Shown piece by piece: positions 1-64,000 of a stretch of 64,000 nt of DNA. The position numbers and the translations under genes are program-made. The stretch spans positions 1-64,000 of the forward strand of contig NZ_LXYE02000033.1 of NCBI RefSeq assembly GCF_001659685.2, given 5' to 3'. Below the pieces are notes generated by a model. It did not search any database, was not told the DNA's origin, and saw nothing but the letters and a program-made list of their open reading frames with translations. The DNA is from Labilibacter marinus (GTDB taxonomy: Bacteria > Bacteroidota > Bacteroidia > Bacteroidales > Marinilabiliaceae). How positions within the stretch are numbered: the stretch's first letter is position 1; each line of letters starts with the position of its first letter.

Positions 1-100
1 GGGCACTTGGATGCTACACTGAATTTAAAGATCTGTTAAACTTTTTTTATACCTACTGTTGACGACCTATAAACTCCGTAACACTTTTCTCTCTCTTGAA

Positions 101-3100
101 TTATAAATCAGGATTATTCTGTTGTTGCTCGGCATACTCTTTAGGAGATACGCCGTAATACGATTTAAATGTGGTTGAAAAGTGAGATAAGCTGGAATAT
201 CCTAATGAATAGGCCACATCACTTATATTAAGCTTTTTATTAACTAAAATATAAGCCGCTTGCTTCATCCTTACATTCTTTATTAAATCACGTGCCGACT
301 GATTGGTAATTTCCTTTAATTTACGATGCATATGCACACGGCTAATACCTATTCCGTCGGCAAGCATCTCTACATTTAAATCATTATTAGAAATATTATC
401 TCTAATGATTGTCATTACTTTTTGCATTAAAATTTCGTCGTGCGACTGAATTTCAATGGGCTCCACTTGGTATTTCTCCGACTTATTTTCCGATTTAGCA
501 AATATCTTTTTTCTATTTTCGATAAGGTTGGCAATCGATTTTTGCAGAAAGTTGGTGTTAAACGGCTTAACTAAGTACATATCGGCACCTGTTTCAATTC
601 CTTCGGCTTTGTCCTCTTCTTTACTTAAGGCAGTAAGCAGTATTACAGGGATATGATTCGTTTCCACATTGCTTTTAATTTTTTTGCAGAAGGTAATACC
701 ATCCATTTCCGGCATCATAATATCGCTGATAATTAAATCAGGTTGCTCGCTTAACACAATAGCATGCGCTTCTTTTCCATTTTCGCACGAAACAACTTTA
801 TAGCGTTTCGAGAGCTCTGCACTAAGGTAATTTCTAATATCAATTTCATCCTCAACAACCATTATTTTATAGGCCGTTTTAGGTTTTGTACTTTCCTCAA
901 AATCAGTTTCGGGCTGCGTGTTCTTTCTGAAAGAATTGGAGGGAGCAGGCAGTAAATTTTTGTCTACAATTAAATCCTCTTCTGGTAAATGATCTTTACC
1001 TAAAGGAATTTGAATATAGAATTTGGTGCCTATGCCATTGTCGCCATTTTCTGCAAATAGCTGTCCTTTATGTAATTCAACTAACGATCTGGATAAATGA
1101 AGCCCAATGCCTGTACCAGTAATATGCCTTGTTTCTGGTGTGTTTACCTGGTAAAAACGATTAAATACTTTTTCTAAGTCTTGTTTTTTGATACCCATAC
1201 CAGAATCGGATACGGTTATTTGTGCATAAGCATGGGAGGTTTCGTTATTCTGAATTAAAGCAATGTCTACCGTTATATCACCATTGTTAGGCGTAAACTT
1301 AAAGGCGTTTGATAACAGGTTAATAATCACCTTTTCAAAGTTTAAGGGATCCATCCAAATATTAATATCCGTTTCCGCTGCATTTATATTGAATTGGATG
1401 TTTTTAGAACTTGCCATGTATTTATACGATTCACAAATTTCTTCAACAAAAGCAATTAAGTTGGTTTCTTGATATTTAACTAACATCCTACCTTTTTCTA
1501 TTTTTCGCACGTCCATTAACTGGTTAATCAAACGAAAAATTCTGTTGGCATTTTGCTGCATAATAGCATATAACCTTTTGGTTTCTTTATCAGGACCTAG
1601 TTCTAATAGTTTCTCCAGAGGGTCGATAATTAAGCTTAAGGGCGTTCTAATTTCATGAGAGATATTAATAAAGAACTGCATCTTTTTTTCATTTAACTTC
1701 TCTACCTCAATTCGTTTAAATGTTTGTTTATATAATTGAAAAATAGCGAAGGTTAAAATGCCCAATAAGGATACCCATAACATTTTGGCTGCATTAGTTT
1801 TATACCAAGGTGGATGAATGGTAATGGTCAGTTTACGCGGTTCAGAATACAATTTTTTATCCACGCTTCGCACCAAAAAGTTGTAAGAACCAAAGGGGAG
1901 GTTTGTATAGGTGGCCATTCTACTCAACGAATTACTTTTTACCCAAGTCAAATCAAAACCTTCCATCATATACTCGTAACTGATGCTGGACTGTTTAGCT
2001 AATTCGGCCGAAGTAAACGAAATGGAAAATACATTGTCTTTTTCGCTAAGATGAATACTATCGGCAACGGTTATCGATTTATTTAAGATGGTATACTTCC
2101 CTGACTTATCTCCAATTTTCACGGCCTGGTTTAATCGTTCAAACCCTGTTAGCATTACTTTGGGTTTGCTGGCCTTATAATTATTATAGTCTTTTCTAAC
2201 TTCTGTAATCCCATTAATTCCGCCAAAGTAAATGGACTTATTGTTGGATTTAAAAACAGAGTTTCGGTAAAATTCGTTGGCTTGAAGACCATCGGAAGCA
2301 TAGTAATTAACAAAGGTATTGTTTATAGGGTTTAGTCGGCTTAAGCCAGTGTGCGTGCTTATCCATAATTGGTTGTGTTCATCTTCTTCAATGGCACAAA
2401 CCACATTGCCACTCATTCCATCCTCCGATGTAAAGGTTTTAAACGTCATATCTAAGGTAGATACTTTAACTAAGCCTTTGTACGTTCCCAACCAAATATT
2501 CCCCAAAGCGTCTTGTTTTATACAATACACCACATTGCTCGGTAAATAATTTTGGTATGCATTAAAAACTGAAACACGTTGCTGTTGAGGATTGGCCAAA
2601 ACAATACCATCGTAGGTGGCAATCCAAAAGTTTCTGTTCTCGTCTATAAAAATATCATTAACCCAAAGTGGTATTAAACTATTTAAGGAGTCATTCATAT
2701 TTAAACCAGGAGTAAACAGGTTGGTTTTGGTGTTGAGTTGCGTAATGCCATTACCAAGCGTTCCTATCCAAAGTTTTTCTTCATTTTCTTTAATAATACA
2801 TCCAATCCTGTCACCAGCAATACTATTAATGTTATCCTTTTCATTTTTAAATGTGCGTACGTCACCAGTTTGTTTGTTATACTTAATTAACCCGTTGGAA
2901 TATGTTCCCACCCACAAAGTATTATCGTCCGAACTATTTAAACTAAATACATTGTTACTCACATGCTCGTTGGGTTTACTCTTAAGCTGAATATGCTCAA
3001 CTGCTTGAGTGCTTTTATTTAATTTGTAAACACCATCTCCATCTGTACCAATCCAAAGTGTTTCATTGTTACCATCCAAAGCTGTAACACAACTAGAGCC

Positions 3101-4174
3101 TATACTATTGTCGCCAAAAGCGCGATATCCGTAATGGTTAAATATTTGTTTTGATCTAGAAAACAGGAATAAACCTTTCTGAAATATTCCCGTCCATAAA
3201 TTGCCATCGTTATCATCCATTAAACAGTGAACCTTACTTTTTGAAAAGTCAAAGGTGGAGTTAGATGGCGCATGTTCTTTTAATGATTCAGATTTTTCGT
3301 CATATAAATAAAGTCCTAAACCGTCGCTTCCCACCCATAATTGCTGTTCAGAGTCAATCATCAACTTTTTAACAGGTATTTGAAATTTATTGTAACGAGG
3401 TACATGTATTCGAGTTACTTCACCAGTTTCCTTGTTCAGTTTACAGAGGCCTTCTTTTAAACTACCTATATAAATATGCCCATTTAAGTCTCCTGTGATG
3501 GAGCTAATATCATTACCCGGAATGTGAAGTGCATTATCTATAGAACTGGAATAGTTTTTTATTTCCCCAGTAGTCGGATTATAAGTATTCATCCCATCAT
3601 TATCTGATCCAATCCATAAAAGGCCGTCTTTATCCTCAAATAAAGCACGAATATGAAGGCTTGAGAATTTATTATTTAAACGGGTGGAGTATTTAGGTCT
3701 TCCTGTTTCTTTAGGAATTTGAACCAGTCCGTAACCAGAAGTTGCAATCCAAATGTCGCCATTTTGGCTTTCTATTATGGCTGTTACAAAAGGATTGATT
3801 TGTTGATCTTCAATATAGATTTCAATTTCACTAAAGGTTTCTTGTTGATGGTTGTAAACTTGAACACCATTTACATATCCTATCCAAATATTGTTTTCTC
3901 TATCTTGTGTTAAGGTGGTAACGTAGTTGGCCTTTAATTGATGTTTTTCTTCTGTAAAGGTGGTAAATTGAATGCCATCAAAACGATTTAATCCATCTTC
4001 GGTAGCTACCCAAATAAAACCTAAATGATCTTGATATACATCATTAATTAGGCTATTGGATAATCCCTCATTGTAATCAAAAAACTGTTTATTCTGGGCT
4101 CCTAAACCAAATGATTTTAGGAGAAAAAAAGCAATAATTAATAGAGATATATTTTTTGTCATAGAGTGCATCAT
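101..4174 (-). CDS. Hybrid two-component system regulator (HTCS) of the xylan locus
   Basis: One polypeptide combines sensor and regulator, as is usual for Bacteroidota polysaccharide loci. A signal peptide (MTKNISLLIIAFFLLKSFGLGAQ) is followed by a periplasmic sensor made of two-component propeller repeats (about 30-690; recurring LWIGT/LWVGS strands) and a Y_Y_Y domain (about 730-793). One membrane helix lies at about 798-816. The kinase core has its phospho-acceptor His at 840 (INISHEIRTP) and an ATPase domain (NLLSNAFKF, GTGIGL). A receiver domain carries Asp1151 (IISDIMMPEMDG), and a C-terminal AraC-type helix-turn-helix occupies about 1255-1350. It is divergent from GH3 and probably senses a xylo-oligosaccharide in the periplasm and activates the genes downstream. 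The start could be Met1, Met2 or Met5; Met5 gives the cleanest signal peptide. The ligand is inferred from context only. Confidence 0.95.
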   Translation of the reverse strand: MMHSMTKNISLLIIAFFLLKSFGLGAQNKQFFDYNEGLSNSLINDVYQDHLGFIWVATEDGLNRFDGIQFTTFTEEKHQLKANYVTTLTQDRENNIWIGYVNGVQVYNHQQETFSEIEIYIEDQQINPFVTAIIESQNGDIWIATSGYGLVQIPKETGRPKYSTRLNNKFSSLHIRALFEDKDGLLWIGSDNDGMNTYNPTTGEIKNYSSSIDNALHIPGNDISSITGDLNGHIYIGSLKEGLCKLNKETGEVTRIHVPRYNKFQIPVKKLMIDSEQQLWVGSDGLGLYLYDEKSESLKEHAPSNSTFDFSKSKVHCLMDDNDGNLWTGIFQKGLFLFSRSKQIFNHYGYRAFGDNSIGSSCVTALDGNNETLWIGTDGDGVYKLNKSTQAVEHIQLKSKPNEHVSNNVFSLNSSDDNTLWVGTYSNGLIKYNKQTGDVRTFKNEKDNINSIAGDRIGCIIKENEEKLWIGTLGNGITQLNTKTNLFTPGLNMNDSLNSLIPLWVNDIFIDENRNFWIATYDGIVLANPQQQRVSVFNAYQNYLPSNVVYCIKQDALGNIWLGTYKGLVKVSTLDMTFKTFTSEDGMSGNVVCAIEEDEHNQLWISTHTGLSRLNPINNTFVNYYASDGLQANEFYRNSVFKSNNKSIYFGGINGITEVRKDYNNYKASKPKVMLTGFERLNQAVKIGDKSGKYTILNKSITVADSIHLSEKDNVFSISFTSAELAKQSSISYEYMMEGFDLTWVKSNSLSRMATYTNLPFGSYNFLVRSVDKKLYSEPRKLTITIHPPWYKTNAAKMLWVSLLGILTFAIFQLYKQTFKRIEVEKLNEKKMQFFINISHEIRTPLSLIIDPLEKLLELGPDKETKRLYAIMQQNANRIFRLINQLMDVRKIEKGRMLVKYQETNLIAFVEEICESYKYMASSKNIQFNINAAETDINIWMDPLNFEKVIINLLSNAFKFTPNNGDITVDIALIQNNETSHAYAQITVSDSGMGIKKQDLEKVFNRFYQVNTPETRHITGTGIGLHLSRSLVELHKGQLFAENGDNGIGTKFYIQIPLGKDHLPEEDLIVDKNLLPAPSNSFRKNTQPETDFEESTKPKTAYKIMVVEDEIDIRNYLSAELSKRYKVVSCENGKEAHAIVLSEQPDLIISDIMMPEMDGITFCKKIKSNVETNHIPVILLTALSKEEDKAEGIETGADMYLVKPFNTNFLQKSIANLIENRKKIFAKSENKSEKYQVEPIEIQSHDEILMQKVMTIIRDNISNNDLNVEMLADGIGISRVHMHRKLKEITNQSARDLIKNVRMKQAAYILVNKKLNISDVAYSLGYSSLSHFSTTFKSYYGVSPKEYAEQQQNNPDL

Positions 4175-4221
4175 CTGTTAAAAAACTAAAATAAGAAAAA
4201 AGCACCATTTGGAGCTGTCAA

Positions 4222-4321
4222 AAGTGTAAAACATTTAATGTAAGTGTAATATGTTACTGTTGATAAAGAATTTGTAACGTATACTAAAACGATGTTACCA
4301 GTTTTAAAGCATCTGTAACGT
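4222..4321. promoter_or_regulatory. Direct repeats in the HTCS/GH3 divergent promoter region
   Basis: The sequence AAGTGTAA occurs at 4222-4229 and again at 4242-4249, exactly 20 bp apart. TGTAACGT occurs at 4273-4280 and 4314-4321, 41 bp apart. AraC-type regulators often bind direct repeats spaced by about two or four helical turns, so these are candidate sites for the divergent HTCS. Binding is inferred, not shown. Confidence 0.35.
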
Positions 4322-4343
4322 CTCATAATTCCCAAAGGCGGGC

Positions 4344-4406
4344 TTATAGGTATGTTTGTATAACAAGTTTTAACACTTGAAAACGCAAATTAAAACATAC
4401 CTATAA
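4344..4406 (+). promoter_or_regulatory. 14-bp perfect inverted repeat ending on the GH3 start codon, overlapping a -7 box
   Basis: TTATAGGTATGTTT (4344-4357) is exactly complementary to AAACATACCTATAA (4393-4406). The right arm ends on the A of the GH3 ATG. A smaller CAAGT/ACTTG stem (4364-4368, 4375-4379) lies inside the 35-nt loop. TATGTTTG at 4351-4358 fits the Bacteroidota -7 consensus TAnnTTTG and overlaps the left arm, but no TTTG lies at the usual distance upstream. The repeat could be an operator or, if transcribed, a start-blocking hairpin. Confidence 0.5.
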
Positions 4407-7045
4407 TGACAGCATTTATTAATATACGTTTTTTCATAACAGTCACTTTATTTGTGCTGTTATTCTCATGTACTCCTAAAGATAAATATACGGACGTTAC
4501 TTTAAGTTTTGAGGAAAGGGTGGAGGATCTAGTATCTCGCATGACCTTAGAAGAAAAAGTATCGCAACTGGTATATAATTCTCCTGAAATTGAAAGATTA
4601 GGAATTCCTGAGTATAACTGGTGGAATGAATGTTTACATGGTGTTGGAAGAGCTGGTGTAGCAACTGTATTTCCGCAAGCCATAGGAATGGCCGCTATGT
4701 GGGATGATAGCACCATGTTTGAAGTGGCAGATATTGTATCGGATGAGGCAAGAGCTAAACATCATGCGTTTTTAAAAGAGAATAAAAGAGGCATTTATCA
4801 AGGCTTAACTTATTGGACTCCTAATATTAATATTTTCAGAGATCCGCGATGGGGTAGAGGTATGGAAACCTACGGAGAGGATCCTTATTTATCTGGAAAA
4901 TTAGGAGTGGCGTATATTAAAGGTTTGCAAGGAGACGATCCTAAATATTATAAGTTAATTGCTACAGCTAAACACTTTGCAGTACACAGTGGTCCAGAGT
5001 CTACCCGACATAGCTTTAATGTTGTACCGAGTAAATATGATTTTCTGGAGACTTATAGTCCTCAGTTTAAAATGGCTGTAGAAGATGCGAATGTATATTC
5101 AGTAATGTGTGCCTATAACCGCTACGAAGGCCAGCCTTGTTGCGGAAATACAACCCTATCTAATTTACTTAGAAATGAATGGGGTTTTAATGGATATATT
5201 GTTTCTGACTGTTGGGCTGTTAAGGATTTTTATGCACAAGATGCCCATGAAATAGTAAATACAAAAGCTGAAGCGGCGGCTATTTCAATAAAAGCAGGTA
5301 CCGATTTAAACTGTGGAGATTCTTATCCTGGTTTAGTAGATGCAGTAAAAAAAGGTCTAGTTGACGAAGAGGTAATTAATACTTCTATTAAAAGATTGTT
5401 TATTGCCAGAATGAAATTAGGGATGTTCGATTATCCTAATGATGTACCATTTTCAAAAATACCATATGAAGTAGTAGATTCAAAAAAGCATCAGCAAAAA
5501 GCTTTAGAGGCAGCTCAAAAATCGATGGTGCTATTAAAGAATGAAAATTCTATTCTTCCATTCTCTAAAAAAGTTAGTACGGTAGCCGTTATCGGACCTA
5601 ATGCAAATGATAAGGATGTACTACTTGGTAATTATAATGGATATCCATCCAATTCAATTACGCCATTCGAAGGAATTAAATCTAAACTTCCTAACGCTAC
5701 TGTAAGCTATGCAGCGGGTTGCCACCTTGCAGATAGTCTTCCATTACTATCAGCAATACCTAATCGTGTATTATTTACCGATGAATCAAAAAGCTCTAAT
5801 GGTTTAATGGGGGAATATTATAACAACAAAGCCTTTGCAGGAAAACCACAAATGCATAGAATTGATGAAAAAGTCGATTTTAATTGGTGGAACGCTTCTC
5901 CAGATGTAACCATTAACACAGATACATTTAGCGTAAGATGGACCGGTGTAATTATACCCGAAGTATCAGGTACATATGCTATAGGAATTGAGGCTTTCCC
6001 AAAGATGAGCCTTTGGATTGATGGAGAAGAAATAGTGAATTATCAGAGTGAGCACCATGCTAATAAAGAGTACGAACATATTGAATTAGAGAAAGGTAAG
6101 AGCTACCAGTTTAAGTTGGAATATGTACAGCTAAAAACAGAATATGCCAAGGTGAGATTTCTTTGGGAAGAACCAGGGAAAGACTTAAAAAACGAGGCAT
6201 TGGCTTTGGCAAAACAATCTGATTTAGTGGTGATGTGTATGGGCTTGAGTGCCATGTTGGAAGGGGAAGAAATGAAGGTGAAAGTGGAAGGTTTTTCGCA
6301 TGGAGATAGGGAAGATATAAAACTACCTGCAGTACAAACAGAACTGATTAAAGCAATTCATGAATTGGGCAAACCTACCATTTTAGTACTGTTAAATGGT
6401 AGTGCATTGGCTTTTAACTGGGAGGCCAAAAATATACCAGCAATTTTGGAGGCTTGGTATCCAGGACAGGCGGGAGGAGCAGCAATTGCCGATATTATTT
6501 TTGGAGACTATAATCCTTCAGGCCGATTACCATTAACTTTTTATAAGTCTATAGACCAACTGCCTGCCTTTGATGATTATAATATGGAAGGAAAAACCTA
6601 TAGGTACTTTTCTGGCGAACCACTTTATGCTTTTGGTCATGGTTTAAGCTACACCAAGTTTGAGTATTCAAGTTTAAACTTACCTAAAAGTATTTGCACA
6701 GGAGAGGACTTAACTTTTTCGGTACAAGTGACTAACACAGGAGAAATGACAGGTGATGAAATTGTTCAGGTTTATGTTTCTCATCCAGATACCCACTACA
6801 AAAAAGCCATAAGAAGCTTAAAAGGATTTAGGCGCATTAGTTTAAAGCCCAAGGAGAGTAAACAGCTTGATTTTAAGTTATCTCCTAAAGATTTCGCATT
6901 ACTTAATAATGAGTTTAAGTACATGCTAAGCTCAGGTGATATCCAAATTTCTGTGGGAGGCAGTCAACCTTTTTCAAACTATGCTGGTCTATCGCAGCAG
7001 GTTAAAGTGGAACTAAAAGAAGGTGAAGAATACTTGATAGAATAA
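4406..7045 (+). CDS. GH3 beta-glycosidase, probable beta-xylosidase, lipoprotein
   Basis: Predicted to release xylose (possibly glucose or arabinose) from the non-reducing ends of oligosaccharides in the periplasm or at the outer membrane. The lipoprotein signal ends LFSC (Cys22). The GH3 N-terminal barrel has EYNWWNECLHGVGRAG and the nucleophile Asp268 in VSDCW. The second GH3 domain is interrupted by a PA14-like insert (about 465-590; GLMGEYYNNK, GTYAIGIEA), and a fibronectin III-like domain closes the protein (LSYTKFEYSSL to the end). The NWWNECLHGV form of the N-terminal motif is common in Bacteroidota GH3 xylosidases, and the neighbours are all xylan genes. Length (879 aa) is normal for PA14-bearing GH3. 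It is first in the run of same-strand genes. Substrate is inferred. Confidence 0.9.
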   Translation: MTAFINIRFFITVTLFVLLFSCTPKDKYTDVTLSFEERVEDLVSRMTLEEKVSQLVYNSPEIERLGIPEYNWWNECLHGVGRAGVATVFPQAIGMAAMWDDSTMFEVADIVSDEARAKHHAFLKENKRGIYQGLTYWTPNINIFRDPRWGRGMETYGEDPYLSGKLGVAYIKGLQGDDPKYYKLIATAKHFAVHSGPESTRHSFNVVPSKYDFLETYSPQFKMAVEDANVYSVMCAYNRYEGQPCCGNTTLSNLLRNEWGFNGYIVSDCWAVKDFYAQDAHEIVNTKAEAAAISIKAGTDLNCGDSYPGLVDAVKKGLVDEEVINTSIKRLFIARMKLGMFDYPNDVPFSKIPYEVVDSKKHQQKALEAAQKSMVLLKNENSILPFSKKVSTVAVIGPNANDKDVLLGNYNGYPSNSITPFEGIKSKLPNATVSYAAGCHLADSLPLLSAIPNRVLFTDESKSSNGLMGEYYNNKAFAGKPQMHRIDEKVDFNWWNASPDVTINTDTFSVRWTGVIIPEVSGTYAIGIEAFPKMSLWIDGEEIVNYQSEHHANKEYEHIELEKGKSYQFKLEYVQLKTEYAKVRFLWEEPGKDLKNEALALAKQSDLVVMCMGLSAMLEGEEMKVKVEGFSHGDREDIKLPAVQTELIKAIHELGKPTILVLLNGSALAFNWEAKNIPAILEAWYPGQAGGAAIADIIFGDYNPSGRLPLTFYKSIDQLPAFDDYNMEGKTYRYFSGEPLYAFGHGLSYTKFEYSSLNLPKSICTGEDLTFSVQVTNTGEMTGDEIVQVYVSHPDTHYKKAIRSLKGFRRISLKPKESKQLDFKLSPKDFALLNNEFKYMLSSGDIQISVGGSQPFSNYAGLSQQVKVELKEGEEYLIE

Positions 7046-7241
7046 AGAACAAGAGGGGATTTAAAATCACTATAAATTAAAATCTAACAAAATTTAAAAA
7101 AGATGGAAAGAAAGATTCAAACTTGAAAAGGGACAGGTAATTAAGTATTTTAATTATGCCATTGGCAATAGATCGTTATTTATCTAACAAAAATGAAATG
7201 AACCCATTAACGAGCTATAAATTATTTTAAATCTATATTTT

Positions 7242-10200
7242 ATGAAATTTAAAGAAATGTTGAAGAAAGGGATTATGCTCATCTTTTTCGTTTGTCTGCA
7301 AATAACAATGTTTGCACAGAATATGCAAGTGTCAGGTAAGGTAGTTGACTCTACAGGAGAAGCTATACCTGGTGTTAATGTATCAATACAAGGAACCACC
7401 ACAGGTACAATTACAAATTTTGATGGAATTTATACGTTAGAAGTTCCTTCAGATGCCAAGTTACAATTCAGCTTTATCGGTTTTCAACAACAAATTGTTG
7501 AAATTAACGGTCAAATGGTTATTGATGTAACCTTAGTTGAAGATCTTAAAAACTTAGATGAAGTAGTAGTTGTAGGGTATGGCTCGCAAAGTAGATCTGC
7601 CGTAACAGGAGCTATTGCAACGGTTGATTCAGAGAAAATTACGGCCGTTCCAGTAACCAATGCGGAGTCTGCATTACAAGGTAGAGCTGCAGGTATTACT
7701 GTTGCCAATAGTGGTGTGCCAGGATCTTCACCATCCGTTTTAATTAGGGGATTAGGTTCTGTAGGAAATAACTCACCTTTATATGTAATCGATGGAGTTA
7801 TTGTTGGTAACCTATCTGGTATCAGTCCAAACGATATAGAATCTGTATCTGTTTTAAAGGATGCTTCTACTACTGCGGTTTATGGGGCGCAAGGTTCAAA
7901 TGGAGTTGTAGTTGTTACCACCAAAAAAGGTAAATCAGGAAAAGGACAATTAAATTTTAACGCTTATACTGGTTTTCAAACCGTATCTAAAAGGTATGAT
8001 GTACTAGGAACGGTAGATTACTTAAAATATGCTGCAGAATTAGGAACATTTCCGAATAGACCATTATCTACTTACAAAACCAATACAGATTGGCAAGATG
8101 AAATTTTTAGAGTAGGTATGATTCAGGATTATAACCTAAGTTATTCTGGAGGAAATGAAAATTCATCACATCTTTTCTCTGCTGAATATTTAGAGCAAGA
8201 AGGAACTTTAATTAATACTGGATTCGAACGTTACTCGTTTAGAGCTAATAGCTCAGCAAAATTCGGAAGACTTAAAGTCGGAGAATCAATGTCTGTTTCT
8301 TTTGGAAAACAAAATCCGGAGTTAAATTCAGGAGGTAGAACCGTTGTAGAACATGCGATTAAATCTGCACCTTATTTGTCTGTATATAATCCAAATAACT
8401 TAGGCGGTTTTCAAGGACCTTCTTCATCAGCAGATGGACAAGATGCTGAAAATCCAGTAAGAGTTCAAACGCATAGTGATGCCGTAAATAAAACAGTATC
8501 TATTATTGGAAATATTTACGCTGAGTTAGAAATTATCAAAGGATTAAATTTTAAAACTCAAGTAGGTTTAGATTATTACTCTTACAATAATAGCAATTTC
8601 ACACCTTCTTATAGTGATGACAGTGTTGAGGGAAGTACTACGCACGCACAAAATTATGCCAGCATTGGAAGATATAGTGGTTATGGGCAAACCATCATAT
8701 TTAATAATAGTTTAACATATAATAAAACCATAAATGATGTACATAATTTTGAATTATTAGCATTGGTTGAAAAATATGAAGGAAAAAACCAAAGTCAAAG
8801 TGCTAGTAGTAGAAATGCTGTTACCGATGAAGTAGATCAACTTTCTAATGAAGATTCTAGTCTTAGTTCAGGTTCTTCTGAAGTAAATAAAATTGGATAC
8901 TTAGGGCGTGCAAACTATAATTATGACCGTAGATATATTGCATCTGTATCGTATCGACGTGATGCTTCATCAAGATTTGGGGCAAACAAACGTTGGGGTA
9001 GCTTTTACTCAGCATCTGCTGGTTGGAATATAGCTAAAGAGAGCTTTATGCAAGACTTAAATTTTAGTAATCTAAAATTAAGAGGTAGTTACGGTACGGT
9101 TGGTAGTGATGCTATTGGAGATTATTTATATGCTCCTTCTTTAACTGGTGGTTTTGAATATCCTATTGGTGGCGAAGTTGGATTTGGTGTAACGGCTAAC
9201 GGAGGTGCAAATCAGGATTTACAGTGGGAAACTAAAGAAATGATAAACGTAGGTTTAGACGTAGGTTTATTTAATGAAAAATTCACGGGTTCTTTTGAGT
9301 ATTACAAAAATACAAGTAACGACCTATTAATTTATATACCTGCGGTATTATCAAGTGGAATTAACGCTGGAAGTTTACCTGTAAATGCAGGTTCTGTTGA
9401 AACAAAAGGTTTTGAAATTATTTTAGGATATAATGATTTCGAAGGAGACTTTACTTGGTCAGCTAACTTAAACCTTGGAACTTCAAGAAACGAAGTATTA
9501 AGTTTAGGTGCAAGAGATAACATTACAGGTTCTCCTCATAAACTTGGAGGAGCCGATATTACACGTACAGTGGTAGGCGAATCATTATTCCATTTTTATG
9601 GTTTGGAATCTGATGGTATTTACCAAACTCAGGAAGAAGTTGATGCTGTATTTTGGGCAAATCCAGGGCAAAAAACTGTAAAACCAGGTGATATTCGTTT
9701 CAAAGATTTAAATAACGACGGATTGATAAATGCGGATGATAGAACTATTATTGGTAATCCATTTCCAGATATAACTTACGGTTTAAACTTAGATGCTCAA
9801 TATAAAAATTTCGATATGAGTCTGTTTATTACAGGCGTTGCAGGAAACGAAATTTTTAACACCAGTACTTACGATTTAGTAGGAGGAGCAAACAGATTAT
9901 TTAATGTAAGTGAAACTTACTACAAGAATAAATGGTCTGCAGCAAACCCTTCAGGAACAGAACCTAGAATTTTAGGAGCACCTCAAAACAATGGAGTATC
10001 TGACCGTTTTGTGGAAGATGGATCATACACTAGGTTAAAAAATATCTCTTTAGGCTATACCTTACCAGAGGGAATGTTAACAAATTACGTTTCAAAATTA
10101 CGCTTGTATGTTAGTGCTCAAAACCTTATAACCATAAGTGATTATTCTGGTTTAGATCCTGAAATTGGAGGTGGTGAATTTGGAATTGATAGAGGTAGAT

Positions 10201-10247
10201 ATCCACAACCTAAATCTGTTTTGGTAGGAGTTCAAGTTTCATTTTAG
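7242..10247 (+). CDS. SusC-like TonB-dependent outer membrane receptor
   Basis: Imports oligosaccharides across the outer membrane using TonB energy, forming a lidded pair with the SusD encoded 13 bp downstream. A signal peptide (to MFAQ) is followed by a carboxypeptidase-regulatory-like beta domain (about 29-115; VSGKVVDSTGEAIPGVNVSI), the SusC-type junction VVVVGYGSQ, a plug domain (about 118-225; VLIRGLGS, PLYVIDGV, VLKDASTTAVYG) and a 22-strand-type barrel to the terminal aromatic VQVSF. The length of 1001 aa is typical. The GH3 stop is 196 bp upstream and no clear promoter was found between, so read-through from GH3 is plausible. The ligand, a xylo-oligosaccharide, is inferred from neighbours. 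Confidence 0.96.
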   Translation: MKFKEMLKKGIMLIFFVCLQITMFAQNMQVSGKVVDSTGEAIPGVNVSIQGTTTGTITNFDGIYTLEVPSDAKLQFSFIGFQQQIVEINGQMVIDVTLVEDLKNLDEVVVVGYGSQSRSAVTGAIATVDSEKITAVPVTNAESALQGRAAGITVANSGVPGSSPSVLIRGLGSVGNNSPLYVIDGVIVGNLSGISPNDIESVSVLKDASTTAVYGAQGSNGVVVVTTKKGKSGKGQLNFNAYTGFQTVSKRYDVLGTVDYLKYAAELGTFPNRPLSTYKTNTDWQDEIFRVGMIQDYNLSYSGGNENSSHLFSAEYLEQEGTLINTGFERYSFRANSSAKFGRLKVGESMSVSFGKQNPELNSGGRTVVEHAIKSAPYLSVYNPNNLGGFQGPSSSADGQDAENPVRVQTHSDAVNKTVSIIGNIYAELEIIKGLNFKTQVGLDYYSYNNSNFTPSYSDDSVEGSTTHAQNYASIGRYSGYGQTIIFNNSLTYNKTINDVHNFELLALVEKYEGKNQSQSASSRNAVTDEVDQLSNEDSSLSSGSSEVNKIGYLGRANYNYDRRYIASVSYRRDASSRFGANKRWGSFYSASAGWNIAKESFMQDLNFSNLKLRGSYGTVGSDAIGDYLYAPSLTGGFEYPIGGEVGFGVTANGGANQDLQWETKEMINVGLDVGLFNEKFTGSFEYYKNTSNDLLIYIPAVLSSGINAGSLPVNAGSVETKGFEIILGYNDFEGDFTWSANLNLGTSRNEVLSLGARDNITGSPHKLGGADITRTVVGESLFHFYGLESDGIYQTQEEVDAVFWANPGQKTVKPGDIRFKDLNNDGLINADDRTIIGNPFPDITYGLNLDAQYKNFDMSLFITGVAGNEIFNTSTYDLVGGANRLFNVSETYYKNKWSAANPSGTEPRILGAPQNNGVSDRFVEDGSYTRLKNISLGYTLPEGMLTNYVSKLRLYVSAQNLITISDYSGLDPEIGGGEFGIDRGRYPQPKSVLVGVQVSF

Positions 10248-10260
10248 AAATTAAACAATT

Positions 10261-11751
10261 ATGAAAAAATATATATTTATAGTTATAGCACTTTTCGGAA
10301 TTATTTTAACCTATTCTTGTTCCGAAGACGATTTGGAGTTGTCAAACCCAAATCAATTATCACCAGATACTTTTTTCTCTACTGAGTCTCAAGTAGAATC
10401 AGCAGTAAATGCAGCTTATGCAAATTTACAACCATTCGGCTTGTATGGTAGGTTGATGTTTTATATGTTAGACAATATGTCTCATGAACAATCTGGTAAC
10501 GGACAGCAAGAAGGTGACAAAGTAACCTTTGCCGATTTTTCATTCGATTCAAGTTTAAATTCTATCAAAGATTATTGGGATGGATGTTATAGAGGTATTA
10601 ATAAAGCAAACTTCGTAATTGCCAATGCCGATAAAATTAATGCATTGCCAGAAGGTACATTAAGCGCTGCTAAAAAAGCCAAATTTATAGGTGAAGCACG
10701 TTTTTTAAGAGCACATTATTACTGGCTTTTAGTAACTCGTTATGGAGGAGTTCCTATTTATTTAGGTGATGGAACAGATAATCCATTAGGTCAAGCAAGA
10801 AGTTCAAAAGCAGATGTTATTAATTTAATTATATCCGATTTAGCATATGCTTCTACTCATTTATTAGATAAAAGTATAGAAACTCCAGGTAGAGCAACAG
10901 TGGGCGCTGCACATGCCTTTTTAGGAAAAGTATACTTATATGAAAAGTCTTATGATTTAGCTTTAGCTGAGTTTAAGAAACTATCGGGTTACGCGCTTGA
11001 AACAAATTACTACGATAATTTTATGGAGGAAACGGAGCATGGTATCGAATCAATTTTTGAAGTTGAGTACGATATCGCTTTAGGAACCGAGCAATTTTGG
11101 TGGTCTCCAGTTAATGGAACAGGTCCAAACCACTGTACAATGAGAGGTCAAGATTATGGCGTGTTAAATTGGTTTAACGTATATCCATCAGATGATTTAG
11201 TGGCTGAATTTGAGTCAGGAGATAATAGGTTTGCCGGTTGTTTTTATGTAGTAGGAGACACATATAACAATGGAGAAAATACTTTTGTAGAATCAGATTT
11301 TGCTGAAAATGGAGGTAATATTAGACCTGTAGCTTGGAAAAAATATCAAAATTATTACAAGCAACCTTCTGAGAATAACGAATCAGGAATTAATGTGAAA
11401 ATCATCCGTTATTCTGATGTTTTGCTAATGATGGCAGAGTGTGAAAATGAAGTTGGTACTCAAGCTACAGCGGTTGGATATATTAATGATGTTCGAGAAA
11501 GAGCTGGCTTAGCTGATTTAGCAACAAGCCTGTCTAAACAGCAAGTGTTTGAAGCCATTGTTCATGAGCGTAAAGTTGAGCTTTGTGGTGAGCAGGTACG
11601 TTTTGATGATATGATTAGATGGGGAATTGTGGCAACAGAGTTGGCAGGTACCAATTTCCAAGAAGGAAAACATGAATTATACCCAATACCAGATGCTGAG
11701 ATTAGCTCTAATGCCAATATCTCTTCTAAGGATCAAAATCCTGGGTACTAG
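10261..11751 (+). CDS. SusD/RagB-like glycan-binding lipoprotein
   Basis: Surface lipoprotein that captures glycan and closes over the SusC barrel. The lipobox is TYSCSEDD (Cys20). The N-terminal SusD-like region contains the typical SNPNQLSPDTFF-like segment, FIGEARFLRAHYYWLLVTRYGGVPI (split here as FIGEARFLRA and YYWLLVTRYGGVP) and the C-terminal RagB region VIHERKVELCGEQVRFDDMIRW and LYPIPDAEI. The length of 496 aa is normal. It is immediately downstream of SusC. A strong hairpin with a T-run follows the gene, so transcription may be partly stopped here, favouring SusC/SusD over the downstream enzymes. Confidence 0.96.
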   Translation: MKKYIFIVIALFGIILTYSCSEDDLELSNPNQLSPDTFFSTESQVESAVNAAYANLQPFGLYGRLMFYMLDNMSHEQSGNGQQEGDKVTFADFSFDSSLNSIKDYWDGCYRGINKANFVIANADKINALPEGTLSAAKKAKFIGEARFLRAHYYWLLVTRYGGVPIYLGDGTDNPLGQARSSKADVINLIISDLAYASTHLLDKSIETPGRATVGAAHAFLGKVYLYEKSYDLALAEFKKLSGYALETNYYDNFMEETEHGIESIFEVEYDIALGTEQFWWSPVNGTGPNHCTMRGQDYGVLNWFNVYPSDDLVAEFESGDNRFAGCFYVVGDTYNNGENTFVESDFAENGGNIRPVAWKKYQNYYKQPSENNESGINVKIIRYSDVLLMMAECENEVGTQATAVGYINDVRERAGLADLATSLSKQQVFEAIVHERKVELCGEQVRFDDMIRWGIVATELAGTNFQEGKHELYPIPDAEISSNANISSKDQNPGY

Positions 11752-11783
11752 CATTTGAGTCTTAATTTAAATGGTTAATAGTT

Positions 11784-11828
11784 TTTAGTAATGGTGAATA
11801 GTAACCATCACCATTACTAAAGCTTTTT
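11784..11828 (+). terminator. Hairpin plus T-run after susD
   Basis: A perfect 14-bp stem, TTTAGTAATGGTGA (11784-11797) with TCACCATTACTAAA (11808-11821), encloses a 10-nt loop and is followed by TTTTT at 11824-11828. The stem is AT-rich, so it may be leaky. A second stem, ATTGAATAA (11850-11858) with TTATTCAAT (11875-11883), lies before the next start. Confidence 0.6.
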
Positions 11829-11927
11829 AAAATAGAGGATAGCCTTTTAATTGAATAAACTTCCGAAAAATTGCTTATTCAATGATGTGCTATTCTTATT
11901 AAAAAATAATTATTAATAAAATACATT

Positions 11928-13160
11928 ATGAAAATATATAACATTGTAGGCTTATTATGTGTGATTATATCTTTTTGGTCTTGCTCAGACGATGATGAGG
12001 TAGAAGCAAAGCTACAGCAACCCACATTTACAATTACACAATCAGAGGATAATTCAGCACTTTATTATTTCGAGAACACGACTCCAAATAAAGATCAATT
12101 TTATAGTTATTGGGAATTTGAAGTTGCAGGTGAAAAAGCGGCAGATTTAGCAGGACCGGTAGAGCATACGTATAAAGTTGATGGAGATAAATTGGTTACT
12201 TTAACTATGGTTAGTAGTGTTGATGCATTACAAGCTTCAGAAACTATTTCTGTAACAGTACCAGTGGATGAAGGATATCCTGAAAATGCTGAAAACTTAT
12301 TGGTTAATGCTTACTTGGTTGAAGGTAGCGGCGATGATTTTGATAATTGGGCTAAGCAGAATGGAGGAGATAGAATGTCTGCAACAACTGATGCACTTAT
12401 TGGTGGAAGAGCAATTTACGTTAATAACGCAGCAGCAGGAAATGCATGGGATGCACAATTGATAAGTGATGCTATTGAAACTGTTGTAGGTGACGAGTAT
12501 ACTTTTTCTTTCTGGGCTAAGGGTGAGGGTGTAATAAGATTTTCAACAACACCTAGTGCGCAATATGGACCAGATTATACATTAACTTCAGATTGGCAAC
12601 AATACTCTTGGACAATTACAGCTAACGAAGCTAATACTAGCATTGCGCTTGATATGGGAGCAGCAGCAGGTTCTTTTATTATTGATGTAATTGAAGCTGT
12701 AAAAGGAGCCGAAGCATTGCCATTACCGGGTGATAATGGTTTAATACTAAATGGTGGATTCGAAGAAGGAGAAGGTGATGAGTTTACAAATTGGGCGGTA
12801 TATAATGGAGCCGTTAGTGAAGAAACTGAAAATGTTAAATCAGGCTCAAGAGCAGTTTATGTGAACAATGCAGCTGATGGAAATGCATGGGATACCCAAT
12901 TTGTAAGTGATGCTGTTGAAACAGAAGTTGGTGCAGATTATACTGTTTCATTTTGGGCAAAAGGAGATCCTTGTGCTGTTCGTTTCTCTACAAAACCTGA
13001 TGCAACTGCATTATATGGGCCTGACTATACCGTTACAGAAGATTGGACACAATTTTCGTGGACATTTACCGCAGTTGAAGCTATGACAAACATTTCACTT
13101 GACATGGGTGCAACAGCAGGTTCTTTTGTATTAGACGATGTTAAAATGTCAAAGGACTAA
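11928..13160 (+). CDS. Surface lipoprotein with PKD-like domain and two tandem CBM4/9-like modules
   Basis: A probable glycan-binding surface lipoprotein in the position where SusE/F-type proteins sit. The lipobox is FWSCSDDD (Cys19). A PKD-like beta domain (about 30-110) is followed by two similar jelly-roll modules (about 124-258 and 267-410). Each has the order LxNxxxxEGxGDxFxNWA, GxRAIYVNNAA, GNAWDxQ, YTxSFWAKG, YGPDYT, WxQxSWTxTA and ALDMGAxAGSF. The two modules can be aligned along their whole length, which points to an internal duplication. The fold resembles the CBM4/CBM9/CBM22 group, which often binds xylan, but the exact family is not certain. No catalytic motif is visible. It precedes a GH10 by 26 bp. 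Confidence 0.75.
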   Translation: MKIYNIVGLLCVIISFWSCSDDDEVEAKLQQPTFTITQSEDNSALYYFENTTPNKDQFYSYWEFEVAGEKAADLAGPVEHTYKVDGDKLVTLTMVSSVDALQASETISVTVPVDEGYPENAENLLVNAYLVEGSGDDFDNWAKQNGGDRMSATTDALIGGRAIYVNNAAAGNAWDAQLISDAIETVVGDEYTFSFWAKGEGVIRFSTTPSAQYGPDYTLTSDWQQYSWTITANEANTSIALDMGAAAGSFIIDVIEAVKGAEALPLPGDNGLILNGGFEEGEGDEFTNWAVYNGAVSEETENVKSGSRAVYVNNAADGNAWDTQFVSDAVETEVGADYTVSFWAKGDPCAVRFSTKPDATALYGPDYTVTEDWTQFSWTFTAVEAMTNISLDMGATAGSFVLDDVKMSKD

Positions 13161-13186
13161 TTAATTAATAACGAAAAGAATAAATT

Positions 13187-14530
13187 ATGAAAATAAGTAA
13201 GCTGATACTTTTATTATTTACAGCACTTTTAGCTTTTTCTTGTTCAGAAGATAAGGAAGAAGAGTTTGTACCTCCTGTAAATATTCAGGCATCATTTGAG
13301 TATACTATTTCTGAAGCAGATCCATTTGTAATACAGTTAAATAATACAACGGAAGGAACAGTTTCTTTTACCAGTGTATGGGATTTTGGATTGGGAAATG
13401 GTTTAGAAGATGATATGCCAGGAATCGAGGAAGTTCGATACAATGAAACAGGAGAGTATGTTGTTAAATTGTATGTGATCTATGATGGATTAACAACTAT
13501 AGATAGTAAGATGGTTAAAGTGGATGAAAATGGAATTTGTCCAGATGGATTTTGTGGAAATGCTGATGATTCAAGTTTAAAAGCAGCAGCAACTACTTTT
13601 TCAGTTGGAACAATTACACGATCAGGATGGGTAACTGCCGGAGGAAAGCACACTGATATTTTAAAGAAGGAGTTTAACAATTTAACTTCGGAATATGAAA
13701 TGAAAATGAATGTGATGTATCCTTCAGAAGGAAGTTACAATTTTAGTGCTGGAGATGCCATTGTTGATTTTGCAATGGCAAATGATATGAATGTTCATGG
13801 TCACGCTTTAATATGGCACAATGCAACGCCTTCTTGGGTTCAAAATTTTTCAGGTACCAATGCTGAATTTGAAACCATGGTGGAAGATTATATTACTACC
13901 ACTGTTACTAGATATAAAGGAAAGGTACGCTCTTGGGATGTTGTAAATGAAGCATTGGAAGATGGAAGTGGAAACCCTTTAAGAAACTCTGTATTTAGAC
14001 AAAAAATGGGAGACGACTACATTAGAAAATGTTTCCAATTTGCTCGAAATGCCGATCCTGATGTATTGCTTTTTTACAACGATTATAATATGGCATCTAG
14101 TTCTGGAAAAAGAGCAGCTATGTTTGATTTGGTGGATGATCTTGGAGATTTGATTGATGGAGTAGGCGGTCAAATGCATATTTCATATGATGGACCTTCA
14201 GCTTCTCAAATTCAAAGTTTAGCAGATGGTGTTGTTTCAAGAGGTTTAAAACTTCATTTTGCTGAATTAGATATTAGAGCAAATCCTAATAAAGATCAAA
14301 CATCATTAACTTCTCAGAGAGCTGAAGAACAAAGAGCAAAATACAAAGAGGTGGTGAAAATCTACAACTCAATTCCTTTGGATAATAAATTTGCTTTAAC
14401 TGTTTGGGGAGTAAGAGATAATGAATCGTGGTTGATAGATTTTTGGGGAGCTCAAGACTGGCCTTTATTGTTCGATAAAAACTACAATAAAAAATCAGCT
14501 TATTTCGGATTCTTAGAAGGTTTACAATAA
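13187..14530 (+). CDS. GH10 endo-beta-1,4-xylanase with N-terminal PKD domain, lipoprotein
   Basis: Cuts the xylan backbone, probably at the cell surface. The lipobox is AFSCSEDK (Cys19). A PKD-like domain (about 35-112; TSVWDFGLGNG, YNETGEYVVKLYV) is joined by an acidic linker to a GH10 barrel (about 130-447). Family motifs are visible: HGHALIWHNATPSWV, WDVVNEAL with acid/base Glu255, LFYNDYN, QMHIS and HFAELDIR with nucleophile Glu360, then LTVWGVRD. The PKD domain is of the same kind as that in the upstream CBM protein, which suggests that both present themselves on a common surface. It is the first of three GH10 genes in this locus. Confidence 0.94.
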   Translation: MKISKLILLLFTALLAFSCSEDKEEEFVPPVNIQASFEYTISEADPFVIQLNNTTEGTVSFTSVWDFGLGNGLEDDMPGIEEVRYNETGEYVVKLYVIYDGLTTIDSKMVKVDENGICPDGFCGNADDSSLKAAATTFSVGTITRSGWVTAGGKHTDILKKEFNNLTSEYEMKMNVMYPSEGSYNFSAGDAIVDFAMANDMNVHGHALIWHNATPSWVQNFSGTNAEFETMVEDYITTTVTRYKGKVRSWDVVNEALEDGSGNPLRNSVFRQKMGDDYIRKCFQFARNADPDVLLFYNDYNMASSSGKRAAMFDLVDDLGDLIDGVGGQMHISYDGPSASQIQSLADGVVSRGLKLHFAELDIRANPNKDQTSLTSQRAEEQRAKYKEVVKIYNSIPLDNKFALTVWGVRDNESWLIDFWGAQDWPLLFDKNYNKKSAYFGFLEGLQ

Positions 14531-14658
14531 TTAAGATTAAAGAGTCAATTAGCTGTTGACCAGCGATTGTTAGAGTTATAAATTAATATTCCACGGTATT
14601 AATAAAATGGTTTAAGCATGTCAACGGGAACATGTTTATATTTCGATCCATGAAAATC

Positions 14659-14690
14659 AAGAGGGTGTTCATTAAATTGAACATCCTCTT
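14659..14690 (+). terminator. Hairpin between the first two GH10 genes
   Basis: AAGAGGGTGTTCA (14659-14671) pairs with TGAACATCCTCTT (14678-14690) over 13 positions with one G-U pair and a 6-nt loop. The T-run that follows on the + strand is very short (TTTAAAT), so this may be a weak terminator or a processing hairpin rather than a full stop. Confidence 0.4.
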
Positions 14691-14702
14691 TAAATAAAAA
14701 AA

Positions 14703-15788
14703 ATGAAAGCAAAATATCTTATAAAACAAGCTTGCATAATGCTGATTTTTATGTGTTTTATAGCGTGTAATAATTCTAAAATAAAAAAAGAGAATATTGG
14801 GTTAAAGAATGCAGCAACTTTTCCAATAGGTACAGCAATAAATATTAGTACCTTACTTAATGATGCTAAACTTCAAAAATTACAAATTGAAAATTTTAAT
14901 AGCATTACAGCAACAAGTGATATGAAAATGCATGCCATTTTACCTGCTGAAAATAAGTACAATTGGAAAACAGCTGATACTATACTGTCTTACGCAAAAA
15001 AACATAAGCAAAGATTATTTGGTCATAATTTAATTTGGCATAGTTCTACCCCAAAATGGGTGAGCGAAAAGGGTGAAAAAGATAGTGTTTGGCTGGATGA
15101 TTTTATGCAACAGTATATCAAAACGTATGTAAACCGCTACAAAGGTAAAGTAGCTGCTTGGGATGTAGTTAATGAAGCTTTTGAATCTAGTGGAGGAAAT
15201 TACAGAGAATCGTTTTGGTATAAAAATCTAGGTAAGAGTTATATAGAGAAAGCTTTTAGGTATGCACACGAAGCAGACCCCAATGCAGTATTGTTTTATA
15301 ACGACTTTAATATTGAAAGAGATACAGTTAAGTTAAATGCTGTGTTGGATATGGTAAACGAATTTAAGGCCAAAGAAGTCCCAATTTCCGGAATAGGTTT
15401 TCAAATGCATATTAGAATGGATATTCCTGACGAAATAATCGCCTATTCGCTTAAAAAAGCTGCGGCAACAGGTTTACAAATACATTTATCTGAAGTTGAT
15501 ATTATTTTTAATACACATAATGATGAACGATTAGGCGGTATTCAAAACTATAGTGTTTTAAGAGATGAAATGAAACAAGCACAAGCCGAGAAGTATAAAA
15601 ATCTGATTAGAATGTATAAAGAAATTGTGCCGAAAGAACAACAATTTGGGGTTACTTTTTGGGATTTTACAGATAGAGACTCTTGGATAAAGGGCTTTTT
15701 TAATATGAAAGATTGGCCTTGTATTTATAACGATAGCTTACAGCCTAAACCAGCCTATTATGGTGTGCTAGATGGATTATTACAATAA
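14703..15788 (+). CDS. GH10 endo-xylanase / xylo-oligosaccharidase, lipoprotein
   Basis: A GH10 enzyme without added modules. The lipobox is CFIACNNS (Cys22). The catalytic domain fills about residues 38-361: MKMHAILPAENKYNW, GHNLIWHSSTPKWV, WDVVNEAF with acid/base Glu158, LFYNDFN, GFQMHIR, HLSEVDI with nucleophile Glu264 and VTFWDFTDRDSW. With no binding module and a short lipoprotein tether, it may face the periplasm and cut imported oligosaccharides, while the PKD-GH10 acts outside. That division of labour is inference. It lies 9 bp ahead of the symporter gene and is probably cotranscribed with it. Confidence 0.93.
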   Translation: MKAKYLIKQACIMLIFMCFIACNNSKIKKENIGLKNAATFPIGTAINISTLLNDAKLQKLQIENFNSITATSDMKMHAILPAENKYNWKTADTILSYAKKHKQRLFGHNLIWHSSTPKWVSEKGEKDSVWLDDFMQQYIKTYVNRYKGKVAAWDVVNEAFESSGGNYRESFWYKNLGKSYIEKAFRYAHEADPNAVLFYNDFNIERDTVKLNAVLDMVNEFKAKEVPISGIGFQMHIRMDIPDEIIAYSLKKAAATGLQIHLSEVDIIFNTHNDERLGGIQNYSVLRDEMKQAQAEKYKNLIRMYKEIVPKEQQFGVTFWDFTDRDSWIKGFFNMKDWPCIYNDSLQPKPAYYGVLDGLLQ

Positions 15789-15797
15789 AAAAACAAC

Positions 15798-17246
15798 ATG
15801 GATAATAACACAAATAAAATATCGGTAATCGAAAAAATAGGGTATAGTCTAGGGGATTTGGCTGCTAACCTAATCTTTCAAACGCTAATGACCTTTTTAG
15901 CATTTTTCTACACGGATGTATACAAAATTCCACCAGCTAGCGCTTCTGCTATCATATTTTCAGGGGGTATGATTGGGGCTTTTTTTAATCCTATTATGGG
16001 AGCCATTGCAGATCGTACCAATACCCGTTGGGGGAAATTTAGACCATGGATTTTATGGACAGCCGTACCTTTTGGAGCAATGGCGATTTTTGCCTTTAGT
16101 ACACCTAATTTTGGTCCACAAGGTAAAATTGCTTATGCCATGATCACCTACGTTTTGTTGGTGTTAGTTTATTCGGCTAGTAACTTGCCATATTCTGCCT
16201 TGAGTGGAGTAATTACAGGTGATATGGCTGAGCGAAATAGTATTTCTTCCTATCGTTTTGTGGCGGTAATGGTTGCACAGTTTACCATTCAGGGACTACT
16301 GTTGCCGTTAGTGCTAATTTTTGGAGAAGGTGATAAAGCACTTGGCTTTGAAAAGGTAATGACAGTATTTGCTGTGGTAGGTGTTATTTTCTTACTGATT
16401 ACTTTTTTTACCACCAAAGAAAGAATTGTTCCTACGCAGGATCAAAAATCATCATTAAAGGAAGATTTAGGCGATTTATTTAAAAATAAACCCTGGATTG
16501 CTATGTTGGTGCTTACCATTTTAGTTTTTATAACGCTCGCACTTAAAGGGGGTATGTATATTTATTACTTCGATAATTATCTGGATGAAGCTGCATTAGC
16601 CTCTTTTTTAAATAAAGTGGGTTTTATCGATTTTATTGAATATCTAAAGGTGTCGTTTTCTGGTTTTGATTGGCCTAAAGATCCTGTAACATCTGCATTT
16701 AGTTTGTTTAACGCGGGCGGAATCATTTTTATGATTGTAGGTATTGGTTTTTCAAAACCATTGGCCGATAAATTTGGAAAGCGTGATGTATTTGTAGTTG
16801 CTTTAATCATCTCTACATTATGTGTTTTAGCATTTTGGTTCTTTCCTGCGGATAAAATCGGGGTTGTTTTTATATCTCAGATATTACATGGTTTTTTCTA
16901 TGGTATTACCATCCCATTACTATGGGCTATGATTGCCGATGTAGCTGATTATTCTGAGTGGAAGAATAACAGACGTGCTACAGCCATTATTTTCTCAGCT
17001 ATGATATTTGGATTAAAAGCAGGTTTAAGTATTGGAGGTTCTTTAGTTGCTGGCATATTAGCAGGATATGGTTACAATGAGCAATTAGTTACTCAAGCTC
17101 CTGAAACTGTAAATGGAATTAAACTATCGGTAAGTGTTTTTCCAACCATCACGTTTTTAGCCAGTGCTGCATGCCTTTTCTTTTATGAGATTAATAAAAA
17201 AATGGAAGTGCAAATAGAAGAGGATTTAAAATCTCGCAGAAATTAA
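15798..17246 (+). CDS. GPH-family sugar symporter (xyloside/xylo-oligosaccharide importer)
   Basis: Cation-coupled importer of the glycoside-pentoside-hexuronide branch of the MFS, acting in the inner membrane. The protein has about twelve hydrophobic segments and opens with the family hallmark IGYSLGDLAANLIFQTL, followed by FFNPIMGAIADRTNTRWGKFRPWILW (quoted in part: DRTNTRWGKFRPW), the loop-2 motif of GPH transporters, and SNLPYSALSGVITGD. A long central segment near 265-300 (AALASFLNKVGFIDFI) is a common insertion in this branch. Its place among GH10 genes and ahead of a cytosolic GH43 makes xylo-oligosaccharide or xyloside import the best guess. Confidence 0.9.
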   Translation: MDNNTNKISVIEKIGYSLGDLAANLIFQTLMTFLAFFYTDVYKIPPASASAIIFSGGMIGAFFNPIMGAIADRTNTRWGKFRPWILWTAVPFGAMAIFAFSTPNFGPQGKIAYAMITYVLLVLVYSASNLPYSALSGVITGDMAERNSISSYRFVAVMVAQFTIQGLLLPLVLIFGEGDKALGFEKVMTVFAVVGVIFLLITFFTTKERIVPTQDQKSSLKEDLGDLFKNKPWIAMLVLTILVFITLALKGGMYIYYFDNYLDEAALASFLNKVGFIDFIEYLKVSFSGFDWPKDPVTSAFSLFNAGGIIFMIVGIGFSKPLADKFGKRDVFVVALIISTLCVLAFWFFPADKIGVVFISQILHGFFYGITIPLLWAMIADVADYSEWKNNRRATAIIFSAMIFGLKAGLSIGGSLVAGILAGYGYNEQLVTQAPETVNGIKLSVSVFPTITFLASAACLFFYEINKKMEVQIEEDLKSRRN

Positions 17247-17265
17247 TTTTAAAAAAAAAAGACAC

Positions 17266-17367
17266 ATGAAACGACCAAACAAATTCAATTAATAGAGTTT
17301 CACAAAGGGCAATGATTGAATTTATTTGGGAGTTCCATCTGACAAATAAAATAAATTTAAACAGATG
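17266..17367 (+). promoter_or_regulatory. Structured leader, copy 1, before GH10 (17365)
   Basis: This leader resembles the one before the GH43 gene (18574-18678). Shared parts, in order, are ATGAAACGACCA, a stem, a 25-nt block (17319-17343, containing TTTGGGAGTTCCATCTGAC) and TTTAAACAGATGAA across the start codon. The stem here is AAATTCAAT (17281-17289) with ATTGAATTT (17315-17323). CATCTG (17336-17341) can pair with CAGATG (17362-17367), which contains the ATG at 17365. The first ATG opens an 8-codon reading frame (MKRPNKFN, 17266-17292). Confidence 0.6.
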
Positions 17368-18507
17368 AATTTAAAGACAACATTATCATATATACTAGTA
17401 GGAATAATAGCATTAGGTTCAATTTCTTGCCAAACTACTGCAAAAAAAACTGAAGTTAAATCGACCTCTCTTGCACAAACATTCGAAGGTAAGTTTTTAA
17501 TAGGAACAGCCTTAAATACAGCTCAAGTTTTAGGTGAAGATACATCATCCTTAAAAGTTGTTGGAACTCATTTTAATTCAATTGTGGCCGAAAACTGCAT
17601 GAAAAGCGAGGTGCTTCAACCACAACAGGGTTTATTTGACTTTAAACAAGCAGATGGTCTTATAAAGCAAGGAGAGCAAACGAACTCTTTTGTTGTGGGA
17701 CATACTTTGGTTTGGCATTCGCAAGCTCCTGCGTGGATTTTTGTGGATAAAGCAGGCAACGAGGTATCTAGAGATACATTAATTGAAAGAATGAGAACCC
17801 ATATCGCAACCGTTGTTGGACGCTACAAAGGTAAAGTTCATGGTTGGGATGTGGTTAATGAAGCTTTAAATGAAGATGGTACTTTACGTGAAAGTAAATG
17901 GTACAACATAATTGGACCTGACTTTATAGAGCTGGCTTTTAAATTTGCCCATGAAGCTGATCCAGAAGCTGAGTTATATTACAATGATTATAACATGTAT
18001 AAACCGGAAAAGCGTGAAGGGGCAATTAAGCTAGTTAAAAGTTTAAAAGAAAAGGGAATTAAAGTAGATGGCATTGGTATGCAAGCTCATTATGGTTTAG
18101 ATATGGAAGTAACTTCCGATATTGAAGCAAGTATTAAAGCTTTTGCTGCTGCAGGTGTGCATGTAATGATTACCGAATTAGATGTATCCGTTTTACCTTT
18201 CCCTGCAGAGGAACTAACTGCAGAGGTGAGTCAGTCTTACGAAAATAAGCCTGAGTTCAACCCATATGTTACTGCAGTACCTGACTCAATTCAACAGGCT
18301 TTAGCTAATCATTATGTAGACTTATTTAAAGTTTACTTGAGGAATCATGATAAAATTAGCAGAATTACTTTTTGGGGAGTTAATGATAGTCAGACTTGGC
18401 GTAATTACTGGCCTATATCTGGACGTACTGATTACCCTTTATTGTTTGATCGTAACAATCAAACCAAACCTGCTTATGATGCCCTTATTGAGTTAAGCAA
18501 AAATTAA
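17365..18507 (+). CDS. GH10 endo-xylanase, lipoprotein, with structured leader
   Basis: Third GH10 of the locus. The lipobox is GSISCQTT (Cys22). GH10 motifs are: FNSIVAENCMKSEVLQPQQGLF, here the classical xylanase form; GHTLVWHSQAPAW; WDVVNEAL with acid/base Glu166; LYYNDYNM; GIGMQAHYGL; ITELDVSVLPFP with nucleophile Glu271; and ITFWGVNDSQTW. It is closer to the standard bacterial xylanase pattern than the other two, which have TATSDMKMH- or TSEYMKMN-type N-termini. The leader can fold CATCTG onto the start codon, so translation may be controlled. It follows the symporter by 118 bp. Confidence 0.94.
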   Translation: MNLKTTLSYILVGIIALGSISCQTTAKKTEVKSTSLAQTFEGKFLIGTALNTAQVLGEDTSSLKVVGTHFNSIVAENCMKSEVLQPQQGLFDFKQADGLIKQGEQTNSFVVGHTLVWHSQAPAWIFVDKAGNEVSRDTLIERMRTHIATVVGRYKGKVHGWDVVNEALNEDGTLRESKWYNIIGPDFIELAFKFAHEADPEAELYYNDYNMYKPEKREGAIKLVKSLKEKGIKVDGIGMQAHYGLDMEVTSDIEASIKAFAAAGVHVMITELDVSVLPFPAEELTAEVSQSYENKPEFNPYVTAVPDSIQQALANHYVDLFKVYLRNHDKISRITFWGVNDSQTWRNYWPISGRTDYPLLFDRNNQTKPAYDALIELSKN

Positions 18508-18573
18508 GATACAACTATATTAAAGTGGTGATTATTGATAAGAAGATAGTCACTATGAGAAAAATATAACAAC

Positions 18574-18678
18574 ATGAAACGACCATGCAAATTTGATTAT
18601 CCAATTTACACACAGGAGGATGATTAAATTTATTTGGGAGTTCCATCTGACCATTGAAAAATAAAATTTAAACAGATG
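18574..18678 (+). promoter_or_regulatory. Structured leader, copy 2, before GH43 (18676)
   Basis: Second copy of the leader described at 17266. The stem is AAATTTGAT (18589-18597) with ATTAAATTT (18623-18631). Compared with copy 1, a C-G pair has become T-A and an A-T pair has become G-T, so pairing is kept while sequence changed. The 25-nt block is at 18627-18651. CATCTG (18644-18649) can pair with CAGATG (18673-18678), covering the ATG at 18676. A short frame starts in the same place (MKRPCKFDYPIYTQEDD, 18574-18627). Confidence 0.6.
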
Positions 18679-19644
18679 AAAAAAGCCAAATATTTAGTTA
18701 AAGATTTATTTACAGCTGATCCTTCAGCTCACGTTTTTAATGATAAATTATTCATCTATCCTTCTCATGATTTTGAGTCGGGAGTTCCTGAAAATGATAA
18801 TGGTGATCATTTTAATATGCGCGATTATCACTCTTATTCTATGGATACTATAGATGGGGAAATTACAGATCATGGAGTGATATTAGATGTGGAGGATGTA
18901 CCATGGGCAAGCCGTCAAATGTGGGATTCTGATGTGGCAGAAAAGAATGGTAAATATTATTTATATTTCTCGGCGAAGGATTATAATGATGTTTTTCATA
19001 TAGGTGTTGCAGAAAGTGATACGCCAGAAGGGCCATTTGTTCCTCTTACTCATCCAATGCGTGGTAGTTATAGCATCGACCCATGTGTTTTTAAGGATGA
19101 TAATGGTGATTACTTGATCTATTTTGGCGGTATTTGGGGAGGACAGTTGCAGCGCTATCGAAATAACAAAGCCATTGAGTGTGGTGCTGAACCAGCAGAT
19201 AGCGAGCCTGCTCTAAACCCTATAGTGGCAAAGTTAAGCGATGATATGTTGGAGTTTGCCGAAGAACCTAAACAGTTGGAAATTATTGATGAGGAAGGCA
19301 AACCTCTTTTAGCAGGAGATCATGATCGAAGATTCTTTGAAGCTTCATGGATGCATAAATACAAGGATAAGTATTACTTTTCTTATTCAACAGGAAACAC
19401 ACATTTGCTGTGTTATGCCACAAGCGATAGTCCTTATGGGCCATTTGTATATCAAGGGGTGATATTAACACCTGTAGTTGGTTGGACGACCCATCATTCC
19501 ATTGCCGAATTTCAAGGAAAGTGGTATTTGTTTCATCACGATTGTGTTCCTTCGGGAGGTAAAACATGGTTACGCAGCATGAAAGTGGTAGAGTTGGAAT
19601 ACAACGAGGATGGAACCATTAAAACGATAGAAGGTGAAGAATAA
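18676..19644 (+). CDS. Cytosolic GH43 beta-xylosidase / alpha-L-arabinofuranosidase
   Basis: Five-bladed propeller hydrolase that would remove xylose or arabinose from imported oligosaccharides. It has no signal peptide, so the cytosol is the likely site, downstream of the symporter. The three GH43 acids are visible: base Asp15 (TADPSAHVF), pKa-tuning Asp135 (SIDPCVF) and acid Glu222 (FFEASWMH). Further blade motifs are WASRQMWDSDV and GKYYLYFSAKD. The length of 322 aa fits a single-domain GH43, of the subfamily-1 type judging from the N-terminal motif. The gene overlaps the next GH43 by 11 nt, suggesting coupled translation, and has the structured leader upstream. Confidence 0.92.
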   Translation: MKKAKYLVKDLFTADPSAHVFNDKLFIYPSHDFESGVPENDNGDHFNMRDYHSYSMDTIDGEITDHGVILDVEDVPWASRQMWDSDVAEKNGKYYLYFSAKDYNDVFHIGVAESDTPEGPFVPLTHPMRGSYSIDPCVFKDDNGDYLIYFGGIWGGQLQRYRNNKAIECGAEPADSEPALNPIVAKLSDDMLEFAEEPKQLEIIDEEGKPLLAGDHDRRFFEASWMHKYKDKYYFSYSTGNTHLLCYATSDSPYGPFVYQGVILTPVVGWTTHHSIAEFQGKWYLFHHDCVPSGGKTWLRSMKVVELEYNEDGTIKTIEGEE

Positions 19645-21310
19645 CAGAAGAACTTTCATTCAATATTTATTCCTTGCCTGTATTGTATTCAGTGTTGTTG
19701 CCTGTGGAAATAAAGAAGGGAACTCGCAAGAAGTAATTCATAACCCAGTACTGCCTGGGTTTTATCCCGACCCTAGCATATGCAGGGTTGGTGATGATTT
19801 TTATATGGTAAATTCTACCTTTAGTTACTTTCCTGGTATCCCAGTTTTTCATAGTCGCGATCTGACCAATTGGAAACAAATTGGGCATGTTCTCAACCGT
19901 CCGTCTCAAATTGATTTGGAAGGTTTAGGTGTTTCTCAAGGAATTTTTGCGCCAACAATAAGGTATAATAAGGGTACATTTTACCTTATAACAACTTTAG
20001 TCGGGAAAAATGGTAATTTCTTTGTCACAGCAAAAGATCCCTCAGGCCCTTGGTCGGATCCGGTATGGCTTCCTGAAATTGATGGGATAGATCCGTCTAT
20101 TTTTTTTGATGATAATGATAGTTGTTACATTGTTAATAATGGACCAGCTCCTAATAACGAACCATTATATGAAGGTCATCGTGCTATTTGGATTCAGCAG
20201 TTTGATTTGAATGCAAATAAACTTGTTGGAGAACGAAAGATTATCGTTGATGGCGGATCTGATATTGGCAAAAAGCCAATATGGATTGAAGGTCCTCATA
20301 TTTATAAAAAAGAGGGTAGTTATTTTCTGTGTGCTGCAGAGGGAGGAACTGCTGAAGATCATTCGCAAGTAGTATTTAAAAGTAAATCCGTTTGGGGGCC
20401 TTGGCAGTCATTTTCAGGTAATCCCATTTTAACACAAAGTACCCTTCCTGTAGATCGTCCACACCCAATAACTTGTACAGGTCATGCGGACCTAGTGGAA
20501 TTACCTAATGGTAACTGGTGGGCTGTTTTTCTTGGTTGTCAGCCTTATGATCCATCGAATGAAAATTATTTCAATACAGGTCGAGAAACATTTATGGCAC
20601 CAGTTGATTGGACTTTAGGTTGGCCAATTATCGGCGAAAAAGATAAGGCGTTAAAACGTGAATATCCTAAGCCTATGTTGGACGAATATGCACCTGAAGG
20701 TTATCAAGCTTTGAATGGAGCATTTACAGTAAGGGATAACTTCGAAAAGGATACGCTTTCGTTAATTTGGAATTTTTTGCGCGTTCCGACGGATGATTGG
20801 TATGAATTAGAAAATGAAAAGTTGGTGATTGAATGTCGCCCAGTGCCATTAACCGAAGCTGGGAATCCTTCTTTCATCGGTCGGCGACAGCAACACGCTT
20901 TTTGTTCATCAACGGTTAGTCTGAATTTTCAAGCGCAAAATCCAAAAGAAGCAGCAGGATTAACGGTTTTTCAGAATGAAAATCACTTTTATGGCTTACT
21001 CGTTTCTAAATCAGAAGGACAAGATATTGTTCGGTTCGTCAAAACAGAAGAAGTATTGGCTGAAATGCCCATTGCAGACGAAGACTTTGACGGCTCCATT
21101 CAATTGCGTATAACAGCTCGTGGTAATTCATACGATTTTGATTATAGTACGATTGATGGAGAATGGGTTTCTATTGCTGCTAATATGGATGCTACTTTTC
21201 TGAGTACACGTACCGCTGGCGGTTTTGTAGGCGCTTATTTTGGCATGTATGCCTTTGGAGATTTGGGTAATCAGGCTGCTTTTGAGTGGTTTGAATATTC
21301 GGGTAAATAG
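19634..21310 (+). CDS. GH43 beta-xylosidase/arabinofuranosidase with C-terminal beta-sandwich, lipoprotein
   Basis: Two-domain GH43: propeller at about 34-330 and a concanavalin-like C-terminal domain at about 350-558, as in XynB-type xylosidases. Visible acids are Asp46 in LPGFYPDPSI, the Asp of DGIDPSIF and the Glu of WIEGPHIYKK. The start is GTG at 19634, inside the upstream GH43; it gives a hydrophobic signal with lipobox SVVACGN (Cys24), so the protein should be anchored outside the inner membrane. This pairs it with the cytosolic GH43: one trims before import and one after. It is the last gene before a 304-bp gap with a repeat fragment, so a transcript may end here. Confidence 0.92.
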   Translation: MKNNRRTFIQYLFLACIVFSVVACGNKEGNSQEVIHNPVLPGFYPDPSICRVGDDFYMVNSTFSYFPGIPVFHSRDLTNWKQIGHVLNRPSQIDLEGLGVSQGIFAPTIRYNKGTFYLITTLVGKNGNFFVTAKDPSGPWSDPVWLPEIDGIDPSIFFDDNDSCYIVNNGPAPNNEPLYEGHRAIWIQQFDLNANKLVGERKIIVDGGSDIGKKPIWIEGPHIYKKEGSYFLCAAEGGTAEDHSQVVFKSKSVWGPWQSFSGNPILTQSTLPVDRPHPITCTGHADLVELPNGNWWAVFLGCQPYDPSNENYFNTGRETFMAPVDWTLGWPIIGEKDKALKREYPKPMLDEYAPEGYQALNGAFTVRDNFEKDTLSLIWNFLRVPTDDWYELENEKLVIECRPVPLTEAGNPSFIGRRQQHAFCSSTVSLNFQAQNPKEAAGLTVFQNENHFYGLLVSKSEGQDIVRFVKTEEVLAEMPIADEDFDGSIQLRITARGNSYDFDYSTIDGEWVSIAANMDATFLSTRTAGGFVGAYFGMYAFGDLGNQAAFEWFEYSGK

Positions 21311-21614
21311 AGAGGGTTATTTAGCGTGAACCCATGAAGTCATTTTATGCCAGCGGCGGTCTTTTTTGTTTACTCGACTGAAGGAAGAAAGTAAAAGCCT
21401 GTCTGGCTTGAAGACAAGGTTCTGCATTATATAAGCATAAAGATTTTGTTGGGTACTTGTGAAAGACTAACACTAATAAAAGTCTGTGGTGAAAATTAAA
21501 TAGTATAAGTGGAAGTTCTAGTGGTATAGCAAAAACGTAATTCTTACTTGGGGAATATAATATACCATTAGGCTTTTGCTTACTGTATAGAAACTCAAAT
21601 TATAATTAAAAACC
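21311..21614. other. Non-coding gap with a partial palindromic repeat (copy C)
   Basis: Positions about 21341-21415 match the 3' part of the repeats at 38.6 and 39.9 kb: a GATTTTATC-like start, GCGGCGGTCTTTTTTGTTTACT, then GAAGAAAGTAAAAGCC and a GGCTT arm. TTTACT and AGTAAA can pair, as can AAGCC and GGCTT. The rest (21416-21614) is AT-rich; I see no gene or clear promoter in it. Confidence 0.55.
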
Positions 21615-22910
21615 ATGCGTTATTATATACTGATTACCTTTGTTTTACTTGCTACATTTCTTAAACCTTGTGAATTATTTGCGCAAGAATATAGTATCTC
21701 CACTCAAAAAGATTGTTTGCATCAATACGCTGGTCATTGGGTGAGTACCATTCATCCTAATACCGATTCTATAGCACCCATTCCGCATCTTAAGATGATT
21801 AATACATCTAACTTTAATCATCATTCTTTAAACGTAGAAGTACTGCAATTTAAGGATGATTTGTATCAACCCATTTTACAGGAATTAATTGGTTATGATA
21901 TTCTAAGTCAGAAGATTTTTGCCTCTGGGCACAATGCAAAGGGAGAATTCTTTACAGGTAAAGGCGGCTTTATTTCTCCATCAGAATGGCATATGCAAGA
22001 TTCTGACTTAAAGGGTAATAAGACAATAAGTGTCGTTTTTAATTTTATGAGTCAAACCGATGTTGTTGTAGAAGGTTTTAATACTGATAATAAGAGTATA
22101 TGGAAGACCAGGTATATCAAGCAAAATCCGAAAGATAAAAATATAGGTATTCAGTTAGTATCTGTGAAAGAGGCAATAGAAATAGCTCCATTAAAAACCT
22201 TAGAACAATTAAGTAGGATGGGATTTAGCTACGTGGAGACTTTTGTATACGACAAGGGTCTTTTTTATGGTATGAGCCCTGCCGAATTTAAGCAAGAAGT
22301 AGAAAAAGTAGGGATGAAATTTATAGGTTCCATGACCTTTTATGATAAACCGAGTAAGGACAAATGGGATGAGGCTTTAAATTGGTGGAACAAGTGTATC
22401 ATAGATCATAAAAAAGCAGGAGTAAGTTACATTTCAACATCGAATCATCAATTGAAGCAAGTTAAAACAAAAGCTGAGTTACTGGAGTATTGCGATTATT
22501 ATAATAAGGTTGGGGAGCTATGTGCCGAAAATGGAATCAACTTCGTGTATCATAATCATAGTGATGAATTTTTAGAGGTGGAAGATGTTATCATTTATGA
22601 TTATTACCTCCAAAATACCAATCCCCAATGGGTATTCTTCCAACCTGATTTTTACTGGATGCACATAGGTGGCGCCAATCCAATTTTTTACTTCAAAAAA
22701 TACCCCAATAGATTTATTAGTTGGCATGTAAAGGATTTTCAAGAATTAGGTAGAAGTGGGAAAATAGATTTTGATACGATATTTATTTTCAGCAAAATAG
22801 CAGGACTTAAACATGTAATTGCAGAGGTGGAAGATTATAATTATCCTCCTATATACAGTATCAATTTGGCATGGGAGTATTTGTACTATAATAGTTTAAA
22901 AGATGAATAA
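21615..22910 (+). CDS. Secreted sugar isomerase/epimerase-like TIM barrel with an N-terminal extra domain
   Basis: The C-terminal part (about 185-431) is a xylose-isomerase-like TIM barrel (AP-endonuclease-2 group): GIQLVSVKEAI, LEQLSRMGFSYVETF, FVYHNHSDEF, FFQPDFYWMHIGGANP, WHVKDFQELG and VIAEVEDYN. Metal ligands would be Glu, His and Asp in these motifs. The N-terminal part (about 25-170) is a separate beta-rich region (QYAGHWVSTIHPNT, LKMINTSNFNHHSLNVEVLQF, SEWHMQDSDLKGNKTI) that I do not recognise with certainty; it resembles lipocalin-like or DUF1579-like proteins. A signal peptide ends at LFAQ, so it is exported. The gene overlaps the ThuA gene by 8 nt. The substrate is unknown; link to xylan side groups or keto-sugars is inference. 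Confidence 0.75.
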   Translation: MRYYILITFVLLATFLKPCELFAQEYSISTQKDCLHQYAGHWVSTIHPNTDSIAPIPHLKMINTSNFNHHSLNVEVLQFKDDLYQPILQELIGYDILSQKIFASGHNAKGEFFTGKGGFISPSEWHMQDSDLKGNKTISVVFNFMSQTDVVVEGFNTDNKSIWKTRYIKQNPKDKNIGIQLVSVKEAIEIAPLKTLEQLSRMGFSYVETFVYDKGLFYGMSPAEFKQEVEKVGMKFIGSMTFYDKPSKDKWDEALNWWNKCIIDHKKAGVSYISTSNHQLKQVKTKAELLEYCDYYNKVGELCAENGINFVYHNHSDEFLEVEDVIIYDYYLQNTNPQWVFFQPDFYWMHIGGANPIFYFKKYPNRFISWHVKDFQELGRSGKIDFDTIFIFSKIAGLKHVIAEVEDYNYPPIYSINLAWEYLYYNSLKDE

Positions 22911-23649
22911 AGCTTTATTGATTGTTGTTTTTATTATTTTCTCATTAGTAGATATGTGCGCACAAGATCAATTTAAATTATTGCTATTTACACATCATGA
23001 CGAATGGCATTCTGAATGTATTCCTGCAGCTGTTCAGGCTTTTGAAAAGATGTCGGAAGAAAATCAATTTCATTTTGATTGGACACAATTACCCAAAGAA
23101 CTAGAAACTAAGTTACCCGAATATGATATTGTGGTATTTGTAAATGCGAATACAGATGTGTTAGATAGTGCTCAAATACAAGCCTTAAAACGTTTTGTAA
23201 ATCGAGGGGGTGGTTTTGTAGGAATACATGCCGCCTCTGCTGCAAAAATAAGAAACGAATGGTTTGATGGATTAATTGGCGGCGTTTTTACAAACCATCC
23301 AAAATTTCAAACAGCTCTTGTAGAGGTAAAGGAAGGTACTCATCCTTCAGTTTTACACTTACCTCAAAAGTGGCTTTGGAGCGATGAATGGTATAATTTT
23401 GAAAAAATAGAAGTAGATAAGCTTAACGTGGTTTTAACCGTGGATGAAACATCTTACGATTATTCGGCAGGTTATGATGATATTCCGCTTAGTGGAATGG
23501 GAGATGAACATCCTATAGCATGGTATCATGAGTATGAGGGAGGAAGAGTTTTTTATACATCTCTAGGTCATAAACCTGAAGTATATAAAAATAACAATTT
23601 TTTAAAGCATATATTAGGTGCCATATATTGGACATTAAATGAAAAATAA
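22903..23649 (+). CDS. Secreted ThuA-like protein
   Basis: ThuA-domain protein (glutamine-amidotransferase-like fold), often found beside sugar isomerase/epimerase and dehydrogenase genes for unusual sugars; the exact reaction is not established. A signal peptide (to DMCAQ) precedes the domain. Family motifs seen are LLLFTHHDEWHSECIPAA, DIVVFVNAN, FVNRGGGFVGIHAAS, FTNHPKF, WSDEWYNF and GMGDEHPIAWYHEYEGGRVFYTSLGH. The length of 248 aa is complete for a single-domain form. The 8-nt overlap with the TIM-barrel gene suggests that the two proteins are made together and act on the same compound. Confidence 0.85.
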   Translation: MNKALLIVVFIIFSLVDMCAQDQFKLLLFTHHDEWHSECIPAAVQAFEKMSEENQFHFDWTQLPKELETKLPEYDIVVFVNANTDVLDSAQIQALKRFVNRGGGFVGIHAASAAKIRNEWFDGLIGGVFTNHPKFQTALVEVKEGTHPSVLHLPQKWLWSDEWYNFEKIEVDKLNVVLTVDETSYDYSAGYDDIPLSGMGDEHPIAWYHEYEGGRVFYTSLGHKPEVYKNNNFLKHILGAIYWTLNEK

Positions 23650-23672
23650 TACCGAATTATACTATTTGCGAA

Positions 23673-25370
23673 ATGATTTTATTTAAACGTTTTCCCCTTG
23701 TTTATTGGGTTATAATCATGCTTGGTTTTATCTCGTTTCATTCGAGTGCTCAAAATTTAATTCCATTACAATGGACTGTTAAATTTGAAAAAAATGCTAT
23801 TTCAAAAGATGTATCTCTTCTTAGATCATGGGAAAGACAAGGAGTTGGATATATCAATTGTAAAGGGGCAATTTCAACAAGTTTTAAAATTCCACCTGCT
23901 CATCAAGATTCGAGCTATACGTTGGAGGTAAGTTTACGAATGGATATTGAAAATATCCTTATTAATGGAAACAAAATTGGAGGTGATATTGTGAATCATT
24001 TCCAATGGTCTAAAAAGCCTAAATACCCTATAAATACTTTTTCAATTTCGGCTGAGCAGTTAAATGTAGATCAAGTAAATACGATTACCATTCAATTTTC
24101 ATCGCTGTCATATACAGGTGGTTTTAGTCATAATCAGGTAAGCTTATTTCCACAAAACGGAAAAAAAACTTCAGAACTTCAGCTTAGTTTAAATAAAGAA
24201 GATCATTGTTATTCCAGAGGTGAAGAAGTGATTCTTCAGGTGAATAGCAATATTGCGGAAAGGGGTAATGCCATTATAAAAGTAAGAAATGATTTTTCAG
24301 AACTTCTTTTAACTAAAGAGGTAGCGCTTAATAAGGAAGGAAGCAACACTTTTTGTTTAACAGATTTTCTGTCATTACCTGGGTTTTATGAGATATCTGT
24401 TACTTGTAATAATAATGGTTATACAGGAGGTGTAAAGTGGCTAACTATCGCTCCAACCGAAGTTGAAGATATAGATGTGGCCCCTGTGGGTTTTAATGCG
24501 TATTGGTCACAGGCCTTGGATGAATTAGCTCAAATTGAACCAAACTTTAGTGTTACGCGAGTAGATAGCTTATGTTCTGATGAGAAAAATGGATATGTAG
24601 TTGAGATGCAATCATTGCAGGATAAAAAGATCAAGGGGTATTTTTTCACTCCCAAACAGGCTGGAGTATATCCTGCTATTTTGCACTTACCCGGGTATGG
24701 ATATGGCTTTAATAATATCAAGGGCTTTAAAAATAATTCGGATAATGTAATAGAACTGGCCTTATGTGTTAGAGGACACGGAATAAGTAAAAATGCATTT
24801 CCATTTGATAATTCGCCTGGATTTTTCGGTCATGAAATTTGTAATGTAGATGAGTTGGCTTATCGATCTATATACATGGATTGCATACGGGCTGTCGATT
24901 TTTTATATAGCCAAAAGATGGTGGATACAACCAGAATTGGTGTATTTGGAGGTAGCCAAGGAGGAGGCTTGGCTATAGCAACTGCAGGTTTAGCACATGA
25001 TAGGGTTAACGCTTGTGCCTATTTTGATCCATTCCCATGCGATTTAAATAATCACATTAAAACCAGAACTATCGTAGCAGATGAAATAAAAGGATTCCTT
25101 GATTTTTATAACAATTCATGCTCATATGAACAGAGTATACAAAATCTAAGTTTTATCGATACAAAATTCTTTAGTCAAGCGATTACTTGTCCAGTATATT
25201 ATACTACTGGCTTATTTGATGATGACTGTCCTTCTCGATTAGGTTTTTCGGCTTATAATAAGATGTCTGCAGAAAAAAAATATACCATTTTTCCCAATGA
25301 TAGCCATATTGGAGAATCTGGATATTACGAAGAATCTATGTCGTTTCTGAAAAAGGAACTTCATTTTTAG
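23673..25370 (+). CDS. CE7-type acetyl xylan esterase with N-terminal beta-sandwich
   Basis: Alpha/beta hydrolase of the acetyl xylan esterase / cephalosporin-C deacetylase group, expected to remove acetyl groups from xylan or xylo-oligosaccharides. The signal peptide ends at HSSAQ. Residues about 30-260 form beta-sandwich segments (SYTLEVSLRMDIENILINGNK shows a lectin-like form in part), and the catalytic domain is at about 265-565. The triad appears to be Ser428 (GGSQGGG), Asp516 (TGLFDDDCPS) and His545 (NDSHIG). YFFTPKQAGVYPAILHLPGYGYG and RSIYMDCIRAVDFL are family features. Most CE7 enzymes are about 320 aa, so the N-terminal domain is an addition. It closes the same-strand run, 24 bp after ThuA. 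Confidence 0.87.
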   Translation: MILFKRFPLVYWVIIMLGFISFHSSAQNLIPLQWTVKFEKNAISKDVSLLRSWERQGVGYINCKGAISTSFKIPPAHQDSSYTLEVSLRMDIENILINGNKIGGDIVNHFQWSKKPKYPINTFSISAEQLNVDQVNTITIQFSSLSYTGGFSHNQVSLFPQNGKKTSELQLSLNKEDHCYSRGEEVILQVNSNIAERGNAIIKVRNDFSELLLTKEVALNKEGSNTFCLTDFLSLPGFYEISVTCNNNGYTGGVKWLTIAPTEVEDIDVAPVGFNAYWSQALDELAQIEPNFSVTRVDSLCSDEKNGYVVEMQSLQDKKIKGYFFTPKQAGVYPAILHLPGYGYGFNNIKGFKNNSDNVIELALCVRGHGISKNAFPFDNSPGFFGHEICNVDELAYRSIYMDCIRAVDFLYSQKMVDTTRIGVFGGSQGGGLAIATAGLAHDRVNACAYFDPFPCDLNNHIKTRTIVADEIKGFLDFYNNSCSYEQSIQNLSFIDTKFFSQAITCPVYYTTGLFDDDCPSRLGFSAYNKMSAEKKYTIFPNDSHIGESGYYEESMSFLKKELHF

Positions 25371-25407
25371 GAAAAAACAAACATCTTAATAATCCTTTAG
25401 CTAGAGT

Positions 25408-26643
25408 CTATTCATCCAGTGGGGTATATTCCAACATTAAGTCGCCATTAACTAATCTATTTTCGTTATCTACTCCACTAAAAACACCTTCTTGCTTTGA
25501 TTTACCTCCTTTTAAAAAGTATGTTTTAACGTAAATATTAACCCTTTCCATAATAATGATTCCTGAAAAAGTAAAACGAAAATTTAGAATAGAACCTTTG
25601 TTAATCATTTCAAAGCGATCCTTTTCAATATGAACATTCTCAGTTAGTGATATAATTTTATAGTTGTATGGTAGAATCTTAAATTCAATTACCTCGTTAA
25701 AAACATCTTTAAAACCAAAAACAAACTTATAAATACCAGGGATTTTACCGTATATAGAAGCATAAGGCGTATTATGTGATAGTTCTAAATAATGTTTACC
25801 CACAATATTGTTACTATTTACAATTCGCTTGTCACGGACTTCCATAGCAATATATGCAGGAATTTTTTCATTTTGGGCTTGGTGCTCCATCATTTCTTTT
25901 GTCTCGCAACGTTCTAGGATGGTTCTGCCTGCTACGGTATTGGTATAAACATCAAAGGTGCAATAGGTGCCAACCATATAGTTAATGCTCGACGGCGATT
26001 TGTGTCCGATGTAATAGATTTCGCTTGCTCCATCTAGGTTTTTTCCTCCAGATATAGTTTTGGTGCGCATGTAAATGGTATCACCCTGGCGATGAACGGT
26101 GCCGTTACTGTAATGTTCTCTAATGGTTCCATCAGGCAGTGGGTAAAGAAATATGTGTTGAATTCTTTTCCAATTATTACTGATGATGGTTTTTCCTTTA
26201 ATAATTATATCATCTTCACCAAAATAGTAGTTGATATAGTAAAAACTAATATCCTCTTTATTATCCTGAATTAAACTGTTTTGTCGGTCAATATCGTAAT
26301 CCGATATGGGATTATCGTTAATAAATTGTTGTATGTCATTGTAACCCAAGTAAAGCAGAATGATGTTTTTATAGTGCTCATTAATTTTTATAGAGGACTT
26401 ACCTTTTTCAACATCCCTATACTTATCGTATAAGTATTTACCATTAATAACATCTGAGCCAATTTTTTCGAAGTCGGATTTTATACTAGGTTTCGTTTCG
26501 TCAAATGCTCCATATCCAAATAATTGAAACATTTTAGGAAGCTTTTGTAGCTTATGCTTCGATTTATATGTTTCAATAACCTGGTCAATTAGTACTTTAA
26601 AATACTCCGAGGTTAACTCTATAGCTCCAGATTGTTCTTGCAT
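25408..26643 (-). CDS. Protein of unknown function with helical N-terminal domain
   Basis: I do not recognise a named family. The reading frame could begin at 26697, but the Met at 26643 (MQEQSGAIEL) gives a soluble, more convincing N-terminus. Residues about 1-110 are helical and charged, and end in IILLYLGYNDIQQFIND. This resembles a small N-terminal domain that I associate with Bacteroidota proteins having varied C-termini, where a YLGYxxFxxF-like motif closes it. The rest (about 130-411) is beta-rich, with repeated Tyr/Thr-rich strands (TIISNNWKRIQHIFLYPLPDG, GDTIYMRTKTISGG). No signal peptide or membrane segment is visible. The gene is convergent with the esterase and divergent from the TonB receptor gene. 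Confidence 0.7.
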   Translation of the reverse strand: MQEQSGAIELTSEYFKVLIDQVIETYKSKHKLQKLPKMFQLFGYGAFDETKPSIKSDFEKIGSDVINGKYLYDKYRDVEKGKSSIKINEHYKNIILLYLGYNDIQQFINDNPISDYDIDRQNSLIQDNKEDISFYYINYYFGEDDIIIKGKTIISNNWKRIQHIFLYPLPDGTIREHYSNGTVHRQGDTIYMRTKTISGGKNLDGASEIYYIGHKSPSSINYMVGTYCTFDVYTNTVAGRTILERCETKEMMEHQAQNEKIPAYIAMEVRDKRIVNSNNIVGKHYLELSHNTPYASIYGKIPGIYKFVFGFKDVFNEVIEFKILPYNYKIISLTENVHIEKDRFEMINKGSILNFRFTFSGIIIMERVNIYVKTYFLKGGKSKQEGVFSGVDNENRLVNGDLMLEYTPLDE

Positions 26644-26724
26644 AAATATATTCCTAAAATAAGATTTAAAATTATTGAAAATATTAATCGTAAGCAAAAT
26701 GAATAGGAATTAATTTGTGCGATT

Positions 26725-26732
26725 TAACTTTG
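26725..26732 (+). promoter_or_regulatory. Candidate -7 element upstream of the TonB receptor
   Basis: TAACTTTG matches TAnnTTTG in the 267-bp divergent region. No TTTG is found 19-21 bp upstream, and the start codon is 178 bp away, so support is weak. Confidence 0.25.
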
Positions 26733-26910
26733 TATAGAATTCAGATGGATATTTACTTTTGGTACAGTAATAAACACATGATGAAAAGGCAATGATAAAA
26801 AAGTTCTCACCTACTTACTGTTAGGTATACCTATTGGTAATCAAGTAGCACATGAGAATAATACTTTTGAGGAGTTGCATTTATGACCATAAAAATTAAA
26901 ATCTAAACAG

Positions 26911-29265
26911 ATGAAAAACGTATTCCTTTTATTATTAATGCTGTTGTCTACCGAAATGTTTGGACAACATCGTGTGAGTGGTAAAATTACTGACAAACAT
27001 GGAGACCCGCTGCCAGGAGCGTCGGTTATCATTAAAGGTACTACAATAGGCGAAATTTCCGATTTTAACGGGAATTATAGTATTACTGTATCGGGTAGCG
27101 AGGTAATGCTGGTGTATTCGTTTATCGGATTTACGGATCAGGAAATAAGTGCATCTGGAAAAACACAAATCAACATTGAATTGGTGGATGCTATGGAATC
27201 ACTCGGAGAAGTGAAAGTAAGAGGGTTTGCTGGTGTTGTAGGTAAAGCGCGTAAAAGAACAGAATCTGTTCAAAAAACTCCGGAATCGGTAACTGCATTA
27301 AATGCTGATGGTATAGAGAATGCTGGTATTACGGATATTAATACATTTTCAAACTTAGTGCCTAACTTAAAGTTTAATACAGCGCAGGCAGTAGGATTTA
27401 ATTTTATTACAGTTCGTGGAATTCCGCAGGTAAGAGGTGGAGATGCCCCTTTGGCTTTTGTGGTTGACGGCGTTACTATTCCAGATCCGAGTTTATTAAG
27501 TCAAGAACTTTACGATTTAGCATTAATTGAAGTGGTGAAAGGACCTCAAGGTGCATTGTACGGAAAGAATGCCATTGGTGGAGCTATTAATGTTTACTCA
27601 AAAGACCCAACCAATACCATGAAAAATAAGGTACAGCTAGGCTATGGAAATGGTAATGCTAAACAGGCTCAGTTTATTTCGTCTGGTGCTATTAAAGAAG
27701 ATAAAGTTTTTTACCGTTTTTCATCCCAATACAAAGAGTCTGACGGTTTATTAACCAATGAGTTTTTAAATAAGAAAGTGGATTTTAACAAGGATATTAA
27801 CCTTAGAGGTCAGATTAAAGCAAATATTACTGATAATTTTACTTTATCTGCTACCTACCAACACTTTAATATTGAGGGTGGGGCTGCTTATTATTCTGTA
27901 AATCCCACGGGGTTCGAAGGTTTTCCAGGTGGCTCGCTCAATCCTAACCCAAAAAAGGGTAACAATGTAATTGTTGCGGATGAGCTAGGTAGATCAGATA
28001 TGATTAATAATTATGGGAACGTGAAGATGGATTATGTTTTTGGTAATGTTAAGCTACAAAGTATTACTTCATATAATAAGGTGGATAAGTCCATGTTTGG
28101 AGACCTGGACTTTTTGGATATACCTTTATTTACTCAGAGTGAAGAAACAAATACTTCCATCTTTAATCAGGAATTCAGATTTAGTAATACAAATAGTGAT
28201 GCCAGACTAGATTGGAGTGCAGGAACTTTTTACCAGATTACCAAAGAAGACTTTTATGCTTGGGGTACAGAATATGATGAAGTGGAGGATGAAGTATACG
28301 AATATATGGTAGCTGATATTACTAACGAAACTAGAACCATGGCCATTTTTGGTTTTGTTGACTACCAGTTGACAGAAAAATTAACGGCCTCTGCTGGATT
28401 TCGTTACGATATGGATAAGTTCAGTCAGGATGATTATTTATTCATGACAGCACCATCCAGAAATAATAACGAGTTTCAACCAAAGGTATCTATTTCATAT
28501 CAAGCAGCACCTAGCGCTTTATTGTATGCTAACTACGGTAGAGGGTACAGAACAGGAGGCTTTAACCCTGAAGCTACCGATTTATTTAACAGAGATTTCG
28601 AAGATGAAATTACCGATAACTATGAATTTGGTTTTAAAACCACTTCATGGGATAATCGTTTTATCTTCAACGGATCTGCCTTTTATACAGATTTCCGTAA
28701 TCAACAACAGTACATCCTTGATTTAAATACATTCTTATCAGGAATTTACAATTACGAAAAAAGTACCATCGTAGGCTTCGAGCTTGAGTCGCGTATTCGT
28801 ATAACTAATTATTTAGATGTATTTGCAAATTATGGACTAACCAATGCCAAAATTGTAGAAGGAGGTAAAGCAGGTGGTGAAAATGGTGACGAGACAGATA
28901 ATACTCAATATAATGGTAATAAAACACCTTTTGTTCCGGTGGATAATTTTACTGTTGGGCTAGAGTCTTCGTTTGATATTACATCTGATATTAAATTCAA
29001 TGGCTTTGTGAATCTGGATAGAACAGGCAAAACCTATTGGCATGAGAGTAATCAAACTAAACACACTTCCGATGCTTACTCTTTGTTATCCGCCAAATTA
29101 GGTTTTGCCTATAAAAACTGGGATTTGAACTTATGGGGTAAAAACTTAACTGATACACAATATTATCAAGAGTTTTCTCCAGGAGAATATGTGGGGAGTC
29201 CTGATGATGTGGCTTGGCGTGGTCAGCCATTATCGTTTGGAACTAGTGTATCTGTAAAATTCTAG
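26911..29265 (+). CDS. TonB-dependent outer membrane receptor (non-SusC type)
   Basis: Active importer in the outer membrane. A signal peptide (to EMFGQ) is followed by a carboxypeptidase-regulatory-like domain (about 20-100; VSGKITDKHGDPLPGASVII), a plug (about 115-230; SVTALNADGIENAG, ITVRGIPQVRGGD, LAFVVDGVTI, EVVKGPQGALYGKNAIGGAINV) and a 22-strand barrel ending in a TonB-receptor signature (GQPLSFGTSVSVKF). At 784 aa it is shorter than SusC and has no SusD beside it, so it belongs to the siderophore/vitamin/small-molecule type. Its stop codon lies 3 bp before the M29/NicX-like gene, and an NCS1 permease follows. The three probably import and process one compound. Confidence 0.93.
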   Translation: MKNVFLLLLMLLSTEMFGQHRVSGKITDKHGDPLPGASVIIKGTTIGEISDFNGNYSITVSGSEVMLVYSFIGFTDQEISASGKTQINIELVDAMESLGEVKVRGFAGVVGKARKRTESVQKTPESVTALNADGIENAGITDINTFSNLVPNLKFNTAQAVGFNFITVRGIPQVRGGDAPLAFVVDGVTIPDPSLLSQELYDLALIEVVKGPQGALYGKNAIGGAINVYSKDPTNTMKNKVQLGYGNGNAKQAQFISSGAIKEDKVFYRFSSQYKESDGLLTNEFLNKKVDFNKDINLRGQIKANITDNFTLSATYQHFNIEGGAAYYSVNPTGFEGFPGGSLNPNPKKGNNVIVADELGRSDMINNYGNVKMDYVFGNVKLQSITSYNKVDKSMFGDLDFLDIPLFTQSEETNTSIFNQEFRFSNTNSDARLDWSAGTFYQITKEDFYAWGTEYDEVEDEVYEYMVADITNETRTMAIFGFVDYQLTEKLTASAGFRYDMDKFSQDDYLFMTAPSRNNNEFQPKVSISYQAAPSALLYANYGRGYRTGGFNPEATDLFNRDFEDEITDNYEFGFKTTSWDNRFIFNGSAFYTDFRNQQQYILDLNTFLSGIYNYEKSTIVGFELESRIRITNYLDVFANYGLTNAKIVEGGKAGGENGDETDNTQYNGNKTPFVPVDNFTVGLESSFDITSDIKFNGFVNLDRTGKTYWHESNQTKHTSDAYSLLSAKLGFAYKNWDLNLWGKNLTDTQYYQEFSPGEYVGSPDDVAWRGQPLSFGTSVSVKF

Positions 29266-29268
29266 TGG

Positions 29269-30309
29269 ATGTTACAAAAATCAAATCAGGAAAGAGCAAA
29301 GGTCTCCAAAATTATCATGGAAGATATGTTCCAGATAAAAAAAGGAGAGACCGTTGCTATAACGGCTGATTCAGGAACAGATAAAGACATTGCAAATGCC
29401 TTAGCTGCAGCAACACTTGCCTGTGGAGGTATTCCTTTGCTTATGTGGATTCCAAGAGCCGAGAAAGAAAGTCAGGCAGGAATGAAATATTGGCCTTCAA
29501 AAGCATTAACAGCAGCTTTACGTGAAGTAGATGTTTGGATAGAAATGAACTCAATGGTAATTCTCTATTCCGACATATGGGAAATTGCGATGAAGGAGAA
29601 TAAAAAGCTCCGTTACCTGATTATAGCCGACAGTACCATCGAATCCTTAAATAGAGTTTTTACAGGCTTCAGCGTTCCATTACTTGGCGAGCTTTTAAGT
29701 AAAGTTCGCGAAATGTCTATGGCTTGTAAAACGGTTCAAATAACCAGTACTAACGGAACTGATGTATCGTACGATATAGACTTAAATAACTTTTTTGACA
29801 TTGATAACGGAGACTATTCGGAACCTAAATTTGGTACCGCACCAGGTTTTGTTAATATTGTTCCTAAAGTAGGAAGCATGAATGGAACTATTGTTTTTGA
29901 TATGCTTCAGAATGCGGACGCCAATAGCCAACTTAGTTTTGAAATGAAAAACGGTAGTATTACTGATGTTAAAGGAACTAAGCCTAGTGTAGAAAAATTT
30001 AATCATTATTTAGGCTCGTTTAAGGATGAAAATATGTACAAGATATCGCACAATATGTTGGGTTTAAACCCAAATATTCGCGAGTTATCGGGCGAACTGG
30101 TAGAAGATGAGCGTATATGGGGAGGTGTTGATTTTGGTTTTGGACATACCAGCGCCATGGATTTACCTCCGCATGGGCAGGAAGCAGCTTCTCATTTTGA
30201 TGGAATTGTAACAAAAGTGAGTATCTTTTTCGATGAAATTCAGATTATGGATGATGGCGTTATCTGTCACACAGATTTGATACCTTTAGCTAAGAAGCTG
30301 ATTTTGTAA
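29269..30309 (+). CDS. M29/NicX-like metalloenzyme (2,5-dihydroxypyridine 5,6-dioxygenase-type)
   Basis: Cytosolic protein (no signal) of the fold shared by M29 aminopeptidases and the iron ring-cleaving dioxygenase NicX. Visible features are KKGETVAITADSGTD, ALAAATLACGGIPLLMW near the N-terminus, and at the C-terminus GGVDFGFGHTSAMD (His293) and ASHFDGIV (His309 and Asp311). The His...HxD set matches the iron ligands of NicX and also part of the M29 metal site, so the motif alone does not separate the two. The length (346 aa) is nearer to NicX than to M29 peptidases of about 410 aa. Location between a TonB receptor and an NCS1 nucleobase-type permease favours action on a nitrogen heterocycle. 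The exact reaction is uncertain. Confidence 0.7.
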   Translation: MLQKSNQERAKVSKIIMEDMFQIKKGETVAITADSGTDKDIANALAAATLACGGIPLLMWIPRAEKESQAGMKYWPSKALTAALREVDVWIEMNSMVILYSDIWEIAMKENKKLRYLIIADSTIESLNRVFTGFSVPLLGELLSKVREMSMACKTVQITSTNGTDVSYDIDLNNFFDIDNGDYSEPKFGTAPGFVNIVPKVGSMNGTIVFDMLQNADANSQLSFEMKNGSITDVKGTKPSVEKFNHYLGSFKDENMYKISHNMLGLNPNIRELSGELVEDERIWGGVDFGFGHTSAMDLPPHGQEAASHFDGIVTKVSIFFDEIQIMDDGVICHTDLIPLAKKLIL

Positions 30310-30325
30310 ATTATAATTGAGGTTC

Positions 30326-31597
30326 ATGTCAGAGAACAACCAGTATACCAAAACAAAAGTACAGCCAAAAGATTTTACTTCGGGCTGGTTGGTGGCCTTA
30401 ATCATAGCAGGAACGGGATTAACTTTGCCTATTCTTTTTCTAGGCTCAGAAATAGCGTTAGGTGTTGGTTTTAAGAAGAGCATGTGGGCTTTCGGAATTT
30501 CTACACTTGTGCTTACTGTATTATGTATGGCTACTACTATAATTGGTCATCGTTCTCGCTTATCTACTTATATGATTTTGCATTTTAGCTTTGGTAGTTA
30601 TGGTGCGAAAATTATGAATGTGATATTCGGAATCACCTTACTAGGCTGGTTTGCTGTGGCATTGGAATTATTGTCTCTGGCGGTAAAGGATACTGCTTTG
30701 GAGATGCTTCAGTGGAAGGTTCAGCAATGGCCAGTTATTGTAATATTGGGTACTTTAATTATTATCACTACCAACTATGGTATCAAAAGTTTGGAGAAAC
30801 TAGCAAATATTTCTGTTCCTATTTTAACTGCATTTTTAGCCTATGTGGTATATAAATCAATGGCAGTTACTTCATTTAGTCAAATAGTAGAATTTGTGCC
30901 TTACGAGCCTAATATGAGTTTGTTTAAGGCTACTTCAGTTTTGGTTGGCTCTTCTATACTTTTTCCTGTACTAATGGCCGATTTTTCGCGTTTTGTGTAT
31001 AACGACCGTCAGAGTATGATTGCTGTACTTGGTATTACTATTGGTTTTCCTATAGCCTTGCTATTTAGTGCAATCCCGAGTATACAAACAGGTGAGGTGG
31101 ATATAATCAAGATAATGAAAGACCTTGACCTAGTGTTACCTGCCTTTATACTCCTTTTTATATCTACGTGGGTAGGAAATGCATCAAACTTATACTCTAC
31201 AAGTCTTACTTTTTCAACTGTAAAAGAAGGTTGGGGTTATCAAAAAGTGACTATTATTTGTGGTTTATTGGGGATTGGCGTGGCACTTCTTGGTTTTTCT
31301 AATTACTTATTCGATTTTTTAGATTTTCTAGGGATTCTTTCGCCATCTATTTCGGCGATATATATTATTAATTTCTTTTGGATAAAGAAACAAAACTATA
31401 ATCTTGATGAATTGAGTAAATGGGAACCTTCAGCTCTTATAAGCTGGGCAGTTAGTTCTGTTATTACGGTGTTCACTTATCTAGAAGTGTTTGAACTAAC
31501 GCATGCCTATTTTATTGATTCATTCTTGCTGGGGGGAACCTTTTATCTAATCATGAACTATAAGTATTTACTTACGGCACCAAAAGATAAGTTATGA
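30326..31597 (+). CDS. NCS1-family permease (cytosine/purine/heterocycle type)
   Basis: Inner-membrane importer with about twelve hydrophobic segments. Features of NCS1 (CodB-like) proteins seen are GWLVALIIAGTGLTLPILFLG in the first helix region (quoted in part: TGLTLPILFLGSEIALG), LHFSFGSYGAKIMNVIFG, GWFAVALELL and MADFSRFVYNDRQS. The ATG at 30326 (MSENNQYTK) is chosen over an upstream TTG at 30317. It lies 16 bp after the M29/NicX-like gene and is surely in the same unit. NCS1 members carry cytosine, uracil, allantoin, hydantoins, thiamin or pyridoxine; which one applies here cannot be read from the sequence. Confidence 0.87.
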   Translation: MSENNQYTKTKVQPKDFTSGWLVALIIAGTGLTLPILFLGSEIALGVGFKKSMWAFGISTLVLTVLCMATTIIGHRSRLSTYMILHFSFGSYGAKIMNVIFGITLLGWFAVALELLSLAVKDTALEMLQWKVQQWPVIVILGTLIIITTNYGIKSLEKLANISVPILTAFLAYVVYKSMAVTSFSQIVEFVPYEPNMSLFKATSVLVGSSILFPVLMADFSRFVYNDRQSMIAVLGITIGFPIALLFSAIPSIQTGEVDIIKIMKDLDLVLPAFILLFISTWVGNASNLYSTSLTFSTVKEGWGYQKVTIICGLLGIGVALLGFSNYLFDFLDFLGILSPSISAIYIINFFWIKKQNYNLDELSKWEPSALISWAVSSVITVFTYLEVFELTHAYFIDSFLLGGTFYLIMNYKYLLTAPKDKL

Positions 31598-31621
31598 CGA
31601 AATTTAAATAGAATAAAAAAA

Positions 31622-31648
31622 CCATTTGAAATACATCAAATGGCTTTT
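31622..31648. terminator. Terminator between convergent permease and tpx genes
   Basis: CCATTTGA (31622-31629) pairs with TCAAATGG (31636-31643) around a 6-nt loop. It is preceded by an A-run and followed by a T-rich stretch, so it could act in both directions. Confidence 0.7.
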
Positions 31649-31669
31649 AATTTTTGGGGTGGATATCTC

Positions 31670-32182
31670 TTACAATAAACCTTTTGCTACTTCTAAAGCT
31701 TTATCGTAATCAGGATCATTTGTAATTTCTGGCACGTACTCTACATATTTTATAGTATTATCTTTGTCTATAATTACAGTACCACGTGTTAATAATCTTA
31801 GTTCTTCAATTACATAACCATACTTTTTACCAAAGTCTAAATCTTTATGGTCAGAAAGTGTGATGATTTTATCTAACCCTTCAGCTCCACAAAAACGAGC
31901 CTGCGCAAAAGGTAAATCAACTGATACAGATAATACTACTACATCTTCTAAGTTGTTTGCTTCCACGTTAAAACGTCTGTTTTGTGCAGCACAAACACCT
32001 GTGTCAATAGAAGGGTAAACTACAATTATTTTAACTTTTCCGTCAAAATCAGATAGGTTTACTGGTTCTAATTTATTGCTTAAAGCTGTAAATTCAGGTG
32101 CTTTGTCACCAACTTTTACTGCATCTCCTAAAACGGTTACTTTTCCACCTGCAAAGGTGATATTTGAATTTGAGTTACTCAT
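31670..32182 (-). CDS. tpx: Thiol peroxidase (Tpx, atypical 2-Cys peroxiredoxin)
   Basis: Reduces hydrogen peroxide and organic peroxides using thioredoxin. The peroxidatic Cys64 lies in PSIDTGVCAAQNRRFN and the resolving Cys98 in QARFCGAEG, both at the family positions. The N-terminal VTFxG-like start (ITFAGGKVTVLGDAVKVGDKAPEF in part) and the C-terminal LLTRGTVIIDKD also match Tpx. The length of 170 aa is normal. It is cytosolic. A histidine kinase gene ends 59 bp upstream on the same strand, but a functional link is not implied. Confidence 0.95.
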   Translation of the reverse strand: MSNSNSNITFAGGKVTVLGDAVKVGDKAPEFTALSNKLEPVNLSDFDGKVKIIVVYPSIDTGVCAAQNRRFNVEANNLEDVVVLSVSVDLPFAQARFCGAEGLDKIITLSDHKDLDFGKKYGYVIEELRLLTRGTVIIDKDNTIKYVEYVPEITNDPDYDKALEVAKGLL

Positions 32183-32241
32183 TTTGTCTATTTTGTTTAT
32201 TTAATTTTGTTGAGAGGTAAACATGCATTACGCAAAAAGGT

Positions 32242-33612
32242 TTATACTCGAACTTTTAAATCTTCAGATTTAACATTTCTTAAAGAATCCATGTTGTCGG
32301 TCGAAATATGACGTTGGGCATATAGTTTAATGGAAAATATACTTCCTGTTTTGCCATCCGAGTTTAAATTAATTTCGCCGTTTATTTTTGTAGCCAATTC
32401 GTTACAAATGGCAAGTCCCAAGCCAACGCCTTCTTTTTTCTCTTTTAATTCAAAGTTACCTTGGTTAAACCTTTTAAAGATATCAGTTTTACTTTCTTCC
32501 GAAATGCCAGGGCCACTATCTTCTACGTTTATCTGAATCCATTCAGGTTCTTGGGCGTTATCTGCTTCCACGCTTAATTCAATAAAACCAGTTTCGGTAA
32601 ACTTAATGGCATTACTTATTAAATTCGATAGGATTTGGTATATTAGTAATTCATCCGAGTAAAACTCAAGATTTTTTAATTCATTAGGAATTTTATGGGT
32701 AAAGTATAATGATTTTGTCGCAGGTATCTGATTCACAAAAGTGGTATATATACGCTCGAATAAGGATTTTATTTTTACCATTTTGTAGTTGACCTCAATC
32801 ACTCCAGCCTCTAACTTAGAAGCATCCATTACGTTAGTTAGCAGTTGTAATAAAACGTTGCCATTATCTTTAATAATATCTATAAACTGATTTTTAGATT
32901 TCTCATCTAAATCAGGACTTCTTAATAATTCAGAAAAACCAAGAATGGCATTCATCGGTGTTCTGATTTCGTGACTCATATTGGCCAAAAATGCAGATTT
33001 TACCTTCTCTGAATTAATAGCTTTCATGCTTTCAGCAATAAACTGTTTTTGGGTAAAATAGAGCAAAGGAACCTCAAAAGCAAAAAATATGATGGAGATA
33101 ATAAACACATCAATGAGTCTTTCCGAATCTGAATTATATCCCATAATCAAATCGGGATAAAAATATTCCACGCCAAATAAAATAATTGTATTTACGCAAA
33201 AAAGGAAAATGATGAGCGTACGATTTCTTACTTCGCTAAAAAACAAGAATAGAGGAACAAAGGCCTGAACAATTAATAAAGTAGGTCCATGGCTTCCTGC
33301 ATTTACAATCCATAAGGTGTTTAATATAAAAAATAGGATAATAATAAATGCATTGAGTGTAAATCGATAAAGCTTTTTAAACCTGCATAAATAGTACAAA
33401 AAAGCTAATACAACTGTTATTATAGCAGTCGCATTAATCATAATGTCGGCCAAACCCAATGCCATATTGCAAATAGTTGACACCAAAGCCAACATAGTAC
33501 ATATAAGTAATATCTGTTTGAAAATTTCTTCCGAGTTTATTCTCCCAACTTTTAAGTCTATCCACTTATCTAGAAATATCCCAAATAAATTTGATATTTT
33601 TTTCCTTGCCAT
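32242..33612 (-). CDS. Membrane sensor histidine kinase
   Basis: About six membrane helices in residues 30-190 form the sensor part, with no recognised extracellular domain. A short coiled linker leads to the kinase core: His214 in LANMSHEIRTPMNAILGF, then NLISNAIKF, DSGPGISEE and GVGLGLAICNELA of the ATPase domain. No receiver or DNA-binding domain is fused, and no response regulator gene is adjacent, so the partner must be elsewhere. The length of 456 aa is complete. The signal is unknown. Confidence 0.9.
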   Translation of the reverse strand: MARKKISNLFGIFLDKWIDLKVGRINSEEIFKQILLICTMLALVSTICNMALGLADIMINATAIITVVLAFLYYLCRFKKLYRFTLNAFIIILFFILNTLWIVNAGSHGPTLLIVQAFVPLFLFFSEVRNRTLIIFLFCVNTIILFGVEYFYPDLIMGYNSDSERLIDVFIISIIFFAFEVPLLYFTQKQFIAESMKAINSEKVKSAFLANMSHEIRTPMNAILGFSELLRSPDLDEKSKNQFIDIIKDNGNVLLQLLTNVMDASKLEAGVIEVNYKMVKIKSLFERIYTTFVNQIPATKSLYFTHKIPNELKNLEFYSDELLIYQILSNLISNAIKFTETGFIELSVEADNAQEPEWIQINVEDSGPGISEESKTDIFKRFNQGNFELKEKKEGVGLGLAICNELATKINGEINLNSDGKTGSIFSIKLYAQRHISTDNMDSLRNVKSEDLKVRV

Positions 33613-33706
33613 TCTTGTCCCATTAAAACGCGATGCTAATATAAAGTTTTAAAGGAATTATATAAACCATTTTTGAGTAAATAGAAAAAAATTATTGTTT
33701 AAATGC

Positions 33707-33714
33707 TACTTTTG
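33707..33714 (+). promoter_or_regulatory. Candidate -7 element for the cobalamin gene pair
   Basis: TACTTTTG matches TAnnTTTG and lies 26 bp before the start codon. The matching TTTG at 33672-33675 is 31 bp away, which is too far, so only the -7 half is supported. I see no cobalamin riboswitch here: the leader is too short. Confidence 0.35.
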
Positions 33715-33740
33715 TGGGCTTAAATTAAACAATAGTACTT

Positions 33741-34766
33741 ATGTTGCATGGTCACGGTAATAGTACCATAGATTGTTCCTATGATATTAATGTAGATTTT
33801 AGTTCTAATATTTGGTATGAACCTTTAAATTCGGGTTTACTAAATTACTTAAAATTAGGACTGGATAAAATATGTGATTACCCGCCTGTGGATGCATCTA
33901 ATTTGCAAAAGAAGTTGGCGGAAAATAACGGCATCCGTACTAAGCAAGTATGTGTAACTAGTGGAGCTACCGAGGCATTTTATTTAATAGCACATGCTTT
34001 TGAAGCCTGTAACTCCACGATTATTACCCCTTCGTTTTCTGAGTATGAAGATGCAGCTAGGATGTACAAACATTCAATAACGCATATTAGTAACCAACAG
34101 GATATTACGAAACTTACTTTTGAGGAGGGCTTAATGTGGTTAGGTAATCCTAATAACCCGGATGGAAAGGTTTTTCAAGTGAGCCAAATAGAGGCAATGC
34201 TCATCAATAATCCTAAATCTATTATAGTGGTTGATGAGGCTTATGGCGAATTGTGTTATGGTTTTGAAAGTGTATTAAAACTAGTTAATAGTTATGATAA
34301 TATTATTGTAGTGAAATCGGTTACCAAACTATGTTCTATACCAGGTTTGCGTTTGGGCTACATCATGGCTTCTGAAAAGCTGATTGAGACGATAGCTGCT
34401 TATAGAATGCCTTGGAGCGTGGCGACTTTAGCTTTGGAAGCAGGTATCTATATTTATGACCATTTTGATGAATTTAAAATTGACTTATCTAGAATAAAAG
34501 AGGAGAGTGGTTTGTTTCAGGAAGGTTTGGCTCAATGCGAAGGAATAACAGTAAGGAGTTCTAATACCAACTATTTATTGTGCCAGATAAAAGGAAAGAC
34601 AGCAGCAGAGCTAAAAGAATATTTACTAAAAGAGCACGGTTTTTTAATTCGGGATTGTTCCAACTTTCAGGGACTTAACGAAAACTATTTTCGAGTGGCT
34701 GTGCAAGGGAATAAAAATAATGAGGCTTGCGTAAAAGCCATTCAAGAATTTATGAGTTTATGTTAG
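33741..34766 (+). CDS. L-threonine-O-3-phosphate decarboxylase / aminotransferase (cobalamin side chain)
   Basis: PLP-dependent fold-type I enzyme of the HisC/CobD group, which makes (R)-1-aminopropan-2-ol phosphate for the nucleotide loop of cobalamin. Motifs: LHGHGNS at the N-terminus, VTSGATEAFYLIAHAF, GNPNNPDG, VVDEAYGELCY and SVTKLCSIPGLRLGY with the probable PLP Lys196. HisC-type histidinol-phosphate aminotransferase is the alternative; overlap with cbiB by 7 nt strongly favours the cobalamin role. At 341 aa it is of ordinary length. It is the first gene of a two-gene cobalamin unit. Confidence 0.85.
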   Translation: MLHGHGNSTIDCSYDINVDFSSNIWYEPLNSGLLNYLKLGLDKICDYPPVDASNLQKKLAENNGIRTKQVCVTSGATEAFYLIAHAFEACNSTIITPSFSEYEDAARMYKHSITHISNQQDITKLTFEEGLMWLGNPNNPDGKVFQVSQIEAMLINNPKSIIVVDEAYGELCYGFESVLKLVNSYDNIIVVKSVTKLCSIPGLRLGYIMASEKLIETIAAYRMPWSVATLALEAGIYIYDHFDEFKIDLSRIKEESGLFQEGLAQCEGITVRSSNTNYLLCQIKGKTAAELKEYLLKEHGFLIRDCSNFQGLNENYFRVAVQGNKNNEACVKAIQEFMSLC

Positions 34767-35695
34767 ATGTAGAATATATACCTGTTTATGCCCTGGTATT
34801 AGGTTTTGTTTTAGATGCCATCATTGGCGATCCTTACTCTTGGCCACACCCAATAAAAAGATTTGGTTGTTTGATTGCTTACGCCGAAAATAGATGGAAT
34901 AAAGGAAGCAACAAGACTTTAAAAGGAGGATTAGTTAGCTTAGTATTAATCAGTGGTACTTGGGTTATATACTATGGACTGCAAGATCTATTATTAAGTG
35001 TGGATAAATGGTTTCTACTGATAGCCAGTGTTATTCTTGTTTTCTACGGTTTAGCAAACAGAACGCTAATTAACGAAGGTTTAAAGGTGATTAATGCGCT
35101 AGAAAAAGAAGGCATTGAAGCTGGACGAAAGCAGGTAGGTTTCATAGTGGGCAGAGACACATCTCAGCTTAGTCCGCAACAGATTTACACGGCAGTACTT
35201 GAAACCCTTTCGGAGAATTTAAGCGATGGAGTTATTGCACCCTTATTTTATTATGCCATAGGAGGCTTTCCATTAATGTTTACCTATAAAATGATAAATA
35301 CATTGGATTCGATGATTGGTTATAAAAGTGATAAATACAAACAATTTGGTATGGTGGCGGCTAAAATTGATGATGTGGCCAATTATATTCCTGCGCGTTT
35401 AACGGCCTTAATTATGGTTGTCATCTCTTTAAGTTATAGAGGATTAGCTTTTATTTTTAAATACGGACATAAACATGCTAGCCCCAATGCAGGGTATCCA
35501 GAATCCGCTTTAGCGGGAATACTAAACTGCAGGTTTGGAGGCCCCAATGTATATCATGGTAAATTAGTTGAAAAGCCATTTATTGGTGAAAATAACAGAG
35601 ATATCGTTCATGCAGATGTGATAAAAACATGTTGGATAAACGCAGGTTCAAGCATAATTATGGTAGCACTTGCACTTTTGTTTTTATTGTTATAA
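34760..35695 (+). CDS. cbiB: Adenosylcobinamide-phosphate synthase CbiB
   Basis: Inner-membrane enzyme that attaches aminopropanol phosphate to the corrinoid ring. It has several membrane helices and the family motifs LDAIIGDPYSWPHPIKRFG, GRDTSQLSPQQIYTAVLETLSENLSDG (quoted in part: VGRDTSQLSPQQIY, ETLSENLSDGVIAPLFYYA), TYKMINTLDSMIGYK and HASPNAGYPESALAGIL. The ATG at 34760 is preferred over a TTG at 34727 because it gives the usual short start and a 7-nt overlap with the decarboxylase gene. It is expected to act directly on that enzyme's product. No other corrin genes are in the window. Confidence 0.93.
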   Translation: MLDVEYIPVYALVLGFVLDAIIGDPYSWPHPIKRFGCLIAYAENRWNKGSNKTLKGGLVSLVLISGTWVIYYGLQDLLLSVDKWFLLIASVILVFYGLANRTLINEGLKVINALEKEGIEAGRKQVGFIVGRDTSQLSPQQIYTAVLETLSENLSDGVIAPLFYYAIGGFPLMFTYKMINTLDSMIGYKSDKYKQFGMVAAKIDDVANYIPARLTALIMVVISLSYRGLAFIFKYGHKHASPNAGYPESALAGILNCRFGGPNVYHGKLVEKPFIGENNRDIVHADVIKTCWINAGSSIIMVALALLFLLL

Positions 35696-35729
35696 TTTGT
35701 ATCGATCTTAAACTAATAACATAATAATC

Positions 35730-36419
35730 ATGAAGAATTTGATTGCAAGCATTGCCATAATGTTTATAACTGTATTTACTGTTCAGTCTCAAACTTGTAA
35801 AGCCTACATCCCTTATCAAGAGGGAACTAAATTAGAAATTACCTCATACGATAAAAAGGGCAAAATCACAGGAATTGATAAACAAGAATTAACGAAGGTT
35901 TCTGAAAGTGGAAATACTACTTCATTTGTAATGCATCACAGTAATTGCGATAAAAAAGGAGAAGAACTTTTTAATGGCGATTTAAAATACAAATGTAAAG
36001 ACAATGTGTTTTATGTAGATATGAGTGGCTTTGTTAATAGCGAGCAAATGGAAGCCTATAAAGACATGGATGTGAAAGTAACCATGGACGAAATTGATAT
36101 TCCGGCTGATTTAAGCGTGGGGCAAAAGTTGAAGGATGGATCTGTAAAAATGGATATATCGGGTAATTCTCCTGTAAACTTAAGTTTTGTGGTAAATGTT
36201 GAAAACAGAAAAGTGGAAGCCAAAGAAAGCGTTACCACTGAGGCAGGAACTTTTGATTGCGTAAAAATTAGTCAAGATATTATTACAAAATCGATGATGA
36301 GTTTTAAAATAAGCAGTGTAGAATGGTATGCCGAAGGAGTAGGAGTAGTAAAAACAGAGACTTACCGAAAAGGAAAATTAATGGGCTCGAGCAAGCTAAC
36401 TAAGCTGGAGAGACCATAG
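35730..36419 (+). CDS. Exported TapB/DUF3108-like protein of unknown function
   Basis: The signal peptide (MKNLIASIAIMFITVFTVQSQ) is followed by a beta-rich domain of about 205 residues. The pattern YIPYQEGTKLEITSYDKKGKITG, then a repeated strand order and ESVTTEAGTFDCVKISQ and GVGVVKTETYRKGKLMGSSKL, is like the TapB/DUF3108 family, whose members are predicted periplasmic or outer-membrane-associated beta proteins. There are four Cys residues after the signal. It is 34 bp after cbiB but a shared role is not evident. A terminator follows. Confidence 0.7.
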   Translation: MKNLIASIAIMFITVFTVQSQTCKAYIPYQEGTKLEITSYDKKGKITGIDKQELTKVSESGNTTSFVMHHSNCDKKGEELFNGDLKYKCKDNVFYVDMSGFVNSEQMEAYKDMDVKVTMDEIDIPADLSVGQKLKDGSVKMDISGNSPVNLSFVVNVENRKVEAKESVTTEAGTFDCVKISQDIITKSMMSFKISSVEWYAEGVGVVKTETYRKGKLMGSSKLTKLERP

Positions 36420-36447
36420 TTATCGAATAAAAAATATTACTGAATGA

Positions 36448-36475
36448 AAGGCTGTCTTGATAGATAGCCTTTTTT
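36448..36475 (+). terminator. Terminator after the TapB-like gene
   Basis: AAGGCTGTCT (36448-36457) pairs with AGATAGCCTT (36462-36471) around a TGAT loop, with one G-U pair, and a run of Ts ends at 36475. This is a textbook intrinsic terminator shape. Confidence 0.8.
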
Positions 36476-36739
36476 GATAATATGGAATGCAAACTGTTTT
36501 GGACTTGAATTTGAATGATAACCTATGCGTAAACCTCAAGATTCAACTGCAAAATGATCTTATTATACTTTACCTATGACCAAATTATAAGATATAATAG
36601 AGCTGTACTTTCGATTAGTAGTAATTTAACCCCTTTTAACAGTTGAGTATGTGTGATGGTTAGTTTTCTGAAAATAAGATAGATAGATGTTTTTTGAGGG
36701 TGGCTTATAACAATAATAGAGATTGCATGAGCTTTGTCG

Positions 36740-36771
36740 TTTGCACAGCCCGTTTACAAGGTCTATTTTTG
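36740..36771 (+). promoter_or_regulatory. Complete Bacteroidota-type promoter for sulP
   Basis: TTTG (36740-36743) is followed after exactly 20 bp by TATTTTTG (36764-36771). This matches the -33/-7 consensus TTTG-N19-21-TAnnTTTG. The start codon lies 36 bp downstream of the -7 box. Confidence 0.75.
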
Positions 36772-36807
36772 TGGCTTTTTTACAGGAAGAAACTAATTTA
36801 AGTTGAT

Positions 36808-38448
36808 ATGTTTGAGATAATAAGGAAAACGACAGCGAGTGCAAAAAATGATTTGCTGGCAGGTATGACTGTTTCGTTGGCCATGATTCCAGAAGTGGTA
36901 GCATTTGCTTTTGTGGCGAGGATAGATCCGTTGGTGGCATTGTCAGGTGCGTTTATAATTGGATTAATTTCTGCGATTTTTGGAGGTAGACCAGGATTAA
37001 TTTCAGGAGCCGCTGGTGCTGTGGCTGTTATCTTTGTTCACTTAATTTCAGAAGGACATGCCAAAGGGATGGCTTTTGATACGCCTATCGAAAACATGGG
37101 TTACTTCTATTTATTAGCTGCAGTGGTATTGATGGGGCTAATTCAAATATTATCCGGAGTATTTAAATTGGGTAAGTTTATTCGATTGATACCACATCCG
37201 GTAATGCTTGGTTTTGTAAATGGTTTGGCCATTGTTATTTTCTGGGCTCAAATTAAAATGTTTACCCATAAACATTTAGAAGTAGCTGCGGATGGATTAA
37301 AAAGCTACGTAGATGTATGGATGACAGGACCTGAATTATTTACCATGATTGGTCTTGTTGTATTTACCATGGCTGTTATCTTGTTACTACCAAAACTAAC
37401 TACCAAATTGCCAGCTGCATTAACCGCTATTTTAATTACAACTATTGTTGTTATAGTGGCCGATTTAGATGTTTCTACTGTTGGTTCTTATATCAGAGAA
37501 GGTGGAGGTGATGGTTTAAAAGGTAAATTTCCAACGCCTAATACGGATTTGTGGGCTAACCTTCCTTTTAATTTAGATACCTTAAAGTTTATTCTTCCTT
37601 ATGCGTTTTTAGCTGCATCGGTAGGTTTAATTGAGTCCTTAATGACCATGAACCTAGTGGATGAACTAACCGAGACCAGAGGAAATGGAAATAAAGAATG
37701 TATTGCGCAGGGAGCAGGTAATATGCTAAGTGGTTTATTTGGCGGAACCGGCGGTTGTGGTATGATTGGCCAAACTGTAATTAATATTAACTCAGGTGGT
37801 AGAGGAAGACTTTCGGGGGTTACTATGGCAGTTACCTTATTGATTTTTATTCTGTTTGCCGATAAATATATTGAGCAGGTACCTATTGCTGCCTTAATTG
37901 GAGTAATGTTTATCATGGTGATGGAAACCTTTGCATGGTCAAGTTTACGAATATTGAATAAAATTCCAATTTCAGATGCAGTTGTATTGATAGTTGTATC
38001 AGCTGTAACGGTAATCTTTGATTTAGCTATTGCAGTTTTTGTAGGTGTAATTATTTCGGCATTGGTATTCTCTTGGCAAAGTGCAAAACGCATTAGTGCC
38101 CGTAAAAGAAGAATTGAAGAAGAAGATAAAGCAATCTACGAAATATGGGGGCCGCTTTTCTTTGGTTCTACCAAGGAGTTTAACGAAAAGTTTGATATTA
38201 AAGCTGACCCTACCAATATAGAAATAGACTTCTTAGAATCTAGAGTTACCGATATTTCGGGAGTTGAGGCTATTACTACCTTAATTGAAAAATATATGAA
38301 GGTGGAAAAGAATGTTACCCTAAAGCATTTAAGTGAAGATTGTATTAAGCTTATTGTTAAGGCAGATGCTGGTTTAGAGAAAAATATTATTAAAGATATT
38401 GATGATCCAAGATATTATGTAGCAGCTAACCCTGCTAAGTTTGAATAA
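36808..38448 (+). CDS. SulP-family anion transporter with STAS domain
   Basis: Inner-membrane transporter of the SulP/SLC26 family, carrying sulfate, bicarbonate or a related anion. About 10-14 membrane segments fill residues 15-425, with DLLAGMTVSLAMIPEVVAFAFVA, the sulfate-transporter-like GLISAIFGGRPGLISGAAGA (20 residues) and GNMLSGLFGGTGGCGMIGQTVININSGGRGRLSG in part (GGTGGCGMIGQT). A cytosolic STAS domain occupies about 440-546 (IEIDFLESRVTDISGVEAI). The length of 546 aa is normal. Choice between bicarbonate (BicA-like) and sulfate is not possible from sequence alone. It has its own promoter and terminator, so it is a single-gene unit. Confidence 0.93.
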   Translation: MFEIIRKTTASAKNDLLAGMTVSLAMIPEVVAFAFVARIDPLVALSGAFIIGLISAIFGGRPGLISGAAGAVAVIFVHLISEGHAKGMAFDTPIENMGYFYLLAAVVLMGLIQILSGVFKLGKFIRLIPHPVMLGFVNGLAIVIFWAQIKMFTHKHLEVAADGLKSYVDVWMTGPELFTMIGLVVFTMAVILLLPKLTTKLPAALTAILITTIVVIVADLDVSTVGSYIREGGGDGLKGKFPTPNTDLWANLPFNLDTLKFILPYAFLAASVGLIESLMTMNLVDELTETRGNGNKECIAQGAGNMLSGLFGGTGGCGMIGQTVININSGGRGRLSGVTMAVTLLIFILFADKYIEQVPIAALIGVMFIMVMETFAWSSLRILNKIPISDAVVLIVVSAVTVIFDLAIAVFVGVIISALVFSWQSAKRISARKRRIEEEDKAIYEIWGPLFFGSTKEFNEKFDIKADPTNIEIDFLESRVTDISGVEAITTLIEKYMKVEKNVTLKHLSEDCIKLIVKADAGLEKNIIKDIDDPRYYVAANPAKFE

Positions 38449-38468
38449 TACATTATTGAATGATAACT

Positions 38469-38504
38469 AAGAAAGCCTGCTTTGTTTTTAAAGCAGGCTT
38501 TCTT
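38469..38504 (+). terminator. Strong terminator after sulP
   Basis: A perfect 15-bp stem, AAGAAAGCCTGCTTT (38469-38483) with AAAGCAGGCTTTCTT (38490-38504), has a 6-nt loop and is followed by a T-rich run. Confidence 0.88.
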
Positions 38505-38526
38505 GTTTTTTATTATAAATCATTGG

Positions 38527-38821
38527 TGTCCGGTAAACTTTTTAAAGTTGATGACCTAAGCGCTGTCAGTTATGGTGTACACAATATTTCTCTCGCTGAG
38601 GGCTTGTTTTTCCACCTCTGATAAAATGTGTTAAGAAAATCGGAGTATGAAGCGTAAAAAATCAAAGCTGTTTGAGCGTAGCGAGTTCTTTGATTTTTAA
38701 CGATTTTATCAGCAGTGGCGGCATCTTTTGTTTACTTTTCTTTGCTGTAGAAAAAAAGTAAAAGCCCGTCGGCTAGAGACAAAAAAGAGATGCTTCTTCT
38801 AAAGAATAATATTACCGGACA
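38527..38821. mobile_element. 295-bp segment with 10-bp terminal inverted repeats (MITE-like or IS remnant)
   Basis: The ends are perfect 10-bp inverted repeats (TGTCCGGTAA / TTACCGGACA). No transposase gene lies inside, so it would be non-autonomous or a deletion product. The interior includes palindromic repeat copy A with an AAAAATCAAAG/CTTTGATTTTT hairpin (38657-38667, 38688-38698). No clear target-site duplication is seen directly outside the ends. Confidence 0.45.
38612..38785. repeat. Palindromic intergenic repeat, copy A
   Basis: The order of parts is CCACCTCTGATAAAAT, an inner hairpin with GCTGTTTGAGCGTAGCGAG in its loop, GATTTTATCAGCAGTGGCGG, a TTTACTTTT/AAAAGTAAA-like hairpin and AGCCCGTCGGCT. 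The same order occurs at 39888-40070 (copy B) and in part at 21341-21415 (copy C). Confidence 0.7.
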
Positions 38822-38835
38822 AGAGTGATTATAAC

Positions 38836-39609
38836 TTACAAAGTTCCCTTTACAGTACCTCCTTCTATAGCGTAAACCTGTCCGTTAACAAATTCGGAAT
38901 AGTCGGATAATAACCAAGCTGCCAGTGAGCCCAGACCTTCGGGAGTTCCCATTTTTTTTGAAGGTTGTTTATCTATAAATGCAGATTTGGCATCTTTAAA
39001 ATCAACACCTTGCTGCTCGGCCGATTTTTGTATTAGGCGGTCAATGGCTGGCGTGGCATGCGAACCTGGAGCAATCATATTAAAGGTAATTCCATGGCCT
39101 GCCAGTTCTTGCGATAAGGTCTTCATCATACCCACAACCGATAAGCGTAAAGAGGTGCTTAAAACCAGGTTTTCGATGGGTTGTTTTACAGAGGCACTTT
39201 CTAAATATACGATTCGCCCATATTGTTTTGCTTTAAAATGGGGAAGCAAAGCTTGAGTTAGTTCAACTTTCCATCTAAGCAGGTTTTTGTAGGCATTATC
39301 CCAGTCTTCCAATTCGGTTTCTTCAAATAATTTAGCCGGAGGTCCACCAGCATTTATAAAAGCACCAGCAATATCTTTTTCTATACAAAGCTTAGCCACC
39401 TTTTGTACCGTTTCACTTTGGCTAATATCACCACAAATAGAAGTCAGCTTATCCCGATATTTTGATGCAAACTCATCTAATTTAGATTGAGTTCTGGCCA
39501 CACCAATAACATGAGCTCCTTCCTGAATGAGGTGTTCGGCGGTTGCTTTACCAAAACCACTACTTACTCCCGAAACTAAAAAGGTTTTATTATTTAGATT
39601 TAAGTCCAT
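38836..39609 (-). CDS. Short-chain dehydrogenase/reductase lacking the usual Tyr
   Basis: NAD(P)-binding Rossmann protein of the SDR superfamily. The cofactor motif is VSGVSSGFGKA (Gly14, Gly18, Gly20), with INAGGPPA at about 85-92 and the C-terminal VNGQVYAIEGG. The catalytic region is YLESASVKQPIENLVLSTSLRLSVVGMMK; Lys163 is present but the residue four before it is Val, not the Tyr of the YxxxK motif. A SDR branch annotated as FabG-like has SNxLRxxVxGxxK here, and this protein fits it. Substrate unknown. It is a single gene flanked by repeats on both sides. Confidence 0.88.
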   Translation of the reverse strand: MDLNLNNKTFLVSGVSSGFGKATAEHLIQEGAHVIGVARTQSKLDEFASKYRDKLTSICGDISQSETVQKVAKLCIEKDIAGAFINAGGPPAKLFEETELEDWDNAYKNLLRWKVELTQALLPHFKAKQYGRIVYLESASVKQPIENLVLSTSLRLSVVGMMKTLSQELAGHGITFNMIAPGSHATPAIDRLIQKSAEQQGVDFKDAKSAFIDKQPSKKMGTPEGLGSLAAWLLSDYSEFVNGQVYAIEGGTVKGTL

Positions 39610-39633
39610 TGTTTTGTTTTATATGATTCAATT

Positions 39634-39796
39634 ATACCAATTTTATTTTGGGATGAGCCTTAAATTGTTTTGAGGATTTTATGTTTAGGCAAGGCGGAAA
39701 AATGAGTCATAGCCATAGCTACGACGATGTTTTTTTAACGCTGCATAAACTTAAAAGGATAAAAAAATAAGGCTCACTTCAAGGTAATATTGGTAT
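39634..39796. repeat. 163-bp nested palindrome with TAGC...GCTA centre
   Basis: The outer arms are ATACCAAT (39634-39641) and ATTGGTAT (39789-39796). Next inside come TGAGCCTTA (39654-39662) and TAAGGCTCA (39768-39776), both perfect. The middle holds a GTCATAGC/GCTACGAC stem near 39706-39725. No open frame spans it. Confidence 0.65.
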
Positions 39797-39887
39797 TATA
39801 ATACAACTAACAACTTCGATGGTTCATAACAAATGATTGTTTTTTGTTTCTTGAATCCTTTTGTTCTTTAGTTTAGAAAATGGTTCT

Positions 39888-40070
39888 TCCACCTCAGATA
39901 AAATTCGTTAAGTAAACCGAAGAGTGTAACGTGAAAATCAAAGCTGTTTGAGCGAAGCGAGTTCTTTGATTTTAGTGGAATGATTAGGTTTATAGGATTT
40001 TATCTGGAGTGGCGGTCTTCTTTGTTTCCTTTCTTCGACTGTAGGAAGAAAGGAAAAGCCTTTGCGGCTT
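39888..40070. repeat. Palindromic intergenic repeat, copy B
   Basis: The outer arms CCACCTCAGATAAAAT (39889-39904) and ATTTTATCTGGAGTGG (39997-40012) pair with two mismatches. The inner hairpin is AAAATCAAAG (39934-39943) with CTTTGATTTT (39964-39973). A second hairpin, TTTCCTTTCTTC (40025-40036) with GAAGAAAGGAAA (40045-40056), is perfect, and AAGCC/GGCTT (40056-40070) follows. Confidence 0.72.
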
Positions 40071-40204
40071 GAGCAAAATATGGTTTTATACCTTATTAAA
40101 GGATGTTTCATATAAAATGTTTTAATGTAGAGGTATAGGTGTTTTTTTTGCATATTCTCGTCAGGAATTCATGCCTTAAACGTCCATTTCTAAAAACTAA
40201 AACT

Positions 40205-41050
40205 ATGCTTCGTATTTTATTAGTTATAATCATATTAACATTAGTGACTTTATCAATTAAAGCGCAAGGTTGCAGCGATGCTGGTGTATGCAGTATTGAT
40301 TCCTATAAAAACACTAATAATCAGTTGGCTTGGTCAGTATCGCAAAGTGCTGAATTAGGGGAGAATTTTATTTTATATCTTCATACCACTATAGGTATGC
40401 GTTTACCATTGGGGGAAAAGGCACAGGTTTCCATGAGTTTACCATACAGAAACAGTATTTATAAAGGAGAATTATATACAGGATTTAGCGATGCAACTGT
40501 AGCAAGTTCATTTAATATTACAAGCGAATATAATATCATAGCTGGACTTAAAATACCTCTTTCCGAAAGTAATAATAGTAAGGATGGTGTGCCCTTACCT
40601 ATGGCGCTTCAGCAAGGTTTAGGAACTTTTGATGCCATAATTTCTATCGATAGAAGATGGAAACAGAATAAGTTGAGTATGGGTTATCAGTATGTGTTTG
40701 GTACCAACAATAATGCCTTTATGGGTAATGATAATTTTGGAGCAAGTGCCAATTTAGAACGTGGTGATGATTTTATGTTGAGATACGATAGATATTGGGG
40801 AAAAGAGCATCGTAATTGGAAAGCTTCATTGGTAAGTGTTTATCGAATTGGAGGTGATAAAATTAATGATGGTGAATTCGTAGAAAAATCAAAAGGTTTA
40901 TCTATAAATGTTGCCATGGTACGCAGTATTCAACTTAAAAATAATGAATTAGAATTAATGATGGCTGTACCCGTAGTAGCGCGTAAGGCAAGGGTTGATG
41001 GTCTTACCCGAAATTTTATTTTGAGTGCTAAACTGAATGGTATTTTTTAG
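40205..41050 (+). CDS. Predicted outer-membrane beta-barrel protein
   Basis: The ATG at 40205 gives a clean signal peptide (MLRILLVIIILTLVTLSIKAQ). The mature protein begins GCSDAGVCSID, with two Cys spaced by five residues, then about 250 residues of alternating strands (SMSLPYRNSIY, NIIAGLKIPL, LSMGYQYVFGTN, FILSAKLNGIF with a terminal Phe), as expected for a small outer-membrane barrel. The exact family is not recognised. It is followed after 51 bp by the UPF0251 gene and the NifX-like gene on the same strand, so the three may form one unit concerned with a metal or redox cofactor. That role is inferred only from the neighbours. Confidence 0.7.
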   Translation: MLRILLVIIILTLVTLSIKAQGCSDAGVCSIDSYKNTNNQLAWSVSQSAELGENFILYLHTTIGMRLPLGEKAQVSMSLPYRNSIYKGELYTGFSDATVASSFNITSEYNIIAGLKIPLSESNNSKDGVPLPMALQQGLGTFDAIISIDRRWKQNKLSMGYQYVFGTNNNAFMGNDNFGASANLERGDDFMLRYDRYWGKEHRNWKASLVSVYRIGGDKINDGEFVEKSKGLSINVAMVRSIQLKNNELELMMAVPVVARKARVDGLTRNFILSAKLNGIF

Positions 41051-41101
41051 TATGTCTTGCTTTATAATGGGCATATGCTTATTTTAGCGCAAAATTATTT
41101 T

Positions 41102-41422
41102 ATGCCACGAACCAAAGGGTGCCGACGTATAGGTGGTTCTCCCAATACTTATTTATTTAAACCAGCAGGGATTAAAGCTTGCGAGCTGCAGGAAGTAGTT
41201 TTAGCAATGGATGAATTTGAAGCTATTCGTTTGGCTGATGAACAAGGTTTGTATCAGGCCGAAGCAGCTGAAAAAATGGGCATTTCTAGACAGACTTTTG
41301 GAAGAATAATTGAACAGGCTCGAAAAAAAGTAGCTACTGCCTTGGTCAATGGATATGTATTAAGGGTGGATAAAGGCTCGGGTAAAGATATTTTTGTGAA
41401 TGAACAGACAGAAACAAAATAA
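41102..41422 (+). CDS. UPF0251/DUF134 predicted DNA-binding protein
   Basis: A small protein (106 aa from MPRTKGCRRI at 41102; an upstream ATG at 41057 is less likely because the family starts with this Pro-Arg-Thr-Lys-like stretch). The N-terminal part carries CRRIGGSPNTYLFKPAGI and two Cys; the C-terminal part is a sigma-like helix-turn-helix (LYQAEAAEKMGISRQTFGRII). UPF0251 proteins often lie beside NifX/NifB-type iron-molybdenum cofactor domain genes, as here 11 bp downstream. A regulator of the unit is the likely role, but no target is known. Confidence 0.88.
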   Translation: MPRTKGCRRIGGSPNTYLFKPAGIKACELQEVVLAMDEFEAIRLADEQGLYQAEAAEKMGISRQTFGRIIEQARKKVATALVNGYVLRVDKGSGKDIFVNEQTETK

Positions 41423-41433
41423 CAAACAAAATT

Positions 41434-41826
41434 ATGGACTTTAAACTAAGTACAAAAAAGGTGGCCTTACCTTCAAAAGGTGAAATGATTGATAATCACT
41501 TTGGGCATTGCGAGAAATTTACCATTTACACTTTATCAGCAAAAAATGATGTATTGGATACCTCTTTTTATAAGGCTCCAGAGAGTTGCGGATGTAAATC
41601 GGATTTAGCATCAGAGTTGGCCAAAGAGGGTGTTGAAGTATTGTTGGCAGGAGGCATTGGTCAAGGTGCTATCAATAAACTTAAGGCTTCTCAAATTGAT
41701 GTTTTTATGGGCTTTTCAGGAGAAACTAAAGCTGTGTTAGAGCAATGGTTAAAAGGAGATAAAGGAACTTCGGATATCTGTCCTCCGCACGACCATGAAG
41801 GTGGGCAAGAATGTAATCATCATTAA
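41434..41826 (+). CDS. NifX/NifB-type dinitrogenase iron-molybdenum cofactor domain protein
   Basis: The domain (about 8-105) shows KVALPSKGEMIDNHFGHCEKF in part (IDNHFGHCEKF), CGCKSDLASELAKEGVEVLLAGGIGQGA and VFMGFSGETKAV, as in the NifX/VnfX/MTH1175-like family that binds metal clusters. The C-terminus is rich in metal ligands (CPPHDHEGGQECNHH). There is no nitrogenase gene in the window, so nitrogen fixation is not implied; stand-alone members occur widely in anaerobes. It is cytosolic and the last gene of the three-gene unit. Confidence 0.87.
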   Translation: MDFKLSTKKVALPSKGEMIDNHFGHCEKFTIYTLSAKNDVLDTSFYKAPESCGCKSDLASELAKEGVEVLLAGGIGQGAINKLKASQIDVFMGFSGETKAVLEQWLKGDKGTSDICPPHDHEGGQECNHH

Positions 41827-41838
41827 TAGCATAATACT

Positions 41839-41880
41839 CTCATTGGGTGAATATGGCTTAGCGTTTATTCGCCTAGTGAG
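41839..41880. terminator. Hairpin between convergent NifX-like and nadD genes
   Basis: CTCATTGGGTGAATA (41839-41853) pairs with TATTCGCCTAGTGAG (41866-41880) over 15 positions with three G-U pairs when read on the + strand. It abuts the nadD stop codon. No long T-run follows, so efficiency is uncertain. Confidence 0.5.
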
Positions 41881-42462
41881 TTAATAAAGCTTTTTTTCGA
41901 TAATATACTTATATGCTTCCTGCGGAATTAAGTATGGATAGTTCTTTCCTTCTTTCAGGCCTTTTCTAATACTGGTAGAATCCATTTCAAAGACGGGAGC
42001 TTCTATCACAGAAACATTTTCCAATATATCATCTTCATTAATCTCATAGCCTGGTCTAGGATAAACCATAAAGGAGTAATTGCTTAATATTTCCTCTGAG
42101 TTTTTCCACCTAGACAAAGCAGGAAGGTTATCTGCACCCATTATAATGGTAAAGTTGTTATCGGGATGTAGTTTAGATAATTCTCTTAGCGTATTATATG
42201 TGTAAGATGGGGTAGGAAGTTGAAGCTCTATATCACATACTTTAAAATTAGCATAGGCTTGAGTAGACAACTCCAACATACGTAATCTATGCTTTGCTTC
42301 TATTAATTCACTGCTTTTTTTATATGGATTCTGCGGACTAACAACAAACCAAATTTCTTGTAAGTGGCTGTTTTCAACAACATAATTAGCCAAGGCTAAA
42401 TGGCCAATATGAACAGGGTTAAATGAACCAAAATATAAACCTATGCTTGCCTGCTTAGTCAT
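41881..42462 (-). CDS. nadD: Nicotinate-nucleotide adenylyltransferase
   Basis: Transfers AMP to nicotinate mononucleotide in NAD synthesis, in the cytosol. The nucleotidyltransferase motif GSFNPVHIGHL (residues 12-22) and the C-terminal STSIRKGL motif are both present, along with IIMGADNLPALSRWK. The 193 aa are normal for the family. The start overlaps the gmk end by 8 nt, and yicC lies upstream: the order yicC-gmk-nadD is frequent in Bacteroidota. Confidence 0.96.
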   Translation of the reverse strand: MTKQASIGLYFGSFNPVHIGHLALANYVVENSHLQEIWFVVSPQNPYKKSSELIEAKHRLRMLELSTQAYANFKVCDIELQLPTPSYTYNTLRELSKLHPDNNFTIIMGADNLPALSRWKNSEEILSNYSFMVYPRPGYEINEDDILENVSVIEAPVFEMDSTSIRKGLKEGKNYPYLIPQEAYKYIIEKKLY

Positions 42463-43024
42463 TTAAAAAGTCATTCAGTAGTTGTTCTGTTTCTACAATA
42501 GCCGTGTTTAAATCTGTATTTACAATAATATGGTCAAATTCAGGAGCGTAGTTAAGCTCTTCTTCTGCTTTGTTGATGCGTTGTTCAATAACTTCTGCAG
42601 AATCTGTTCCACGACCATTAAGTCTATTTCTTAGCTCATCAATAGAAGGCGGCTTTACAAAAATGGCAATGGCTTTTTCACCATACATCTTTTTAATGTT
42701 TAAACCTCCCACTACATCCACATCAAATACAATATTATTACCCTTTGAGGTGATACGTTCTACTTCGCTTTTTAAGGTACCGTAATATTTATCCGTGTAT
42801 ACTTCTTCCCATTCTAATAGCTCATCAGCATCAATTTTAGTCCTAAATTCATCAGGACTTAAAAAATAATAATCAACACCATCTTTCTCAGTCCCTCTTG
42901 GACTTCTGGTGGTTGCTGATATCGAGAATTGCATTTTAAAATCTTTGCTTAAAAGACTTTTAACTATGGTTGTTTTTCCGGAACCCGATGGCGCTGAAAA
43001 TATAATAAGCTTACCTGTTGACAT
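42455..43024 (-). CDS. gmk: Guanylate kinase
   Basis: Phosphorylates GMP to GDP. The P-loop is SAPSGSGKTTIV (Lys17) and the GMP-binding region is ISATTRSPRGTEKDGVDYYFLS in part (TTRSPRGTEKDGVDYYF), with VDVVGGLNIKKMYG and IFVKPPSIDELRNRL further on. The length of 189 aa is standard. It lies between yicC and nadD in the same direction. Confidence 0.97.
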   Translation of the reverse strand: MSTGKLIIFSAPSGSGKTTIVKSLLSKDFKMQFSISATTRSPRGTEKDGVDYYFLSPDEFRTKIDADELLEWEEVYTDKYYGTLKSEVERITSKGNNIVFDVDVVGGLNIKKMYGEKAIAIFVKPPSIDELRNRLNGRGTDSAEVIEQRINKAEEELNYAPEFDHIIVNTDLNTAIVETEQLLNDFLND

Positions 43025-43133
43025 TTTAAAGTACGATTGTTTCCAATTAAACGATAGGATTAATAAGCGCTTTGTTAGTTAACTATTAACCAATGACGAT
43101 GCACTAGCAACAAAACACCAATTTCCAATAAAA

Positions 43134-44009
43134 TTAAAGTACGTTTAAGTTTTGCTCTTTAATTTTCTCCAATTCATCCTTCATCTGAATAACTAACTTT
43201 TGAATTTCGGAATGATTGGCTTTAGAACCCATGGTATTTATTTCTCTACCAATTTCTTGCGTAATGAAACCTAGTTTTTTACCTACTAATTCTTCTTTTT
43301 CAATGGTTTCAATAAAATAATCTAAGTGATTCGTTAGCCTAACTTTTTCTTCCGTAATATCTAATTTCTCTAGGTAAAAAATCATTTCCTGTTCAAAACG
43401 ATTCTGATCTAAGTTAATTTTCTCCTGAAGTTCATTTAATTGGTCCAGTATACGCGTTCTTACTTTTTCAATTCTTTCTTTCTCAAAAGGCTCAACCGCT
43501 TTTTGGTAAGTACGTATTTTATTGATTCTTGCAATCACATCCTTTTGCAACACTTCACCTTCTTGTGCTCTAAAGCTGATTAAGTTCTTTAACGCATTTT
43601 TAAAAGTCTCAAAAATAAGCTTCCATTCTCCTTCGTCTAATTCGGCTTGTTCTATTTTAACCGTATCAGGTAAAGGCATAATGGCTCGTAGTATATCTGT
43701 ATTCTCTTTTATCCCAAGTTTATCAGCAATAGGAGATATTTGGTTGTAATATGTTTCAATGACCTGACTGTTAATAGAAGCATTTTTCTCTGCACCTAAA
43801 AAATCTACGTAAAAACCTACATCAACTTTCCCTCTTCCTAATTTATTAGCAAGCTCATTTCTAAGCACTAAATCCTTTTCTCTATAAATATTAGGTAAAC
43901 GCATATTTACATCAAGCTGCTTGCTGTTAAGCGATTTGATTTCAATACTTATTTTCTTCCCAGAAAGTTCACATGTGGCTTTACCAAAGCCTGTCATTGA
44001 TTTTATCAT
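43134..44009 (-). CDS. YicC-family protein (RNase/RNA adaptor)
   Basis: The N-terminal MIKSMTGFGKA and IEIKSLNSKQLDVNMRLP and the C-terminal GREINTMGSKANHSEIQKLVIQMKDELEKIKEQ in part (GREINTMGSKANHSEIQKLV) define YicC (both the YicC-N and DUF1732 parts). Members are reported to act on RNA decay. The 291 aa are full length. The gene is 109 bp upstream of gmk and probably begins the yicC-gmk-nadD unit. Confidence 0.95.
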   Translation of the reverse strand: MIKSMTGFGKATCELSGKKISIEIKSLNSKQLDVNMRLPNIYREKDLVLRNELANKLGRGKVDVGFYVDFLGAEKNASINSQVIETYYNQISPIADKLGIKENTDILRAIMPLPDTVKIEQAELDEGEWKLIFETFKNALKNLISFRAQEGEVLQKDVIARINKIRTYQKAVEPFEKERIEKVRTRILDQLNELQEKINLDQNRFEQEMIFYLEKLDITEEKVRLTNHLDYFIETIEKEELVGKKLGFITQEIGREINTMGSKANHSEIQKLVIQMKDELEKIKEQNLNVL

Positions 44010-44358
44010 ATGCTTTATTGCTTTTTAGAAGCTGCAAAGTTAATCTTTTATATGAAACGAGCCATCAGAAATAGTTATCGCATATGAGAACTGTAAAAAT
44101 GGTGAGTTGCATGTAGTAATTGAAATTTATCTAAAAAAAAAAAGTTTTATTTTGGGTGTAAGTGTTCAGTAAATCAGTTATTTATGTTTTCCAATTAAAT
44201 AATGTTTAATAAATATTAAAAAATAATAAACAAAAGCGAATTGATCGTGTTTAACTTTTGAATTTAATAATTAAACAAAAATAAACTGACATGTTTTCAA
44301 TTTTATCGCGCGGTTCTGAAAGCAGTCAAAATTTAAGTCAACACTAAATAATACAATT
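44010..44358. other. AT-rich intergenic region between yicC and the FAS1 gene
   Basis: I see no gene or repeat in these 349 bp apart from the -7-like box next to yicC (44035-44042) and long A and T runs. Confidence 0.6.
44035..44042 (-). promoter_or_regulatory. Candidate -7 element for yicC
   Basis: On the minus strand the sequence reads TAACTTTG, matching TAnnTTTG, and lies 25 bp before the yicC start codon. No clean TTTG is present at the -33 distance. Confidence 0.35.
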
Positions 44359-45717
44359 ATGAAAACTTTAAAATTTAATTGGTACTTCGCCTTAGCTTCA
44401 ATATTAATGTTTAACCTAGCATTTACGGCTTGTGATGACGAAGATGATAACATGGAAAAGGAACCTAAAGAAGAGATGACTAATACCATTGTAGATATTG
44501 CTGTGGCCGAACCATCGTTCTCTATATTAGTAGATGCTCTTAGCAAAGCTAATTTAGTTTCAGCCTTAAACGGCTCAACAGAATATACCGTTTTTGCACC
44601 AACCGATGACGCTTTTCATGCTTTATTAACTGATCTTGGAGCTTCATCTTTAGATGATATTCCAACAGAGCAACTAAAAATGATTTTATTAAATCACGTG
44701 GTGAGCGGCAGTAATACCTCCAGTAGTTTATCTACAGGTTATTACTCATCCATTAGCGAAAAGCAAGACGGTTACTTCTATTCATTATACTTTAATAAAG
44801 AGAGTTTAATGATAAATGGAATGGCTAAAGTTACACAAGCTGATGTGATGGCAGATAATGGTATTATTCATATTGTAGATAAAGTTATTTTACCTGCATC
44901 TATTAAAGATCATGCCGTTGCCAACCCTGCACTGTCAAGTTTAACAGCTGCTGTTGTAAAGGCAGAGCTTGCTATGACATTGGATAATGATGACAATAAC
45001 TTTACAGTTTTTGCTCCTACAGATGATGCTTTTGCTATGCTATTGGAAAACTTGGATGCCACCCTTGATGACTTATCGAAAGAAGATTTAACTCCCATAT
45101 TGTTATATCACGTAGTTAATGCTTTTGTACCTGCAGCTAATGTTACCACTTCATATGTAAACACTTTAGCCATGGGGCAAGATAATTACCTAAGCATTAA
45201 TATTGAGGTTGGAGATAATGGTGTGATGATTAATAATAAAGCCAAGGTTGTTTTAACAGATGTAGTAACTACTAATGGTGTTGTACATGTAATTGATAAA
45301 GTAATTATGCCTGGAACAGTGGTTGATGCTGCCATTAACAATAGCGCATTTTCAATATTAGTTGAGGCAGTTGTAAAGGCAGAATTAGCCACAACATTAT
45401 CGGGAGAAGGAGCTTTTACCGTATTTGCGCCAACCAATGCAGCATTTGAAGATTTATTTGCAGAGTTAGAGGTAACTGGAATTGCAGATTTATCGAAAGA
45501 AGCTTTAACGCCTATATTGTTAGCTCATGTAGTTTCGGATAATGTTCGTTCAACAGATTTATCAAGTGGTACTGTTCCAACTTTAAACACCGAAAAATCA
45601 ATAGTTATTGATATCAGCAATGGAGTAACTATCGATGGAGATATCAATGTAATTATTGCAGATGTTCAAGCCACAAATGGGGTGGTACACGCTATAGACA
45701 AGGTAATTGTTCCTTAA
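44359..45717 (+). CDS. Lipoprotein with three FAS1 (fasciclin) domains
   Basis: A surface or periplasmic adhesion-type protein. The lipobox is AFTACDDED (Cys25), then an acidic linker. Three FAS1 domains follow at about 45-178, 180-315 and 318-452. Each has the H1 box (TVFAPTDDAF, TVFAPTDDAF, TVFAPTNAAF) and the H2 box (GIIHIVDKVILP, GVVHVIDKVIMP, GVVHAIDKVIVP). The repeats are closely alike, suggesting duplication within the gene. FAS1 domains mediate cell-cell or matrix contact in many organisms; the ligand here is unknown. A hairpin terminator follows. Confidence 0.93.
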   Translation: MKTLKFNWYFALASILMFNLAFTACDDEDDNMEKEPKEEMTNTIVDIAVAEPSFSILVDALSKANLVSALNGSTEYTVFAPTDDAFHALLTDLGASSLDDIPTEQLKMILLNHVVSGSNTSSSLSTGYYSSISEKQDGYFYSLYFNKESLMINGMAKVTQADVMADNGIIHIVDKVILPASIKDHAVANPALSSLTAAVVKAELAMTLDNDDNNFTVFAPTDDAFAMLLENLDATLDDLSKEDLTPILLYHVVNAFVPAANVTTSYVNTLAMGQDNYLSINIEVGDNGVMINNKAKVVLTDVVTTNGVVHVIDKVIMPGTVVDAAINNSAFSILVEAVVKAELATTLSGEGAFTVFAPTNAAFEDLFAELEVTGIADLSKEALTPILLAHVVSDNVRSTDLSSGTVPTLNTEKSIVIDISNGVTIDGDINVIIADVQATNGVVHAIDKVIVP

Positions 45718-45736
45718 TCGGGTTCAGTTGTTGACA

Positions 45737-45775
45737 GAAAGGTTGGTTATAGCCGAGTTGTATAACTGACCTTTC
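45737..45775 (+). terminator. Terminator after the FAS1 gene
   Basis: GAAAGGTTGGTTATA (45737-45751) pairs with TATAACTGACCTTTC (45761-45775) over 15 positions, with two G-U pairs, around a 9-nt loop, and is followed by ACTTTTTA. Confidence 0.65.
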
Positions 45776-45814
45776 ACTTTTTACGATATTCACTGTTTTT
45801 GCCAAATAAAAAAT

Positions 45815-45822
45815 TAAATTTG
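45815..45822 (+). promoter_or_regulatory. Candidate -7 element for the MerR/cobalamin regulator
   Basis: TAAATTTG matches TAnnTTTG. ACTG at 45792-45795, 19 bp upstream, is only a weak -33 match. If used, transcription would begin after the ATG at 45823, which supports translation from the ATG at 45910. Confidence 0.35.
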
Positions 45823-45909
45823 ATGAACAAAACTAAAACATCATCCGTTAGGAAAACAAACTTATCGGTTGTTAAAATGACAACCAATATATTACATCAA
45901 GTTGAAACA

Positions 45910-46788
45910 ATGGCAGTATATTCTATTAAAGATTTAGAAAAAATATCAGGTATCAAAGCGCATACTATACGTATTTGGGAAAGAAGATATGGGGTAATTG
46001 AACCTATGCGGAGTGATACCAACATCAGGAAGTATAACGATAATGACCTCAAACGCATTTTAAATATTTCTATTCTAAATCAAAATGGTTTTAAAATATC
46101 TAAGATTGCCAATTTAGATAATGAACAGCTCAAAGAGAAGGTGATTGATTTGTCTTTGGATCATGGTAACACAAATGTTCAGGTAGAAAGTTTAGTGGTT
46201 TCTATGTTGGAACTTAATGAGCATAAGTTCAACAATGTTTTAACAACTTCTATTATTAAAAGAGGATTTGAGGACACGGTTGAAACTATCTTATTTCCTT
46301 TTTTAGATAGAATCGGTATTTTATGGCAAGCAGGAACCATTAATCCAGCGCAAGAACACTTTATCAGTAATTTAATTCGTCAAAAGATTATAGTGGCGAT
46401 TGATAACGAAATGAGTGCAAAGGATAATGGTAAAAAAATAACCTTCTTCTTAGCGGAAAACGAATTGCATGAGATAGGGCTACTTTTTTATAGCTTGTTA
46501 GCTCGTAAAGAAGGATATGGTGTAGTTTACTTAGGTATGTCTGTTCCTTTTGAAGATTTAAAAGCCGTAAACGAGATACAGAAGGCCGATGCTTTTTTTA
46601 CCTCATTTACTAGTCCTCCTTCAAAATCTGAGCTCGATGAAATTTTGACTTTTTACAAAAAAGAGTTTCCTAAAACACCATTTATGATTACTGGGCTTCA
46701 AGTAAAAAATAATGAAGACCAAGTTCCTTCAGGATTTCATTCTGTAACCAGTGCAAGCGATTTTAAATCGGTACTTAAATCTCTATAG
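45910..46788 (+). CDS. CarH-like MerR regulator with cobalamin-binding domains
   Basis: Transcription factor of the CarH/LitR/MerR-B12 group. A MerR helix-turn-helix at the N-terminus (YSIKDLEKISGIKAHTIRIWERRYG) is followed by the helical B12 cap (about 90-160) and the Rossmann-like cobalamin-binding domain (about 170-290). Residues important in CarH are kept in spacing and kind: Trp139, Glu149 and His150 (WQAGTINPAQEH), and His187 in ELHEIGL as the lower cobalt ligand. In CarH, adenosylcobalamin acts as a light sensor on DNA. The ATG at 45910 (MAVYSIKDLE) is preferred to 45823 or 45799, because homologues begin here and a -7 box lies just before 45823. It is solitary, with no carotenoid genes near it. 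Confidence 0.85.
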   Translation: MAVYSIKDLEKISGIKAHTIRIWERRYGVIEPMRSDTNIRKYNDNDLKRILNISILNQNGFKISKIANLDNEQLKEKVIDLSLDHGNTNVQVESLVVSMLELNEHKFNNVLTTSIIKRGFEDTVETILFPFLDRIGILWQAGTINPAQEHFISNLIRQKIIVAIDNEMSAKDNGKKITFFLAENELHEIGLLFYSLLARKEGYGVVYLGMSVPFEDLKAVNEIQKADAFFTSFTSPPSKSELDEILTFYKKEFPKTPFMITGLQVKNNEDQVPSGFHSVTSASDFKSVLKSL

Positions 46789-47025
46789 TAATAATCGTAG
46801 CCTACTGTGTTAAAATAGTACTAAAATGCACAATGCTAATTAATTGTAAAATTATTGTAATTTTATGGAAGCAATAATAGGTTTGTATAATTATTGACTT
46901 ATATTGCGAATGAATTGAAGTAAAAGATGCCTTTTTATAAAGCAGTGATATTCACTGTTTTTTTGTCGTAAAACTTTTAAAAAGCGACATGCTGGAGCTA
47001 ATATCTTATACTAATAAATTATACA

Positions 47026-47499
47026 ATGAACGAAATCTTAATTGGTAAAGGATTCGATGAAATCCGATTCGGAATGACTCGCGATGAGGTAAAAAAAATC
47101 TTAGGCGAACCAGATGAAATTGATAAGTACGCTAGTAGCGACGAGGCTGAAGACAACACAGAAGCTTATCATTATGATGAGCAAGAATTATCTGTATCAT
47201 TTGATGAGATAGATGGTTGGAAGCTAGGTTCTATTGCTGTGAGTAGCCCTGATGCTCTTATAGAAGGACTTAAGCTAGTAGGGATTAATGATGAAGAACT
47301 ACTTGAAAAAGTGGCAGGTCTTGAATTGGGTGACAATGAAAGAGAAGATGTTTCTTCGGAAGAAAGTCCGGACCATGAGGTGATTTCATTTTATGAATCG
47401 AGCATTAACTTTTGGATAGAGAATGGTGCAGTTACTGAAATTCAGTTTGGTCCACTTTGGGATGACCAAAATGAAGAAGTAATCTGGCCACAAGACTAG
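47026..47499 (+). CDS. Small acidic protein of unknown function
   Basis: A soluble, very acidic protein of 157 aa without signal or membrane segment. The opening FDEIRFGMTRDEVKKILGEPDEI is like the start of SmpA/BamE-like repeats or related beta-alpha folds. The middle has SVSFDEIDGWKLGSI and the end FYESSINFWIENGAVTEIQFGPLW. The family is not recognised. It has a strong terminator directly after it and a 237-bp region without clear signals before it. Confidence 0.7.
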   Translation: MNEILIGKGFDEIRFGMTRDEVKKILGEPDEIDKYASSDEAEDNTEAYHYDEQELSVSFDEIDGWKLGSIAVSSPDALIEGLKLVGINDEELLEKVAGLELGDNEREDVSSEESPDHEVISFYESSINFWIENGAVTEIQFGPLWDDQNEEVIWPQD

Positions 47500-47521
47500 A
47501 TAAACAAAGCTTTAAAATATA

Positions 47522-47553
47522 AAACCCCGTTTTGATGATTCAGAACGGGGTTT
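47522..47553. terminator. Bidirectional terminator between two convergent genes
   Basis: AAACCCCGTT (47522-47531) pairs perfectly with AACGGGGTTT (47544-47553). A-run before and T-run after allow use in both directions. Confidence 0.85.
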
Positions 47554-47573
47554 CTTTTTATGTAACAACTTTG

Positions 47574-48023
47574 TTATACTAAAATCTTAACCACTACCTT
47601 TTTTACAGGTTTCGATTCTTCAATTTTCATATTTGGTGCGTGTACGTCAGTAGGGAAGAATAAAGCAAACATACCTTCACTCATTTTCATCAAGCTTAAT
47701 TCCGAATGATAGAATACCACATCTTTTTCAACATTGTAAGGAACCATTACCTCTTGGTCCTCTAAGGGTGCATATCCAATATATTCTTCACCTTTAACAA
47801 TGTATTGTATATCTAAATATCGCTCATGCGCCTCTGGCTTTGCGTCAGGATGTTCTTTTGTATTATACTCGCTTACAATGGCAAATATATCATCTCCATC
47901 AACGTTATATTTACCTGCTTCAATGGTTTCAAAATCAATTTCTTCAAGAAACTCAAAGCCTTTTTTAATTCGTTCGTTTAAGCTTCTGTAGTGCTTAACG
48001 TTATCCAGACTATCTAGAATCAT
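47574..48023 (-). CDS. YhcH/YjgK/YiaL-family protein
   Basis: Cupin-like protein of the EbgC/YiaL family, linked to sugar (often sialic acid or beta-galactoside) metabolism. Family motifs are HPDAKPEAHERYLDIQYIVKGEEYIGY in part (EAHERYLDIQYIVKGEE), FALFFPTDVHAPNM and VKKVVVKILV at the C-terminus. His and Glu residues in these stretches would bind a metal. The 149 aa are normal. It is a single gene; no sugar genes are next to it. Confidence 0.9.
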   Translation of the reverse strand: MILDSLDNVKHYRSLNERIKKGFEFLEEIDFETIEAGKYNVDGDDIFAIVSEYNTKEHPDAKPEAHERYLDIQYIVKGEEYIGYAPLEDQEVMVPYNVEKDVVFYHSELSLMKMSEGMFALFFPTDVHAPNMKIEESKPVKKVVVKILV

Positions 48024-48055
48024 TTTTGCTTGTTTATAGGTTTATATTTTACGAG

Positions 48056-48063
48056 CAAAGATA
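48056..48063 (-). promoter_or_regulatory. Candidate -7 element for the YhcH-family gene
   Basis: On the minus strand this reads TATCTTTG, matching TAnnTTTG, and lies 32 bp before the start codon. No TTTG is found at the -33 distance. Confidence 0.3.
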
Positions 48064-48204
48064 CATTTAAATTAGAGGGAGATGAAGTATAGATAATTAA
48101 TATCGCAAAAAAGTATTTATATTTAGTTCTCCGTTTTAAAGCTTCATGAATTGTAGGTATTAAAACAGACTTTGTATCTAAAAACAATTTAACCGCTAAA
48201 ATAA

Positions 48205-48618
48205 ATGATTAGAAAAGATTACATCCTCCGAATGATTGAAGAAATTGGCAAAATGATTGCCGCAATGTTGGGTTTGTTGAAGAAAGAGCATATTCAACAA
48301 GCACAAAATATGTATGGAGAAGGATTAGAACGAGTTTTTGGCCTAAATGAAAATGATATGATGGAGAAGAGTATTAATGAGCTCAAAACCATTTTTGATA
48401 TAAAATTCGGAGAAAGCTATGAGGGCTTAGAAATGGTGGCTAGCTTAATTTCTAGAGGCGGGGATATTCATTTAAAGAAAGGCGACGTGGAGAAAGCCAA
48501 AGCTTCCTACTTGCGTGCTCTTGAATTGTATAATATGGTTGAAATTGAGTCTGGAACTTTTTCTATAAATAGACAAGCTGATATGCAAAAAGTAACTCAA
48601 CTGGTAGATCAGATTTAA
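48205..48618 (+). CDS. Small helical protein, DUF6483-like
   Basis: A 137-aa soluble helical protein. The start MIRKDYILRMIEEIGKMIAAMLGL resembles DUF6483 proteins. The C-terminal part is a TPR-like pair of helices (RGGDIHLKKGDVEKAKASYLRALELYN in part: DVEKAKASYLRALELYN). No signal or catalytic motif. A sensor histidine kinase gene starts 129 bp downstream, and there may be no functional link. Confidence 0.75.
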   Translation: MIRKDYILRMIEEIGKMIAAMLGLLKKEHIQQAQNMYGEGLERVFGLNENDMMEKSINELKTIFDIKFGESYEGLEMVASLISRGGDIHLKKGDVEKAKASYLRALELYNMVEIESGTFSINRQADMQKVTQLVDQI

Positions 48619-48747
48619 GGTAAGAGTACGACTTGCTGTACCGAGAAGTGTGTTATGGGTATCTTAACTTTTATTTCCGTAGAGTTTGATTGTATAAAAA
48701 TGTTACTTAACTTATAAAAATTAATTGGGAGCCAAAATCCAACCTAA

Positions 48748-50562
48748 ATGGAGCAACAACTAAAGGAGATAAATACTGTTTATGATAGAATTCTAAATAA
48801 TGGACTGCTGTTCGGTACCATATTAGGAGCTTTTGTGTACTCTATTAGTTGGATTACTTTTTACAGTGTTGAGCTGTACTTTAGTTATATTACAGATGCT
48901 GTAGTTCTCCTTTCTTTTTTTCTGGTATATTTTTTCAAAAAACGTATTTCTTTTAAGTATAAAACAATAGTTATTGTATTGGGCATCATAGGTCTTGTTG
49001 TGCCTGATTTACTCAAGTTAGGTTTAATGTCCGAAAACAAAGTATTATTGATCTTAATTCCTTTGTTTACGTATTTAGCTTTCGATATTAAAAGAACTAT
49101 TGCTGTTTACCTATTAGTCATACTTATATTTATGACATGTGGTTATATGGTGGTCAATCAAATGTTGTTTGATTATCCAGAAATGGCACCACATCAAATG
49201 CAACTGACTACTTGGCTGGTAAATATCTTATTAATGTCGGTTGTGTCAGTCATATTTGTGATACTGGTAAAACAATTTCATGCCACGTTTTATGGATTGA
49301 TCAATGACTTAAAAAAGACTAACAAGGAGCTTTCAATTAGTGAGGAGAATTACCGAAAAATATTTAATTCAGCTGTTGATGCTATTTTTATTCAAGATAC
49401 TAAAGGAAATGTAGTTGATGTGAATGATGCCATGCTAGAAATGTATGGTTATAAGCGCGAAGAAATGGGTTTAATAAACCTAGAAAGAGCCAGTGCTCCT
49501 CTGCCTGAATATTCGCAAGAAAAAGTGATAGAGCATTTTAAACGGGCAGTAGAAAAAGGTAAAGCTGTATTTGATTGGATGGCACGGAAAAAGGATGGCA
49601 CTTTGTTTTGGGTTGAAGTGGCCCTTCGGTTAACCAAAATTGGTGATGAGGAAAGAATATTGGCTGTGGTTAGAGATAATGATGAAAAAAAGAAAAATGC
49701 TATTCAGCTAGAAGTATATAAAGAGAAGTTGCAAGAACTGGTGTTAGAGCAAACCAATGAATTAAAAGAAGCTAATGAAGAATTATTGGTGACGAATAAT
49801 AATTTAAACAACAAGAATGAAGAGCTAAGTAGTGCATATGATAAACTAAAAAATGCACAGGAAAGAATGATTCAAAGTGAGAAGTTAGCCTCTTTAGGGT
49901 TATTGGCTGCAGGTGTTGCGCATGAAATTAATAACCCCCTTAATTTTATTCAGGGTGGAGCAGTAGGGTTGGAAAACTACTTTAAAAATAACTATAGCAG
50001 TATGCCAGCTGATATAGAAGATATTCTATTTGCCATTAATGAAGGGGTTAGGCGATCTGCTACTATTGTTGATAGCTTAAGTCATTTTAGCAAAGGTTCT
50101 GATGCGGATAAAAAGGAAAAATGCGAATTGCACGAAATCATTGAACACTGTTTGGTTATTCTTAACAACAAGTACAAAAACAGAATTACAATAGTTAAGG
50201 ATTGTACTTCGGATAACAGATTAACAAATTGCAACGAAGGTCAGCTACATCAGGTATTCCTAAATATCTTATCCAATTCCGTTCATGCCATTAAAGGCGA
50301 AGGAGAAATTAAATTATCTTCTAAAGTGGAGGGTGCATTTATAACGGTTACTATAGCGGACAATGGCTGTGGTATGGACAATGAAACGCTGACTCAAGTA
50401 ACAGAACCCTTTTTTACCACCAAAGTGCCTGGCGAAGGAACAGGTTTAGGCATGTCTATTACCTCTAATATTATAGCAGAACATCAAGGGCAGTTATCTA
50501 TTCATTCTGAATTAGGTAAGGGTACTATTGTTCGAGTTAGTCTACCTTTTTTATCCAATTAA
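48748..50562 (+). CDS. PAS-domain membrane histidine kinase
   Basis: Six or so membrane helices occupy about 15-185. A PAS/PAC sensor follows (about 200-310; SEENYRKIFNSAVDAIFIQDTKGNVVDVN in part: YRKIFNSAVDAIFIQDTKGN). A coiled coil (about 315-375) leads to the kinase core with His392 in AGVAHEINNPLNFIQGG, then NILSNSVHAIKGEG, DNGCGMD and GTGLGMSITSNII. The core is of the NtrB-like HisKA type (HEINNPL) found in sensors without a fused receiver. No response regulator gene is adjacent. The 604 aa are complete. Confidence 0.92.
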   Translation: MEQQLKEINTVYDRILNNGLLFGTILGAFVYSISWITFYSVELYFSYITDAVVLLSFFLVYFFKKRISFKYKTIVIVLGIIGLVVPDLLKLGLMSENKVLLILIPLFTYLAFDIKRTIAVYLLVILIFMTCGYMVVNQMLFDYPEMAPHQMQLTTWLVNILLMSVVSVIFVILVKQFHATFYGLINDLKKTNKELSISEENYRKIFNSAVDAIFIQDTKGNVVDVNDAMLEMYGYKREEMGLINLERASAPLPEYSQEKVIEHFKRAVEKGKAVFDWMARKKDGTLFWVEVALRLTKIGDEERILAVVRDNDEKKKNAIQLEVYKEKLQELVLEQTNELKEANEELLVTNNNLNNKNEELSSAYDKLKNAQERMIQSEKLASLGLLAAGVAHEINNPLNFIQGGAVGLENYFKNNYSSMPADIEDILFAINEGVRRSATIVDSLSHFSKGSDADKKEKCELHEIIEHCLVILNNKYKNRITIVKDCTSDNRLTNCNEGQLHQVFLNILSNSVHAIKGEGEIKLSSKVEGAFITVTIADNGCGMDNETLTQVTEPFFTTKVPGEGTGLGMSITSNIIAEHQGQLSIHSELGKGTIVRVSLPFLSN

Positions 50563-50599
50563 CCTTGATTAAGTTCTCCTATTGTAAAGAGGAGGTTTA

Positions 50600-50629
50600 A
50601 TAAAGTACTTCTAACTTTAAGTACTTTAT
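50600..50629. terminator. Hairpin between convergent histidine kinase and FUSC genes
   Basis: ATAAAGTACTT (50600-50610) pairs perfectly with AAGTACTTTAT (50619-50629) around an 8-nt loop. It has no clear T-run on the + strand but lies in an AT-rich stretch between two convergent genes. Confidence 0.5.
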
Positions 50630-50639
50630 AAATTTTCAA

Positions 50640-52766
50640 CTAATTGAGCTGCTTGATCTTTTTAGATTGCTTTACCAATTTGTTGCTTACTGCAGCAATA
50701 TTATACTTTAAACGTAAATACTGTCTTTCTTCATTTGGTTCAGAATTATCAATAATGTTTTTTAGCTTAATCAAAACTGGTTTCAATGAACTAATTTTGC
50801 GATCATCATTATTTTTAATTTTCTCGGCTGTTTTATTGAGTGTTTCTTCAATAATGACATCGAATTCGTTATTTAAGCTGGTATATTTTTTTTCATCGTA
50901 AAACGCACCCAGTGCCGATAAGTGGGAAAGCAAGGCGTGATTCAGGTAGGTGAGCGTAAATGTTTTATTTGTAGCATGCTCTCTTTTTTTAGGTTCTACC
51001 TGCATACTTTGCCAAGCTAGTGTTAAGGCATTATCCGATTTGTGAGCTAACCTTCTGGCTAATCTATAATCATAATCATCGTTCTGGTTCTCCGTATTTT
51101 CAGTGATCTGCTTAAAATAAAAAGCATTGTTTTGTAAGGCTTGTGCTAGTAAGTTAGGAATCTGTTTGTGTTGCCAATTGGGCCACAAGAAGCGAATAGC
51201 TAAAAAGGAAAATAAGGCGCCAGCTAAGGTGTCCATTATGCGAGGGATAAATATGCCTTCCAGCGTAATAGAAGTGAGTTGATTGCCAGCCAATACAAAT
51301 ATACTAATGAATACAACAGCATAGGAATAATTCAGATGTCGCCAGTAGAAAAAGCTATAGATACTAGTCAATAACAATAATATTTGTCCTACCTGAGTTG
51401 GTAAAAGACCTAAAGCGAGAATACCTAAACCAACGCCAGTGACGGTTCCAATAATTCTATCAAAGAGTTTCTTCCGTGTTTCGCTATACGTAGGTTGACT
51501 CACGAATAATGTGGTAAGCATCATCCATTCTCCTTTTGGTAATTTAAAGTACCAAATCAATAAATACTCAATTAAAAAACAAGAACTCAGTCTGATGGCA
51601 TACCTTAAACGAGGATGGCTCCAGGATAGTTGGTACGTAAATCGTTTCCACGCACTTCTAGTATCTTGCCCTAGGCGTGGTATAGATGTACTTCGCTCTG
51701 GCTTATTTAGGTTACTCAAGGATTGATGAGATCGGGTTAAGTTGTGTAAGAGTAATTCCAGCAACTGTTTGTCGTGCTCTGGTAATTTATCAATTTCAAA
51801 CTCCAGTGCATTTACAATCCAGCCAATAGAAACGGGGTGTTCATATTTTTCGCCAGTGAGCATTTTTTCGGCCACAAGCTGGGTGGCATGCGATAGCTGA
51901 TGAAGCAACTCAGAAAAGCCTTCTAATAATTCTTTATATTCAGCTTTACTACCTAATTCCTCATATTCTTCATGCGCTGAAGCAGCTCTTTCGTGCAAAC
52001 TCTGCAATAGCATAAAGCGTTGAAGGTAAGGAATCAATTTTTTTTGATCGGATACTTCTTCAGAATATATATTAATGACTTCTTTACACTTTTCTAGTGC
52101 GGTTACCACTTGTATATTTAAGATGGCTTGTTTGTTGGCTTGTTCTGATTTTTCGTAAGGGAAATTATTGGCTTTCTCTTCCAGGTAGTTAGAGAGGGCA
52201 ATAAAACCTCCCGATAACTGTTCCTCTAAGGGCCGCCAAGGTTTACGAGCCAATAAAATCAAGGATAATAAACCATAAAATAAAGCCCCTGCGCATAGAT
52301 ATAAGGATTGCTCGTGCCAATTGTGTTGCTCTTGATATCCGAGCATGGCGTATATGCCAATTAAAACAGCACCGTACGATATGCCTCTGTAGCGCTCACT
52401 TATTCCGCCAATTAAAACAAACAAAATGGTGGATGCAATAAAGCCTATGCCAAAATATACAGGGTAGGGTTTTAGTAGGAAGACGGATAAGGTGGTGATG
52501 GCAAAACTTACAATAGTAATGACGAGTGCTTTATATCTCCCTTTAGGGTGGTCATCTGTTTCGGATAGAGCTGCAGCAACAACACCTAACGATAAAGCTA
52601 CCATCATATTTAGGTTTCCCCAAACAATAGCAGGAATAGCCACCACTGTTGTGGTTATCATCACTTTTGCAGCGGTTAAGCGGTTGGGGTTTTTCCAAAA
52701 TCCACGAATCAGTCTTTGATACCAGCTTTTACCCTTTGTTTTTATTGCTCCGTCTATCATGGCCAT
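50640..52766 (-). CDS. FUSC-family (YccS/YhfK-like) membrane protein
   Basis: A large inner-membrane protein with two groups of membrane helices: N-terminal (about 25-185) and central (about 385-520), separated by and followed by long soluble helical regions. SHPRLRYAIRLSSCFLIEYLLIWYFKLPKGEWMMLTTLFVSQPTYSETRKKLFDRIIGTVTG in part (KGEWMMLTTLFVSQPTYSET, RIIGTVTGVGLGILAL) is the FUSC hallmark, related to aromatic acid exporters and fusaric acid resistance proteins. At 708 aa it is the length of YccS. It is a single gene; its cargo is not known. Confidence 0.9.
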   Translation of the reverse strand: MAMIDGAIKTKGKSWYQRLIRGFWKNPNRLTAAKVMITTTVVAIPAIVWGNLNMMVALSLGVVAAALSETDDHPKGRYKALVITIVSFAITTLSVFLLKPYPVYFGIGFIASTILFVLIGGISERYRGISYGAVLIGIYAMLGYQEQHNWHEQSLYLCAGALFYGLLSLILLARKPWRPLEEQLSGGFIALSNYLEEKANNFPYEKSEQANKQAILNIQVVTALEKCKEVINIYSEEVSDQKKLIPYLQRFMLLQSLHERAASAHEEYEELGSKAEYKELLEGFSELLHQLSHATQLVAEKMLTGEKYEHPVSIGWIVNALEFEIDKLPEHDKQLLELLLHNLTRSHQSLSNLNKPERSTSIPRLGQDTRSAWKRFTYQLSWSHPRLRYAIRLSSCFLIEYLLIWYFKLPKGEWMMLTTLFVSQPTYSETRKKLFDRIIGTVTGVGLGILALGLLPTQVGQILLLLTSIYSFFYWRHLNYSYAVVFISIFVLAGNQLTSITLEGIFIPRIMDTLAGALFSFLAIRFLWPNWQHKQIPNLLAQALQNNAFYFKQITENTENQNDDYDYRLARRLAHKSDNALTLAWQSMQVEPKKREHATNKTFTLTYLNHALLSHLSALGAFYDEKKYTSLNNEFDVIIEETLNKTAEKIKNNDDRKISSLKPVLIKLKNIIDNSEPNEERQYLRLKYNIAAVSNKLVKQSKKIKQLN

Positions 52767-52830
52767 ATTTTATGCAAAGAAATTGTTTTTAAATTACTTT
52801 TTTACCATCTATACTAGGATTGTTTATATT

Positions 52831-52838
52831 TAGCTTTG
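52831..52838 (+). promoter_or_regulatory. Candidate -7 element upstream of the methyltransferase
   Basis: TAGCTTTG matches TAnnTTTG, 88 bp before the start codon. No -33 element is found at the expected distance. Confidence 0.28.
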
Positions 52839-52926
52839 ATTATGCTAAAATAAAACTGGAGGAGAGGTCTGACTAAAAAGATGTTTTTATTCGGTTTAGT
52901 TAAAAAATAATGACTAATAGACAACC

Positions 52927-53715
52927 ATGATGGACTATATAAAAATTAATCAAAACCTTTGGGATAAAAGAACCGATATTCATGTTGAATCGGATTTTTA
53001 TAATGTAGGTGAGTTTAAAGAAGGAAAGGATTCTTTAAATTCTATTGAAATTGAATTGCTTGGAGATATTAAGGGTAAAAAGATATTACACTTACAATGT
53101 CATTTTGGTATGGATACCTTATCATTGGCTCGACGTGGAGCTGAAGTTACCGGAGTTGACTTATCTTCAAAGGCCATTTCTAAAGCATGTGAATTAAATG
53201 AAGAACTAGGTTTGTCTGCAAAATTTATTCAGAGTGATATTTACCAGCTACCTGAAGTATTGGATGAGCAGTTTGATATTGTTTTTACTTCGTACGGTAC
53301 CATCGGGTGGTTGCCTGATATGAAAAAATGGGCCGATGTTGTTGCGAAGTTTTTAAAACCTGGAGGTCAATTTCTCATTGTAGAGTTTCATCCGGTAGTT
53401 TGGATGTTTAGCTATGACTTTAAAAAAGTAGAATATGGCTATTTTAATACAGGAGCAATTGTGGAAGAGCTGGAAGGAACTTATACTGATGCCAAAGATG
53501 AGATTAAAGAAAAAGAGGTATCATGGAATCATGGTTTATGCGAAGTTCAAGATGCTTTAATAAAGTCTGGACTAACCTTGAGAGATTTAAAAGAGTTTGA
53601 CTATTCGCCGTACAACTGTTTCGAAAATACCATTGAGTTGGCTTCTAATCAATTTCAGATAAAAGGCATGGAAGGAAAAATACCGATGGTATATTCCATA
53701 GTGGCGACAAAGTAA
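52927..53715 (+). CDS. Class I SAM-dependent methyltransferase
   Basis: Rossmann-type methyltransferase. The SAM motif is KKILHLQCHFGMDTLSLARRGAEVTGVDLS in part (ILHLQCHFGMDTLSLA, EVTGVDLSSKAI), with FDIVFTSYGTIGWLPDMKKWA and FLKPGGQFLIVEFHPV as post-motifs. The HLQCHFGMDT variant of the Gly-rich loop is common in a branch of small-molecule methyltransferases. Start at 52927 (Met1) or 52930 (Met2) cannot be separated. No neighbour gives a substrate. Confidence 0.9.
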   Translation: MMDYIKINQNLWDKRTDIHVESDFYNVGEFKEGKDSLNSIEIELLGDIKGKKILHLQCHFGMDTLSLARRGAEVTGVDLSSKAISKACELNEELGLSAKFIQSDIYQLPEVLDEQFDIVFTSYGTIGWLPDMKKWADVVAKFLKPGGQFLIVEFHPVVWMFSYDFKKVEYGYFNTGAIVEELEGTYTDAKDEIKEKEVSWNHGLCEVQDALIKSGLTLRDLKEFDYSPYNCFENTIELASNQFQIKGMEGKIPMVYSIVATK

Positions 53716-53764
53716 ATATGTAAAAATATAGATATTTGGATGATTGGTTTTAATGTATTTAATT

Positions 53765-53818
53765 TGTACTCAATAATCATTCTAAATAAGAGTGTAATTA
53801 TTTTAATTATTGAGTACA
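53765..53818 (+). promoter_or_regulatory. 13-bp perfect inverted repeat just before the start codon of the next gene
   Basis: TGTACTCAATAAT (53765-53777) is complementary to ATTATTGAGTACA (53806-53818), with a 28-nt spacer, and ends 3 nt before the ATG at 53822. The layout is like that before the GH3 gene, though the sequence differs. Confidence 0.5.
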
Positions 53819-53821
53819 GAT

Positions 53822-54439
53822 ATGGAAAATATATTATTAGAAAATGAAATAGTTGAAGAACGAATGGATATTAAAGAACCCAAAGAAAGAAAACGTTTTT
53901 CAACCAAGAAGGAGCCTAAAAAAACTTTTACCAATTTTCAACGAAACCAGTATAGAGCATTATTTAGCTCCATGGCACTATCCGACCGTAAGTCAATGAT
54001 ATTAGTGAGGATTAATACAACCTTATTATCATTATTAATAGCATTTCACGGGTATATTGCCCAAAATGTTCCGTTTGGTAATTGGGTAGTTATAGTTGCT
54101 GTTTTAGGAACAGGTGTTTCTTTAATTGCTGGTCTATTGTCTTCTAAACCTGGTGGTATAAGAAAGACGCTGAAACAACAAATATTAGTGCACCATCCCA
54201 ATCTAAAATCTAATGTATTGCTTCATTTTGATACTCCAACACTTGAGGAATATGAAGAGGCGATGGATGAGGTTGTAAGAAGTCAATCCTTACAAATAGG
54301 TAATCAAACCCGTACAACATATTTAATAAATAACATGTTGTTGCGTCAGTATAAATGGTTGTCTTTTTCGTACAATGCATTTATTACCACCTTTATTGTT
54401 GTAATAAGTATTTTTCTTGTGGGAAGTTTAGTTGCTTAA
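53822..54439 (+). CDS. Membrane protein of unknown function (Pycsar/SLATT-like layout not proven)
   Basis: 205 aa from the ATG at 53822 (a TTG at 53810 is less likely). The N-terminal 55 residues are charged and Lys-rich, without signal peptide. Two membrane helices lie at about 72-112 (ILVRINTTLLSLLIAFHGYIA, NWVVIVAVLGTGVSLIAGLL), and one at the C-terminus (FITTFIVVISIFLVGSLVA). Between is a soluble stretch (SSKPGGIRKTLKQQILVHHP, LEEYEEAMDEVVRSQSLQIG). Paired helices with a small soluble domain are seen in Pycsar effectors and SLATT proteins, but no cyclase gene is adjacent and I do not assign it. Family not recognised. Confidence 0.7.
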   Translation: MENILLENEIVEERMDIKEPKERKRFSTKKEPKKTFTNFQRNQYRALFSSMALSDRKSMILVRINTTLLSLLIAFHGYIAQNVPFGNWVVIVAVLGTGVSLIAGLLSSKPGGIRKTLKQQILVHHPNLKSNVLLHFDTPTLEEYEEAMDEVVRSQSLQIGNQTRTTYLINNMLLRQYKWLSFSYNAFITTFIVVISIFLVGSLVA

Positions 54440-54772
54440 TAAAGTTCTACAAAGTGTTCTGCTATGTTGAATACTTTAGTCATCTAACAAGTATGTAATA
54501 ATCTGAGTTCGATTAAAATTAAAGAGCTCAGATTTTCTTAGATGATTGATTTACAATTCAAATTTGAGAAGCATAGCGAGCTATGGTGAGAAAATTTAAA
54601 GCAGTAAATTGATTATATAAGAAAAAACAATGTTGTTTCACTTATAAACATCAATTTTCATCGTCATATTAGTTTGTCGTAGCCCGCTACGTCTTTACTA
54701 ACATTCCTTGAAGCTTAATATTTATAAGTGATCTGAGCCAATAATTTTATGTCGAAATCGGGTTAATAGTTA
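54440..54772. repeat. Gap with two adjacent large imperfect palindromes
   Basis: AATCTGAG (54500-54507) and CTCAGATT (54527-54534) form a perfect 8-bp pair. Palindrome 1 (about 54536-54625) is centred on CATAGCGAGCTATG with TTCTTA/TAAGAA ends. Palindrome 2 (about 54638-54730) is centred on CGTAGCCCGCTACG, with TTAGT/ACTAA and perfect CACTTATAAA/TTTATAAGTG ends. No gene lies in the gap. Confidence 0.65.
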
Positions 54773-56056
54773 CTATGAAGTTTTCGGAAAACGCTTTTCT
54801 GAATATATCATCAGTAAAATCGCCAGCATTAAAAAGACTACACCAACAGCATAGGTAAAACTAAAGCCAAACCATTCGTATAGTTTAATACCAATAATGG
54901 GAGCAAATAAAGCTCTGGAGCCTGTTAAAAATAAATGTACCGATTGGTAGTCGGCAGCCTCATGTGGTTCGCAAAAATAGCTACTCCCAATTCCCCATAA
55001 AATAGGCATACTCCCCATAAAAATGCCGTTAAATATTACTGCTATTAAAAGCATGTGGTACAGCTTTAACCCCCAAATCTCATTGAAGCCAGTGTAATAC
55101 TCCGTAAGTCCTGTAAATACAATAAACATCATTAATGCCCCAAAGGTGAGGATACCAAAGCGGCGAGGGTCATTTTTACCAATGAGCTTACCAAATAAGG
55201 GTAAAAGCAAAATGGCAAATAGGTTGTATGCATTGTTGTAAAAGGAAACCGATGAGTAATTTAAGTCTAATGCTTCCTTATAAAAGATGGTAATAACGGC
55301 ATGTGTACTCATCCAAGCAAAACCGTAAAGGATAAATCCAATTTCCAAGTGACGGAACGCTGTATTATTCCTTAAAATAGAAAGAATTCGCTTAAAGGAT
55401 TCACCAAGTGCTTTAGAAATAGGTGTTGATTTGGGTTCTACTTTCTGATTAAAATCAATTCGAGTAAGCTGAAAAATTGAAAGTACACCAAGTATCCCAA
55501 CAATAGGATAAAAAATACGGTACGAATTTGGGTCGTAATCCAATAATAGACCAACCGCAAAAGTCGATACCATTACTAATATCTTATTAAGCGTAGTTGA
55601 ATAGCTGAATAATTTACCAAAATTCTCATGTCTGTAATTCCCCTTTAAATATTGATTAATAGAAGGAATAACAGCAATTTGGGAAGAGTAGAATAAAAGA
55701 AATACACCCAAAAATAAGAAATGAAATTTAGGTGATAAACCAACATCTTCGTTAACTGCAGGAAATATTGAAAATATAACCAATGGCAAACGTGTTAATA
55801 CGCCTACGGTCCGCAATAGCTTTTTACGATTAGGATAACGCCGCATGATTTCGTTGGCTAGCATAGCAAACAAAAATACCACCATACTAAACTGAAAAAG
55901 AAAAGCCAACTGTACGTTAGAGCCCTTTAGGGATTTAATAAAAATAAACTCATTTAAAATGAGGGCACCACGAGCCACTCCATCAATACTACTATAAAAT
56001 AAATGTAGTTTAAAAGCTTTGCGTTCTGTGTTGTTGAGTTGTTGTAGTATCTGCAT
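54773..56056 (-). CDS. MFS transporter
   Basis: About twelve membrane helices, with an MFS loop-like EIMRRYPNRKKLLRTVGVLTRLP after helix 2. The C-terminal half begins after a cytosolic stretch (about 205-235; QKVEPKSTPISKALGESFKRILSI in part). The start at 56056 (MQILQQLNN) is chosen rather than 56077, because a -7 box (56074-56081, reading TATTTTTG on the minus strand) would overlap the longer start. The cargo is not predictable; no recognised subfamily motif and no neighbour suggests it. Confidence 0.87.
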   Translation of the reverse strand: MQILQQLNNTERKAFKLHLFYSSIDGVARGALILNEFIFIKSLKGSNVQLAFLFQFSMVVFLFAMLANEIMRRYPNRKKLLRTVGVLTRLPLVIFSIFPAVNEDVGLSPKFHFLFLGVFLLFYSSQIAVIPSINQYLKGNYRHENFGKLFSYSTTLNKILVMVSTFAVGLLLDYDPNSYRIFYPIVGILGVLSIFQLTRIDFNQKVEPKSTPISKALGESFKRILSILRNNTAFRHLEIGFILYGFAWMSTHAVITIFYKEALDLNYSSVSFYNNAYNLFAILLLPLFGKLIGKNDPRRFGILTFGALMMFIVFTGLTEYYTGFNEIWGLKLYHMLLIAVIFNGIFMGSMPILWGIGSSYFCEPHEAADYQSVHLFLTGSRALFAPIIGIKLYEWFGFSFTYAVGVVFLMLAILLMIYSEKRFPKTS

Positions 56057-56073
56057 ATATGTATTGAAGTGGC

Positions 56074-56081
56074 GCAAAAAT
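56074..56081 (-). promoter_or_regulatory. Candidate -7 element for the MFS gene
   Basis: On the minus strand this is TATTTTTG, matching TAnnTTTG, 17 bp before the preferred start codon. A CAA (TTG on the minus strand) at 56099-56101 is a possible -33 element at a 17-bp spacing, slightly short. Confidence 0.4.
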
Positions 56082-56205
56082 ACGGATTATAAAAAGAGCA
56101 AGGAAGAGGTGTTGGATTATTTAAAGTAATTTAAGATGTTTATATTGTATTTGAATTTTACTGTAAACTTAATACGTAAGAATATTGAAAGGAATTGGTT
56201 CACAT

Positions 56206-56859
56206 ATGCCCATTGAAAAAAGACGATTTATACATAGCCTTATTTTTCCCACCTTGTTTTTACTGGTTATTTATGTCGTTAAATTAGTAGAAACACTCGA
56301 AGGTATTTCATTTGCTGAATATGGTGTTCGACCATATAGTAAAGAGGGATTATGGGGAATTATATTGGCTCCACTTATCCATGGCGACTGGGATCACTTG
56401 TTTTCTAACTCTGCATCTATATTTGTGCTAAGTCTCGCTTTGTTTTATTTCTACAACAAAATAGCCTATAAAGTATTTTTTTTAATTTATCTGATGGGCG
56501 GTATAGGTGTATGGCTAGCAGCGCGCGACTCCTGGCATATTGGTGCGAGTGGCATCATCTATGGCTTAAGTGGATTTTTGGCAGTCAGTGGTATCATCCG
56601 AAAACACATTCGTTTGGTAGCCATCTCTTTTTTGGTCATCTTTTTATACGGAAGTTTATTCTGGGGAGCCTTTCCTTTTGAAATAAATATGCCCTACTCG
56701 TGGGAAGGTCATTTTTGGGGAGGATTAGCCGGTGTATTAGTTGCTCTGGTATATCGTAACGAAGGTCCGCAACAACCTCGTTCTCCTTTGGAAGATGAGG
56801 AGGATGAAGAGGTGGATGAGGAAGATGCTTACTGGCTAAAAACCGATATTGAACCCTAA
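56206..56859 (+). CDS. Rhomboid-family intramembrane serine protease
   Basis: A membrane protease with about six helices. The nucleophile is Ser115 in IGASGIIYGLSGF and the partner His169 in WEGHFWGGLAG. The first-loop region has HGDWDHLFSNSASIFVLSLALF (quoted in part: DWDHLFSNSAS), typical of rhomboids. The C-terminus is a very acidic tail (EDEEDEEVDEEDAY). The ATG at 56206 is chosen over a TTG at 56185. It is a single gene; substrates are unknown. Confidence 0.93.
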   Translation: MPIEKRRFIHSLIFPTLFLLVIYVVKLVETLEGISFAEYGVRPYSKEGLWGIILAPLIHGDWDHLFSNSASIFVLSLALFYFYNKIAYKVFFLIYLMGGIGVWLAARDSWHIGASGIIYGLSGFLAVSGIIRKHIRLVAISFLVIFLYGSLFWGAFPFEINMPYSWEGHFWGGLAGVLVALVYRNEGPQQPRSPLEDEEDEEVDEEDAYWLKTDIEP

Positions 56860-57017
56860 TTAAACGTTTTATTTCTCCAAATAAGGAGGTTTGATAAATG
56901 TGATATTTCTATAATGTCTAGTCTTGAAATAAGGTTTCAACAAGAAATATGCAATAGAAGACAGGATTAATAGTTTAATCAATAAATAAAATCTGGTCTT
57001 AGGTAAAACGCCAATTA

Positions 57018-57049
57018 AAAAAGTTACCGTAATATTACTGTAACTTTTT
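57018..57049. terminator. Palindromic hairpin with A/T arms downstream of the rhomboid gene
   Basis: AAAAAGTTAC (57018-57027) and GTAACTTTTT (57040-57049) pair perfectly; inside are one mismatch and the self-complementary GTAATATTAC. It could stop transcription in both directions and may mark the edge of the accessory segment. Confidence 0.5.
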
Positions 57050-57134
57050 GTGCTTGTAAGTGCCTGTATTGCAGTAGGTAATAATTTGATCAATTCAAAA
57101 AACTACTTTGTAAAATCCTGAAAATACCCTTATA

Positions 57135-57208
57135 ATTCCACTTTTAGCCGGAAATCGGCATTTTGATTCCAGTTTTTACCCAAAAACGACTATTATGATT
57201 CCACTTTT
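57135..57208 (-). mobile_element. Three 31-32 bp-spaced repeats resembling an IS21-family end
   Basis: ATTCCACTTTT (57135-57145), ATTCCAGTTTT (57166-57176) and ATTCCACTTTT (57198-57208) recur at 31 and 32 bp. On the minus strand the units read AAAAGTGGAAT, and the intervening sequence has CCGATTTCCGG. Multiple terminal repeats of this kind are a feature of IS21 elements, whose ends in Bacteroidota often contain GTGGAATCA-like and CCGGAA-like blocks. No istA/istB gene is present, so this is a remnant or a solo end. Confidence 0.5.
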
Positions 57209-57237
57209 CCTCGTTTTTGCACTTTATCGTACTTTTC

Positions 57238-57318
57238 TTCGGGACCGCTTCGCAAAACCTTCGTAACCGCTTCGCATTTCTTCGCAGCTTGTTCGCAAAC
57301 TGTTCACAAAAGCTTCGC
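57238..57318. repeat. Array of eight TTCGCA-like boxes phased at 10-11 bp
   Basis: Boxes begin at 57238 (TTCGGG), 57249 (TTCGCA), 57260 (TTCGTA), 57271 (TTCGCA), 57281 (TTCGCA), 57292 (TTCGCA), 57303 (TTCACA) and 57313 (TTCGCC). The spacings are 11, 11, 11, 10, 11, 11 and 10 bp, so every box faces the same side of the helix. Bases between boxes are not conserved. Confidence 0.7.
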
Positions 57319-57363
57319 CTTATAATTGCGAATATTCTGTGAAGCTCATGTGAGTAAATTGCG

Positions 57364-57398
57364 ATGGTATATAAAAGTAGGAGCGACGTATATACCAT
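57364..57398. repeat. 10-bp perfect inverted repeat upstream of the helicase gene
   Basis: ATGGTATATA (57364-57373) is complementary to TATATACCAT (57389-57398), with a 15-nt spacer. It lies 144 bp before the helicase start and could be an operator. Confidence 0.45.
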
Positions 57399-57541
57399 TC
57401 TTTATTTAAAATTAATCTACCATTGAAATATTAGATAATATTGAGTGTAATTTATATGTTTATATACATCATATAAGGCGTACAATAAGATTGTTTGTTT
57501 ATTAATCGAAAGATAAGTAGGAATTAAAAAATAGAAGAATA

Positions 57542-60500
57542 GTGATAAGTAGTTCAAATATAAAATCTTGGTTAAGTTATTGGAAAAAAACACTAATTGA
57601 TGTTGATAGAAAAAGAATTGATGTTACCACATATCCAATACCTGTAGAATCTTACTTTATAAAGCAAGCACCTCAAAAGCATGCGAGATTCTTATGGAAT
57701 GCATCTCAGACAAATAAAGAAACACAATGCATCAATGTTGACATATGCCCCTGTTCAATACAGTCGGAATTTGAACATGCAAAATCAAAAGAACTTGAAG
57801 AAGAAGTGTTTTATCCTTTCTGGATTCCTGCAATCATGTACAAAGACGGAACACTTGCTCCTCAAAAATCAAACAAAGGAGTAGCTAAACCCTTCTTTGT
57901 AAGAGAATATCTGAATCCTAATCCGAAAGATACCTACAGAATCGCATCAATCAAAGATGTTGACACAGCCCTTCAGAAAGTCGAATTTAAAGATGAATCA
58001 TGGAATTCTTATTGGGAGAAATGTGAATCTTTCTTTTCAATTATTACAGGAAAAAGTTTTGAGGAATTCAATGTAAAGCATGAAAAACACATTTTCATCC
58101 AAAAAGGTGAGTTAAGAGGATTGACAGAAAATATTAGAAAACTCTATAACAGACTTGAAGATACTCCTCCAGATAGGAGTTTACTTAATAATCTTGTAGA
58201 TACAGAAAAAATTGTATTTTCAAATATTCCTAAGAAATCCGAAGTCGTTAGAAATAGGAACCACATTGGTCAAATGAGTGGCGAATTTCCTTTGTCTGTA
58301 TCACAGAGAGAAAGTATTGCATGTTTCAATTTGTTGAAAGAATCAAATGTTTTAGCAGTAAATGGTCCTCCAGGGACTGGAAAGACTACGTTTTTACAGT
58401 CAGTTGTAGCTAATAGTGTTGTTTCTACCGTAATAAATCAACAAAGACCTGAATTAATAATCGCTTGCTCGGCAAACAATCAAGCAATCACAAATATTCT
58501 CGACAGCTTCGTACTTGACTCAAAAGATAAATTAACACAACGTTGGTTGCCCGATTTGACTTCTTTAGGTTTGTATTTATCTACGAATGAAAACAAAAAA
58601 TACCAAACATGTACTTCCGAGTTCGGAAATGGCTTTCTAAATGATTTTGAAAGTGCCAATGTCGAAGATAAAAAAGAGCACTTTTTAAAAGAGTTTAAAG
58701 CATATCTTGGAGAAAGTGATAACATAGAAGAATGCAAATCAAAATTACTAAGTATAGTACAATTAAAAGTTTATAACATAAAAGAGAGCCTTGAGATTGC
58801 CGAAGAATTTGAAACTATTAGTCCACTATTGAAGGAAGCTGGATTTTCCAGCCCAGATGAATTATTTGAAAAGATTTCCTCATTTCAAGACAATATCAAT
58901 CAAACAAATACTGAAATCCAACAAACATCTGTTGTAGAGGAAAAACTTACGGAAGCGAAAGAAAATCAACCATTTCTTCAAAAAGTTTTTTCTTTTCTTG
59001 CAAAATTCAAGAAACGTAGAGCTTCTCTATTTCAAAGAGTGCTTTTAGATATTAATTTAGATAATGTTCCTGACTACAGTAATTACAACGCTTTGATTTA
59101 TTTGCTTAATGAAAGGATTATAGCTAAAACCAATTTAATTAAGCAGTATAACTTTGAATTAATTCCATTAGTTGAATTAAAAAACAAAACAGAGGAATTA
59201 AAATCCAATTATTTAACCTGCCTTAGCAATTGGAACGACAATTATGGTGAAATGCTAATTAAGCTTCAAGCTATGACAGGTAAAGAATATAAAGATTTGC
59301 ACCCCTTGGAAGATATGCAGGTCAGAATGGATTTTTCTTATCGTTATGAAGCATTTTGGTATGCAATACATTTTCGAGAGGCAGAATACTTGATAAACTT
59401 AGAAGCAAAGCAAGAAAAGAATAGCAAAGATAAAGAGAGAGGTAAAATAGGATACAAAGAAAAATTGCAACGGTTTGCAGGAGTTACACCTATTTATATT
59501 TCTACTTTTCACTCCATTCCAAGGTTCAGTACATTCTATAACAATGCAGAAGGTGAAAAAGCATATTTTGATTTATTTGATTTGCTAATCGTTGATGAAG
59601 CAGGTCAGGTTGCTCCCGATATCGCCATTCCTTCATTTTCTTTGGCAAAAAAAGCTATTGTTGTAGGTGATGTATTTCAGATAGAACCAGTGTGGTCAGT
59701 CGAAGAAAAACTAGATATCGTTAATCTAAAAATGAATAACTTATTATTTGAAAATGCTTCAGATGAAACAATCAATTCCTATAAAGACTCAGGGAAGCTC
59801 TGCTCTTCAGGCAATATTATGAAATTAGCACAAAGAGCATGTTTTGTTAAAGATGGAGATGAAGGAGGTACGCTTTTAAAAGAGCATAGAAGATGCCCTG
59901 ACAAAATCATTTCTTATTCTAACAGGAATGTTTATCAAAATAAATTGATTTTAACGAAAGGAAATAAGAGAAAAGCTAACACTGACCTCCCATTAAAAGG
60001 GTTCATGCATATTGATAGTGCTAGTGAGAAGATTGGAAATAGTAGAAGAAACATTCAAGATGCAATTATAATTGCTAAATGGATTGAAAATAAAAGGTTA
60101 GAACTTGAAAATTCCTTTGGGAAAAAGCCAATCTCGGATGTTTTGGCAATAGTTACTCCTTATAAATCACAAGCTTCACTTATTAAAAATGAGTTATTGA
60201 AATTAAATAAGAAAGTTTATGCAAAGATAATATCAGGTACTGTGCATGCTTTACAAGGTGCTGAAATTGATGTCGTTATTTTTTCAACGGTTCTTACTCC
60301 AGGTAATAGTACTTTCTTTGCAGATAACCTTAATATGCTTAATGTTGCTGTATCTAGGGCTAAATCAAGTTTTTTGGTTTTTGGTAATTTGAACACAATA
60401 GACGCAACAAAAAACAATCCTTTGGGGCGTTTAAAACAATGGCTACAGGAAGATGAAGACTGTGAACTTTCAAACAAAATTATATTTGATAGCAAAGAAA

Positions 60501-61036
60501 CTGAAGATGGTGTAAAGCGAATAAATGATTTGAAAACACATGTAGGCACACTAAATCGGGCATTTGAAATTGCAAAATCAGAATTGATAATAGTTTCTCC
60601 ATTTATTTCATCAAATGCAATAGAATGTGAAGCGCTTAAATGCTTCGATAATAGTGCGAAGGAAACGATAAATTCTATTGAGATAGAATCTGTTAAAAAA
60701 CAATTAAGAGCTACGGTAAATAAAGGTGTGAAAGTCTTAATAATTACTGATTCAACACTTGATACAAATAACAATCAATTAAAACCTAATGCTAAAAAAG
60801 GTCGTGAAATAATTGAACAAAGCGGAGCTAAGTTAAAGCTTGTAGATGGCATACATAGCAAAACCATAATAATTGACAATGATATTATAATAGACGGTTC
60901 ATTTAATTGGTTTTCGGCTCTACGTGATGAACAAAGTAAGTACTTTAGAGAAGAATCTTCCATTGTTGTGAAAGGTGAGCCAGCCAAAACAATGATTAAA
61001 AAGGCTAAAGCATATTTAACTAAGGTGGTTAAATAG
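57542..61036 (+). CDS. UPF1-like SF1 helicase fused to PLD nuclease domain (Mokosh type II-like)
   Basis: A single large protein (1164 aa) with: an N-terminal region of about 250 residues without recognised domain; an SF1 helicase core with Walker A GPPGTGKTT (Lys281), a helical insert (about 350-620) and Walker B LLIVDEAGQ (Asp685, Glu686), then LLKEHRRCPDKII, VHALQGAEIDVVIFSTVL and NMLNVAVSRAKSSFLVFGN; and a C-terminal phospholipase-D domain with one visible HKD motif (His1105, Lys1107, Asp1112 in HSKTIIIDNDIIIDGSFNWF). The helicase core is of the COG1112/UPF1 RNA-or-DNA group. This fusion matches MkoC of type II Mokosh antiphage defence. Start is GTG at 57542; the next Met is near residue 97. 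It stands alone next to IS-like repeats, which fits an acquired gene. Function is by architecture only. Confidence 0.8.
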   Translation: MISSSNIKSWLSYWKKTLIDVDRKRIDVTTYPIPVESYFIKQAPQKHARFLWNASQTNKETQCINVDICPCSIQSEFEHAKSKELEEEVFYPFWIPAIMYKDGTLAPQKSNKGVAKPFFVREYLNPNPKDTYRIASIKDVDTALQKVEFKDESWNSYWEKCESFFSIITGKSFEEFNVKHEKHIFIQKGELRGLTENIRKLYNRLEDTPPDRSLLNNLVDTEKIVFSNIPKKSEVVRNRNHIGQMSGEFPLSVSQRESIACFNLLKESNVLAVNGPPGTGKTTFLQSVVANSVVSTVINQQRPELIIACSANNQAITNILDSFVLDSKDKLTQRWLPDLTSLGLYLSTNENKKYQTCTSEFGNGFLNDFESANVEDKKEHFLKEFKAYLGESDNIEECKSKLLSIVQLKVYNIKESLEIAEEFETISPLLKEAGFSSPDELFEKISSFQDNINQTNTEIQQTSVVEEKLTEAKENQPFLQKVFSFLAKFKKRRASLFQRVLLDINLDNVPDYSNYNALIYLLNERIIAKTNLIKQYNFELIPLVELKNKTEELKSNYLTCLSNWNDNYGEMLIKLQAMTGKEYKDLHPLEDMQVRMDFSYRYEAFWYAIHFREAEYLINLEAKQEKNSKDKERGKIGYKEKLQRFAGVTPIYISTFHSIPRFSTFYNNAEGEKAYFDLFDLLIVDEAGQVAPDIAIPSFSLAKKAIVVGDVFQIEPVWSVEEKLDIVNLKMNNLLFENASDETINSYKDSGKLCSSGNIMKLAQRACFVKDGDEGGTLLKEHRRCPDKIISYSNRNVYQNKLILTKGNKRKANTDLPLKGFMHIDSASEKIGNSRRNIQDAIIIAKWIENKRLELENSFGKKPISDVLAIVTPYKSQASLIKNELLKLNKKVYAKIISGTVHALQGAEIDVVIFSTVLTPGNSTFFADNLNMLNVAVSRAKSSFLVFGNLNTIDATKNNPLGRLKQWLQEDEDCELSNKIIFDSKETEDGVKRINDLKTHVGTLNRAFEIAKSELIIVSPFISSNAIECEALKCFDNSAKETINSIEIESVKKQLRATVNKGVKVLIITDSTLDTNNNQLKPNAKKGREIIEQSGAKLKLVDGIHSKTIIIDNDIIIDGSFNWFSALRDEQSKYFREESSIVVKGEPAKTMIKKAKAYLTKVVK

Positions 61037-61211
61037 CTTAAGGGTTGATGGTGTAGGTGTTTGTTTACAAGGGTTATGTTTAAATGTTTGTTAAGGGTTA
61101 AGGGTTTATGGTTATATTTATAAACCTTTGATCGGCTATGTTTTAAACAATATTGATCCTGTTCGACTTTTATTACCACAAGTTTTTATGATTGTTTTCA
61201 TTTAAAACTTA

Positions 61212-61219
61212 TATTTTTG
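61212..61219 (+). promoter_or_regulatory. Candidate promoter -7 element for the M48 peptidase gene
   Basis: TATTTTTG matches TAnnTTTG and lies 53 bp before the start codon. ATTG at 61191-61194 is 17 bp upstream, slightly closer than usual for the -33 element. Confidence 0.45.
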
Positions 61220-61272
61220 CAAAATAAGAGAATAAAATAATCTAAGATTCTAAACGCAATAAACTAAATAGA

Positions 61273-62076
61273 ATGAAAAACTATTGGAAACAGATATCAG
61301 TCATAAGTATTTTGGCTGCAGTTGTTGTAGCTTGCTCTACAGTGCCTATTACAGGGCGTTCGCAATTAAACTTATTCCCAGAGTCACAAATGACTGAAAT
61401 GAGTTTAAGTAATTATAGTGCCTTTTTAAAAGAAGCTAAGCTATCTACCGACCAAAAGCAAACCGCTATGGTAAAAGAGGTAGGCGAGAATATTGCTTCT
61501 GCTGTTGAAAAATACTTAAAAGATAACGGGCTAGGTAGTCATGTTGAAAACTTTAGTTGGGAATTTAATTTAGTAGATGATCCTACGCCAAACGCTTGGT
61601 GTATGCCTGGTGGTAAAGTGGTTTTTTATACAGGAATTCTTCCTTTTACAAAGGATGAAAATGGTTTAGCTGTAGTGATGGGCCATGAAATTGCGCATGC
61701 AGTTGCACGTCATGGTAACGAGCGTATGAGTCAGCAAATGGGTGTGCAGGCAGTAGCCACAGGATTACAGGTAGCCATGCAAGAGCAACCAGAACAAACA
61801 CAGCAAATCTATATGGGAGCCTTTGGTTTGGGAGCACAATATGGTATGACATTGCCATTTTCTAGAACGCATGAAACCGAAGCGGATAAAATGGGATTGG
61901 TATTTATGGCTATGGCAGGATACGATCCGGCAGGAGCAGCTACTTTTTGGAAACGTATGTCAGAGAGTGGAGGTCAAAAACCACCAGAATTTATGAGTAC
62001 TCACCCAGCGGATGATACACGAATTAAAGATATTCAGGCATATTTACCAGAAGCATATAAGTATTTAAAGAAGTAA
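61273..62076 (+). CDS. M48-family metallopeptidase lipoprotein
   Basis: Zinc endopeptidase of the envelope, similar to the BepA/YfgC and LoiP group that cares for outer-membrane proteins. The lipobox is VVVACSTV (Cys21), then PITGRSQLNLFPESQM, a common stretch in this group. The zinc site is His138, Glu139 and His142 (VMGHEIAHAVARHG), with Glu203 (HETEADKMG) as third ligand. The C-terminal FMSTHPADDTRIKDIQ is typical. 267 aa is normal for the form without TPR repeats. It probably acts in the periplasm on the outer membrane's inner face. Confidence 0.94.
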   Translation: MKNYWKQISVISILAAVVVACSTVPITGRSQLNLFPESQMTEMSLSNYSAFLKEAKLSTDQKQTAMVKEVGENIASAVEKYLKDNGLGSHVENFSWEFNLVDDPTPNAWCMPGGKVVFYTGILPFTKDENGLAVVMGHEIAHAVARHGNERMSQQMGVQAVATGLQVAMQEQPEQTQQIYMGAFGLGAQYGMTLPFSRTHETEADKMGLVFMAMAGYDPAGAATFWKRMSESGGQKPPEFMSTHPADDTRIKDIQAYLPEAYKYLKK

Positions 62077-62185
62077 TTTAGTCTACAGTCTTTAGTAATT
62101 CGTACGCTGAGTGTGTGTTGATACTGTTTATTGCTTACTGGAGACTGTGGCCTTTAATGGAATAGGTGTTTTGTGTATAAATCTT

Positions 62186-62213
62186 TATACTTGATACTTA
62201 ATACTTGATACTT
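62186..62213 (+). repeat. Short tandem repeat of TACTTGA/TACTTAA units
   Basis: Four 7-nt units (TACTTGA TACTTAA TACTTGA TACTTTT) lie in line before the small lipoprotein gene. The fourth runs into a T tract. Confidence 0.6.
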
Positions 62214-62218
62214 TTTTT

Positions 62219-62226
62219 TACATTTG
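62219..62226 (+). promoter_or_regulatory. Candidate -7 element for the small lipoprotein gene
   Basis: TACATTTG matches TAnnTTTG, 26 bp before the ATG at 62253. The nearest TTG is 25 bp upstream, which is too far, so only the -7 half is supported. Confidence 0.35.
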
Positions 62227-62252
62227 TGATCGTTAGAATTTTCGGTATAAAA

Positions 62253-62651
62253 ATGAAGAAAGATTTTTCAAAGTTTAAGGTTTTAGGAATCACGCTATTG
62301 GTGACGATGTCGTCGTGCGTGGGTGGTTCTTTAGAACTGAATGCCGAAACACTTCGTAATTATGGATTTGAGTTAGATATACATGCTGCGGATAGGTTAC
62401 AAACTGTTGGCAAGCAAAAGAAATCTAAATCTAATTCTAAATTTAAGATTAATAAGCTGATAGAATCGGGGAGGGCCCAAGTAGCTACTTCTGCCTATTC
62501 TATCGATTATGTACCCATTGTATTTTATTTAAGGTATCAGCACTATCTGAGCCCTTGCATAAATCCTAATATCAAAGCTGGGGAACTTCTTTTCTCAAGC
62601 ACTTACCAAGGAATCAACTTCCAAAATAGAGCAGGACCTCTATCTTGCTAA
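62253..62651 (+). CDS. Small lipoprotein of unknown function
   Basis: 132 aa from the ATG at 62253; a TTG 48 nt upstream is unlikely since a -7 box lies between. The lipobox is TMSSCVGG (Cys22). The mature part begins SLELNAETLRNYGFELDIHAADRL, then a Lys/Ser-rich stretch (KQKKSKSNSKFKINKL) and an end with two more Cys. No family is recognised. It is between the M48 peptidase and secA, and a common role with them is not evident. Confidence 0.55.
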   Translation: MKKDFSKFKVLGITLLVTMSSCVGGSLELNAETLRNYGFELDIHAADRLQTVGKQKKSKSNSKFKINKLIESGRAQVATSAYSIDYVPIVFYLRYQHYLSPCINPNIKAGELLFSSTYQGINFQNRAGPLSC

Positions 62652-62766
62652 TATAAGTATATTCCCATTCGGTGATAAATATTACCATTCGTTATAATTC
62701 ATAGTAAATTAAATATTGAATGAAGCATTGATTATTGGTGCGCATTCAAGTTATATTATATAAATC

Positions 62767-64000
62767 ATGGCATTTTTAAATAATGTGGTTACCAAGTTGT
62801 TTGGTAGCAAATACGAAAGAGATTTAAAGGAATTAAATCCAGTAGTAGATCAGGTAAAGTCTGTTTATCCTGAAATAGAAAAGTTAAGTAACGATGATTT
62901 ACGTCAGCGTAGCGAAGGCTTAAGAGCTAAAATTAATGAAGCAATAAAAACTGAGAAAGAAGAAATTGCTCAACTAAAAGCTAAAACAGAAGACCCTGCA
63001 GTTGGAATCACTGAGAGAGAGAAGATATATGCAGAGGTTGACAAAATAGAAAAAGATATTGATGAGAAGTTAGAGAAAGTATTGGGCGACCTATTACCAG
63101 AGGCTTTTGCTATTCTTAAAGATACAGCGCGTCGTTTAACGGAAAACGAAAAAGTAGAGGTAACAGCTTCTCAGTTTGATAGAGATTTAGCGGCCAGCCG
63201 CGATTTTGTAGATATTGAAGGTGATAAAGCCATTTGGTATAACACATGGGATGCTGGTGGTGCACCGGTAACCTGGGCAATGATTCACTACGATGTGCAA
63301 TTGTTTGGAGGTGTGGCACTTCATCAAGGTAAAATTGCTGAGATGGCAACGGGTGAAGGTAAAACGCTTGTGGCTACCTTGCCTGTGTTCTTGAATGCAC
63401 TTACGGGTCGTGGTGTTCATGTAGTAACCGTGAATGACTACCTAGCAAAACGTGACTCCGAATGGATGGGACCTCTTTATCAGTTTCATGGTCTTTCAGT
63501 AGATTGTATCGATAAGCACCGTCCTAACTCCAATGAGCGACGCACAGCTTATAACAGCGATATTACTTTTGGTACCAACAACGAGTTTGGTTTCGATTAC
63601 TTACGTGATAATATGGCCATTTCTCCAGAGGATTTGGTACAACGCAAGCATAATTATGCTATTGTGGATGAGGTGGATTCTGTATTGATTGATGATGCTC
63701 GTACGCCTTTAATTATTTCTGGTCCTGTGCCTAAGGGCGACGATCAGTTGTTTGAAGAACTTAAGCCAAAGGTTGAAAAGCTAGCAGAAGTGCAGCGCCA
63801 GTTGGTTTCAGGTATTTTGGTAGAGGCCAAAAAGAAAATGAAGTCGGAGGATAAAAAAGTTGCTGAAGAAGGTGCTTTGGAATTACTTCGTGTATTTAAA
63901 GGTCTTCCGCGTAATAAACCATTGATTAAGTTTTTAAGTGAGCCTGGCGTTAAGGCAAGCATGTTAAAAACAGAGAACTTCTATATGCAGGAGAATAACA
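62767..64000 (+). CDS. secA: Preprotein translocase subunit SecA, N-terminal part (runs off the window)
   Basis: Motor ATPase that drives unfolded proteins through SecYEG. 411 codons are present, from [23 protein letters not shown]. Visible features are [22 protein letters not shown] in part ([14 protein letters not shown], Walker A), [34 protein letters not shown] and [23 protein letters not shown] in part ([18 protein letters not shown], the DEAD-like Walker B). The helical insert near 60-110 ([13 protein letters not shown]) is a Bacteroidota-type extension. The reading frame is open to the window's end, so the truncation is due to the window and not biology. Confidence 0.97.

Follow-up and report, generated by a model that had tools for sequence, protein, structure and literature searches.

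The window, a stretch of 64,000 nucleotides from Labilibacter marinus, carries a GH10 gene and a GH43 gene, each preceded by a structured leader (copies 1 and 2 in Table 1). The initial annotation reported that these leaders share blocks in the same order, and both the blocks and their coordinates are right, as 17252-17351 and 18560-18659 align without gaps at 77% identity over 100 nt. Its reading of the inner stem is likewise borne out by the sequence, one C-G pair having become T-A and one A-T having become G-T, and at both leaders CATCTG is indeed complementary to the CAGATG that holds the start codon, while the coding genes downstream differ in family (GH10 versus GH43). The folding that it had proposed as a check also supports it, with both leader RNAs folding better than 200 of 200 shuffles (z -3.5 for copy 1 and -4.4 for copy 2). 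A 201-nt query around copy 1 matched the genome at 16 sites (E < 1e-6), counting copies 1 and 2, so that the resemblance of the leaders goes beyond chance. The whole window gave no match at the Rfam gathering threshold, and at E values up to 10 the search of the leader region returned three chance-level matches, all outside the leaders.

Table 1. Mini-element copies in the window, their pairing arms and the genes that begin at them
Feature	Position (strand)	Sequence or extent	Basis or score
Mini-element copy 1, type A	17266..17367 (+)	former start ATG 17266-17268 to new GH10 start ATG 17365-17367	model R1 match 17274-17369, 58.3 bits
Copy 1 inner stem	17281..17323 (+)	AAATTCAAT 17281-17289 / ATTGAATTT 17315-17323	sequence, fold
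Copy 1 P2 5' arm	17336..17341 (+)	CATCTG	sequence, fold, covariation
Copy 1 P2 3' arm	17362..17367 (+)	CAGATG, includes GH10 start codon	sequence, fold, covariation
Copy 1 short frame from old start (putative)	17266..17292 (+)	MKRPNKFN	
GH10 gene	17365..18507 (+)	begins at 3' ATG of copy 1	
Mini-element copy 2, type A	18574..18678 (+)	ATG 18574-18576 to GH43 start ATG 18676-18678	model R1 match 18574-18680, 83.1 bits
Copy 2 inner stem	18589..18631 (+)	AAATTTGAT 18589-18597 / ATTAAATTT 18623-18631	sequence, fold
Copy 2 P2 5' arm	18644..18649 (+)	CATCTG	sequence, fold, covariation
Copy 2 P2 3' arm	18673..18678 (+)	CAGATG, includes GH43 start codon	sequence, fold, covariation
Copy 2 short frame from old start (putative)	18574..18627 (+)	MKRPCKFDYPIYTQEDD	
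GH43 gene	18676..19644 (+)	begins at 3' ATG of copy 2	
Mini-element copy 3, diverged	26797..26915 (+)	5' of TonB-dependent receptor gene (Pfam), start 26911	model R1, 33.9 bits
Mini-element copy 4, damaged	44052..44139 (+)	3' end without ATG and without long frame	model R1, 35.5 bits

Both leaders belong to a family of mini-elements with the layout ATG/AAACGA(C or GC)C ... GAGTTCCATNTG ... TTTAAACAN/ATG (slashes mark junctions), which occurs in two main forms, type A (~100 nt), to which both window copies belong, and type B (~90 nt). The types are often stacked, with a single ATG serving as the 3' ATG of one copy and the 5' ATG of the following one. The 21 places read out in this genome lie nearly all directly 5' of genes of unrelated kinds, and in the weaker copies among them the 3' part alone is left. 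A covariance model built from 45 copies, the search suggested by the annotation, yielded 30 matches within this genome and is matched in 25 of 41 related genomes, with at least 100-103 matches each in G004, G007, G008 and G020, where the largest counts are lower bounds as at most 103 candidates per genome were scored. Many further copies with more compensatory changes, which the annotation had named as support for its claim, were recovered, but the genes downstream are unrelated. A pattern scan of species genomes gave at least 118 stretches, with 117 from Bacteroidota and one from a cyanobacterium among the matches listed; the last looks like a chance match. Three viral contigs also matched the pattern, one probably by chance, and phage and plasmid collections gave no mini-element match at E 0.01. 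On two IMG/VR contigs (L209 and L211) mini-elements sit 5' of open frames, and viral contigs carrying them are a possible route between hosts.

The mini-elements encode no transposase and, at 90-105 nt, hold no long frame. A search of G004 and G005 for a long element bounded by mini-element ends, made through unmatched 5' and 3' halves, returned short or damaged copies alone. One locus (L107, 1-345) carries a longer variant of ~200 nt, in which the 5' ATG begins a frame of 51 aa (MKRPRIKTKPALV...); the usual 3' end comes next and then the start of a further gene. A third kind of short leader, AAACTGGCAT ... TTAGAGTAT/ATG, occurs in G005 (L276 and L279), and its 3' end resembles that of the 337-aa IS110 described below. 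GC-rich, REP-like palindromic repeats lie inside some mini-elements (L274, L275, L280 and L288 in G005; L059 in G001).

The pairings are maintained across the family. The variable base of CATNTG forms a Watson-Crick pair with the base 5' of the 3' ATG in 178 of 191 distinct copies, against 64 expected from base frequencies, and the pairs are spread over three kinds (A-T 66, C-G 62 and G-C 50); three of the 13 mispaired cases are G-U. In the 45-copy alignment the same pair has 27 double changes and two failures, P1 is paired in 92.6% of alignment cells and the hairpin inside P1 in 75.8%, and for the structure as a whole the covariation score lies above all 500 shuffles. Homologous leaders thus do not break the pairings freely; free breaking is what the annotation had named as refuting a functional RNA. 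Beside L376, a diverged copy truncated by the edge of the locus has ATGAAATACCCAT ... ATGGGTATTCCAT, so that P1 is maintained there with other letters. The constant A-C mismatch in P1 stems partly from selection, since the A3 rows were found with patterns containing GAGTTCC, and a P2 figure of 95/120 from the 118-stretch set was put aside because the pairing ATG had been preferred in that count. A tally of right ends was put aside as well, since its search pattern misreads CATATG ends.

Stable folds, a start codon inside P2, strong covariation and a position at gene starts would all suit a cis-regulatory RNA, in which the hairpin would hide the start codon until a signal arrives and copies would have been recruited to genes needing control. 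The comparison of related genomes speaks for another origin. In G004 one identical 90-nt body is present at eight loci with unrelated flanks; all eight continue with ATGAAA and every left flank ends in AT. When the top 20 model matches of that genome were fetched, ATGAAA continued in 20/20 and a frame no shorter than 90 aa followed in 18/20, several running past the locus edge. Among 12 fetched copies of one G004 repeat, an extra type B lies exactly at the ATG of the frame in two and is absent in ten, of which L045 resembles a collapsed pair of A and B; the repeat with these filled and empty sites itself looks like an insertion sequence. This multi-copy repeat (L041-L052) has a type A mini-element 5' of its frame (ATGAAAGCTTCAAAG...), a mini-element thus being carried inside another repeat.

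Orthologous positions vary in the same manner. Upstream of coaD there are one whole and one interrupted copy in G005, no copy directly before the start in eight other genomes of the same genus, an IS110 end at the upstream side in G002, and a weak match (E 0.05) ~110 nt upstream in G004. GH43 homologues at 13 loci in 12 genomes, a count that leaves out three partial matches, have no copy directly 5' of the start, and in a syntenic relative (G001) the transporter-GH10-GH43 order is kept with short plain spacers and no copy at both window sites. Of nine GH10 homologues located, six are without a copy and one is cut at the locus edge; L403 in G004 has a copy of its own, and L398 gives a weak model match (E 0.48). 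Unrelated downstream genes, absence at orthologues, stacks sharing an ATG and identical bodies together identify the leaders, as judged from genome comparison, as a dispersed mobile element whose copies appear and vanish between relatives.

The same observations weigh against regulation as the primary role, as the downstream genes form no single functional class, copies are absent at orthologues and stand in tandem stacks, and identical bodies have different flanks. Older copies in this genome have shrunk to the 3' part, Rfam holds no match, and G-U at three of 13 mispaired P2 bases is weak support for pairing between RNA strands. We consider a cis-regulatory RNA quite improbable. Of the initial claim of a functional RNA leader, the pairings and their covariation are real, but a regulatory leader conserved at carbohydrate genes is not supported by the genomes. 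It is more likely that the pairings serve mobility than a translation switch, and the start-codon hairpin may affect translation as a side effect.

The target of this mobility can be read from the flanks. At least three A residues at -13 to -10 of the 5' ATG were found in 74 of 141 copies whose left neighbour is not another copy, compared with 196 among 486 ordinary starts and with 80 among 606 ATGAA sites in intergenic DNA that are not starts (copies versus the latter, Fisher 1e-21). The right flank is ATGAA in 116 of 120 copies from the listed stretches (at least 118), four of 124 copies without a right ATG having been set aside beforehand; the 191-copy scan was not used for this count, as its pattern itself requires ATGAA. 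Among the non-tandem copies of the same stretches, 97 of 113 lead into a frame that is 60 aa or longer or runs past the locus edge, and about half of the remaining 16, by reading, run into a damaged second copy. Intergenic ATGAAA in the window starts such a frame in 9 of 20 cases (45%), and 97/113 at that rate has a probability of 2e-19; this null comes from one 64-kb window, and the wider count (36 starts, 141 others) from loci fetched for their elements. Part of the excess of gene-start positions may be due to selection against other insertions. The A-rich context marks the 5' ATG of the copies as the former start codon of the gene, and the right end of the mini-element supplies a start region and ATG of its own, by which the gene remains in frame.

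Elements of the IS110 family use the same junction. The proteins at L344, L329 and L374 are DEDD transposases by Pfam, with PF01548 and PF02371 (DEDD_Tnp_IS110 and Transposase_20), and NF033542 (NCBIfam) scores 267 and 169 bits at a cut-off of 140. The IS end 5' of coaD in G002 reads ...TTATTAGAGTAT/ATGAAA, and the protein of the complete copies of that IS in G004 is an IS110 transposase of 337 aa. In G004 this 337-aa kind has six copies, all of which stand at gene starts as CAN-AT/CGTTAG ... GAGTAT-AT/GAAA, with the core AT within the start codon, the same dinucleotide at both junctions and no longer target duplication. In the upstream non-coding end a match to the left flank comes first, followed by GTTTCAT, the complement of ATGAAAC; this is the segment order given for the IS110 type in the available part of PMC11187229. 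The left-flank match is 10-11 nt long and best with the own element at L332 (G004), L335 (G006), L336 (G005) and L340 (G031), but the five other G004 copies match over 6-7 nt and three of them fit the G005 element better, which counts against the reading favoured below.

A second kind encodes 419 aa. Among the 41 relatives it was found in one, G002 (L344), and a search of 295 genomes of the order found it in seven at 54-81% identity (L374-L378, L382 and L386). It is also positioned at ATGAAA; by reading, four of seven right ends meet a frame start and two meet a mini-element, and the right end of L374 is GTGAAA with an ATG 4 nt further on. The downstream non-coding region contains (A/G)TGAAA segments, where the base before the first is the left-flank base in 6/6 elements and the base before the second is the right-end base in 7/7, L374 with its GTGAAA among them. 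In L376 a third segment of this sort is present. The G002 copy begins at the contig start, leaving a left flank of 4 nt. Because these non-coding segments track the junctions, we infer that the 419-aa protein is a recombinase aimed at start codons.

The ends of the 419-aa elements partly resemble the mini-elements. Similarity of the left end to the 5' half of a mini-element is clear in three of seven, marginal in two and absent in two; the left ends of L344, L375 and L386 align over ~50 nt, well past the shared ATGAAA. Right ends score above shuffles in two of six, the terminal letters of L377 are identical to the end of type B mini-elements, and model R1 matches the IS ends weakly (E 0.13-0.97). 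Against a link to IS110, PF02371 is absent in 16 of the 25 mini-bearing genomes, including this genome and G020 with its ~100 copies, four of the 13 genomes that do have PF02371 gave no mini-element match, and the mini-elements lack the long non-coding region of the IS110 partners.

The mini-elements might instead be landing sites moved by something else, with IS110 targeting the same junction and the likeness of the ends arising from that shared junction. The 337-aa IS110 does lie at the 3' junction of a recognizable type B copy in G005, in G006 and at one G004 locus, most mini-bearing genomes are without IS110, and IS1111 relatives inserting in REP or attC repeats are known from PMC11187229, as far as its available text describes them. 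This explanation leaves the ~50 nt of likeness at L344, L375 and L386 and the type B letters at the end of L377 unaccounted for, and no fitting alternative mobilizer was found among the candidates examined (Y1 and reverse transcriptase). We regard it as unlikely.

Of those candidates, a Y1 (HUH) transposase reading hairpins and a short target, which would make the mini-elements REP- or IS200-like repeats, is suggested by hairpins beside a short fixed target and by Y1 matches in 34 of 41 genomes. Four genomes (G014, G018, G022 and G023) have mini-elements and no Y1 match, mini-element matches occur at 2 of 30 Y1-gene loci (L072 and L075), and it is other palindromic repeats that sit inside some mini-elements; we rejected a Y1/REP partner (IS200/IS605 or REP-RAYT) on the first two counts and hold this explanation to be highly improbable. 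Repeated divergent Y1 genes, RAYT-like, were seen between small variable genes at L071 (G000 C26), L075 and L076 (G009). A reverse transcriptase (PF00078) is not needed, since mini-bearing genomes, among them G000, G009, G013 and G022, have no match to it. The whole G004 genome has 29 reverse transcriptase matches, several equal in score, suggesting repeated group II introns or similar elements.

The reading that we consider probable is that the leaders are non-autonomous elements of ~90-105 nt that insert at ATGAAA, as miniature relatives of IS110 moved in trans. Kinship with IS110 and movement in trans are suggested by the shared junctions, the partial similarity of the ends and precedent. 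Mini-elements would be IS ends brought together and recognized at AN-ATG-AAA by an IS110-type recombinase, which would use the core AT of the ATG to join the element to its target. After insertion, the old ATG on the left would open a short frame, and the A-rich right part of the element with its ATG would then start the gene. With less certainty, mobility would depend on a match between the TTCCATNTG strand and both ends of its own element (ATGAAA at the left, CANATG at the right), and P1 and P2 would be kept for that reason. The window copies are probably relics that no longer move, since the PF02371 search found no IS110 transposase in this genome.

Except for one constant mismatch, the TTCCATNTG strand is the complement of the joined element ends and of the ATGAAA target. 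As it matches both of the element's own ends, it would most simply guide the recombinase or shape the ends. IS110 recombinases are RNA-guided, with RNA segments that match the target and the element ends (PMC11208160, PMC11187229, in the parts available); for ISEc11, the accessible text reports that an 82-nt RNA suffices, and a mini-IS with the ends alone was moved in trans (PMC11187229). It is conceivable, and we put it forward tentatively, that an RNA-guided recombinase has self-guided satellites in the mini-elements. Each ~90-nt element would then be its own minimal guide RNA and would program a borrowed IS110 transposase to insert it at start codons throughout the genome, with a start codon restored at every insertion. 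In the 191-copy set the left-flank bases of old copies do not in general match the guide base. At the eight G004 loci with the identical body the left base is always T, as the guide would want, but their flanks mostly resemble the ends of older copies.

With IS110 elements that use a bridge RNA or seekRNA (PMC11208160, PMC11187229, as far as the available text describes them), the partner elements share both transposase domains, a dinucleotide core at both ends and a long non-coding end with junction-matching segments. They differ from those described there in being probably aimed at the start codon ATGAAA, which they rebuild, and in the far more numerous transposase-less family of ~90-105 nt around them. 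The mini-elements resemble MITEs in being short, transposase-less and multi-copy, with ends partly resembling a full-length element, but have none of the usual terminal inverted repeats that we noticed, use a fixed target and have an internal pairing that tracks their own end; no IS110-derived MITEs were found in the literature searched. ISPa11 at REP and ISKpn4 at attC (PMC11187229, available part) are likewise cases of RNA-guided insertion at a repeated site, but here many different genes provide the site with their start codons. The TAACTGA repeats of Beggiatoaceae (PMC4679880) are also intergenic and multi-copy, and a regulatory role has been proposed for them; they are heptamer direct repeats in another phylum, and the accessible part of that paper mentions no structured element. 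The literature searched, which included few subscription papers, held no earlier description of start-codon-targeted IS110 or of such mini-elements.

If true, this would be a natural example in which RNA-guided transposition is directed to start codons, a target found at many genes, and in which insertion preserves the frame and provides its own translation start. It makes testable the minimal size of a bridge-RNA element and a low-cost parasite life in gene starts. It also carries a caution, in that 5' leaders of Bacteroidota that are repeated, structured and covarying can prove to be copies of a transposon instead of riboswitches.
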